DNA from: Lentisphaerota bacterium
GTDB lineage: Bacteria > Verrucomicrobiota > Lentisphaeria > Victivallales > Victivallaceae
Reading direction: 5' to 3'
Assembly: GCA_015061805.1 (NCBI GenBank)
Contig: SUVV01000020.1
Span: forward strand, 1 to 36,986
DNA length: 36,986 nt
Position 1 is the first letter of the stretch. Each line of letters opens with the position of its first letter. Made by a program: the position numbers and the translations under genes. The notes under the pieces were generated by a model that was not told where the DNA came from, ran no database searches, and saw nothing but the letters and a program-made list of their open reading frames with translations. Shown piece after piece: positions 1 through 36,986 of the stretch.

Positions 1-34
1 GAAAAACCTTTTTTCTCGTGAAAAAAGGTTTTTC
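1..34. repeat. Perfect 14-bp inverted repeat at window edge
   Basis: Positions 1-14 and 21-34 are exact reverse complements (GAAAAACCTTTTTT / AAAAAAGGTTTTTC) around the 6-nt loop CTCGTG. It begins at the first base, so the stem may extend outside the window. The T-rich 3' arm would suit an intrinsic terminator, but it could equally be the outermost hairpin of the repeat block that follows. No gene is visible to its left, so its role is not decided. Confidence 0.7.
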
Positions 35-42
35 CCCTCCCC

Positions 43-364
43 ACACCCCACCCCTTTTCGAAAAAAGCGAAGTATGTTTTGCTCACGTTGTTCGCAAAAC
101 GGGAAATATAAACTTATCATATCCTTACTCACGAAGTGAGCGCTTCACGTTTGCAGCAGGCAAATACTTCACATTGCGAAGCAATGCTTCACGCAGGATT
201 TATCCTGCTCTTCACGTTGGTTTGCAACGCAAAACAACACAATCATATCCTTACTCACGAAGTGAGTGCTTCATGTTTGCCACAGGCAAACGCTTCACAT
301 TGCAAAGCAATGCTTCATGCAGGATTTATCCTGCGCTTCACGTTGGTTTGCTGTGCAAACTAAC
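43..364. repeat. 322-bp tandem repeat unit, copy 1 (hairpin array)
   Basis: First of two head-to-tail 322-bp units. It opens with a C-rich stretch and a two-hairpin module: TTTTCGAAAA palindrome at 55-64, then GTTTTGC 76-82 pairing GCAAAAC 94-100. Two 126-bp sub-units of five hairpins follow. In the first sub-unit these are CTCAC/GTGAG 128-140, TTTGC/GCAAA 150-164, CATTGC/GCAATG 172-186, GCAGGAT/ATCCTGC 193-208 and the GTTG..TTTGC hairpin at 216-238. The second sub-unit repeats them at 253-267, 275-291, 298-312, 319-334 and 342-364. Hairpins are joined by GCTTCAC/GCTTCAT-like linkers. Short reading frames through it are periodic artefacts with no ribosome-binding sites. I recognise no named family. 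Confidence 0.9.
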
Positions 365-686
365 ACACCCCACCCCTTTTCGAAAAAAGCGAAGTATGTT
401 TTGCTCACGTTGTTCGCAAAACGGGAAATATAAACTTATCATATCCTTACTCACGAAGTGAGTGCTTCATGTTTGCCGCAGGCAAACGCTTCACATTGCA
501 AAGCAATGCTTCATGCAGGATTTATCCTGCGCTTCACGTTGGTTTGCAACGCAAAACAACACAATCATGTCCTTACTCACGAAGTGAGTGCTTCATGTTT
601 GCCACAGGCAAACGCTTCACATTGCAAAGCAATGCTTCATGCAGGATTTATCCTGCGCTTCACGTTGGTTTGCTGTGCAAACTAAC
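365..686. repeat. 322-bp tandem repeat unit, copy 2 (hairpin array)
   Basis: Second head-to-tail copy, differing from copy 1 at about nine positions, eight of them in the first 126-bp sub-unit. Its hairpins are ACTCAC/GTGAGT 449-463, GTTTGCC/GGCAAAC 471-487, CATTGC/GCAATG 494-508, GCAGGAT/ATCCTGC 515-530 and GTTG..CAAC 538-560. The set repeats from 575 and ends with GTTTGC/GCAAAC 668-682. Differences between sub-units fall in loops and linkers or keep the stems paired. Sub-units 2, 3 and 4 resemble each other more than the first, which suggests recent duplication or homogenisation. Confidence 0.9.
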
Positions 687-744
687 ACGCCCCACCCCTT
701 TTCGAAAAAAGCGGGGTACGTTGCCGCTCCGTTGTCGCGCCATA
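687..744. repeat. Two-hairpin dispersed module, copy 3
   Basis: A third start of the repeat unit that switches sequence after about position 712. Hairpin 1 is CCCC 695-698 to GGGG 713-716 around TTTTCGAAAA. Hairpin 2 is TGCCGC 722-727 to GCGCCA 737-742 (one mismatch) with loop TCCGTTGTC. It matches the copy at 19821-19872 closely, so this module exists independently of the 322-bp tandem units. Confidence 0.8.
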
Positions 745-864
745 GCCTTGGGCGACGGCGGACTGTCGCGGCGTGACTTACTTCAATGCTAACGTAGTTA
801 TTGAAAAATATTATCTCCCCGAAATGGGAACAGAGCGAAAGAAATAAATTTTCCCTCCGTTAAA

Positions 865-905
865 AGGGCTGTTGCTTTCCTTTTTTGAGGTTTTGCAACA
901 GCCCT
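865..905. terminator. Strong 11-bp hairpin, probable intrinsic terminator
   Basis: AGGGCTGTTGC (865-875) pairs perfectly with GCAACAGCCCT (895-905) across a 19-nt loop. On the minus strand the stem runs straight into TTTT; on the plus strand a T-run follows four bases later (ATGTTTTTC). It sits between the repeat block and the promoter of the next operon, so it could insulate either direction. Between 745 and 954 nothing else coding was found. Confidence 0.55.
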
Positions 906-953
906 ATGTTTTTCTGCAGACAAAGTTTATCCCCGGAATCATTCAAAAAAAGG

Positions 954-982
954 TTGAAAAAAACGCTCTCTTATAGTATTTT
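954..982 (+). promoter_or_regulatory. Probable sigma-70 promoter of the rhodanese/ABC importer operon
   Basis: TTGAAA (954-959), 17-nt spacer, TATTTT (977-982). Transcription would start near 989, leaving a roughly 25-nt leader with a strong GGGGG-type ribosome-binding site before the ATG at 1014. The -10 box is weak; TATAGT at 972-977 is an alternative with poor spacing. Confidence 0.4.
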
Positions 983-1013
983 ATACAAATGACATTCCCG
1001 GGGGGTGAATTTT

Positions 1014-1379
1014 ATGAAATTGATCAATCGTTTTCTGACTGCTCTGGCACTGTTGTGCGCTGCCGGATGCACCAATGCAAAAAATCAAACGGTCGAACTT
1101 CCGGACAATGCAGTTTTGCTCGATGTCCGAAGCGTTGAAGAGTTTCAAAGCGGTCATCTGCCCGGAGCGGTCAATCTGCCGCTGCCGGAAATATCTGCCA
1201 AAGCCGCTGACCGCTTTCCCGACCGCAATGTGCCGCTCTATCTCTACTGCCGGAGCGGACGCCGTTCGGAAAATGCCCGCCGGATCCTGCAAGATGCCGG
1301 ATATTCCAACGTCCACAATCTCGGCGGTTTTGAAGAAGCCGGCCGCAAATTGAACATGAAAGCCGATATCCAACCATGA
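1014..1379 (+). CDS. Rhodanese-domain lipoprotein
   Basis: A 121-residue single-domain rhodanese anchored outside the inner membrane. Residues 1-19 form a lipoprotein signal ending in the lipobox LCAAGC, with Cys19 as the lipidated residue. The rhodanese fold covers about residues 27-115: DVRSVEEFQSGHLPGA is the typical N-terminal motif, and Cys79 in YCRSGRRS is the expected persulfide-carrying active-site cysteine. I chose ATG 1014 because GGGGGTGA lies at the right distance; the in-frame GTG at 1005 lies inside that site. Its stop overlaps the next start (ATGA), so it is translationally coupled to the ABC importer. Family members transfer sulfane sulfur. The context suggests a role with a sulfur-containing substrate of the importer, which is inference. 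Confidence 0.88.
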   Translation: MKLINRFLTALALLCAAGCTNAKNQTVELPDNAVLLDVRSVEEFQSGHLPGAVNLPLPEISAKAADRFPDRNVPLYLYCRSGRRSENARRILQDAGYSNVHNLGGFEEAGRKLNMKADIQP

Positions 1380-2830
1380 AAATCCTGAATATTTTTCTGA
1401 CAGCATTGATGCTGTTGTGCGCCGCCGGATGCAAAAAACCGGCGAAACCGAAATTGACCATGGTCACCAATGCGACCTTTCCGCCGTATGAATTCGTGTC
1501 GGGACGCGGGATCGACGGCATCGACCCGGCGATCATCCGGACGATCGCCGACCGGCTCGGCTATGAATTGGATATTCAGGATATGAGTTTCGATGCAGTC
1601 ATCACTGCCGTCCAATCCGGCAAGGCGGATATCGCCGCCAGCGGGATCACCGTCACCGAAGAACGCAAAAAACAGGTCAACTTCACCATCCCCTACGTCG
1701 TTGCGGAACAGCTGATCATCGTTTCCAAAAAATCTTTTGTCCGGGATCTGGACGACCTCAAAAAGGCGCGGATCGGTGTTCAGCACGGAACCACCGGCGA
1801 CCTTTACACTTCCCGGAATATCAAAGAGCCGGAACGCTTCGCCAATGCTCCGGTCGCCGTTGCCGCATTGCTCGCCGGCAAGATCGATGCGGTCGTGGTC
1901 GATGCGGAACCGGCGCAGGTTTTCGTAAGTCAGCGCCAGGAGTTGATTCTGCTTCCCAAGCCGCTCACCTATGAAGAGTACGCCTTTGCCATCAGCAAGA
2001 AAAATCCCGGCCTGCTGAAACAGTTCAATGAGGAACTGGTCAAGATGAAAGAGTCCGGAGAACTGGAACAGATAATCAAATCCTACAAAGAAAAAATCAC
2101 CGCTGAAAACGAAGATGAAATCGAAAAAGAGGCACGTTCATTGTGGCTCGGTATCAAAGATGAACTGCACATCAACTTTGTGAAAGACGGCCGATGGCTC
2201 TATTTGTGGCGGGGATTGCTGATCACATTGCAGATAACCTTTTTTGCAACCTTGATGGGTATCGTCATCGGTTACGCCGTGGCGATCATCCGCAGTACTT
2301 CCGATCAGACCGGCAAAATGAAGTTCGCAAACGTCCTCTGCAAAGTCTACCTGACCGTCATCCGTGGCACCCCGGCGGTGGTACAGCTGCTCATCATCTA
2401 CTTTGTCATCTTCGGTTCGCTGGATGTGAATAAAGTGGTGGTAGCGATCATCGCATTCGGGATAAATTCCGGAGCGTATGTCGCTGAAATCATCCGCGGC
2501 GGCATCATGGCGATCGACAAGGGACAGATGGAAGCGGCAAGAAGTCTGGGGCTTTCCTACGGACAGGGCATGCGGGAAGTGATTCTGCCGCAGGCGTTCA
2601 AAAATGTGCTTCCCGCGCTTGGCAACGAATTCATCGTGCTGCTCAAAGAGACCAGTATTTCCGGTTACATCGCCTTGCAGGATCTGACCAAGGGCGGCGA
2701 TATCATCCGCAGTCAGACCTACGATGCGTTTTTCCCGTTGATCGCCGTAGCGCTCATCTATCTGGTATTGGTGGTCATGCTTACTGAATTACTCGGCTTT
2801 CTGGAAAAAAGGTTGAAGAAAAATGAATGA
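1376..2830 (+). CDS. Fused substrate-binding protein/permease of a polar amino-acid ABC importer
   Basis: A 484-residue fusion of the two parts that are usually separate proteins. Residues 1-19 are a lipoprotein signal with lipobox LCAAGC (Cys19). Residues about 26-240 are a type-3 solute-binding domain ([10 protein letters not shown] near the start, the conserved [11 protein letters not shown] at 89-99). A charged linker (241-270) leads to a permease domain (about 275-478) with the EAA loop at 384-407 ([14 protein letters not shown]). This is the GlnP-type architecture known from lactic acid bacteria. The substrate is a polar amino acid by family; which one cannot be read. It overlaps the upstream rhodanese by 4 bp and the downstream ATPase by 8 bp. 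The first 19 residues closely resemble those of the rhodanese lipoprotein. Confidence 0.92.
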
Positions 2831-3557
2831 TGTGATTTTTGAAGTCCGGGATCTGATCAAGGATTTCCCGGAATTGCGGGCGCTGAATAAGGTCAGCACC
2901 ACCATAAAAAAAGGTGAAGTGGTCTTTGTTGTGGGGCCTTCCGGAAGCGGCAAAAGCACCTTTCTGCGCTGTTTGAATCTGCTGGAAACTCCGAGCGGTG
3001 GCGAGATTTTTTTCAAAGGCGGAAAGATCACCGCCAAACATTACGACATCAACAAGTTCCGGCAAAAGGTGTGCATGGTCTTTCAGCACTTCAATTTGTT
3101 CAGCAACCTGACCATCCACAAGAATATCACTCTGGCTCCGATCAAAACTCACCGTGCCAACCCGAAAGAAGCAGGAAAAACCGCCGACCGTCTGCTCAAG
3201 CGGATCGGATTGTTTGAAAAACGCAACGTCTATCCCAGTCAACTTTCCGGAGGACAGAAACAGCGCATTGCCATCATCCGGGCGCTGGCGATGAATCCGG
3301 ATGTGCTGCTCTTTGACGAACCGACCAGCGCGCTCGACCCGGAGATGGTAGGTGAAGTTCAGGCGTTGATGCGGGAACTTGCCAACGAAGGGATGACGAT
3401 GGTGGTGGTAACTCACGACATCGGCTTTGCTTCTGAAGTTGCCGACCGGGTGATTTTCATGGATCACGGCGAGATCGTCGTTTCCGGAACTCAGGAAGAG
3501 GTGATCAAAAATTCCGACAACCCCCGGGTAAAAGAATTCTTCTCCAAAGTCCTGTAA
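2823..3557 (+). CDS. Amino-acid ABC importer ATPase subunit
   Basis: A 244-residue GlnQ/HisP-type ATPase that would drive the fused permease encoded just upstream. All hallmarks are present: Walker A GPSGSGKS (38-45), Q-loop in VFQHFNLF (86-93), signature LSGGQKQR (141-148), Walker [13 protein letters not shown] (161-172) and switch histidine in VTHD (His198). The length is normal for the family. The start overlaps the permease stop by 8 bp, so the two are probably made in fixed ratio. No clear terminator follows directly. Confidence 0.95.
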
Positions 3558-3580
3558 ACTCTTTGAAACACTCCCGGGCA

Positions 3581-3928
3581 ATGATCGTATCTGAAAAAGA
3601 CTCCACTTGGAGAAAAGTTAAATGGTACTTGATATGCCTGACCGGGAGTATCGCAGTTCTTTTTCTGGTGGGGACGGCTTTGCCATTTCTCATTATGATA
3701 TATTGCAACAGGATTATTGGCGGAATCCTGTTTCTGCCCGGTTTCCGGTTGGCAACAAAACTTTGCTTTATGCTTGAAAATTATATTGGTATTGGCTGCT
3801 CTCTGCAAAATCCGAACCGACATAACCTTGTCAGGGTGTTTCCAGAAGTATGGTCTATGCCGAGAATGCGCTCAAAAGAAACGAAAAAGAGCCAATTTCA
3901 AAAGTATTGGCTCATCTATATAAAATAA
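3581..3928 (+). CDS. Doubtful small membrane protein
   Basis: An open frame of 115 codons from ATG 3581 (a TTG at 3563 would add six). It encodes a short charged N-terminus and one strong hydrophobic stretch (roughly residues 18-42), then a tail without recognisable features. There is no good ribosome-binding site, base composition is more AT-rich than in neighbouring genes, and the last 40 bases lie inside the terminator stem of the opposite-strand glycosidase gene. It could be a decayed gene fragment or non-coding spacer between convergent operons. I recognise no family. Confidence 0.22.
   Translation: MIVSEKDSTWRKVKWYLICLTGSIAVLFLVGTALPFLIMIYCNRIIGGILFLPGFRLATKLCFMLENYIGIGCSLQNPNRHNLVRVFPEVWSMPRMRSKETKKSQFQKYWLIYIK
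3889..3913 (-). terminator. Intrinsic terminator of the GH39-like gene
   Basis: Read on the minus strand: GAGCCAAT, 9-nt loop, ATTGGCTC, then TTTTTCGTTTC. The perfect 8-bp stem with its T-run lies 64 bp past the stop codon of the glycosidase gene. In the plus direction it is followed only by ATCTATAT, so it may stop the ABC operon less efficiently. Confidence 0.82.
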
Positions 3929-3976
3929 CGCAATCAGGGGGATTTTTTCAAATCATTTCTCCTGGAAAGATGCTGT

Positions 3977-5311
3977 TCAACCGGCGATTTCAATAAGAGC
4001 GCAGGCGGAGTTGGCAAAGAAGGAAAATTTTATCCTGCTGCCGTCAAACTCCACATCTTCCATCTCGGAAAGATAATGGTCGTTATCCAGAAGTAATACC
4101 CGGCATTTTTCCTGCTGTACCGGCACATCGCATTGCACGACCAATTCCAGCGGTCTGGTCTGGAATGCCGAAATCAGCATCGCCTTTTTGCCGGAGTCAT
4201 CTTCTCCGGCAAGTACCGTTACCTCTTTCATTGAACTGGATGCCTCCAGCCGCGCCGGATAGCGCACGATCTCTCCGAACGCTTTCAGTCCATACCAGGA
4301 GGGGGTCTTGATGTTAGTACTGGTAGCATAGCATCCCCAGGCTGTGTTGATGCAAGTGTAGTATGCTCCGTAATCCAGCGGTGTATCCTGCCACAAAGCC
4401 ATAACTGTGGTCAGAAATGCGGCACTGTCCAGACCTTTCATATCACTGTTGTACATGTGATCTTTATAGACCGGGTCATTACGCAGCCGCGCCCATTCAC
4501 CGGGGAAATAGTGCCATTCGTTGAGATGTATTTCCGCATCGGTGTAACCGTTTTCGTCGAGAAGTTTTCTGACCAGAGCCGGAGTTTCCTGTATCCAGCC
4601 GTAGGGATCTGCGGCATAACAGTGATAGCTGTAAAAGTCTATCGGAGCATGATTGGCGGCACAATACTTGACAAATTCAACATTGATCTCATTGAATTTC
4701 GTGTGCGCCGGCCCGCCGAATTTGAGATGCGGGAACCGTTTTTTCAGTTCTTTGGCAACTTTGACATAAAATTCATTGAACTGCTCCAGCGTTCCGCGCC
4801 ACATTTTGAACTCTTTGGCATCCGGTTCGTTCCAAATCTCCCAGTATTCGATATTGAAATTGAAACCGTCCCACAAACCTTCCGTGTAGTGGCGGATGAT
4901 ATTGGAACAGATATTTATCCATTTATCCACATCAGCAGGCGGATCGACCTTGTATTTTCTTACTGAATGGTCGATGGATTCTCCGAGCCGGTAATAGATC
5001 GGCGTATTGGAATCTTTAATGCAGTTGCAAATATAGTCATCGGTGTAACTGAAGTCATAGTTGCGACGGTCATTTTCGTCAAGATGTGGCAGCGGAAAGA
5101 TGTGGCTGATATCCACCAGACGGCAGCCGGGGTTGGAAAGCGGCGAATCGTGAAGCCGGGCAAAGGCAAGATTGAGCTGTTCAAAACTTTTCTTTATATC
5201 GGTGCTGGCATTGGCATTGGTGATGCATGGCGCCAGATTGCCGCCATTTAGTTTGCGGATAGTGGTTCCGGTTCTTTTGGTGGTGTTCCATAAAATATCG
5301 ACTTGCGGCAT
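3977..5311 (-). CDS. GH39-like glycoside hydrolase
   Basis: A 444-residue TIM-barrel glycosidase of clan GH-A, most like family GH39 (beta-xylosidase / alpha-L-iduronidase type). EIWNEPD places the acid/base glutamate at Glu162. IHLNEWHY places the nucleophile at Glu265, the expected spacing. HDSPLSNPG near residue 54 fits the early barrel strands, and the last 80 residues look like a small beta-sandwich. There is no signal peptide, so it probably acts in the cytoplasm on imported oligosaccharides. A strong AAGGGGGAA ribosome-binding site precedes the ATG. It stands alone, with its own terminator and an upstream AT-rich palindrome. The substrate cannot be decided from sequence. Confidence 0.85.
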   Translation of the reverse strand: MPQVDILWNTTKRTGTTIRKLNGGNLAPCITNANASTDIKKSFEQLNLAFARLHDSPLSNPGCRLVDISHIFPLPHLDENDRRNYDFSYTDDYICNCIKDSNTPIYYRLGESIDHSVRKYKVDPPADVDKWINICSNIIRHYTEGLWDGFNFNIEYWEIWNEPDAKEFKMWRGTLEQFNEFYVKVAKELKKRFPHLKFGGPAHTKFNEINVEFVKYCAANHAPIDFYSYHCYAADPYGWIQETPALVRKLLDENGYTDAEIHLNEWHYFPGEWARLRNDPVYKDHMYNSDMKGLDSAAFLTTVMALWQDTPLDYGAYYTCINTAWGCYATSTNIKTPSWYGLKAFGEIVRYPARLEASSSMKEVTVLAGEDDSGKKAMLISAFQTRPLELVVQCDVPVQQEKCRVLLLDNDHYLSEMEDVEFDGSRIKFSFFANSACALIEIAG

Positions 5312-5358
5312 AGGTCAATTCCCCCTTGATTTAAGATTTATTGAGGTAATTTCAAAAG

Positions 5359-5372
5359 ATTTTAATTAAAAT
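5359..5372. promoter_or_regulatory. 14-bp perfect palindrome upstream of the GH39-like gene
   Basis: ATTTTAATTAAAAT is fully symmetric and centred about 54 bp upstream of the glycosidase start. It could be an operator overlapping the promoter, but an AT-rich palindrome may occur by chance, and it also abuts the transposase remnant. Low certainty. Confidence 0.3.
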
Positions 5373-5374
5373 AG

Positions 5375-5890
5375 TTGAAAAAGTTGGACAAAGAGTACAT
5401 TTTATGCCCGGACTGGCAACCGGAGGTAAAAATGAACCGATTCTCCGATATATACTATACAACCGAAAGTTATCTTTTTCTAATGGTGGAAGAAGAAATT
5501 GGTGAAATAACTGGAAAAATGAAGGAATTTTTGCGGATATTGGAAGTTGTCCGCCCGTCCGGGTTCCTGACGGACGCATTGCGTTGGTGTGGCTTGGGAC
5601 GCCCGGTGAAAGATCGGGAAAAGATTTTTCGTGCGTTTCCGGTAAAATCAGCTTACGATTTTCCGACCACGAAGTTGCTGATTGAAAATTTGAAAACAAT
5701 CCGGGTTTACGCAGACTTTGCGGATGGGAATACAGCGAAATAGTGCCTTCCGAAGCAACTTTTTCCAGAGCGTTTTTTGAATTTGCAACGGAACAAATAC
5801 TTGAAGAAGTTCACCGCTGCATCATCAAAGAAAACTATGGGGATGGAGATGTGCCGTTGGCAGCGGTTCTGAGTGAAAAAAAGAAGAGGC
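5375..5890 (+). pseudogene. Transposase remnant (DUF772/InsH-like), frameshifted and truncated
   Basis: Two frames together give the N-terminal third of a DDE transposase. Frame 1 reads FRAFPVKSAYDFPTTKLL and IENLKT. From about 5698 the homologous reading continues in another frame as NPGLRRLCGWEYSEIVPSE, then ATFSRAFFEFA and CIIKENYGD. A single missing base in AAAACAATCC (about 5695-5701) explains the shift, since AAAACAAATCC would restore the frame. The catalytic portion is missing; sequence after about 5850 no longer resembles a transposase apart from a basic stretch (EKKKRQRNRRG). The start is a TTG without a ribosome-binding site. The parent element would be an IS5/IS1182-like insertion sequence; which one is not decidable here. 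Confidence 0.75.
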
Positions 5891-5934
5891 AGCGGAACCG
5901 GCGAGGGTGGAACCGATTCCATAAGCTGCCTCTT
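5884..5934 (-). terminator. Intrinsic terminator of the unknown membrane-protein gene
   Basis: AAGAGGCAGC (5884-5893) pairs perfectly with GCTGCCTCTT (5925-5934). On the minus strand the stem is followed by CTTTTTTTC. It lies 18 bp past the stop codon of the gene ending at 5952 and occupies the decayed end of the transposase remnant. Confidence 0.78.
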
Positions 5935-5951
5935 GAATCAATGATTACGGA

Positions 5952-6455
5952 TCATTCCTGCGAAGAATCTTCCGCATTATTTCTTTGCTTCCGCTCAGCC
6001 CGGGGGCTCCGGATGCGCCGGGAACGGTCGGGAAACTCTTTACTCTGTCTCTTTTTGCGGAGTTTGGCGAAAAATTCACGGCGTTCCTCCGGGGACATAT
6101 TGCGGATTTTTTCGCGCATTTCCGGCGACATCTTTTGGAAGAATCCACCTTTTTTGCCTTTGAAATCTTTGCGGTCGCGACGGGATTCTTCGCCATCGTC
6201 TTCTGATTCATCACTGGCAACGATACGATGACAGTAACAATAGACCGGTTCTTCTTCGTCATCGCAGAAATATTCGACCGCAATTATGGAAAAGTGGTAA
6301 GCCAGGACGGTGATTACGGCAGTAAGGAAAGAGATCGCAATAATCCGTTTGTCCATGGGTTCAGAAATACATCTGAAACTGCGGGGAGCCGTTTTTGCAG
6401 CGGCGCTATTACCAACAGTTTCAACGACTTCCGGCGTGCTGTTTTTTTCTTCCAT
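5952..6455 (-). CDS. Unknown single-pass membrane protein with charged C-terminal tail
   Basis: A 167-residue protein not assigned to a family. Residues 1-36 are polar. Residues 37-60 (RIIAISFLTAVITVLAYHF onward) form one membrane span. An acidic stretch (DDEEE, 65-69; SDESEDDGEE, 81-90) follows. The tail is strongly basic and Arg/Lys/Ser-rich. Residues 109-135 contain a doubled MSPE motif (MSPEMREKIRN then MSPEERREFF), a short helical repeat also seen in DUF3106-like and metal-sensor-like periplasmic proteins, though this may be convergence. Ribosome-binding site AGGAGAG is well placed. It has its own strong terminator and is probably monocistronic. Frames on the opposite strand are less convincing because they lack such signals. 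Confidence 0.7.
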   Translation of the reverse strand: MEEKNSTPEVVETVGNSAAAKTAPRSFRCISEPMDKRIIAISFLTAVITVLAYHFSIIAVEYFCDDEEEPVYCYCHRIVASDESEDDGEESRRDRKDFKGKKGGFFQKMSPEMREKIRNMSPEERREFFAKLRKKRQSKEFPDRSRRIRSPRAERKQRNNAEDSSQE

Positions 6456-6576
6456 TGTAAACTCTCCTGTTTTCGTTTTTTATTCCCTTTGTGGGTGTTC
6501 AATCTTTTAACGGAGAGAATGACCGATTTATTTTTGAAAAATAAAAATTTATTAATATATCAACAATAAGACAAAA

Positions 6577-6607
6577 TGAGGCTGTCACAATTTCTGCGAC
6601 AGCCTCA
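6577..6607 (-). terminator. Intrinsic terminator of the sigma factor-purU operon
   Basis: TGAGGCTGTC (6577-6586) pairs with GACAGCCTCA (6598-6607) around an 11-nt loop. On the minus strand it is followed by TTTTGTCTT. It sits 31 bp beyond the purU stop. The region 6456-6576 is the AT-rich leader of the membrane-protein gene; no promoter in it is clear enough to call. Confidence 0.78.
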
Positions 6608-6638
6608 CAAACTATTCCGGCAAACCGATGCCGCCGTT

Positions 6639-7493
6639 TTACTTGGAAAACACGATCGTCCTGGAACCGGAGATGATCACGCGGTGTTCGAGGTGGGCGC
6701 GAACCGCACGGGTAAGTACGCGGCGTTCGATATCCCTGCCCCGCTGTTTGAGATCAGCAGGGGTGCTTTCGTGGGTGATGGGTTCGACATCCTGTTCAAT
6801 GATGGGTCCTTCGTCCAGATCTTTTGTAGCATAATGGGCGGTGGCGCCGATCATTTTCACGCCGCGTTCCCAGGCTCGGCGGTAGGGATCGCCGCCCATG
6901 AATGCCGGGAGGAAAGCGTGGTGGATGTTGATGATCTTTGAGGGATATCTGGCGATGAAGTCATCGGACAAAATCCGCATATAGCGGGCGAGTACGACGA
7001 GATCGACATGATGTTTGGCAAGCAGTTCGAGGATCTGCTGTTCCTGCTGGCGTTCGCCGCCTTTTTCGACCGGGCAGCAGTAGTAAGGAACGCGGAACTT
7101 GGCGGCTACCTCTTCCAGATCGGGATGATTGCTGATTGCCAGCACGACCCTGCCGCCGCCGAGAGTATTTTCCTCGGAATTCACCAGCATATCGTAGAAG
7201 CAGTGGCTGGTTTTGGAAACCAGCACCGCAACGTTACGGATATCGCCGATGTAGTGGATGGAATAGTTGAGTTGATATTCGGCGGCAAACGCGCTGAATT
7301 CAGCCTCAAGCGCCGTCCGGGTGATATCGGACGGCAAATCGACCAGAATACGGGTAAAGTATTCATTAGCCAAGACATCGGTGTACTGACGGCACTCAAT
7401 GATATTGAGGTCGCGGGAGTAGAAGAAACCGGAAATTGCAGCGAGCAGACCTTTGCGGTCGACGGTACGGATGAGAAAAACGACTTGACGCAT
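6639..7493 (-). CDS. purU: Formyltetrahydrofolate deformylase
   Basis: PurU hydrolyses 10-formyltetrahydrofolate to formate and tetrahydrofolate, balancing one-carbon pools and feeding formate to PurT. The 284-residue protein has an N-terminal ACT domain (about 1-82) and a formyltransferase-type catalytic domain (about 86-284). The catalytic triad is readable as Asn189, His191 (INIHHAFLP) and Asp227 (KDLDEGPIIEQ). Length is typical. I chose ATG 7493 over an upstream in-frame start because the latter lies inside the preceding sigma-factor gene and would add a non-homologous basic leader. It follows the sigma gene by 16 bp, so the two are probably cotranscribed. Confidence 0.93.
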   Translation of the reverse strand: MRQVVFLIRTVDRKGLLAAISGFFYSRDLNIIECRQYTDVLANEYFTRILVDLPSDITRTALEAEFSAFAAEYQLNYSIHYIGDIRNVAVLVSKTSHCFYDMLVNSEENTLGGGRVVLAISNHPDLEEVAAKFRVPYYCCPVEKGGERQQEQQILELLAKHHVDLVVLARYMRILSDDFIARYPSKIINIHHAFLPAFMGGDPYRRAWERGVKMIGATAHYATKDLDEGPIIEQDVEPITHESTPADLKQRGRDIERRVLTRAVRAHLEHRVIISGSRTIVFSK

Positions 7494-7509
7494 TGGATTA
7501 TACTTTCGC

Positions 7510-8712
7510 TTATTCTTCTTTTTCCGGAGCCTGGAAACCGGCTTCATCCATGAGAAGCTGTTTCAGTTTGGTGAGCGCCTGATTCTGGATCTGGCGGACA
7601 CGTTCGCGGGTACGGCCGATCTGCTGACTGACCTCTTCCAGAGTGAGGGTACGGCCGCCGCGCAGACCGAAGCGCATTTCGAGAATTTTGCGTTCGCGGT
7701 CTTCGAGTTTGTCGAGCAGATCCATCAGACGGAAAACCGATTCGATATCGCCGATGATCTGATCGGGAGTCATGGCGTGACGGTCGGGGATGATATCCTG
7801 AAATTCGCCTTCTTCGCCCTGCTGGATTGGATCGTGCAGAGAGATCGTCCGCAGATCAGCGAGGCGCAGACCGGAAACAGTACGTTCGCTGAAATCCAGA
7901 TGTTCGGCGATTTCGGCATCGGAGGGATCGCGGCCGAGTTCTTCGGCAAGTTTCATCCGGACAGTTTTGATCTTATTGATCTTTCCGGCGCTCTGCACCG
8001 GGATTCGGATGGTACGGCTCTGGTTGGCGAGCGCCCGGCGCATGGACTGCTTGATCCACCACGCGGCATAACTGGAAAACTTCGCACCTTTGGCGGGGTC
8101 GAATTTTTCCACAGCGCGCATCAGACCGATATTACCTTCGCTGATGAGGTCAAGCAGCGGCAGTCCCAATCCCTTGAAGTCGTGAGCAATCTTGACGACC
8201 AGACGCAAGTTGGCTTTGATCAAGGTGGTACGGGCGGCCTCGTGGCGGGCGGGATCGGTACTGTGGATGGCTTCAGAAAGTTCCTGTTCCTCTTTTTTAT
8301 TGACCAGCGGGATCTGGGCTATTTCGCCCATGTAAACTTTCATGGTATCGTTTTTGCTGCCGATGAGGACTTTGGATTCGAGGGCATTTTTGCGGGCGAT
8401 ATCCTTTTCCTGCTTGGTGCGGAGTCTGCTGGAACTGCCGGAAGAAACGGAAGCGCGTTCCAACGCGGCGCGTTCAGCGTTGCGGCGGTCTTCCTCTGCG
8501 GCGGCGGCGTAAGCGGCGGCATCATCATCTTCGCTGAAATCTTCATCAAAGGGGATCAGCGGAGCCGGAGGCGCGGCATTTTCCTCTTTGGGGCGGATGG
8601 GAGCGAACTTGGTCGGAGCCGCAGAAACTTTGCGGATGACCGGCTTGCGTTTCGGAGCGGCAGATTCCCCGATATTACTGTTTTCAGCGATGTTTTCTTT
8701 TTCGTCGTTCAT
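7510..8712 (-). CDS. rpoD: RpoD/SigA-type RNA polymerase sigma factor
   Basis: A 400-residue sigma-70 factor. An Ala/Pro/acid-rich N-terminus (1-110) replaces a recognisable region 1.1. Region 1.2 lies near 121-150 ([16 protein letters not shown]). Regions 2.1-2.4 lie near 155-245 ([47 protein letters not shown]). Region 3 follows at 245-315, and region 4 at 320-390 ends in the helix-turn-helix [20 protein letters not shown]. The TRERVRQI recognition helix implies a TTGACA-type -35 box, which agrees with the promoters read in this window. It may be the primary factor or a close group-2 paralogue; without the rest of the genome this is open. Start at ATG 8712 follows AAGGGG. Confidence 0.9.
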
Positions 8713-8776
8713 AACAAACCCCTTTATTATCCTTATAAACACTTAATGTTTTTTCAAAAAAAATCTCTTTCCCCTC

Positions 8777-8805
8777 TTCAAAAGCGGCGATTGAAATGTT
8801 ATAGT
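8777..8805 (+). promoter_or_regulatory. Possible sigma-70 promoter for mfd
   Basis: TTCAAA (8777-8782), 17-nt spacer, TATAGT (8800-8805), giving a leader of about 80 nt before mfd. It lies in the 180-bp AT-rich divergent spacer (8713-8892), which must also hold the minus-strand sigma-factor promoter. No matching pair of boxes was clear for the latter. Confidence 0.35.
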
Positions 8806-8892
8806 ATATGATTGACAGAATGGAAGATCGTCCCACACTGCCCATTCGAAGTAACAGTATAAACGATTTTTAAGAAAACTCAATACCGGAAA

Positions 8893-11800
8893 ATGAAAAT
8901 TTGGCAGAAAAACTTAAAAAATTTTTTGGATATCCCGGATTCTTACGGGAAATCCTGCTTTTCTGCCGCCCCGGAAGCCCTGCCTTTACTTCTGTTACGC
9001 CAGTTGAAACACAGCAAACGCCCGCTGGCAGTCACTTTTCCGGATGCCAAAGTGATGGAAAAGTGCATCACTGTACTCGAAGAATTTCTGAAAAAATCTG
9101 ATGATAACAGCAAGCGTATCATTTCCATCCCGGAGTGCGGCAGAGGCAAATTGCTCTTCCCCGGCGGCGAAGCACGCCGGGCGCGGGCACTGAACCGGAT
9201 CCTCAATGAAAAATTCGATCTTATCTGCGGAAGCGTCCACGCCATGCTGGGTCCGGCACCATCACCGGAGGTCAGCAAACTTGCCGAACTGGAACTGCAC
9301 TGCGGCATGAAAATATCCATCAAAGATTTGTTGGAAACACTGGTAAAACAGGATTACGATGATGAAGTTACGGTGAGTATTCCCGGTGAATTCTCCCATC
9401 GCGGCGGCATCGTTGACATTTTCAGTCCTGCCCATGATGAGCCGTGCCGCATTGAATTTTTCGGTGATGAGATCGAATCCATGCGTTTTTTCTCGCCCGA
9501 AACGCAACGTTCTACCGGCAAAGCGGAGTTCTGCCGGGTGATCAACCGCGCCGGGATCACTGCCGGCGGTGCCGCCGAATCCGATCTTTTTGAATATCTT
9601 GAACGCGCCGGAGAGTTTGACATTCTCGACATCTATCCGGACGACGGAATGGAATTACTGGAGAAATACAGCGTCCCCGGCGCGGTCGACCGGTGGAAAA
9701 CTTTGCAGGAAAAACATTTCAGAACCGTTTTCTACGAATCTCCCGTCTATCCGGACAACATCACAGCCTTTCCTGCCGATATCCAGCCGATTTCACCGGA
9801 CAGCGGCGAAACACGTTTGAGTTCCGGTATCACCCGGAAAGAAAAAAATCTGCAACTGGAACTGCTCCGCGACCGGCTGGCAAATTTCTCCGGTGACATC
9901 GCCATATTCGCCTCCTCGCCGGAGGACATTCCGCTTCTGGAAAACTGGTGCTCGGCAAACCGCCTCGCTCCTTCTGGAACTGAATTCGACACCCTGCCGC
10001 TCCCACGCGGATTTACTATAACCGCTCCGCCGGTGATCTTCATAACTGAAAACGAACTGATCAACTGCGGATTTGTCCGCGAAAGCGGCGGCAATGATGA
10101 TTCCGCAGGACAGGAAGAAGACAACAGTGCAAGCCATGATGAATCCGGCGATCCCGGAGCATTGGAATTCTCTTTCGGAGATTTTGATGAGGGCGATTAC
10201 GTTGTGCATATCGACTTCGGCATTGCTATCTGCCGGGGAATAAAAAAATTCGAAAGTGACGGCATTTTCCGGGAGGTGCTGGTGCTGGAATTCAAAGGCG
10301 GACAACTGGTTCAAATACCGATCAATCAAGCCGGCAAAGTCAGCCGCTACTTCGGCGCCGCAGGAAAAGTCAAACTCCACGCGATAGGAACCTCAAAATG
10401 GGATGCTGAAAAGTTGAGCGTCCGTTCCGGAGTCCGCAGTTATGCCGCTGAAATGTTGAGATTCCAAGCCGTCCGGCAGTCCGTTCCCGGCATCGTGCAA
10501 AGTGCACCGGCAGCAGATTTCCGGGCATTTCTGCGCCAGTTCCCTTTCCGGGACACCCGGTGCCAGATCCGTTCCACCCGGGAAATCACCGCCGATATGC
10601 GCCGGGCGAAACCGATGGATCGTCTGCTTTGCGGCGATGTCGGATTCGGCAAAACGGAAATCGCCATGCGGGCAGCTTTTCAGGCGGTAAGTTCGGGGTA
10701 TCAGGTTGCGGTGATCGCGCCGACGACGGTACTTGCCCAGCAGCATTTCCGCAGTTTCTTTGAACGCTTCCGGGAATACCCCTTTGTCATCGACTGCATC
10801 AGCCGCTTCAGAACCGCCGCCGAACAGAACCGGATAAAAGCCAAACTTGCCACCGGCGGTATCGACATCGTAATCGGGACTCACCGGTTGTGCAATGAAA
10901 GTTTCAAATTCAAAAACCTCGGACTGGTCATAATCGACGAAGAACAACGCTTCGGCGTGGAACACAAAGAACGGCTCCGCCGCTTCCGGGTCGAAGCCGA
11001 TGTTTTGAGCATGTCAGCCACCCCGATCCCCCGTACTCTCTATCTGGCAATGGCAGGTGCCAGAGATTTAAGTACTCTGATCACGCCGCCCAAACTCCGG
11101 CTGCCGGTAAAAACGGTCATTTCTCCGCAGGAAGAGCCGCTCATCCTCGGCGCCATCCGTTCAGAACTTGCCCGCGGCGGCCAGGTCTACTATCTGCACA
11201 ACCGGGTCAAAACCATCGACCGGTGCGCGGCAAAACTCCGCGATCTCCTGCCGGGGACCCGGATCGCCGTCGCCCACGGTCAGATGGAGGAAGAGGAGTT
11301 GGCGGCCGTCATGGAACAATTCCAGGAGGGCAGTGTCGACCTCCTCATCTGCAGCACTATCATTGAATCCGGCTTGGATGTTCCCAATGCCAACACCATA
11401 ATCATCGAACGCGCCGACCGGTTCGGACTTGCCGAACTCTACCAGTTGCGTGGCAGAGTCGGACGCTGGAAACAGCAGGCTTACGCCTATATGCTGCTGC
11501 CCAAAGATCAGATCATCGGAGCTTCTGCCCGCAAACGGCTGGCGGCGATCCGGCGCTGTTCGACCTTCGGTTCGGGATTTCAGCTTGCATTGCGGGATTT
11601 GGAGATCCGGGGCGCCGGAAACATTCTCGGTTCGGAACAATCCGGACACCTCAATCTTATCGGCTTCGACCTCTACTGCCGACTGCTCAAGCAGGAGATC
11701 GCCAAAATGCAGAACCGGGAAGAGATCATCATCGAACTCCCGGAGATCGGTCTTGATTTTGTCTGCTTCGCGCTGAATGCCCCCAAAGGCAAACTTGCCG

Positions 11801-12168
11801 CCTCCCTGCCCGACACCTATATCGGGAACGATCAACTCCGGATCGCCGCTTACCGGCAGTTGGGAGATATCCAGGATTTGGATAAACTCAAAGAATTTGC
11901 CGAACAACTTGAGGATATCTTCGGCAAACTGCCGCAGGAAGCCGTCAATCTGCTGGAAGTCGCCCGCTTGAGAATCATTTTGAGCCGGACAAGTTACCGT
12001 AAACTCACCGTCGCTGACGGTCTGGTTTCCATCTCCAGTCCCGGCGGCGTGGTCTACCGGCAACGGGGAGTCATGCCCCGCCTTGACCACCGCGACCCGC
12101 CGCTGCTGCGCATCCGGCAACTTCAACATCTGGCGGCAAAAATCGCCAAACAGGAAAACGAAAAGTGA
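8893..12168 (+). CDS. mfd: Transcription-repair coupling factor
   Basis: Mfd removes RNA polymerase stalled at DNA lesions and recruits UvrA. This 1091-residue protein has the expected order: a UvrB-like N-terminal region (about 1-300), the polymerase-interaction (CarD-like) domain at about 430-495 (EGDYVVHIDFGIAICRG), and a RecG-like helicase with Walker A GDVGFGKTE near 580 and DEEQ near 681. Helicase motif VI follows (QLRGRVGRWKQQAYAYML, near 850), then the C-terminal TRCF domain (about 950-1060). It is slightly shorter than E. coli Mfd (about 1150). The ribosome-binding site before ATG 8893 is weak. The downstream PHP gene overlaps its stop. Confidence 0.96.
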   Translation: MKIWQKNLKNFLDIPDSYGKSCFSAAPEALPLLLLRQLKHSKRPLAVTFPDAKVMEKCITVLEEFLKKSDDNSKRIISIPECGRGKLLFPGGEARRARALNRILNEKFDLICGSVHAMLGPAPSPEVSKLAELELHCGMKISIKDLLETLVKQDYDDEVTVSIPGEFSHRGGIVDIFSPAHDEPCRIEFFGDEIESMRFFSPETQRSTGKAEFCRVINRAGITAGGAAESDLFEYLERAGEFDILDIYPDDGMELLEKYSVPGAVDRWKTLQEKHFRTVFYESPVYPDNITAFPADIQPISPDSGETRLSSGITRKEKNLQLELLRDRLANFSGDIAIFASSPEDIPLLENWCSANRLAPSGTEFDTLPLPRGFTITAPPVIFITENELINCGFVRESGGNDDSAGQEEDNSASHDESGDPGALEFSFGDFDEGDYVVHIDFGIAICRGIKKFESDGIFREVLVLEFKGGQLVQIPINQAGKVSRYFGAAGKVKLHAIGTSKWDAEKLSVRSGVRSYAAEMLRFQAVRQSVPGIVQSAPAADFRAFLRQFPFRDTRCQIRSTREITADMRRAKPMDRLLCGDVGFGKTEIAMRAAFQAVSSGYQVAVIAPTTVLAQQHFRSFFERFREYPFVIDCISRFRTAAEQNRIKAKLATGGIDIVIGTHRLCNESFKFKNLGLVIIDEEQRFGVEHKERLRRFRVEADVLSMSATPIPRTLYLAMAGARDLSTLITPPKLRLPVKTVISPQEEPLILGAIRSELARGGQVYYLHNRVKTIDRCAAKLRDLLPGTRIAVAHGQMEEEELAAVMEQFQEGSVDLLICSTIIESGLDVPNANTIIIERADRFGLAELYQLRGRVGRWKQQAYAYMLLPKDQIIGASARKRLAAIRRCSTFGSGFQLALRDLEIRGAGNILGSEQSGHLNLIGFDLYCRLLKQEIAKMQNREEIIIELPEIGLDFVCFALNAPKGKLAASLPDTYIGNDQLRIAAYRQLGDIQDLDKLKEFAEQLEDIFGKLPQEAVNLLEVARLRIILSRTSYRKLTVADGLVSISSPGGVVYRQRGVMPRLDHRDPPLLRIRQLQHLAAKIAKQENEK

Positions 12169-13058
12169 ATATGGTTCTGGAATATATCGACTTACACACC
12201 CACAGCACCGCTTCTGACGGAACCGCGACTCCGGCAGAGGTGTTTCACATCGCCAGGGAACTGCAGCTGGCAGCGGTGGCACTCACCGACCACGATACCC
12301 TCGGCGGATTAAATGAATTCATGGATGCTTCCCGGAATCATCCGGAGTGTGAAGCCATCTGCGGCGTGGAACTTGCCTGTTCATTCATGTCCAGAGAGAT
12401 CCATATCGTCGGGCTGTTCATCGATCCGCACTCCCCGGAACTCAACGCCTTTATCGAAAATGCCCGCATCGAACGGATGCGACGCAACCGCGATCTGCTG
12501 GTAAAACTCGACCTGCTCGGCTATAAACTCGACCCGGAAATGCCGGAATTCTCCGGACTGCCGCTGGACGGCATCGGCAGACCGCACTTCGCCGCCGCAC
12601 TGGTCAACCGCTTCGGATTCACCCATCCCCGGCAGGTATTTGAAAAACTGCTCGGCAAAAACCGTCCGGCTTACATTCCGCGCCGCCTGCCCGACCCGGC
12701 TGGAGCAATCGCTGCCATTCACTCCGCAGGCGGGGTGGCAGTCTGGGCGCATCCGGTGCGCCGGGAAGCCAATGAAAGAGCCTATTTGAAGCGGGCCGCA
12801 AAGAAACTTGCCGCCCTCGGACTGGATGCCGTCGAAGGATATTACAGCATGTTCGGCGCCGCTGAAACCGCTATGATACACGAAACGGCACTGCCGCTCG
12901 GTTTGGCGATTTCAGGCGGCAGTGATTTTCACGGCGCCAACAGCCCGGATGTGGTATTGGGATTCGGCGCCGGAGGATTGAGGGTTCCGGCGGAATTGCT
13001 GAATGCGCTCAAAGCGAAGCGGCCCGGAATATCCCCTTTGCCATCGAATCTGCCATGA
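12165..13058 (+). CDS. PHP-domain phosphatase (YciV/RNase AM-like)
   Basis: A 297-residue PHP-fold metal-dependent phosphoesterase. The first metal motif is DLHTHSTASDG (His11, His13, Asp18), followed by TDHDT (His43) and a C-terminal GSDFHG. The pattern fits the family of 3',5'-nucleoside bisphosphate phosphatase / 5'-3' RNase AM (YciV). GTG 12165 overlaps the mfd stop as GTGA and has AGGAAAA at suitable distance; ATG 12171 is an alternative two codons in. Its last 50 bases overlap the 3' end of the convergent amidase gene. A role in nucleotide or RNA end turnover is known for the family; coupling to mfd is inference. Confidence 0.88.
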   Translation: MNMVLEYIDLHTHSTASDGTATPAEVFHIARELQLAAVALTDHDTLGGLNEFMDASRNHPECEAICGVELACSFMSREIHIVGLFIDPHSPELNAFIENARIERMRRNRDLLVKLDLLGYKLDPEMPEFSGLPLDGIGRPHFAAALVNRFGFTHPRQVFEKLLGKNRPAYIPRRLPDPAGAIAAIHSAGGVAVWAHPVRREANERAYLKRAAKKLAALGLDAVEGYYSMFGAAETAMIHETALPLGLAISGGSDFHGANSPDVVLGFGAGGLRVPAELLNALKAKRPGISPLPSNLP

Positions 13059-13875
13059 TCTGACGCCAGTTCGCGGAAACGCAACGTTTTTCTTCATCGG
13101 GATTGGTGATAAAACCTGCCTCAAATAATATCGCCGGCATTTGAGCATCCCGCAGTACCCGGAAATCAGCGAACTTAACCCCTCTGCCGTAGTTTCCGGA
13201 AGCGACCGACTGCGCCTTCTGGATTTCACATGCGACTTGAAACGCCGGAGTGATCCGGGCATCATCTGCCGGATTTTTGCTCAACAGGCAGTAGGTTTCC
13301 GCACCGGATGCCGCAACATTTTTGGACGCATTATGGTGAATGGAAATAAACAGATCCGCCTGGAATTTTTTTCCGCGTTCACCCAGCGGCACCGTCGAAT
13401 CATCATCACGGGTATAAAGAACATTGAAGCCGTATTGCTCCAATGCACCGCCCAATTTCAATGCCAGATCAAGATTGAGGTCTTTTTCTTTTATTTTCTG
13501 TGCAACGCTGACCGCGCCGGGGTCTTTGCCGCCGTGTCCGGGATCGATGACAATGGTCCTGATCTTAAGTTTCAACGGTTCAAACAGCACTTTCAAATGC
13601 GCCGAACGCTTCGGCAAATGCCAGACACCGTCATTATCCCGCAGAGTCTCATCCGGAAAAATCATCTGAATACCGCCGCTTTCCACCCGGGAACTGTTGT
13701 GGATCAATACCGCAGTCGCCTTTTCACCATGCAAAACAAGTTGATTGTCCTTTTCGACGATCTCTCTCAAGGAGATCCGTCCCAAAACTTCGGGATCGAC
13801 TTTGACCTTTTTGCAGGAAACAGCCGACAACATTATCAACAGAACCAAACTGGCAGACCACAAACGGAAGATCAT
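13009..13875 (-). CDS. N-acetylmuramoyl-L-alanine amidase, lipoprotein
   Basis: A 288-residue cell-wall amidase (Amidase_3 / AmiC catalytic type) that cleaves the bond between muramic acid and the stem peptide. Residues 1-20 are a signal ending in LSAVSC, so Cys21 is a probable lipid anchor. The catalytic domain (about 105-285) has all zinc ligands: His114 in DPGHGGKDPGA, Glu130 in KEKDLNL, His180 in SIHHN, with catalytic Glu252 in LFEAGFITN. It is the last gene of a four-gene minus-strand operon and overlaps the acetyltransferase start by 4 bp. Its 3' end overlaps the convergent PHP gene by 50 bp with no terminator visible between them. Confidence 0.93.
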   Translation of the reverse strand: MIFRLWSASLVLLIMLSAVSCKKVKVDPEVLGRISLREIVEKDNQLVLHGEKATAVLIHNSSRVESGGIQMIFPDETLRDNDGVWHLPKRSAHLKVLFEPLKLKIRTIVIDPGHGGKDPGAVSVAQKIKEKDLNLDLALKLGGALEQYGFNVLYTRDDDSTVPLGERGKKFQADLFISIHHNASKNVAASGAETYCLLSKNPADDARITPAFQVACEIQKAQSVASGNYGRGVKFADFRVLRDAQMPAILFEAGFITNPDEEKRCVSANWRQIMADSMAKGIFRAASL

Positions 13876-14342
13876 TTTTTCTCCAACAGCAGAGCAGTTT
13901 CGTCACAACGACTGTACTTCGGGCACTTGGAGCAGTCGCTCCATATCTTTTCCGGGAAGATCTCTTTTTCCACCACGGAGAATCCCAGCGAACGGAAAAA
14001 ACCGACCTGAAGCGTCAACGTGAACAGACGCCAATTTTTCCGTTCCCGGTTCAGCCGGCCGATAATGGAATTCACCATCGTTTTACCGATGCCCATTCCC
14101 TGACAGGCAGGGTCGACCACCAGAGAACGGACTTCCAGCAGGTCATGCCCGAAATCACGGGCGGCACAACAGCCGCAAACGGAACCATCTTTTTCTGCAA
14201 CGATAAAATTTGCCAGGTATCCGGTGATGTCATCTTTACTGCGTTTCAATACAACGCCGCTTGCGGTATACAACTCCAACAGCCGGAATATAGCATCAAC
14301 ATCACCAACCTGTGCGGGACGGACGATTATGGAACCATTCAC
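13872..14342 (-). CDS. argA: GNAT acetyltransferase, ArgA-like (N-acetylglutamate synthase type)
   Basis: A 156-residue GNAT enzyme. The acetyl-CoA loop is QGMGIGK (81-87). EVRSLVVDP (70-78) and LFTLTLQVGFFRSLGF (106-121) match the short, kinase-domain-free N-acetylglutamate synthases. The C-terminal cysteine motif DCSKCPKYSRCDE (136-148) is also characteristic of this group. Such enzymes acetylate glutamate (or glutamine) in the first arginine-biosynthetic step. The specificity is family-based, not proven. The gene overlaps accA upstream and the amidase downstream by 4 bp each, so all are translationally coupled. Confidence 0.8.
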   Translation of the reverse strand: MNGSIIVRPAQVGDVDAIFRLLELYTASGVVLKRSKDDITGYLANFIVAEKDGSVCGCCAARDFGHDLLEVRSLVVDPACQGMGIGKTMVNSIIGRLNRERKNWRLFTLTLQVGFFRSLGFSVVEKEIFPEKIWSDCSKCPKYSRCDETALLLEKK

Positions 14343-15340
14343 TTTTCAGTACTCTCCGCCACGACTTCGGGATCGTCGGGTTTGACCGTTTCAAAACAGC
14401 CGAATGCACGGAATTTTTCATAACGCTGAGCCTTGAGTTCAGCCGGAGTCATCTTGCACAATTCATCAAGCTGCTTTGCCAATTCTGCCTTGAGGAACTC
14501 TGCGGCTTTTTCATGATCGCGGTGAGCGCCGCCGAGCGGTTCGGGGACGATAGCATCGGCGATACCGAGTTCGTAAAGTTTTCCGGCGGTGATCTTCAGT
14601 GCTTCAGCCGCCTGCGGAGCATATTTGCGGTCTTTCCACAGAATGGCGGCACAGCCTTCCGGAGTGATGACCGAATAGTAGGCGTTTTCCAGAATAAGTA
14701 CCTTATTGCCGACACCGAGACCGATTGCTCCGCCGGAACCGCCTTCACCGATAATGGTGACGATCACCGGAACCGTGAGGTTGAACATCTCACGCAGATT
14801 GACGGCGATGGCTTCCGCGATATGCCGCTCTTCACTGCCGACGCCCGGATAGGCTCCCGGAGTATCGACAAAGGTCAGCAGCGGGATTTGGGCCTGCTCC
14901 GCAAGGCGCATCAGCCGGAGCGCTTTGCGGTAGCCTTCGGGCTGGGGCCAGCCGAAGTTGCGGAAGAGATTGCTTTTCATATCTCTGCCCTTCTGGGTAC
15001 CGATGACCATCACCGGCATATTGTTGAACTTGGCAGGGCCGCCGATGATCGCCTTGTCATCGCTGTGCCGGCGGTCTCCGGAAAGTTCCAGAAAGTTGGT
15101 GCAGATCATATTGATGTAGTCCAGAGTGTAGGGACGGCGGGGATGACGGGACAATTGAACTCTCTGCCACGGAGTGAGTTTTTCATAGATCGAACTCATC
15201 ATCTCTTTGAGTCGGCCGGAAAGAGCCTGGATTTCGGAAGAAACATCGATATTGTTCAAACTGGACACCGTTTCCAATTCATCGATTTTCTTTTGCAGTT
15301 CTGCGATCGGAGCTTCAAAATCGAGGTAAATATCAGCCAT
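14339..15340 (-). CDS. accA: Acetyl-CoA carboxylase carboxyltransferase subunit alpha
   Basis: AccA and AccD together transfer CO2 from carboxybiotin to acetyl-CoA, making malonyl-CoA for fatty-acid synthesis. The 333-residue product has the normal length. A coiled N-terminus (FEAPIAELQKKIDELE) precedes the crotonase-fold carboxyltransferase domain, with TPWQRVQLSRHPRRPYTLDY, DTPGAYPGVGSEERHIAEAI and GEGGSGGAIGLGVGN all typical. ATG 15340 was chosen because AAAGG precedes it; an upstream in-frame ATG at 15367 lies within the previous gene and adds nine foreign residues. The gene is second in the L,D-transpeptidase operon, linking lipid and wall synthesis. No accD is in the window. Confidence 0.95.
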   Translation of the reverse strand: MADIYLDFEAPIAELQKKIDELETVSSLNNIDVSSEIQALSGRLKEMMSSIYEKLTPWQRVQLSRHPRRPYTLDYINMICTNFLELSGDRRHSDDKAIIGGPAKFNNMPVMVIGTQKGRDMKSNLFRNFGWPQPEGYRKALRLMRLAEQAQIPLLTFVDTPGAYPGVGSEERHIAEAIAVNLREMFNLTVPVIVTIIGEGGSGGAIGLGVGNKVLILENAYYSVITPEGCAAILWKDRKYAPQAAEALKITAGKLYELGIADAIVPEPLGGAHRDHEKAAEFLKAELAKQLDELCKMTPAELKAQRYEKFRAFGCFETVKPDDPEVVAESTEK

Positions 15341-15356
15341 AAGAAAAACCTTTCTG

Positions 15357-16550
15357 TCAATCGACAATTTTCACCGGGCAACCTCCCGGAAGCAAATAGT
15401 ACAGTATTTCAACATCCCGGTTGTGCATCCGCAAACAGCCGTTGCTCAATGAACGGCCGACCGAGGAATCATCACCTGATCCGTGAATACCGTAGCCTTT
15501 ATCTTTTTTCGATCCATGCGGATCGATCTGACGAAGTTTCAGAAAATAGTCACCCAGCGGATTTTCCTTATCGCCATAAGCGAAAATCCTGCCGTCCGGG
15601 CCGTGCCACTTGGGGTGGCGCAACCGGTGGGTAATGACAAACGTTCCGACCGGAGTCGAATTTTTACGCCCGACGCCGACCGGGAATACTGTAAAAATAT
15701 TCCACGCATTCTTTTCTTTGCGCCAAACATTCAGCAAGCGCGCCTTGCGGGAAACCGTCACCTGCCACGGGCCGGGGATAACACGCAGTTTTTCACCGAT
15801 ACGGAGGAAATTATTCTTGCGTTTGTTGATGAACTTTATCCCTTCGACTGTCGTATTATTGCGGCGGGAAATCCTGATAAGGTGATCGCGGGCAATTACT
15901 TTGTGGATAACTGTCTCTTTTTTCCAATTGCGCGTTTGCCACTTATTGCGAATGGCAGCGGCAAGTTCAGCACCGACGGAATTCCATGCTTCGGAAAATT
16001 CTCCGCCCGCAGAGTATTCTTTCATCAGAAATTCCCGGCTCAACGCAGCGATCTCATCTGCAGATTCCATCCCTTTGATACGGGCAATCAACTCATTTGC
16101 CCCCGGGGTCTGACCGGAACGGAACTCCGGAGTATCTTCATTCAGCGGCGGATCATCCGGACGGACAACACCCTTACTGCTGCCGCCGCCGCTGCCGGGA
16201 TTGGCCTGCTGCGGACCGGTCGTTGACGGATTGTCACCGCCGGCAGAATTGCCGCCGGAAACATTTTCCCCGGACTCTCCGGAATCATTACCGCCGCCGG
16301 AAAGTTCTCCACGGTTTTCTCTGCTGCTTCCGGAATCATCACCCGGTGTTGCAGGAGCCTTGCCGGAAGAAAGATCTTCTTTGCCGGATTTTTCCGCAAC
16401 TTTTGCTTTTTCCGGGACAATGAGCATGACCACACCGACCGTCACCGCCGCGACAACGCACAGCACAGCAAAGAACCGCAGGCGTTTACCTCCGGCACTG
16501 CTCCGGAAATTCCCGCCGGATGTCCGCTTGAAATCATAGGGTACAGGCAT
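15357..16550 (-). CDS. LysM and L,D-transpeptidase (YkuD) protein, membrane-anchored
   Basis: A 397-residue peptidoglycan cross-linking or protein-anchoring enzyme. A basic cytoplasmic N-terminus and one membrane span (about 25-45) lead to a Gly/Ser/Asp-rich flexible linker (about 55-135). A LysM peptidoglycan-binding domain follows (about 214-258; VIARDHLIRISRRNNTTVEG), then a YkuD catalytic domain (265-397). The catalytic residues are His356 in GIHGSGD and Cys372 in SNGCLRMH. The orientation puts the enzyme outside the inner membrane. It is first in the operon with accA, the argA-like gene and the amidase, and has a good promoter (16598-16626) and GAAAGAG ribosome-binding site. Confidence 0.93.
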   Translation of the reverse strand: MPVPYDFKRTSGGNFRSSAGGKRLRFFAVLCVVAAVTVGVVMLIVPEKAKVAEKSGKEDLSSGKAPATPGDDSGSSRENRGELSGGGNDSGESGENVSGGNSAGGDNPSTTGPQQANPGSGGGSSKGVVRPDDPPLNEDTPEFRSGQTPGANELIARIKGMESADEIAALSREFLMKEYSAGGEFSEAWNSVGAELAAAIRNKWQTRNWKKETVIHKVIARDHLIRISRRNNTTVEGIKFINKRKNNFLRIGEKLRVIPGPWQVTVSRKARLLNVWRKEKNAWNIFTVFPVGVGRKNSTPVGTFVITHRLRHPKWHGPDGRIFAYGDKENPLGDYFLKLRQIDPHGSKKDKGYGIHGSGDDSSVGRSLSNGCLRMHNRDVEILYYLLPGGCPVKIVD

Positions 16551-16597
16551 AATTCAAAACTCTTTCAATAATCAAAAAGCAACATTGCGACCAATAT

Positions 16598-16626
16598 AAT
16601 ATAGTACAGAAAGGGAGTTTTTTCAA
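16598..16626 (-). promoter_or_regulatory. Sigma-70 promoter of the L,D-transpeptidase operon
   Basis: On the minus strand: TTGAAA, 17-nt spacer, TATATT, with start expected near 16591 and a leader of about 40 nt. It is divergent from the tsaD promoter in the same 187-bp spacer. Confidence 0.68.
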
Positions 16627-16671
16627 GTTTGTCATCTGATAAATAATATTGCAAAATCAACTGCACCGTGA

Positions 16672-16700
16672 TTGAATTTACAATAAAAATGTGATATATT
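16672..16700 (+). promoter_or_regulatory. Sigma-70 promoter of tsaD
   Basis: TTGAAT (16672-16677), 17-nt spacer, TATATT (16695-16700). Start expected near 16707, leaving a leader of about 30 nt that contains the GAAGGA ribosome-binding site. Confidence 0.68.
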
Positions 16701-16737
16701 CCATGTTGAACAATTTTATCCTTGAAGGAATATTCAT

Positions 16738-17814
16738 ATGAGTCTGATTTTAGGTTTGGAAAGCAGTTGCGATGAAACCGCAGCCGCCGTAGTGCAGAAC
16801 GGCAATACCGTACTGGGCAGTGAAGTCGCCTCCCAGATCGCCCGCCACGCACCACACGGCGGCGTCGTCCCGGAACTCGCCGCAAGAGAACACCTCAAAG
16901 CCCTGATCCCGGTCACCGAAAGCGCCCTGCGCAACGCCGGTGTCACCATGCAGGATATCGATGCCATTGCCGTCACCCAGGGGCCCGGGCTGATCCCGGC
17001 TCTGCTGGTCGGATTGAACTACGCCAAAGGTCTGGCACAGGCAAATGATCTGCCGCTGATCGGAGTGAACCACTTTCTCGCCCACATCTACGGGGCGTTC
17101 CTTGACGGCGGCGCAGAAATGCTCAAATCACCGGCAACCTACCCCATTCTGGCGCTGGTCGTTTCCGGCGGTCACACCTCGCTGCTTTTAGTTGATAAAG
17201 ACGGTTCGGCCCGGCAATTGGGCTGTACCATCGACGATGCCGCCGGTGAAGCACTGGACAAGGGCGCAAAACTGCTCGGTCTGGGTTATCCCGGCGGTCC
17301 CGTCATGCAGAAAACTGCCGAAAACGGCGATGTCAACCGCTTCAACTTCCCCCGGCCGCTCACCGGCGGAGCCGGAAAACCGGTCGCTCCGGAGAACCGT
17401 TACAACTTCAGTTTCAGCGGTATCAAAACCGCATTGCTCTACCATGTCCGCAACACTCCGGCAGAAACGGCCGCCGACCCGCAATGGCTGGCAGATACCG
17501 CCGCCGGATATCAGAATGCAGTGGTCGATGTCCTCGTCAGAAAAACGCTTCTGGCGGTCAAGGACTTCCCGGTGCGTACTGTGGTGGTCGCAGGCGGAGT
17601 AGCCTGCAATGCCGAACTCCGCCGCCAGATGGCGGAACGGCTGCCCAAAGGCATCACCTTGAAACTGGCTCCGCCCAAATATTGCACTGACAACGCGGCG
17701 ATGGTCGGCGGGATCGCCTACCATGCCTTCAAACGCAACGATTTTTCGGCACTTTCCATCGATTCTTTCGCCCGGCTGCCGAGAATCGTCGAAGTCCCCT
17801 TTGTTGAAAAATAA
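16738..17814 (+). CDS. tsaD: tRNA N6-adenosine threonylcarbamoyltransferase
   Basis: TsaD transfers threonylcarbamoyl to A37 of ANN-decoding tRNAs, working with TsaB and TsaE. The 358-residue protein has the ASKHA-fold signature ESSCDETAAAVV at its start and metal-binding His112 and His116 in NHFLAHIYG. VSGGHTSLLLV and the sugar/phosphate loop IDDAAGEALDKGAKLLGLGY follow, with a C-terminal NAAMVGGIAYH. Length is typical. It heads a tRNA-related operon with gph and the CCA-adding enzyme (18 bp to gph). Confidence 0.97.
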   Translation: MSLILGLESSCDETAAAVVQNGNTVLGSEVASQIARHAPHGGVVPELAAREHLKALIPVTESALRNAGVTMQDIDAIAVTQGPGLIPALLVGLNYAKGLAQANDLPLIGVNHFLAHIYGAFLDGGAEMLKSPATYPILALVVSGGHTSLLLVDKDGSARQLGCTIDDAAGEALDKGAKLLGLGYPGGPVMQKTAENGDVNRFNFPRPLTGGAGKPVAPENRYNFSFSGIKTALLYHVRNTPAETAADPQWLADTAAGYQNAVVDVLVRKTLLAVKDFPVRTVVVAGGVACNAELRRQMAERLPKGITLKLAPPKYCTDNAAMVGGIAYHAFKRNDFSALSIDSFARLPRIVEVPFVEK

Positions 17815-17833
17815 ATTAAGGAAGAGGTATTCC

Positions 17834-18472
17834 ATGGCTGAACTTCTGATATTCGACCTCGATGGAACTTTGGTCGATTCCCGGCTCGATCTTATCAATG
17901 CCGTCAACTATATGCGGCAAACAATGAACCTTGAACCACTCGACGGAGAACGGGTCGTCCGCATGATCGGCAACGGCATCAACAGTCTCATCCGACGGGC
18001 GATCGCTGACGCCGATGTTGATTTTGAAACCGCTTTGCAGCGGATGAAACGCTTTTACTCCGATCACCTGATTGATTCAACCCGGCTCTACCCCGGAGTA
18101 TCATCCACCCTTGCCGAATTGAAACAGTACGGCATAAAACTCGCCGTGGTCACCAACAAGGCTTCTGATGCGGCCCGCACGATTCTGGCAGGACTCGGAG
18201 TCGACGGATATTTCTCTGACATCATCGGCGGCGATGACCAATACCCGCTTAAACCGGCACCGGATGCCCTGCTTGCCCTGCAGAAAAAGTATAATGCTTC
18301 AGCTGCCGGATGCTGGATGATCGGCGACCATTACACCGACCTGGAAGCCGGACGTCTTGCCGGATTCCGCCGGATTTTCCTCACCTGCGGCATGGGTGTC
18401 ACCGGAGAGGAAACTCCGGACTACAGCGTTGACTCTTTCAATGCGATCCCGGATGTCATCCGCGGCTTCTGA
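17834..18472 (+). CDS. gph: Phosphoglycolate phosphatase-like HAD hydrolase
   Basis: A 212-residue HAD-family phosphatase. Motif I is FDLDGTLVDS (nucleophile Asp8, Asp10), motif II is VVTNKAS, the conserved lysine lies in PLKPAP, and motif IV is IGDHYTDLEAG. A helical cap domain lies between motifs I and II. Best fit is phosphoglycolate phosphatase, which clears 2-phosphoglycolate from DNA-end repair, though HAD substrate calls are uncertain. ATG 17834 follows GGAAGAGG; longer readings start inside tsaD. The next gene begins 6 bp after its stop. Confidence 0.85.
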   Translation: MAELLIFDLDGTLVDSRLDLINAVNYMRQTMNLEPLDGERVVRMIGNGINSLIRRAIADADVDFETALQRMKRFYSDHLIDSTRLYPGVSSTLAELKQYGIKLAVVTNKASDAARTILAGLGVDGYFSDIIGGDDQYPLKPAPDALLALQKKYNASAAGCWMIGDHYTDLEAGRLAGFRRIFLTCGMGVTGEETPDYSVDSFNAIPDVIRGF

Positions 18473-18478
18473 CACGAC

Positions 18479-19810
18479 ATGAAAAAACTGTATTCGGCGG
18501 CCCCCGGCTTTGAAACTGCCCGGAAATTCTCCCGGAAACTCCGGGAATCCGGATTCCGCAGTGCGCTGGTCGGCGGCGCCGTCCGCGATCTGCTTCTTGG
18601 CAGAACTCCGGCGGACTTTGACCTGGTGACAGAAGCGCTCCCGGAAGATATCTGCCGGATTTTTCCGCAAGCCAAACTTGTGGGAAAAAGTTTCGGTGTG
18701 ACCATCGTCCGTGACGGCAACGGCAATGATATGGAAATCGCCACCGCCCGGAGCGAACGCTTCTACCTCGACGGCAGACACCCGGAACAAATCTCCTACA
18801 CCACCGATTTTGCGCTGGATGCCCGGCGGCGGGATTTCACCGTTAACGCCCTGATGTACGATCTCGAACAGGAGACCCTGCTCGATTTCACCGGGGGGCT
18901 TGCCGACCTTGAAGCAGGTATTCTCCGGGCCGTTGGTGTCCCGGAAGAGCGTTTCAACGAAGATTATCTGCGACTGCTCCGCGCCGTCCGCTTCGCCGCC
19001 AAACTTGATTTCAAACTTGACCCCAAACTGGAAAATGCGCTGAAAAGCCACGCCCATTCAACAACACAACTGTCTTCTGAACGGGTTTTCGCTGAACTGG
19101 ACATGATGCTTACCGGGAAAAATCCGGCACGGGCAGTCGAATTGCTCGAATCATCCACCATCCTCGAAAAACTTCTTCCGGAAGTTGCAAGATTGCGGAA
19201 CATCACCCAACCGCCCCAATTCCATCCGGAGGGCGATGTACTTGAACACACGTTGATGATGCTTCGCCACATGACTGTTCCCAACCGTAAATTGGCGTGG
19301 AGCGTACTGTTGCACGACGTCGGCAAAGCCGATACCCGTTCGGTCGATCCCGACGGCAGGATCCGCTTTTTCGGGCATGAAAGCGCCGGAGCGCTCATTG
19401 CTGAAAACATCTGCCGGAGATTGCGGATGCCCAATGATGATATCGATTGCTGTGTCCACGCAGTTGCCAACCATATGCGTTTTGCTTCGGTGCAGAATAT
19501 GAAACGCGCCAAACTGCGCCGCCTGATCGGGGAAGAGAATTTTTCCGTTGAACTGGAACTCCACCGCCTCGACTGCCGCTGCAGTAACGGCCTGATGGCA
19601 GGATATAATTTTCTGCTTGATCTGCTGCAGGAATTCCGCGACGATACCCCCCTGCCCCCGCCGCTGGTAATGGGGCGCGACCTTATACAAAACAACATCA
19701 AGCCGCAACCGAAATTCAAAGTCGTGCTTGATGCAGTTTATGAACGCCAACTGGCAGGAGAATTCACCGACCGGGAATCCGCCCTCCAAGCGGCTCTGGC
19801 AATGTTTTAA
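18479..19810 (+). CDS. cca: CCA tRNA nucleotidyltransferase (poly(A) polymerase superfamily, HD domain)
   Basis: A 443-residue class II nucleotidyltransferase. The head domain has VGGAVRDLLLG (31-41) and the metal-binding pair Asp46/Asp48 in PADFDLV. RRDFTVNALMYD and EDYLRLLRAVRF are the usual flanking motifs, and a helical neck/body follows. A C-terminal HD domain carries HTLMMLRHM and LLHDVGKAD (near residue 278). Such enzymes add or repair the CCA end of tRNA; a poly(A) polymerase role is the alternative. It follows gph by 6 bp and shares context with tsaD, favouring tRNA maturation. The ribosome-binding site is weak, suggesting coupled translation. Confidence 0.88.
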   Translation: MKKLYSAAPGFETARKFSRKLRESGFRSALVGGAVRDLLLGRTPADFDLVTEALPEDICRIFPQAKLVGKSFGVTIVRDGNGNDMEIATARSERFYLDGRHPEQISYTTDFALDARRRDFTVNALMYDLEQETLLDFTGGLADLEAGILRAVGVPEERFNEDYLRLLRAVRFAAKLDFKLDPKLENALKSHAHSTTQLSSERVFAELDMMLTGKNPARAVELLESSTILEKLLPEVARLRNITQPPQFHPEGDVLEHTLMMLRHMTVPNRKLAWSVLLHDVGKADTRSVDPDGRIRFFGHESAGALIAENICRRLRMPNDDIDCCVHAVANHMRFASVQNMKRAKLRRLIGEENFSVELELHRLDCRCSNGLMAGYNFLLDLLQEFRDDTPLPPPLVMGRDLIQNNIKPQPKFKVVLDAVYERQLAGEFTDRESALQAALAMF

Positions 19811-19820
19811 TTATTGCCCT

Positions 19821-19872
19821 CACCCCTTTTTCAGAAAAGCGGGGTAATTTGCCGCTCCGTTGTCGCGGCAAA
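19821..19872. repeat. Two-hairpin dispersed module, copy 4
   Basis: Located between the convergent ends of cca and the secreted hydrolase gene. CCCC-TTTTTC pairs with GAAAAGCGGGG (hairpin 1), and TTTGCCGC (19848-19855) pairs perfectly with GCGGCAAA (19865-19872) around loop TCCGTTGTC (hairpin 2). It matches 687-744, and structurally the modules opening each 322-bp unit at the left end. A REP/BIME-like element between convergent genes is a reasonable reading; it has no T-run, so it is not a standard terminator. Confidence 0.8.
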
Positions 19873-19888
19873 GAGATATCACTCCGGA

Positions 19889-20980
19889 TTAACGTCCGAG
19901 AGCAGCACTTGATTCATTACTGTTGATCTTGCTGAAGTCAGCCGTTTTTCCCTTTTGCTGTTTCAGCAGCCACTGCACACCGGTACCGCCCAGAATCGCA
20001 TGACCGGCATGGAAAAGATTGATCCGGACATTGCCGGAAGTACGGCGGACATAGATTTTGTATTTACCGAATTTCTCGGTGACTTCCGCAAAACCTGCCG
20101 GAGTTTTTCTGGTCTTGTGAATATTCTTGATCGCCTCGATCTCCGCTTCAGTGAAGCGATCTTCGGGAGCGGCGGCCTTGTTGAATGCCCAAACCGCATG
20201 TTCCACCGGAACCACCCGGTCAAAGACACCATGAGAGATGTCCAGCGGATAACTCACGCCTTCCAGATGAGTGACCGGACTGCGGTGGATCGCCTCTTTT
20301 TTTGCATTTTCATCGGTCTGGGGACTGCCGATATTTTTTTCAATATGGATGCCGTAACCTCTGGCAGTTCCGGGCTTCGGAGAATAGTATTCATGCCACT
20401 TTACGATGTCGGAAATAGGACACCAGGAGGAAACTCCCGCCCAGATGTCCCGGCTCCGGGAACTGGTGAGCAGCGACATGAATCCGCCGCCGGAACCACC
20501 GATAAGATAGATGCGGCTGTTATCGATATTGTAGTTTTTCTGCATATATTTCACGGCATCAATGATGTCGGAAACTGCCGCATCACTGCCCATGGACAAA
20601 CGGTTTCCGGAGGTGTTATTACCCCGGAAATTGGGCGCGATCATGTAAACATCGTGCTTGACAAGATGCCCGGCATAGGAACTGCGGCACTGCTTGTAAT
20701 TTGCACTCCAGGTATGCAAGGTGACAAAGAGCGGACGGGGTTCTTTTGACTTGGCTTCCAGCACCAGTGCGGGCTGCTGAGTATTGTCATAACTGCACAG
20801 ATAAGTGATCTCTCTGGTCGGAGCATTCACTTTCTTTTTTGCTTTTTTAGCGGCTTTTTTCTTTGCCGTTTTCGCAGTTTTCACACTTCCGGCAGATTTT
20901 ACCGGTTCGCTTTTTTCAGCGGCTCCGGCAAACGCGATCAATGCCGCAAACACAATTCCGGCAAGCAGACTCTTTTTCAC
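19889..20980 (-). CDS. Secreted alpha/beta hydrolase (esterase/peptidase S9-like)
   Basis: A 363-residue exported hydrolase. Residues 1-21 are a classical signal peptide. Residues 22-53 are a Lys/Ala-rich linker (KTAKKKAAKKAKKK) resembling histone H1 tails. The alpha/beta-hydrolase domain (about 58-345) has the nucleophile elbow GGSGGGF (Ser163), a probable acid Asp254 in HGVFDRVVPVEH, and His324 or His327 in LFHAGHAIL. It most resembles prolyl-oligopeptidase-type esterases, including those acting on plant cell-wall acyl groups; the substrate is unknown. I chose GTG 20980 because AGGAGGAAA lies directly upstream and the signal peptide begins there; longer starts overlap the CoA-ligase gene. 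It follows that gene by 19 bp. Confidence 0.85.
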   Translation of the reverse strand: MKKSLLAGIVFAALIAFAGAAEKSEPVKSAGSVKTAKTAKKKAAKKAKKKVNAPTREITYLCSYDNTQQPALVLEAKSKEPRPLFVTLHTWSANYKQCRSSYAGHLVKHDVYMIAPNFRGNNTSGNRLSMGSDAAVSDIIDAVKYMQKNYNIDNSRIYLIGGSGGGFMSLLTSSRSRDIWAGVSSWCPISDIVKWHEYYSPKPGTARGYGIHIEKNIGSPQTDENAKKEAIHRSPVTHLEGVSYPLDISHGVFDRVVPVEHAVWAFNKAAAPEDRFTEAEIEAIKNIHKTRKTPAGFAEVTEKFGKYKIYVRRTSGNVRINLFHAGHAILGGTGVQWLLKQQKGKTADFSKINSNESSAALGR

Positions 20981-20999
20981 AGCAATTTCCTCCTGTTGA

Positions 21000-22313
21000 T
21001 CAGCGGATACGGTTATCCAGCACCCGCTTGGCTTTACCTTCACTGCGGGTAATGGTGTTGTACGGAACGACGGTAACTTTGATCCGCAGACCGGTCACGG
21101 ATTCAACGGAAGCGGTGACCATGCGGCGGATCTGTTCGATGATCGCTTCCCCCTGGGCATAGACATTTTCCGCAAGCTCAAGGTCAAGCGCGATATTGTC
21201 CATATTGCCGGAGGTGCTGAGTTTGATCATGTAGTTGGCAGTGGTTCCCTCGACCATAAGCAGAGCGGATTCGATCTGGGAGGGGAAGACATTCACGCCG
21301 CGGATGATAAACATATCATCACTGCGGGCGGAAATGCGGTCGATCCGGCGCATGGTTCTGCCGCAAGCGCATTTTTCGGTGATGATACGGGTGAGGTCGC
21401 GGGTACGGTAGCGGATCATCGGCATCGCGTACTTGCTAAGCGTGGTCAGCACCAGTTCACCGGTTTCGCCGTCGGGCAGGACTTCGCAGGTATCCGGATC
21501 GATGATTTCAGGATAGAAATGGTCTTCAAAGATGTGCATACCTTCATGCTGACTGCATTCGATAGCGACGCCGGGGCCGATGATTTCGGAGAGTCCGTAG
21601 ATGTCAAATGCTTCGATACCGGCGCCTTTTTCCAGACGTTCGCGCATGCCCTGAGTCCAGGGTTCAGCACCGAATACACCGGCACGGATCGGCAGGTCGC
21701 GCAGATCGATACCCAATTCTTTGGCCTGTTCGATCAGGTGGAGGAAGTAACTCGGAGTACAGCAGATTGCGTTGACACCGAAGTCACGGATAAGCATGAC
21801 CTGACGCTTGGTATTGCCGCCGGAGGCAGGAACCACCGTCGCACCCAGCGCTTCGACACCGGCGTGGGCGCCCAGACCACCGGTAAAAAGTCCGTAACCG
21901 TAAGAAACCTGAATAACATCATTTTTGGACAATCCGCAGCAGCAGAGCGCGCGGCGCATGACTTCGCTCCAGACCTTGAGGTCTTCCTGCGTGTAGGCGA
22001 CGACGATCGGTTTGCCGGTGGTTCCGCTGGAAGCATGAAGCCGGACGATCTCGCTCATGGGAACCGCGCACAGACCGAAAGGATAGGTGTCGCGCAAATC
22101 GGTCTTGACACAGAACGGCAATCTGGCAATATCTTTAAGAGTTTTGATATCTTCCGGTTTGACGCCGCGTTCATCCATGCGGCTGCGGAACAGCGCCACA
22201 TTGGCATAAGAATGAGCGACCATTTTCTGTAAACGTGCCAACTGCAGATCACGCAGGAACTCCGTTGACATATAGTCATTGGCACTGAAATTATCGTTAG
22301 TTCTCAAATCCAT
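21000..22313 (-). CDS. paaK: Phenylacetate-CoA ligase family protein
   Basis: A 437-residue ANL-superfamily adenylate-forming enzyme of the PaaK type. The AMP-binding P-loop is SSGTTGKP (95-102), with YGLSEIIGPGVA in the middle, RTRDLTRI for ribose binding and a short C-terminal domain. It would activate an aryl acid such as phenylacetate or indole-acetate with ATP and CoA. No phenylacetyl-CoA epoxidase or indolepyruvate oxidoreductase genes are nearby, so the true substrate is open. In anaerobes such orphan ligases often serve amino-acid fermentation, which is inference. Ribosome-binding site GGAGAAA and a clear promoter precede it. Confidence 0.9.
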   Translation of the reverse strand: MDLRTNDNFSANDYMSTEFLRDLQLARLQKMVAHSYANVALFRSRMDERGVKPEDIKTLKDIARLPFCVKTDLRDTYPFGLCAVPMSEIVRLHASSGTTGKPIVVAYTQEDLKVWSEVMRRALCCCGLSKNDVIQVSYGYGLFTGGLGAHAGVEALGATVVPASGGNTKRQVMLIRDFGVNAICCTPSYFLHLIEQAKELGIDLRDLPIRAGVFGAEPWTQGMRERLEKGAGIEAFDIYGLSEIIGPGVAIECSQHEGMHIFEDHFYPEIIDPDTCEVLPDGETGELVLTTLSKYAMPMIRYRTRDLTRIITEKCACGRTMRRIDRISARSDDMFIIRGVNVFPSQIESALLMVEGTTANYMIKLSTSGNMDNIALDLELAENVYAQGEAIIEQIRRMVTASVESVTGLRIKVTVVPYNTITRSEGKAKRVLDNRIR

Positions 22314-22385
22314 TATATTTCTCCAAGTTTAGAACTTTTATTGCCTGACATCGAAAATTCATCTGCAAAAATAGCAGTTTCATCT

Positions 22386-22414
22386 ATTATACAGTCTCTT
22401 TTGAATTAATGCAA
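22386..22414 (-). promoter_or_regulatory. Sigma-70 promoter of paaK
   Basis: On the minus strand: TTGCAT, 17-nt spacer, TATAAT. It is the best -10 box in the window. The leader before the ligase start is about 65 nt. Confidence 0.7.
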
Positions 22415-22437
22415 GCGCAAAAAGCAATATTTCTGCT

Positions 22438-22471
22438 AAAAAAATCCTCTTTCCGGTAATTATGGGAGAGG
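22438..22471 (-). terminator. Weak intrinsic terminator after psd
   Basis: On the minus strand a 5-bp stem (CCTCT/AGAGG, loop 16 nt) is followed by ATTTTTTT. The stem is short, so efficiency is doubtful, but its position just past the psd stop suits the end of the V-ATPase operon. Confidence 0.4.
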
Positions 22472-22481
22472 GAAAAATATT

Positions 22482-23372
22482 TCAGCGGGCCACAGCAATA
22501 CGGCTTCCGTAACGCACCAGAACCTCCATACCGTTTGCCGAGGCCTCCAGCAGATCATTGTCAAAGCGGATTTTTTCATTATCGAAAACCAGCACGACGG
22601 TTGAACCGCCGAACTTGAAATATCCTTTTTCGTCAGCTTTGGCAAAATCCCCCGCACCGATGCTCTGGATGATCGAACCGACACCGAAAGCGGCAACTTC
22701 GATCATGCGGAACTCACCGAAAACCGGAGATTCCAATAGTGCGATATGCCGGGTGTTTTCAACAAAAAGATCGGGACGACGGAGCAGTGCCACCGGATTC
22801 ACCGAGTGATATTTTCCCGGCACGATCTGAACATCATCTGCCATGCGGCAATCACAAGGGAAATGGTAACGGTGATAATCCACCGGAGCCAGACGGATGA
22901 CCGCAACGGCAAGCGAATCACTCAACGCGGAACTTTTGCACAACTCATTCATCGAACGCTTTGCACCCTTGACCGGGATGGGATCGTCCGGTTTCAATCC
23001 GGTGTGGACGATGATCTTGCCGTCCGCAGGCGAAGTCAGTACCTTTTCATCATTATCGACCGGTCTGGCACCGGATTTCAGGCGGCGGGCAAAGAAACTG
23101 TTGAAACTCTCATAGTGTTCCATCGGATATTCCGCCTCGTCCGGACAGCACCCCGGGATCGCCGCAAGTTTGGCGATATCCTTGCGCGAAGCCGGAGAAT
23201 CATAATAGCGCCCCATCAGCGCAGAAACCGCCTTCCCGCCGAAAAGCACCGCCCAGAGTGAACGTCCGAGCAGAGTATTGTAAGCAAAACGCAGCGCCCG
23301 GTCCCCCATAACAGTTTCAGTGATGATTTCACCGCTGGCACGGTCAAGATATTTTATTGAATTTTCATCCAT
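22482..23372 (-). CDS. psd: Phosphatidylserine decarboxylase proenzyme
   Basis: Psd makes phosphatidylethanolamine at the inner membrane. The 296-residue proenzyme contains the self-cleavage site in FGGSTVVLVF (Gly256-Ser257, where Ser becomes the pyruvoyl group). Asp117 in SPADGKI and His170 in VDYHRYHFP complete the catalytic triad. Length fits the large-subunit bacterial type. The GGAGTGA ribosome-binding site is good. It is the last gene of the V-ATPase operon, 16 bp after the DUF1805 gene; that linkage to an ATPase is unusual. No pssA is in the window. Confidence 0.94.
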   Translation of the reverse strand: MDENSIKYLDRASGEIITETVMGDRALRFAYNTLLGRSLWAVLFGGKAVSALMGRYYDSPASRKDIAKLAAIPGCCPDEAEYPMEHYESFNSFFARRLKSGARPVDNDEKVLTSPADGKIIVHTGLKPDDPIPVKGAKRSMNELCKSSALSDSLAVAVIRLAPVDYHRYHFPCDCRMADDVQIVPGKYHSVNPVALLRRPDLFVENTRHIALLESPVFGEFRMIEVAAFGVGSIIQSIGAGDFAKADEKGYFKFGGSTVVLVFDNEKIRFDNDLLEASANGMEVLVRYGSRIAVAR

Positions 23373-23388
23373 GTGATTTCACTCCGGG

Positions 23389-23670
23389 TCACTTCATTAT
23401 CAACAACGCTTCTTTACCGGTCATACCGATCTTGACGCCACATTCAGCGGCGCGGGCGGAAACTGCATTGACACGGGCTGAAAGCATATCGTCGTAGCAG
23501 CTGACACCGGAAACAGTCGCCATCGCCGAACCGAGTTTATCAGCAACGGCAATATTGAAATATCCACAACCGAGCATTCCGACTTTGCCCTGGATCAGGA
23601 GCAGTTTGCCCTGAAGCATCTCTATCGTACTGCCGGAAAATTCAAAGTTTTCTATTTGAATTTTATCCAT
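23389..23670 (-). CDS. DUF1805 (YunC-like) small protein
   Basis: A 93-residue protein matching the DUF1805/YunC family pattern: QGKLLLIQGKVGMLGCGYF, IAVADKLGSAMATVSGVSCY and a C-terminal GMTGKEALLIM. The family's function is not established to my knowledge. ATG 23670 is inside the sequence ATGGATAA, so the start overlaps the stop of subunit D by 8 bp, with AAAGGTGA upstream. It occupies the place where V-ATPase subunit I would be expected. Its conserved LGCGYF cysteine may be functionally important. Confidence 0.82.
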   Translation of the reverse strand: MDKIQIENFEFSGSTIEMLQGKLLLIQGKVGMLGCGYFNIAVADKLGSAMATVSGVSCYDDMLSARVNAVSARAAECGVKIGMTGKEALLIMK

Positions 23671-24271
23671 TGATAACTTCACCTTTCTTTTTGGCGATTT
23701 TGCTCCGGGCAACCGCACTGGTCTCCTGATCACTCATATAAATACGGATCCGGCGGATATTTTCTTTGCATTCCGGAATTTTTATTTTCTCGAAGAGATT
23801 CACCCGCTGGGTGGTCGTTACCAGTTCAGCCAGAAGCAGGGCATACTGTTTCTCCAGAATTTTTCCGGCTGCGCGCAGAGAAATCATCTCTTTCAACGCG
23901 GCGATACATTCGTCGGCGTGCCACGGCGTATCGAGCAGATCCCATTGAAGCGGAGCAAATTCGACCTTTTCAAAAACCGGAATGGTGATACCGGCGATAT
24001 TGGCACTTCCGGCAATGACCTGACAGATTTCCACTTTGGATGCGAAAAACTCCGCTTCGGAACTGTCACCGAAAAACTTGAACAATGCCGCAAGTTTTAC
24101 GGAAAGCGCTTTCATTGCTTCCCGGTTGGCTTCCACCCGTTCCACGCTCTGCCTCACCTCCTGCTGCAGCTGCTGTTTTTTCAACTGCAAGGTAGGAAGA
24201 AAACGCTGAAACTGTTTGAGCGCATCCTGCTGATTTTTCTGTTCAGTTTTGGTATATTTTATTTTGGCCAT
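23663..24271 (-). CDS. atpD: V-type ATP synthase subunit D
   Basis: Subunit D is the central rotor shaft that turns inside the A3B3 head. The 202-residue protein is mostly two long helices forming a coiled coil (about 5-80 and 125-180). It has the family features LQLKKQQLQQEV at the N-terminus and TTQRVNLFEKIKIPE before the C-terminal region (IRRIRIYMSDQE). ATG 24271 is preferred; a TTG at 24283 is possible. It follows subunit B by 8 bp and overlaps the DUF1805 gene. Confidence 0.92.
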   Translation of the reverse strand: MAKIKYTKTEQKNQQDALKQFQRFLPTLQLKKQQLQQEVRQSVERVEANREAMKALSVKLAALFKFFGDSSEAEFFASKVEICQVIAGSANIAGITIPVFEKVEFAPLQWDLLDTPWHADECIAALKEMISLRAAGKILEKQYALLLAELVTTTQRVNLFEKIKIPECKENIRRIRIYMSDQETSAVARSKIAKKKGEVING

Positions 24272-24279
24272 AGTCGGAA

Positions 24280-25578
24280 TCAATTCTTTTTGGGCCAGTA
24301 TTCTTCAATCAGGTCGGTCTTGATACCGACTTCGGCGGGTTCAAAGCAGTCGGCGAGCATTTCCCAGCCCAGATCAAGCGCCCGTTCGATGGGGATATTC
24401 ACCGACAAATCCATCATCTCCTGCTCAAAACGCTTACCATACTTGAGCAGTTTATTGTCCCATCCGGACATCCGGAATCCCATGGACTGCTTTTCAAGAG
24501 TACTGCGGTAGTCCGAATAGAGCCGGATCATGGAGTCCATAATGGCGCGGTGATCACTGCGGGTGCGGCTGTTGACATTCTGCTTCAGCCGCGAAAGCGA
24601 ACCGAACGGCTCAATACGTCCGCCCTTGAGATAGAACTGTCCTTCGGTGATGTAACCGGTGTTGTCCGGAACCGGGTGGGTCACATCATCGCCGGGCATG
24701 GTGGTCACTGCGAGAATGGTGATACTGCCGGCTTCATCAAAGTCGACCGCTTTTTCGTAGCGGCTGGCAAGCTGACTGTACAAGTCGCCGGGATATCCGC
24801 GGGTGGCGGGGATCTGTTCCATCGTGATCGCGATCTCTTTGAGCGCATCGGAAAAGTTGGTCATATCGGTCAGCAGAACCAGTACCCGTTTGCCTTTGAG
24901 CGCGTAGGATTCCGCCACCGCCAGCGACATATCCGGAACCATCAGGCACTCCACCACCGGGTCAGCGGCAGTATGAATAAACATGACGGTCCGGGAAAGC
25001 GCACCGTGTTCATCGAGCGTGCGTTTGAAAGTCAGATAGTCATCATATTTCAATCCCATACCGCCGAGGACGATCACATCGACCTCCGCCTGAAGTGCGA
25101 TACGGGCAAGCAATTGGTTGTAGGGTTCACCCGCCGAGGAGAAAATCGGCAGTTTCTGGGATTCGACCAGCGTATTGAAAACGTCGATCATGGGAATATT
25201 GGTACGGATCATGTTGCGCGGAATGATACGCTTTGCCGGATTCACCGAAGGCGTACCGATGGGGATGAGTTCATCGGTGATGTCCGGGCGGTTGTCACGC
25301 GCACCGCCGCGGCCGTTGAAAACCCGTCCCAGCAGGGCATCGGAACCGGAAACCATCATCTCCCGTCCGAGGAAACGCACCTGATCGCCGGTACCGATAC
25401 CACGGCTTCCGGCAAAGACCTGCAGAGAAACGCGCCGTCCGTCGATACGGATGACCTGGGCAAGTGAAGTACCTCTGGCACTGGTGACTTCGGCAAGTTC
25501 ATTATATGCCACTCCGTCAGCTTCGACGGTGATCACGTTACCGGAGATCCGGATGATCTGATGATATACTTTACGCAT
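24280..25578 (-). CDS. atpB: V-type ATP synthase subunit B
   Basis: The non-catalytic nucleotide-site subunit of the A3B3 head (432 residues). Family motifs include the N-terminal barrel ([13 protein letters not shown]), [20 protein letters not shown] and [55 protein letters not shown] and the C-terminal [19 protein letters not shown] follow. ATG 25578 overlaps the subunit A stop by 8 bp (ATGCGTAA) and has AAGGAAC upstream, so A and B are translationally coupled. Readings that start further upstream add non-homologous residues inside atpA. Confidence 0.96.
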
Positions 25579-27313
25579 TGGATTTGGTTCCTTCCGCAAT
25601 TTTGGCATTGATCTTTTCACTCAAAGTCCGGTAATCAGCGCTGTCCGGCTCCTCGTAGTTGCGGTCGATGAACAACTGACGCAATTCGAGGAAATATTTT
25701 CGTGCGCTCTCTTTGTCCGGGAAATCAAAGGTGTCGTGCAGAACATTGCAGACATCGGCAAACATCGTCCGCTGACGGTCGGCGCCGGTCGAACCGTCGA
25801 CAGCATCGAAGGTATTCTGCTGCAGATAGACATAATCGAGGAATTCGCTTTTGAGATAAACGACGAAGTCTTCCAGACTGGTTCCCTCTTCACCGATGAC
25901 CTTCATCATCTGATTGACTTCCGAACCGCGGCGCAGAACACTGCGGGCGTAATTGAGTTCATTGCTGTCAACAACGCTCGGATATTTGCTCCAGGAATCC
26001 AGCGGATGGATCGCCGGGTAGCGGCGGGCATCAGAACGTTCACGGGAAAGACCGAGGAAAGCACCGACCACTTTGAGGGTGGCTTGAGTCACCGGCTCTT
26101 CAAAGTTGCCGCCGGCAGGGGAAACCGCACCGCCGATGGTCACTGAACCGGTTTCTCCGGTACGGAGTTTGACCATACCGGCACGTTCATAGAAACTGGC
26201 GATCAAAGATTCCAGATATGCCGGGAACGCCTCTTCTCCGGGGATCTCTTCCAGACGTCCGGACATTTCGCGCAGAGCCTGCGCCCAGCGGCTGGTGGAG
26301 TCGGCAAGCAGCAGGGTATTCAATCCCATCTGCCGGTAGTATTCGGCGAGGGTGACGGCGGTATAAACGCTCGCTTCACGCGCCGACACCGGCATACTGC
26401 TGGTGTTGCAGATGATGATGGAACGGTCCATCAGCGACTTCCCGGTACGGGGGTCGACCAGATCGGGGTATTCCCGGAGGATCTCGACCACCTCACCGGC
26501 GCGTTCACCGCAGGCGGCGATGACCACCACATCGGCTTCGGCATTCTGGCTGATGGCGTGCTGAAGCACGGTCTTTCCGGCGCCGAAAGGTCCGGGAGTA
26601 CAGAATGTTCCGCCGGTTGCCACGGGGAAGAATGTATCGATGGTACGCTGACTGGTGATCAGCGGTTTTTCCGGCAGGATCTTGTCCACATAATCGGAAA
26701 TCGGAATTTTCACCGGCCAGAACTGGGTCATGGTCACATTGCGCTTCTCTCCGGAAGCATTGACTGCGACCGCCATAACATCGTCGATGGTATAATCACC
26801 TTCAACAGCCACCGATTCCAGGGTCCACTCGCCTTTCCAGGCGAAGGGGATCATGATGTAGTGAGTGATATTGGCTTCGGGGACCGAACCCACCCGGTCA
26901 CCGGCACGGAGAACCGCTCCGGCAGATGCGATGGGGGTGAAGTGCCATTTGGTTTCCCGGTCGAGCGCCCGCAGATAGATGCCGCGCTGAAGAAAATATC
27001 CGGAATGTTCCGCCAGCAGTTTCAGCGGATTCTGCAATCCGTCATAGACCTGGGCGAGCAGACCGGGACCGAGTTCAACGCTGAGCAGTTCTCCGGTGAA
27101 TTCCACCAGATCTCCGGCTTTGAGTCCGTTGGTACTTTCAAATGCCTGCAAGTCAGCATATTTTCCTCTTACCCGGATGACTTCGCACTTGATCCGCGAA
27201 TCTCCTGCCACGGCAAATGCCACTTCGTTCTGAATGACCTGCCGGGAATATTCGACGGTGATCATGTTGCCGTTGACACCGACGATCTTTTCAAAGAATT
27301 TTTCCTGCTCCAT
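25571..27313 (-). CDS. atpA: V-type ATP synthase catalytic subunit A
   Basis: The catalytic subunit of the V-type ATPase/ATP synthase (580 residues). The Walker A loop is GPFGAGKTV (241-249), preceded by [19 protein letters not shown]. The non-homologous bulge region (about 115-200) typical of V-type A subunits is present, as are [12 protein letters not shown] and [27 protein letters not shown] precedes the start. Chlamydial and Bacteroidetes enzymes of this type may use Na+ or H+; the ion cannot be told here because the membrane subunits are not encoded in the window. Confidence 0.97.
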
Positions 27314-27342
27314 AAATATTTTTTCTCCTGCTGAAAGGATGA

Positions 27343-27870
27343 TTACATTTCATTGATAACACCGGAAAGCCGGTTCACCGTTTCCTCAAAGACGGCAGTA
27401 CCGTCAACGGCGTTGCGGCGATGGTACTTTTCCAGAGAAGCCAGACGCAGCCGGTAACAGCAAAGCGAAACAAAATCCATTTCGTGTCCGGTTTCAAGAT
27501 CATCGATCTTTCCCCAGCGGATCAGATCCACCATCCGTTCGCGCTCCAGCGGATCATCGGATGCCGCCGCGGCAGGCAGAGCAAAGTCCACCTCGCTGTA
27601 GAAATCATCCGGCTGAGGCAAACCGGTAAAAAGCCCCAGTTTCTCCTGACGGTTTTCGGCGATACGGAGTTTCAGAAAACGGTCGAACTCCCGCATTTCA
27701 CGGTAAACCCCTTTGACCTGAACTTTCGGATCATCCCATGAGACCAACTGTTCAAAACGGCGGCGCGAAAGAACATCTCCGGCGATCTTATCAAAATCAG
27801 CAAGTGTTATTTCTGCGGGAACGCCGCATTTCAATGTGGGCAAAGTTGCAAAAAGGTATCCGTAAAACAT
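27343..27870 (-). CDS. DUF2764 family protein of the V-ATPase operon
   Basis: A 175-residue protein starting MFYGYLFATLPTL, as is typical of the DUF2764 family. That family sits between subunits E and A in V-ATPase operons of Chlamydiae, Bacteroidetes and spirochaetes, and the place is the same here. Its charged, helical nature and fixed position suggest it substitutes for the missing stator subunit C, which is inference. It begins 3 bp after the subunit E stop. Confidence 0.85.
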   Translation of the reverse strand: MFYGYLFATLPTLKCGVPAEITLADFDKIAGDVLSRRRFEQLVSWDDPKVQVKGVYREMREFDRFLKLRIAENRQEKLGLFTGLPQPDDFYSEVDFALPAAAASDDPLERERMVDLIRWGKIDDLETGHEMDFVSLCCYRLRLASLEKYHRRNAVDGTAVFEETVNRLSGVINEM

Positions 27871-27873
27871 CTT

Positions 27874-28476
27874 TTATTCTGCCTTGAAAACCGCCGCGAG
27901 CTGCTCTCCGGCATATCCGGCGAGCAGTTCGTTGACCGCCGCATCGCTGAAATCAAAATAACAGTCACTGTCGTTGAATTCCAACTGAACGCCGCCGGAA
28001 AGTTCCGAATCCCCGAAAACTTCCGGAGCTTTTTTCAGCGTATCAGCCAGCGCCCCTTTGAGCGCTGCATCCAGAGATGCGACATCTTTGACCGCCGTCC
28101 GGATATTCAATTCGCTTTCCGGAGAAGATGCAAAACTTGCCGCCAGTTCCCGGATGAGTTGTGCCATAAATTCCGGGGTCAGCGCCGCCGAAGTCGCACC
28201 TTTGATCGCAGCATTGAGTCTGCCGGAAAGTTCCGAACGCAGCTGCAGAGCGATATCGCGCGCCGCCTGACGGGTAGTTGACAGCGCCCGCTGTTTGAAA
28301 GATTCGGCCTCGGCTTCCGCCTTGGCAATTATCACGCTGCTTTCGGCTTTGGCGGAACTCAAAACCGCCTCAGCTTCCCGGCGCGCGTCCTCGATGATCC
28401 GGGCGGCTTCCGCCTCGGCTTTCTGAATACCGTCGGCATTGATCTTATCCAACAGACTCTGCAGTTCTTCTCCCAT
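27874..28476 (-). CDS. atpE: V-type ATP synthase subunit E
   Basis: The peripheral-stalk subunit E (200 residues). The N-terminal half (about 5-95) is a long Ala/Glu/Arg-rich coiled coil (EAEAARIIEDARREAEAVL), and the C-terminal half is a small globular domain ending YAGEQLAAVFKAE. GAAAGG precedes the start. It is the first gene of the operon, which runs E, DUF2764, A, B, D, DUF1805, psd. Confidence 0.88.
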   Translation of the reverse strand: MGEELQSLLDKINADGIQKAEAEAARIIEDARREAEAVLSSAKAESSVIIAKAEAEAESFKQRALSTTRQAARDIALQLRSELSGRLNAAIKGATSAALTPEFMAQLIRELAASFASSPESELNIRTAVKDVASLDAALKGALADTLKKAPEVFGDSELSGGVQLEFNDSDCYFDFSDAAVNELLAGYAGEQLAAVFKAE

Positions 28477-28537
28477 ATTACGACCTTTCAGTTATGAAAT
28501 CCAAATATTTTTATAAAAAAAACTATCATGAATATAA

Positions 28538-28564
28538 AATATACCCTTTCATGCAAAATTTCAA
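28538..28564 (-). promoter_or_regulatory. Possible promoter of the V-ATPase operon
   Basis: On the minus strand: TTGAAA, only 15-nt spacer, TATATT. The spacing is short, and the AT-rich leader offers other -10 candidates (TTATATTC), so this is tentative. It lies back-to-back with the promoter at 28568-28596. Confidence 0.3.
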
Positions 28565-28567
28565 GTC

Positions 28568-28596
28568 TTGAATCAATAAATATTTTGTGCTATATT
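28568..28596 (+). promoter_or_regulatory. Sigma-70 promoter of the catabolic operon
   Basis: TTGAAT (28568-28573), 17-nt spacer, TATATT (28591-28596), the same hexamers and spacing as the tsaD promoter. Start expected near 28603, leader about 43 nt with GGAGACGGGAACG before ATG 28646. Confidence 0.68.
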
Positions 28597-28645
28597 ATAC
28601 TGAAAACAGAGTCTTTAATGCTGATATAACAAGGAGACGGGAACG

Positions 28646-29113
28646 ATGATTTACGACAGCATGAGAGCATTTCAGAAATACAAAGGAATTTCCCCTGAAA
28701 TATGGAGCAAAATCACCGGATTTCTCGACTCGGTTTCCGGAACCATCCCCGAAGCATCTTCGACCAGGCTTGACGGCGATAAACTCATCGCCAATGTCGT
28801 TCATACCAACACCCGCAGTTTCGACAGCGGCAAGTATGAAAGCCACCGCCGCTATGTCGATATCCATATTCCGCTGCGCGGTGAGGAGACCATCATCTGC
28901 CGCAGTGACAGTTGCGACCTCAAGCAGATCGGCTCTTTCGATGAAGCCAATGATTACGTCCTCTTTGAAGCAGCGACCGGCATCCCGGTCGCACTTGAAC
29001 CGGGATATTTTCTCTTTCTCTACCCCGGCGAACCTCACAATGTCCTCAATGGCGACGGTTCTGCCATCGTCAAGGTGATCATCAAGATCGATATTGAACT
29101 CTTAAACTGCTGA
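28646..29113 (+). CDS. YhcH/YjgK/YiaL (EbgC-like) family protein
   Basis: A 155-residue cupin-like protein of the DUF386 family. It shows the metal-site pattern KYESHRRYVDIHIPLRGEE (near 70-88) and the late histidine in YPGEPHNV (near 131). Relatives include EbgC (small subunit of evolved beta-galactosidase) and YhcH of sialic-acid operons; sugar anomerase roles have been suggested for the family. It heads an operon with a large glycosidase 16 bp downstream, so sugar processing is likely here. Confidence 0.87.
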   Translation: MIYDSMRAFQKYKGISPEIWSKITGFLDSVSGTIPEASSTRLDGDKLIANVVHTNTRSFDSGKYESHRRYVDIHIPLRGEETIICRSDSCDLKQIGSFDEANDYVLFEAATGIPVALEPGYFLFLYPGEPHNVLNGDGSAIVKVIIKIDIELLNC

Positions 29114-29129
29114 CCTCACGGAATATCTC

Positions 29130-32100
29130 ATGCTCAACCAACTGCTGAAAAACTTCAAAAATCCCGGTTCCGCCCTGCGCGGTGCACCTTTCTGGGCATG
29201 GAATTCCGCCCTCTCCCCCGAAACTCTGCGCGAACAGATCCGGGACATGAAAGCGATGGGATTCGGAGGATTCTACATGCACTCCCGTACCGGACTGGAC
29301 ACGCCGTACCTCTCTGACCAATGGTTCGAATGTATTTCCAGCTGCATCGACGAAGCCGAAAAACTGGATATGGAAGCATGGCTCTACGATGAAGACCGCT
29401 GGCCATCCGGCGCCGCCGGCGGCATCGTCACCGCCGATGACCGCTTCAAAATGCGTAAACTCAAATATTGTCAGGGCAATCCGCCGGAATCCGGCCGCCT
29501 GCTTGCCCGGTTCATCCTCGAAGCCGACGGCAATCATCTGATCAACGCCCGCCGTCTGCCGGATGATGAAACAGTTTCCGGAGATTTTTACAGTTTCTAC
29601 TGGGAATACATGGAGCGCTCCAGCTGGTACAACGGCGAAACCTATCTCGATACCATGAACCGTGATGCGGTGCAGGAGTTCATCAATGTCACCCACGAAG
29701 AGTACCGCAAACGCTATCAGGATAAGTTCGGCAAATCAGTTCCGGGAATATTTTCCGATGAACCGTGCTACATTCACGGCGATGTCCTCTTGAGTATGCC
29801 GTGGACGCCTGCCCTGCCGGAGGAGTTCCGCAAAAGTTACGGCTACGACCTGCTGGACAACCTGCCGGAACTTTTCTTCTTTGCCGAATACGAAGTTTCC
29901 CGCGTCCGGCATGACTACTACGACCTTATCACCCGGCTTTTCACTGAAAACTTCACCGGCGCCATCGGCAAATGGTGCGGCAAACACAACTTCGCCATGA
30001 CCGGACACACCCTCGCCGAAGACTATCTTTCCGGGCAGGCACTCTATTGCGGCAGCGCCATGCGTTTTTATGAGCACATGCAGATCCCCGGAGTTGATGT
30101 CCTCACCGAACACTGGAATGTTTTCAATACCGTCAAGCAGTGCACTTCTGCCGCGCGTCAGCAGGGCAAAGAACGGGTCATGACCGAAAGTTATGCCTGT
30201 ACCGGCTGGGACTTCCCGATTTCCGGTCACAAAGCCCTCTGCGACTGGCAATTCGCACTCGGAGTCAATCAGCGCTGTCTGCATCTGACATGGTACTCCA
30301 TGGAGGCCGAAGCCAAGCGGGATTATCCGGCATCGATCTCCAAACATTCACCGTGGCATGCCCAATATCCGGTGGTCGAAGATTACTTTGCCCGGATGTC
30401 CGCCGTCCTCATCCCCGGAGATGAGATCCGTGACCTGCTGGTGATCCATCCCATCGAATCGGTCTGGTCGGTGCTGGTCAAAGATATTCCAGCCACCGAT
30501 GCCGAACGCGAACGGCGCCAGATCAGGCCCGGCACCAAAGCCATGGACGGATTTTATTCGGAACAGGTCGCTCCGCTCGACCGCGCCCACAGTGATCTCA
30601 CCAACACCCTGCTTGCCGAACATCTGGACTTTGACTTCGGCGATGAAGAACACATTTCCCGCTTCGGCTCCATCCGCGAAGATAAATTTATCCTCGGGAA
30701 AGCAGAATACTCCATGGTTCTCATCCCGCAGCTGAAAACCATCCGTTCCACCACACTCAAACTGCTGAAAGATTTCAAGGGAAAGGTCTTCTACATCGGC
30801 GATCCTCCGGAATTCGTCGATGCCCTCCCCTCTTCCGAAGCCAAAGAGGTGTTCAAAAAATTCGTTCCGGTCGATCCGGCAAATCCTGCCGGCACCATCC
30901 CCCGGAGGGTTTCTATTTCCGCAGACGAAAAGCAGGCTCCGGCGGTGCTTTACCGCCTTGCGGCACTGGATAAGGGTTATACCTTCATGCTCTGCAATAC
31001 CTCAATGCCCTTTACCACTGCGATCAAGGAAGCCCCCATGGTGCGCGACCGCAAAATCGCCTACCCGGAACTTTCAATCTCCATCGCTGTACCGGCACAG
31101 GGAAATCTTTTTGAACTTGATCCGGTTTCAGGAGAGATCACTCCGGTCGATTTCCGGTATACCGATGGGATGTACCGCTTCAACACCGCGCTTGATATTC
31201 TGCAAAGCCGTCTTTACCTCATCACAGAAGAAAACATCGCTGCTGCAGCGGGCAAAAACGCCATTGAGTTTGCCGGAAAAGAAGTTTTGCCGGAAAAAAA
31301 GTTTTCCTACCGGCTTTCCGAACCGAACCGCATGGTACTCGATCACGCCCGCTGGAGAATCAACAACGGTCAATGGAAAAAAAACAACTACATTCTGCTC
31401 ATTGATGACGAACTGCGCGAAATGCTCGGTTCAACGCCCCGCGGCGGCTTGATGGCTCAACCGTGGCGCTGGGATAAAACCCGGAAATGGCAAAGTGCCG
31501 ATCTCGAACTGGAATACAATTTCACTTGCGATATTCTCCCGGCAGCGGATTGCACACTCTATCTGGAGCACCCCGAACTCTACACCTTTGAACTCAACGG
31601 CGCCGTTCTCCCCGCCGAAAAATGCGGTTTCTGGATGGATAAAGTGCTTCAAGGCATCCGGATACCACTGAATTTCCTCAAAAAAGGAGACAATCAATTG
31701 ATTCTCCGCTGTTCCTACAACTGCGGATTGCGCGGCTTGGAAAGCATGTATATTGCAGGATGCTTCGGTGTAAAAGGAGATTCCACGATCACCGCTTTGC
31801 CGGAGAAACTCACCGTCGGCGACTGGTGCAGCCAATATCTGCCCAACTTTGCAGGCAATCTCACCTACGTCTTTGAGTGCGAAATCGCTTCCGACGCGTT
31901 CATTGCTGTTTCAGAATGGCGAGGAACCATGCTCGGTATAAAAATCGATGACAACGATGAAGTCCTGCTGCCGTGGCCGCCGTACCGGACCGGGATATCC
32001 GCCGGCAAACACCGCGTGGAGATAACCGTCTACGGACACCGCCGCAATGCGCTGGGTCCCTTCTACCTCAACGAAAAGTGGCCCGTCCGCACCGGTCCCT

Positions 32101-32192
32101 ATCAGCACAAGGTCTATGAACACCCGGAGCGCCAGCTCGTCCCCTGCGGTCTGCTCGCCATGCCGGAAATTTTACAATTAAAGGAGTTGTAA
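29130..32192 (+). CDS. Large glycoside hydrolase-like protein (GH106-like)
   Basis: A 1020-residue protein without a signal peptide. Residues about 15-420 look like a TIM barrel: GAPFWAWNS (19-26), MGFGGFYMHSRTGL (43-56), WLYDEDRWPSGAAGG (84-98). Candidate catalytic glutamates are Glu211 in FSDEPCY and Glu353 in MTESYACTG. Residues about 430-700 resemble a linker/Rossmann-type region (VLIPQLKTIRS). The C-terminal 250 residues look like galactose-binding beta-sandwich domains. The pattern is closest to the GH106 alpha-L-rhamnosidase-like group common in Lentisphaerota and Planctomycetes. Activity on rhamnosides is family-level inference and other glycosidic targets are possible. It is 2 bp upstream of the next gene. 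Confidence 0.75.
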   Translation: MLNQLLKNFKNPGSALRGAPFWAWNSALSPETLREQIRDMKAMGFGGFYMHSRTGLDTPYLSDQWFECISSCIDEAEKLDMEAWLYDEDRWPSGAAGGIVTADDRFKMRKLKYCQGNPPESGRLLARFILEADGNHLINARRLPDDETVSGDFYSFYWEYMERSSWYNGETYLDTMNRDAVQEFINVTHEEYRKRYQDKFGKSVPGIFSDEPCYIHGDVLLSMPWTPALPEEFRKSYGYDLLDNLPELFFFAEYEVSRVRHDYYDLITRLFTENFTGAIGKWCGKHNFAMTGHTLAEDYLSGQALYCGSAMRFYEHMQIPGVDVLTEHWNVFNTVKQCTSAARQQGKERVMTESYACTGWDFPISGHKALCDWQFALGVNQRCLHLTWYSMEAEAKRDYPASISKHSPWHAQYPVVEDYFARMSAVLIPGDEIRDLLVIHPIESVWSVLVKDIPATDAERERRQIRPGTKAMDGFYSEQVAPLDRAHSDLTNTLLAEHLDFDFGDEEHISRFGSIREDKFILGKAEYSMVLIPQLKTIRSTTLKLLKDFKGKVFYIGDPPEFVDALPSSEAKEVFKKFVPVDPANPAGTIPRRVSISADEKQAPAVLYRLAALDKGYTFMLCNTSMPFTTAIKEAPMVRDRKIAYPELSISIAVPAQGNLFELDPVSGEITPVDFRYTDGMYRFNTALDILQSRLYLITEENIAAAAGKNAIEFAGKEVLPEKKFSYRLSEPNRMVLDHARWRINNGQWKKNNYILLIDDELREMLGSTPRGGLMAQPWRWDKTRKWQSADLELEYNFTCDILPAADCTLYLEHPELYTFELNGAVLPAEKCGFWMDKVLQGIRIPLNFLKKGDNQLILRCSYNCGLRGLESMYIAGCFGVKGDSTITALPEKLTVGDWCSQYLPNFAGNLTYVFECEIASDAFIAVSEWRGTMLGIKIDDNDEVLLPWPPYRTGISAGKHRVEITVYGHRRNALGPFYLNEKWPVRTGPYQHKVYEHPERQLVPCGLLAMPEILQLKEL

Positions 32193-32194
32193 CA

Positions 32195-32971
32195 ATGCAA
32201 AAATCCCATTGGACAATTTTGATCCTGTTATTTCTGGCGCTGAACTGCGCCGGCAAGGAGAATACATTCACGGTGGCAAGTTATAACATCCGTTCATTCA
32301 GCACCATGAACCGGCGGAAAGATGTCGCCGGAACCATCCGGGCGATCGGAAATTTGAAAAGCGATATCTGCGGTCTGCAGGAGGTGCGGAAATACAAGAG
32401 CGAAAATCCTGCCCCGCTGGAAGTCGCCGGACAACAACTCGCGATGACCCCGAATTTCTGCTGTACGCTGCGCCGGAAAAATTTTGAATACGGCATCGGA
32501 ACACTTTCAAAATTCAAAGCCGAACCGGTCGCGGAACTCAAACTCCCCAACGCGGACAAGCAGGAACCCCGCAAGGCGATGATATTGAAAGTCCATTCGC
32601 CCGGCGGCATATTTTACTTTGTCAACACTCATCTTGCGCCGGTAAGAAAACCCAAAGCCGATATCCGGGAAACACAATTAAAAACTATTCTTGATTATGT
32701 GGAAAAAAACAAACTGTATCCGGCAATTTTGACCGGAGACCTCAATGCCACACCGGATTCAGCGGCAATAAAACTGCTGCAATCCAAATGGCATATCGCC
32801 GGAGATAACACTCCGACCTTCCCGGCATCAAAACCGGACAGGAGGATCGATTTTATCGCTTTCTCCCCCGCCGATGCCTTTGAAGTTATCGCTTATGAGG
32901 TCGGCAACGAACCGGTTGCATCCGACCACCGTCCGATAAAAGCAAAACTGCGTATCAACAAATCAGAATAA
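32195..32971 (+). CDS. Secreted endonuclease/exonuclease/phosphatase family protein
   Basis: A 258-residue EEP-fold metal-dependent phosphoesterase with an N-terminal signal peptide (about 1-20, ending NCAG; not a proper lipobox). Catalytic signature residues are all readable: Asn31 in ASYNIRS, Glu63 in LQEVR, His in NTHLAP, GDLNATPDS and the terminal SDHRP. Exported members cleave phosphodiesters of nucleic acids, lipids or sugar phosphates; this one's substrate is unknown. It sits in the glycan operon, 2 bp after the glycosidase and 10 bp before the dehydrogenase. Confidence 0.87.
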   Translation: MQKSHWTILILLFLALNCAGKENTFTVASYNIRSFSTMNRRKDVAGTIRAIGNLKSDICGLQEVRKYKSENPAPLEVAGQQLAMTPNFCCTLRRKNFEYGIGTLSKFKAEPVAELKLPNADKQEPRKAMILKVHSPGGIFYFVNTHLAPVRKPKADIRETQLKTILDYVEKNKLYPAILTGDLNATPDSAAIKLLQSKWHIAGDNTPTFPASKPDRRIDFIAFSPADAFEVIAYEVGNEPVASDHRPIKAKLRINKSE

Positions 32972-32981
32972 GGATCATACA

Positions 32982-34025
32982 ATGAAAAACTATCGTCTCA
33001 ACCTCATCCCCGGCGACGGCATCGGTGTCGATGTCATCAACGAAGGCGTCCGGGTTCTCAATGTTCTTGCCGAAAAGCATGGAGGCATCAAATTTGAATA
33101 CAACACCCTTCCCTGGAGTTGTGCCTATTACCTTGAACACGGCAGGATGATGCCCGCTGACGGCATGGAGATCCTGCGGGACTGTGACTCGATTCTGCTT
33201 GGAGCCGTCGGCTTCCCCGGAGTTCCGGATCATGTTTCCCTGCGCGATCTGCTGCTGCCGATAAGAACCGGATTCGATCAGTATGTCAACATGCGTCCCA
33301 TCAAACTGCTGCCGGGGCTCAATTCCCCGTTGAAAAACGACAAAATCGACTTCGTCGTCATCCGGGAAAACTCCGAAGGCGAATACTGCGGTCAGGGTGA
33401 AACCACCGATGAGAAATCCATCCAGAATGCGATTTTCACCCGCAAAGGCACCGAACGCATCATCCGCTACGCCTTTGAATACGCCAAAGCCAACAATATG
33501 AACAAAGTTTTGAGCGCCACCAAATCCAACGCCCTCAACCACTCCATGGTCTTCTGGGACAAGATCTTCGACGAAGTCCGCGCCCGGTACGGAAATATGG
33601 AATCCAGCCAGATGCACATCGACGCTCTCGCAGGTTTCTTCATCATGCACCCGGAACGGCTTCAGGTGGTGGTCGCCAGCAACCTTTTCGGCGACATCCT
33701 GACCGATCTCGGTTCCGCGATGCTCGGCAGTATCGGTATTTCCCCCTCCGGCAACATCAATCCCGAAGGCAAATATCCCAGCATGTTTGAACCCATTCAC
33801 GGTTCGGCGCCCGACATCGCCGGCAAGGGCATCGCCAACCCGGTCGGAACCTTCTGGGCAATCGCCATGATGCTCGAACAGCTCAAGGAAAATGCTTCCG
33901 CCGATCTGCTGATGGATGCGATCTGCGCCGTTTTGAAAGAGGGCAAATTTGTCACTCCGGATATCGGCGGTAAAGCCACCACCACCGAAATGACCGATGC
34001 GGTCATCGCCGGTATCAAAGGTTGA
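32982..34025 (+). CDS. Isocitrate/isopropylmalate family dehydrogenase, tartrate/D-malate type
   Basis: A 347-residue NAD-dependent beta-decarboxylating dehydrogenase. PGDGIGVDV opens the fold and HISL-type VPDHVSLRDLLLPIR and FDQYVNMRPIKLLPG match tartrate/D-malate dehydrogenases rather than LeuB or Icd. VIRENSEGEYCGQG, SNLFGDILTDLGSA and EPIHGSAPDIAGKGIANP complete the family set. The likely reaction is oxidation of tartrate or D-malate (or a related hydroxy-acid) with NAD+. Because it lies in a glycan operon, it may finish the breakdown of a sugar-derived acid. The ttuC/dmlA distinction cannot be made here. Confidence 0.86.
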   Translation: MKNYRLNLIPGDGIGVDVINEGVRVLNVLAEKHGGIKFEYNTLPWSCAYYLEHGRMMPADGMEILRDCDSILLGAVGFPGVPDHVSLRDLLLPIRTGFDQYVNMRPIKLLPGLNSPLKNDKIDFVVIRENSEGEYCGQGETTDEKSIQNAIFTRKGTERIIRYAFEYAKANNMNKVLSATKSNALNHSMVFWDKIFDEVRARYGNMESSQMHIDALAGFFIMHPERLQVVVASNLFGDILTDLGSAMLGSIGISPSGNINPEGKYPSMFEPIHGSAPDIAGKGIANPVGTFWAIAMMLEQLKENASADLLMDAICAVLKEGKFVTPDIGGKATTTEMTDAVIAGIKG

Positions 34026-34027
34026 AT

Positions 34028-34849
34028 ATGAAAATTTCTTTCGCCGAACTCCGGAAAAAGTTTTATTTCCGTATTCCGGTTGCGATCTGCATCGGAATAC
34101 TGCTGTTTTATACAGCCGGAGTATTGGCGATGGACAAGATACTGCTTCCCGGCAACCGCTCACCCAAGGCAGGAAACCTCACGCTCAATTCAAAAGAAGC
34201 CGCGCTTGATGTTTTCTTCCACCGCGGAGAACCGGGAAAGCCGGTCATCCTCTACAGCCACGGCAACGGCGAATATCTTGCGGCAATCATGCCGCTGCTC
34301 AAAAGTTTCACCTCCCGTGGTTACAGTGTCATGGCGTATGACTATGCCGGGTACGGCAACTCCACCGGATATCCGGGGGAAAAGCAGGCGTATTCCGACA
34401 TTGAAACAGTTTTCGACTATCTGACCGGACAGCAGAAAATATCCCCGGAGGATATCGTGGTCATGGGATATTCTGTGGGCAGCGGCCCCTCCTGTTACAT
34501 TGCAGAAAAATATCCGGTCAAAGCGCTGGTCATCATCTCCGGATTTGCTTCGGCAGCGCAGGTCTTGCTGCCTTTTTCCGTACCATTTGACAAATTCCCC
34601 AATGCGGAACGGTTGAAAAACTGCAAAATTCCACTGATGGTAATCCATGGCAGAAGTGATAAGATCGTCCCCATTCGCAACGGCAGAAAACTCATTGATT
34701 CCTCCATTGCCCCGTTGAGAATAATGCACGAAGAAGATGCCGGACACAACGACATCTTTTACCGGACAACCGGATTTTTCCACAAACTGGAAACTTTCCT
34801 TGCCGATGTGGAAAGACTCCGGCAAGAATTTCAGAAATATCAGCATTGA
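34028..34849 (+). CDS. Membrane-anchored alpha/beta hydrolase
   Basis: A 273-residue serine hydrolase with an N-terminal membrane anchor (about 14-36). YSHGNGEYL (76-84) is the oxyanion-hole region, GYSVGSG holds nucleophile Ser149, IHGRSDKIVP holds Asp211 and AGHND holds His240. It is similar to the ABHD17/YqkD-like group of bacterial esterases. It starts 2 bp after the dehydrogenase stop and closes the operon; no terminator is visible before the ROK promoter. Substrate unknown. Confidence 0.85.
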   Translation: MKISFAELRKKFYFRIPVAICIGILLFYTAGVLAMDKILLPGNRSPKAGNLTLNSKEAALDVFFHRGEPGKPVILYSHGNGEYLAAIMPLLKSFTSRGYSVMAYDYAGYGNSTGYPGEKQAYSDIETVFDYLTGQQKISPEDIVVMGYSVGSGPSCYIAEKYPVKALVIISGFASAAQVLLPFSVPFDKFPNAERLKNCKIPLMVIHGRSDKIVPIRNGRKLIDSSIAPLRIMHEEDAGHNDIFYRTTGFFHKLETFLADVERLRQEFQKYQH

Positions 34850-34863
34850 TTTAGAAAACAGAT

Positions 34864-34892
34864 TTGACTTTTCAGCATATAAAGATTATATT
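34864..34892 (+). promoter_or_regulatory. Sigma-70 promoter of the ROK regulator gene
   Basis: TTGACT (34864-34869), 17-nt spacer, TATATT (34887-34892). Start expected near 34899, leader about 36 nt containing the TTGTTAACAA palindrome. Confidence 0.68.
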
Positions 34893-34907
34893 CTGTCTTT
34901 GGCAAAA

Positions 34908-34917
34908 TTGTTAACAA
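34908..34917. promoter_or_regulatory. Possible ROK operator (palindrome TTGTTAACAA)
   Basis: A perfect 10-bp palindrome about ten bases past the predicted transcription start of the ROK gene and 17 bp before its ATG. This position is typical for an autorepressor site. There is no good ribosome-binding site between it and the ATG, so bound protein could also hinder translation. Binding by this regulator is inference. Confidence 0.38.
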
Positions 34918-34934
34918 ACTAATCGATTTATTCT

Positions 34935-36038
34935 ATGGCACGGTTTCAGCAAATTTCAGGTAAGCGGCGGGTTTTCGTAAAACTCCGCCACTCCGGAGTT
35001 ATCTCCAGAGCTGAACTGGCGCGGCAATGCGCCCTGACCCGACCGGCGGTTTCCGCGATCATCGATGAACTTATTTCCGAAGGAATGGTCAGAGAACTCG
35101 GCCCCGGACACTCCACCGGCGGCAAGCCGCCCATTCTTCTGGAATTCCTCCCCAACGCCCGCTGCGCCATCGGCATCGACCTCGGCGGCGACCGCCGGAT
35201 CGAAGGGGTTATCTGCGACCTTGGCTGCGGCATCATCGCCGGAGATTCCATCGCCTATGAAAATAATATCGACAGCATCACCGCCACCGTCTCTCAACTG
35301 GTGGAGCGGTTGCGCCGCGCCGCACCGGGAAATGTGCCTTCCGGTATCGGGATTGCAGTATCAGCAGTGGTGGATGGAGCCAACGAGATCATCGGTTCCA
35401 GCACCCTTGACCTTTCCAAAAAGAATCTGGCCCGCAAAATCGAAGCGCTCACCGGACTGCCGGTGCGCCTTGACCGCCGTCCCAATGCCGCCGCACTTGC
35501 GGAAGCACTCTTCGGTGCCGGTCACAACAGCCGCCAACTGCTTTACATCACCAGCGGACGCGGCGTTGGAGCCGGGATCGTCAATGACGGCAAGATTTTC
35601 CGGGGCAGCAACGGCTTTGCCGGAGAGATCGGTCATCTTCTCCTGCCCGACGGCAGGGAACTTGAAGAATCCGCCCGCCCGTCGGTACTGCCGAAAGAAT
35701 ACTCAACACTCACCGGCAGAGAGATATCTTTTGAAGAGTTCATGCAGCTCTACTTTTCCAACGATCCCCATGCCGTTGCGCTGGTGATGAAAAATGCAGA
35801 ACATCTGGCGTATGCCGCCCGCGCCGCCGCCAACATGTTCGACCCGGAAGCGATCGTCCTCGGCGGCGATGTTCTGGAATTCGGCGATGATTATTTTGAA
35901 CACTTCAAAGAGGTCTGTTCCAAAAGTTCCGAAGCCCGCAAACTCGGCAAGGCCCCTCTGATACTGCGCTCCAATTTCGGACGGCGCGGTGTTGCCGTCG
36001 GCGGAGCTCAACTTATTCTTGATGAACTGGTTTTTTAG
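34935..36038 (+). CDS. ROK-family transcriptional regulator (NagC-like)
   Basis: A 367-residue repressor-type ROK protein. Residues about 8-60 are a winged helix (RAELARQCALTRPAVSAIID, then a GGKPP wing). Residues about 75-365 form the sugar-kinase-like ROK domain (IGIDLGGDRRIEGV, GRGVGAGIVNDGKIFRG, AGEIGHLLL with His234). The usual zinc motif of ROK proteins (CxCGxxGCxE after the GH histidine) is absent; the stretch after His234 contains no cysteines. The zinc-dependent sugar-sensing loop is therefore altered or lost. It is 44 bp upstream of nagB, so control of amino-sugar use is likely. Confidence 0.9.
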   Translation: MARFQQISGKRRVFVKLRHSGVISRAELARQCALTRPAVSAIIDELISEGMVRELGPGHSTGGKPPILLEFLPNARCAIGIDLGGDRRIEGVICDLGCGIIAGDSIAYENNIDSITATVSQLVERLRRAAPGNVPSGIGIAVSAVVDGANEIIGSSTLDLSKKNLARKIEALTGLPVRLDRRPNAAALAEALFGAGHNSRQLLYITSGRGVGAGIVNDGKIFRGSNGFAGEIGHLLLPDGRELEESARPSVLPKEYSTLTGREISFEEFMQLYFSNDPHAVALVMKNAEHLAYAARAAANMFDPEAIVLGGDVLEFGDDYFEHFKEVCSKSSEARKLGKAPLILRSNFGRRGVAVGGAQLILDELVF

Positions 36039-36082
36039 CCAAAATATAAAACGTCCAACCTATAAAACAGGAGAAAAAAGAA

Positions 36083-36826
36083 ATGGATGTAAAAATCTGC
36101 AACGACAAGTATGAGCTTGGCAAAAACGCTGCCAAACTCGGCGCTGAAAAAATCCGCGCCGCCATCGCCGCCAAGGGTTACGCCAACGTGATCCTCGCCA
36201 CCGGCGCCAGCCAGTTTGAAATGCTGGCCGCCCTGCTCGAAGAAAAGAATATCGACTGGAGCGTCGTCAAATTCTTCCACCTCGACGAATATGTCGGTCT
36301 GGACATCAACCACCCCGCCAGCTTCCGCAAGTACCTTTGGGAACGCTTCATCGCCAAACTCCCGGTTCCGCCCGCCGCATTCTTCCCGGTCAACGGCACC
36401 GCCGCCGACCTCCCCGCTGCTCTGGCTGAACTGGAAAAGAACATCACCGAAAACCCCATCGACGTCGCTTTCGTCGGTATCGGTGAAAACGGCCACCTCG
36501 CTTTCAACGATCCCCCGGCTGACTTTGAAACCGAACGCGCCTACATCGTGATCGATCTCGAACTCCGCTGCCGTCAGCAGCAGCTCGGCGAAGGCTGGTT
36601 CCCCACCATCGACGATGTGCCCAAGCAGGCGGTCTCCATGACTGTCAAGCAGTGCATGAAAGCCGCTTGCATCATCAACTCCGTCCCCGATCTCCGCAAG
36701 GCGGAAGCCGTCAAAGCCGCTCTGGAAGGCCCCATCACCAATATGTGTGCCGCCTCCATTCTGCAGCAGCATCCTGACTGCACCACCTTCCTGGACAAGG
36801 ACTCCGCGAGTCTGTTGACCAAGTAA
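36083..36826 (+). CDS. nagB: Glucosamine-6-phosphate deaminase
   Basis: NagB converts glucosamine 6-phosphate to fructose 6-phosphate and ammonia, the final step of amino-sugar catabolism. The 247-residue protein has the family motifs ATGASQFEMLAAL, FHLDEYVGLDINHPASF and GIGENGHLAFNDPP, and the expected length. AGGAGA precedes the ATG. Its codons are more biased (AAG, CAG, AAC, CTC, GCC) than in neighbouring genes, which suggests high expression. Together with the ROK gene it forms a small amino-sugar unit. 6-Phosphogluconolactonase is the related alternative, but the HLDEYVGL motif favours the deaminase. The intergenic 36827-36865 holds no feature I can name. Confidence 0.92.
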   Translation: MDVKICNDKYELGKNAAKLGAEKIRAAIAAKGYANVILATGASQFEMLAALLEEKNIDWSVVKFFHLDEYVGLDINHPASFRKYLWERFIAKLPVPPAAFFPVNGTAADLPAALAELEKNITENPIDVAFVGIGENGHLAFNDPPADFETERAYIVIDLELRCRQQQLGEGWFPTIDDVPKQAVSMTVKQCMKAACIINSVPDLRKAEAVKAALEGPITNMCAASILQQHPDCTTFLDKDSASLLTK

Positions 36827-36865
36827 GGTTGCGGCAAGCACAAAAACGCCGTTTGCATTATTTGA

Positions 36866-36986
36866 TGTGACCCCAAAAATTTGGACGGGTTAAATTATGT
36901 GGAATGGGTTCGGTATTTTACCGGGCTCATTCCTTTTAATGTTAAAGATACTCTTTCGTTATTGAAATAGCAAATGTATTCTTCAA
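36866..36986 (-). mobile_element. IS3-family insertion sequence, right end (runs off the window)
   Basis: The element appears to begin at about 36866 with TGTGACCCCAAAAATTTGG, which fits the TG-starting terminal inverted repeat of IS3-family elements. The transposase C-terminus ends about 30 bp inside it. The exact boundary and target duplication cannot be fixed because the other end lies beyond the window. Confidence 0.72.
36895..36986 (-). CDS. IS3-family transposase OrfB, C-terminal fragment
   Basis: The minus strand from the window edge encodes EEYICYFNNERVSLTLKGMS followed by PVKYRTHST and a stop at 36895-36897. This is the well-known end of IS3-type DDE transposases (the YINYYN-R-LKG-SP-YR motif). 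Only 29 residues lie in the window, so intactness cannot be judged. Confidence 0.85.
   Translation of the reverse strand, partial: EEYICYFNNERVSLTLKGMSPVKYRTHST

Follow-up and report, generated by a model that had tools for sequence, protein, structure and literature searches.

The window, a stretch of 36,986 nucleotides from contig SUVV01000020.1 of a Lentisphaerota bacterium (Victivallaceae; assembly GCA_015061805.1), begins with an array of short hairpins. The array at 42-722 consists of two head-to-tail units of 322 bp with 20 hairpins, each of which was placed by position, and the hairpins are joined by a short linker, GCTTCAY, referred to here as the tag. The coordinates of the array and of the elements around it are summarized in Table 1.

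Table 1. Features of the hairpin array and its relatives in the window.
Feature	Position	Strand	Basis and remarks
Lead palindrome	1..41	.	15-bp perfect arms 1-15/20-34, then CCCTCCC; cut by contig start; inverted repeat I1
First 322-bp unit: module CACACCCCACCCCTTTTCGAAAAAAGCG.., hairpin 77-99, AT-rich spacer, two 5-hairpin sub-units	42..363	+	Tandem Repeats Finder; repeat family D1; matches elsewhere in genome
Second 322-bp unit	364..685	+	9/322 differences from first unit; Tandem Repeats Finder
Single hairpin of leader module, TTTTGCTCACGTTGTTCGCAAAA	77..99	+	Second copy 399-421
Sub-unit 1a	117..240	+	Hairpins 128-140, 149-165, 173-185, 193-208, 216-238; member of alignment A1
Sub-unit 1b	243..366	+	Hairpins 254-266, 275-291, 299-311, 319-334, 342-364; alignment A1
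Sub-unit 2a	439..562	+	Hairpins 450-462, 471-487, 495-507, 515-530, 538-560; alignment A1
Sub-unit 2b	565..688	+	Hairpins 576-588, 597-613, 621-633, 641-656, 664-686; alignment A1
Third, partial copy of leader module	686..745	+	686-722 89% identical, into hairpin GCCGCTCCGTTGTCGCG..; family D2, match 690-745
Probable right-hand module (..GTCGCGGCGTGACTTACTTCAATGCTAACGTAGTTATTGAAAAATATTATCTCC)	746..823	+	By eye
Short relative: leader module and GCCGCTCCG/CGCGGC hairpin only	19811..19888	+	Fills 78-nt gap between two convergent genes

A sequence-only reading of this DNA had proposed about 20 hairpins with a GCTTCAY linker, arranged in 322-bp units with 126-bp sub-units, and both proposals hold. 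GCTTCAC or GCTTCAT is found in 14 of the 16 internal linkers, the two exceptions (ACTTCAC at 166 and TCTTCAC at 209) lying within the first sub-unit, and Tandem Repeats Finder recovers both periods, 322 with 2.1 copies at 42-713 and 126 at 116-351 and at 438-673. The pattern GCTTCAY-N14-26-GCTTCAY occurs six times in the window, always inside the array, where 0.01 occurrences are expected from 100 shuffles. Folded as single-stranded DNA, one 126-nt sub-unit has a z-score of -4.60, and 0 of 200 shuffles were equally low. The layout of five hairpins per sub-unit is likewise present; the loops were said to be mostly of 3 nt, and the fourth hairpin has a loop of 2 nt (TT) or 4 nt (TTTA). Two further amendments are that pairs are missing from hairpin 149-165, the second one of the first sub-unit, and that each 322-bp unit carries one further, different hairpin in its leader module. 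The block extends beyond the proposed 43-686, with a palindrome ahead at 1-34, truncated by the end of the contig, and a third, partial copy behind. For the proposal that stems keep their pairing as loops change, the window itself gives only a faint sign, since the two units differ at nine of 322 places, and support comes from 41 copies of several species (see below).

The nine fixed differences between the units and the presence of the family at 40 separate places in the genome argue against an artefact of assembly, which was therefore rejected. The window contig begins inside the lead palindrome and shares 125 identical bases at its start with a second contig, C12, which indicates that the repeat breaks assembly. 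Several contigs in these assemblies terminate in such repeats. By way of the C12 overlap, the gene upstream of the window copy, off the contig, would be one with a glycosyl hydrolase 2 domain. The downstream gene lies 291 bases on, is on the same strand and has a rhodanese domain, and it is followed by amino-acid-type ABC transport genes. Coding of protein by the window copy was rejected, because the unit length of 322 is not divisible by 3 and 0 of the 40 places overlap a gene called with a simple codon-usage finder. The earlier proposal that structure rather than protein is kept thus holds for these copies, in which the stems also covary.

A DNA search of the genome of the window (2.29 Mb, 34 contigs) with one unit gave 66 matches, which were merged by hand into the 40 places. 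The content per place ranges from a fragment to four full sub-units. The make-up is modular. The lead palindrome and the leader module are followed by a single hairpin in one of two versions (TTTGC..GCAAA or GCCGC..GCGGC), then by an AT-rich spacer and the hairpin string. The hairpin GCCGCTCCGTTGTCGCG.. stands in place of TTTTGC..GCAAAA in many copies. Judged by eye, the probable right-hand module is near-identical after the copy at C19:29279 and more diverged after those at C20:163303 and C1:5836. The short form in the window has 42 matches in the genome, counting itself and parts of long copies.

The lead palindrome has 63 sites in the genome at up to 3 mismatches. Elsewhere in the genome it is longer than the cut copy of the window. 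Of the 40 arrays, 34 are preceded by a perfect palindrome whose arms measure at least 12 bp; six have none ahead, one of them being cut by a contig end. Among the 33 arrays with a same-strand called gene, the palindrome starts 3-36 nt past the stop codon in 30, and the others start at 200, 364 and 387 nt. The outermost pairs of the palindrome vary by place and are still complementary (TGT/ACA, TTT/AAA, TC/GA, GC/GC, TAT/ATA). At two loci, L056 (about 3206-3290) and L047 (about 2960-3032), sequence of the GCCGAACGTCGGCCTCGG type replaces part of the second arm of the lead palindrome, as if exchanged. With regard to a miniature transposon (MITE), which has terminal inverted repeats and a target-site duplication, the two ends resemble each other by eye in some copies (GGGGAGAT/ATCTCCCC), and no empty site with such a duplication could be aligned among the orthologous gene ends compared.

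The arrays have a strict relation to genes. In 36 of the 38 places that have an upstream gene called, this gene shares the strand of the array, and the flanking genes are convergent in 31 of the 37 places with both called. At a stricter threshold, array-bearing gaps are convergent in 31 cases, tandem in 3 and divergent in 2 (n=36), compared with 4 convergent among 128 other gaps (Fisher p 6e-24), a background that was drawn from the same stretches as the arrays with genes from the simple codon-usage finder and so is not unbiased. Relatives show the same bias, with 14 of 17 array gaps convergent versus 2 of 35 others (Fisher p 4e-8). Of the 31 gaps in the window as a whole, 3 are convergent, and the short form occupies one of these three. 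A link to tRNA genes was rejected for the window type, since tRNAs are found at 2 of its 36 loci in this genome; the tRNA association belongs to a second type. A DUF4838 domain is present in 4 of 20 array-flanking proteins scanned in this genome (L071, L069, L063, L070).

Covariation of the stems was investigated with alignment A1, which contains 41 distinct sub-units from several species and 34 stem pairs. CTTCA does not vary in any of the four linkers across the 41 rows. Pairing is retained in 98.2% of cells, and double changes are found in 10 of the 34 pairs. There are 72 double-change cells, compared with 19.0 in shuffles, in which relatedness remains, and at most 6 when the alignment is slid. 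Further pair types number 19 versus 21.6 in shuffles and are thus not above the control. The helix of the third hairpin never varies and is therefore uninformative on covariation. Stem forms that covary include CTCGC/GCGAG, CTCAC/GTGAG and CTTGC/GCAAG, as well as GCAGGAT/ATCCTGC, GCCGGGAA/TTCCCGGC and GCCGGAC/GTCCGGC. As outcomes counting against it, the sequence-only reading had named a lack of further copies in related genomes, a lack of stem-preserving variation and an artefact of assembly; further copies were found, the stems covary and an artefact is argued against.

The majority of the matches listed for the order (see below) belong to a different, tRNA-linked array, in which the same linker as in the window type joins different hairpins. 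Its layout starts with the tRNA CCA end, a palindrome, a first hairpin flanked as ATGAAGC-hairpin-GCTTCAT and three hairpins with GCTTCAT, and continues with a centre complementary to the first hairpin and then hairpins with the inverted tag ATGAAGC. A regular expression located 35 such elements in 46 loci. ARAGORN places a same-strand tRNA directly upstream of 24 of the 35, and two lie at contig edges; the other nine are three second or isolated copies, one behind another hairpin string and five behind what looks by eye like a decayed tRNA 3' end. The linked tRNAs are those for Ser, Pro, Phe, Ala, Val, Arg, Gln, His and Leu. The slots of the 35 elements share a set of hairpins whose order varies, e.g. 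GGCAC-GCA-GTGCC, GCACC-GAA-GGTGC, ACGCC-GTCA-GGCGT, ACCGC-ATCT-GCGGT and ATTTTGCGGC-NNN-GCCGCAAAAT, and one element has a hairpin four times. The palindrome of 7 of 24 elements includes 5-7 nt of the tRNA 3' end, to which its other arm is complementary, and three sequence forms of this occur. Covariation between the first hairpin and the centre is visible by eye (CTGAAAAGGC/GCCTTTTCAG, CTGTCAAGGC/GCCTTGACAG, GCCGTCAGGC/GCCTGACG), L221 and L224 being among the exceptions. The inverted arm has purine loops and GGA/GGA-like internal loops on the strand opposite the tRNA; a (GGA)2 zipper motif is said to have been described in centromeric DNA by Chou, Zhu and Reid in 1994. The genome of the window has at least three tRNA-linked elements (L346, L347 and L348, on contigs C2, C11 and C23). 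Loci L346-L348, L196-L225 and L349-L358 hold bipartite arrays of roughly 220 nt at tRNA CCA ends. Further strings with CTTCAC/ACTTCAC linkers, unlike both types, occur at L197 (tRNA-Ala) and L220 (tRNA-Pro).

Of 234 loops in the first three hairpins of the window type, 153 are of the form C(GNA)G or C(GNNA)G and ten more are misparsed GTAA; they come from 78 units that were left after 3 of 81 without a clean parse had been removed. Hairpins four and five mostly have other loops. On the tag strand, 72 distinct stems from three sets comprise 41 with G-N(1,2)-A loops, 5 with T-N(1,2)-C loops and 26 with neither. In the same order of classes, the counts are 14/4/14 for the window type (n=32), 16/1/5 for the first arm of the tRNA-linked type (n=22) and 11/0/7 for its inverted arm (n=18, with stems down to 2 pairs). 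The inverted arm keeps the G-N(1,2)-A bias on the tag strand, so the loop bias tracks the tag and not the direction of the neighbouring gene. GNA and GNNA loops closed by G-C pairs give extraordinarily stable DNA mini-hairpins, and d(GCGAAGC) is reported in the sections drawn on here to melt at 78 C (PMC4686876). The loop kind is the same here, where it predominates in hairpins one to three and is frequent among the tRNA-linked elements; what is described for it there is a physical property of oligonucleotides, whereas the array is a genomic family (PMC4686876).

In other species of the genus, related strings are found in frame within the signal peptide of prepilin genes. The frame is open from before the string through the prepilin motif in 8 of 17 loci (L086, L087, L088, L093, L095, L097, L107, L108), some of the remaining loci being cut by contig ends. 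The motif FTLIELLV is doubled or tripled around a string of at least four linkers in 7 of the 17 (L086, L087, L088, L093, L095, L107, L108), and its F-T codons (TTCAC) are part of the tag. All three doubled-motif proteins tested have an N_methyl domain, and one has DUF1559. Prepilin inserts in the genome of the window, at L056 (minus strand, motif at 6893) and L077 (plus strand, motif at 4955), resemble the lead palindrome or other repeats, not the hairpin string.

The presence of arrays at given genes differs between related genomes. In the genome of the window, three genes that flank copies have full tags within 500 nt, 7 for enolase, 1 for formate-tetrahydrofolate ligase (FTHFS) and 1 for GlnRS. 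At none of the same-genus orthologues, which were identified by tblastn, were two or more tags found within 500 nt (enolase 0/10, FTHFS 0/8, GlnRS 0/20), a set made up of all same-genus matches with a locus, with one GlnRS match (G005) left out. Single tags occur at 3 of the 38 orthologous gene ends, and a regular expression found the lead palindrome at none of them. By eye, G016 carries a variant of the lead palindrome together with a leader module behind GlnRS, in the opposite orientation, and a related fragment stands behind FTHFS in G008. The genes around the orthologues are arranged in a different order, so the absence is to be read as lineage-specific presence of the arrays and not as an empty site at each position.

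A link to a Y1 transposase, which the earlier reading had suggested as a check, was not obtained. The genome of the window has a single, degraded Y1_Tnp match (G000:C29:20906-21220, with 3 internal stops), and no match was found in the array-rich but incomplete genomes G003, G015 and G018. Y1_Tnp matches are present in 20 of 37 genomes, this one included, and their presence does not follow that of the arrays. These genomes thus gave no link of the arrays to a RAYT or other Y1 transposase, and on present evidence the family is not RAYT-linked.

The best explanation of these observations is that the window array is one copy of a dispersed, non-coding family of the REP/BIME kind, whose building block is a near-perfect hairpin plus an unpaired GCTTCAY tag. 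With a probability of roughly 55%, the family is a DNA-level, tag-directed one, in which single-stranded hairpin pieces are inserted or swapped and are kept at the 3' ends of genes. The hairpins would act as folded single-stranded DNA, and an enzyme or a replication process working on single-stranded DNA would insert or swap hairpin-tag pieces at the tag, as tagged REPs are thought to move. The arrays themselves would have moved in this way, and 3' gene ends may tolerate them because nothing is disrupted there. A benefit to the host, e.g. a 3'-end barrier against readthrough or exonucleases, would be secondary if there is any. Four options had been offered from the sequence alone (a structured RNA, a protein-binding array, a recombination or replication structure, and a mobile REP-like element), and the last is best supported, as the copies are dispersed at 3' ends, modular, and absent at 38 of 38 orthologous ends. 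Several points count against the explanation. No enzyme was seen to follow the arrays, Y1_Tnp being the one compared, and no target-site duplication or clean empty site was observed. The strict polarity to the upstream gene exceeds what tolerance alone explains, and template-switch repair of palindromes could equally yield covariation and near-perfect pairing. It is conceivable, though not likely, that the family is a system of cassettes, i.e. hairpins, often capped by GNA or GNNA, on a constant 7-nt joint, which would be swapped, inserted and inverted as single-stranded DNA and anchored at stop codons and tRNA CCA ends by an undescribed, order-specific enzyme other than a RAYT or an integron integrase.

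Alternatively, the array could be a structured RNA in the 3' trailer, co-transcribed with the upstream gene or tRNA, with hairpins that block exonucleases, end transcription or bind a protein. This is unlikely. A selected RNA helix should tolerate G.U pairs on its own strand, and the 766 stem pairs of 103 unique hairpins contain 7 G.T, 5 A.C and 5 other mismatches. G.T is about as rare as A.C, which speaks for DNA rather than RNA. Among the 875 pairs of 35 tRNAs from related loci, 85 are G.U (9.7%; Fisher p 2e-16 against the hairpins), a contrast that is overstated because the hairpin script trims end mismatches while the tRNAs were folded by energy with G.U accepted, a more permissive method; the near-equal counts of G.T and A.C are independent of this difference. 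The tRNA-linked arm has 7 G.T and 4 A.C mismatches, with mis-split segments among these. One unit folds well as RNA (z = -5.35), as an RNA should, but so does the reverse strand (z = -4.75). Rfam at gathering score gave 0 matches in the window and 9 in 14 loci, every one a tRNA, and this absence together with the scarce G.U pairs weakens the RNA option of the earlier reading. The polarity to a same-strand upstream gene, the tRNAs directly upstream of most tRNA-linked elements and the covariation of first hairpin and centre are what a trailer RNA would give, while the purine loops and GGA/GGA-like internal loops of the inverted arm lie opposite the tRNA strand. There are 8 terminator-like sites in 1-1100, compared with 1.9 in shuffles, and three of them, with CTTCATGTTT tails, are at the first hairpins of sub-units 1b, 2a and 2b; against this, the lead palindrome is followed by CCCTCCCCAC without a T run, and no terminator-like site is present at 1-41. 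An explanation by terminators alone was found insufficient, several convergent genes retaining their own terminator-like hairpin beside the array (by eye).

Distinctly unlikely is a passive by-product of replication, in which template switching at GCTTCAY makes, perfects and multiplies quasi-palindromes with no enzyme and no function. Such a process would account for the near-perfect pairing with similar numbers of G.T and A.C, for outermost pairs of the lead palindrome that are specific to a place and still complementary, and for the locus-specific copying of tRNA 3' ends into palindrome arms; the tag, the preference for GNA and GNNA on one strand, the placement at stop codons and CCA ends and the limited spread (36 of 137 genomes) need something more specific. 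BIMEs serve as gyrase and IHF sites, and an array of protein-binding or supercoil-absorbing sites between convergent genes, with small cruciforms extruded, would suit the bias toward convergent gaps and the stability of the short hairpins as DNA (z = -4.60), but it is very improbable, since the same tag and loop kind recur after tRNA genes and within prepilin genes and the array is absent at orthologous gene ends, and we know of no protein that binds the array.

The closest known kind is that of tagged REPs and BIMEs, which the family resembles in its manner of working. GTAG- and CGTC-tagged REPs, REP dimers and BIMEs are short palindromes with an unpaired tag, high in copy number and intergenic. 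Most of them stand behind genes, in gaps whose flanking genes are convergent or tandem, with some intragenic, and the CGTC super-family is likewise without a dedicated transposase (Di Nocera 2013, PMC3733652). The window family shares the short, dispersed, high-copy palindrome (66 matches, 40 places) and this preference for 3' gene ends and for convergent or tandem neighbours, and it is, like BIMEs, a mosaic of palindromes and fixed extra modules, with up to four five-hairpin units per place. Set against tagged REPs as that review treats them in these parts, the tag is GCTTCAY, different hairpins share one tag, the hairpins are in one orientation and form strings of at least five; hairpins recur across slots, a lead palindrome is present, the arrays lie near stop codons or the tRNA CCA, and no link to a RAYT was found (PMC3733652). 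No GTAG or CGTC is present at the hairpin foot, where GCTTCAY occupies 14 of 16 linkers in the window and CTTCA is invariant in A1. The tag differs, which places the array outside the GTAG and CGTC families.

Other systems of short palindromes share part of this design. Arrays at Streptomyces telomeres are also short DNA palindromes in a row with sheared GCA, GGA and other GNA loops, and are resistant there to single-strand nuclease; they lie at the ends of linear chromosomes and no constant tag is mentioned in the sections of the source considered, whereas the arrays here lie at 40 places (PMC7205883). Rickettsia palindromic elements and PARCELs are palindromic repeats that enter reading frames, as the related strings in prepilin genes of other species do and the window copy does not; compared with the relevant portions of those accounts, in-frame copies here are at one site, the prepilin signal peptide, and the strings in the genome of the window are intergenic (PMC3733652, PMC2996958). 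Many tRNA genes of one archaeon are likewise followed by a palindrome at a fixed position; unlike the arrays, it is a single short motif and has no hairpin string. Repetitive hairpin-forming elements of sponge mitochondria (PMC2800124) and double-hairpin elements show similar intergenic spread and lineage-specific forms, but they belong to organelle genomes and no constant linker string is reported in the abstract. A literature search of titles and abstracts, with thin coverage of subscription journals, found no description of a GCTTCAY hairpin repeat.

If the explanation as a tag-directed DNA family is right, one tag with exchangeable hairpins would provide a natural system in which to read the origin and movement of hairpin repeats, which is an open question for REPs. 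The stable mini-hairpin structure of DNA, previously met in synthetic DNA and in Streptomyces telomeres, would be put to use inside a genome. The link to tRNA CCA ends may bear on tRNA maturation, and the in-frame prepilin copies on repeats that create protein extensions.

The family has a limited spread among its relatives, which are uncultured bacteria of the gut. With the unit as query, 20 of 59 relatives and the genome of the window match, some over short parts only, in 2 of 23 genera. A pattern of three tags at set spacing is found in 36 of 137 genomes of the order (this one included) and in 12 of 48 genera, compared with 2 for the reversed control, the figure of 36 being a little too high because coding-like repeats are among the matches (G087, G013 and part of G014). 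In viral_contigs, an exact 27-position pattern had no match and a loose three-tag pattern matched at least 120 stretches; among 80 viral loci examined, 5 have two hairpins with a stem of at least 4, unlike the arrays of the window. In a draw from the phylum, 34 of 387 genomes match the three-tag pattern, 26 of them within the order. Outside the order, 8 genomes match compared with 10 for the reversed control, so the pattern alone shows nothing there. By eye, one genome outside the order, G404, is the only one with hairpins at its matches, and no tRNA was found in the one locus scanned. This genome, from another class of the phylum (L363), has five matches of the form GCTTCAT-GCTCATTTATGAGC-GCTTCAT-hairpin-GCTTCAT, all on one strand.
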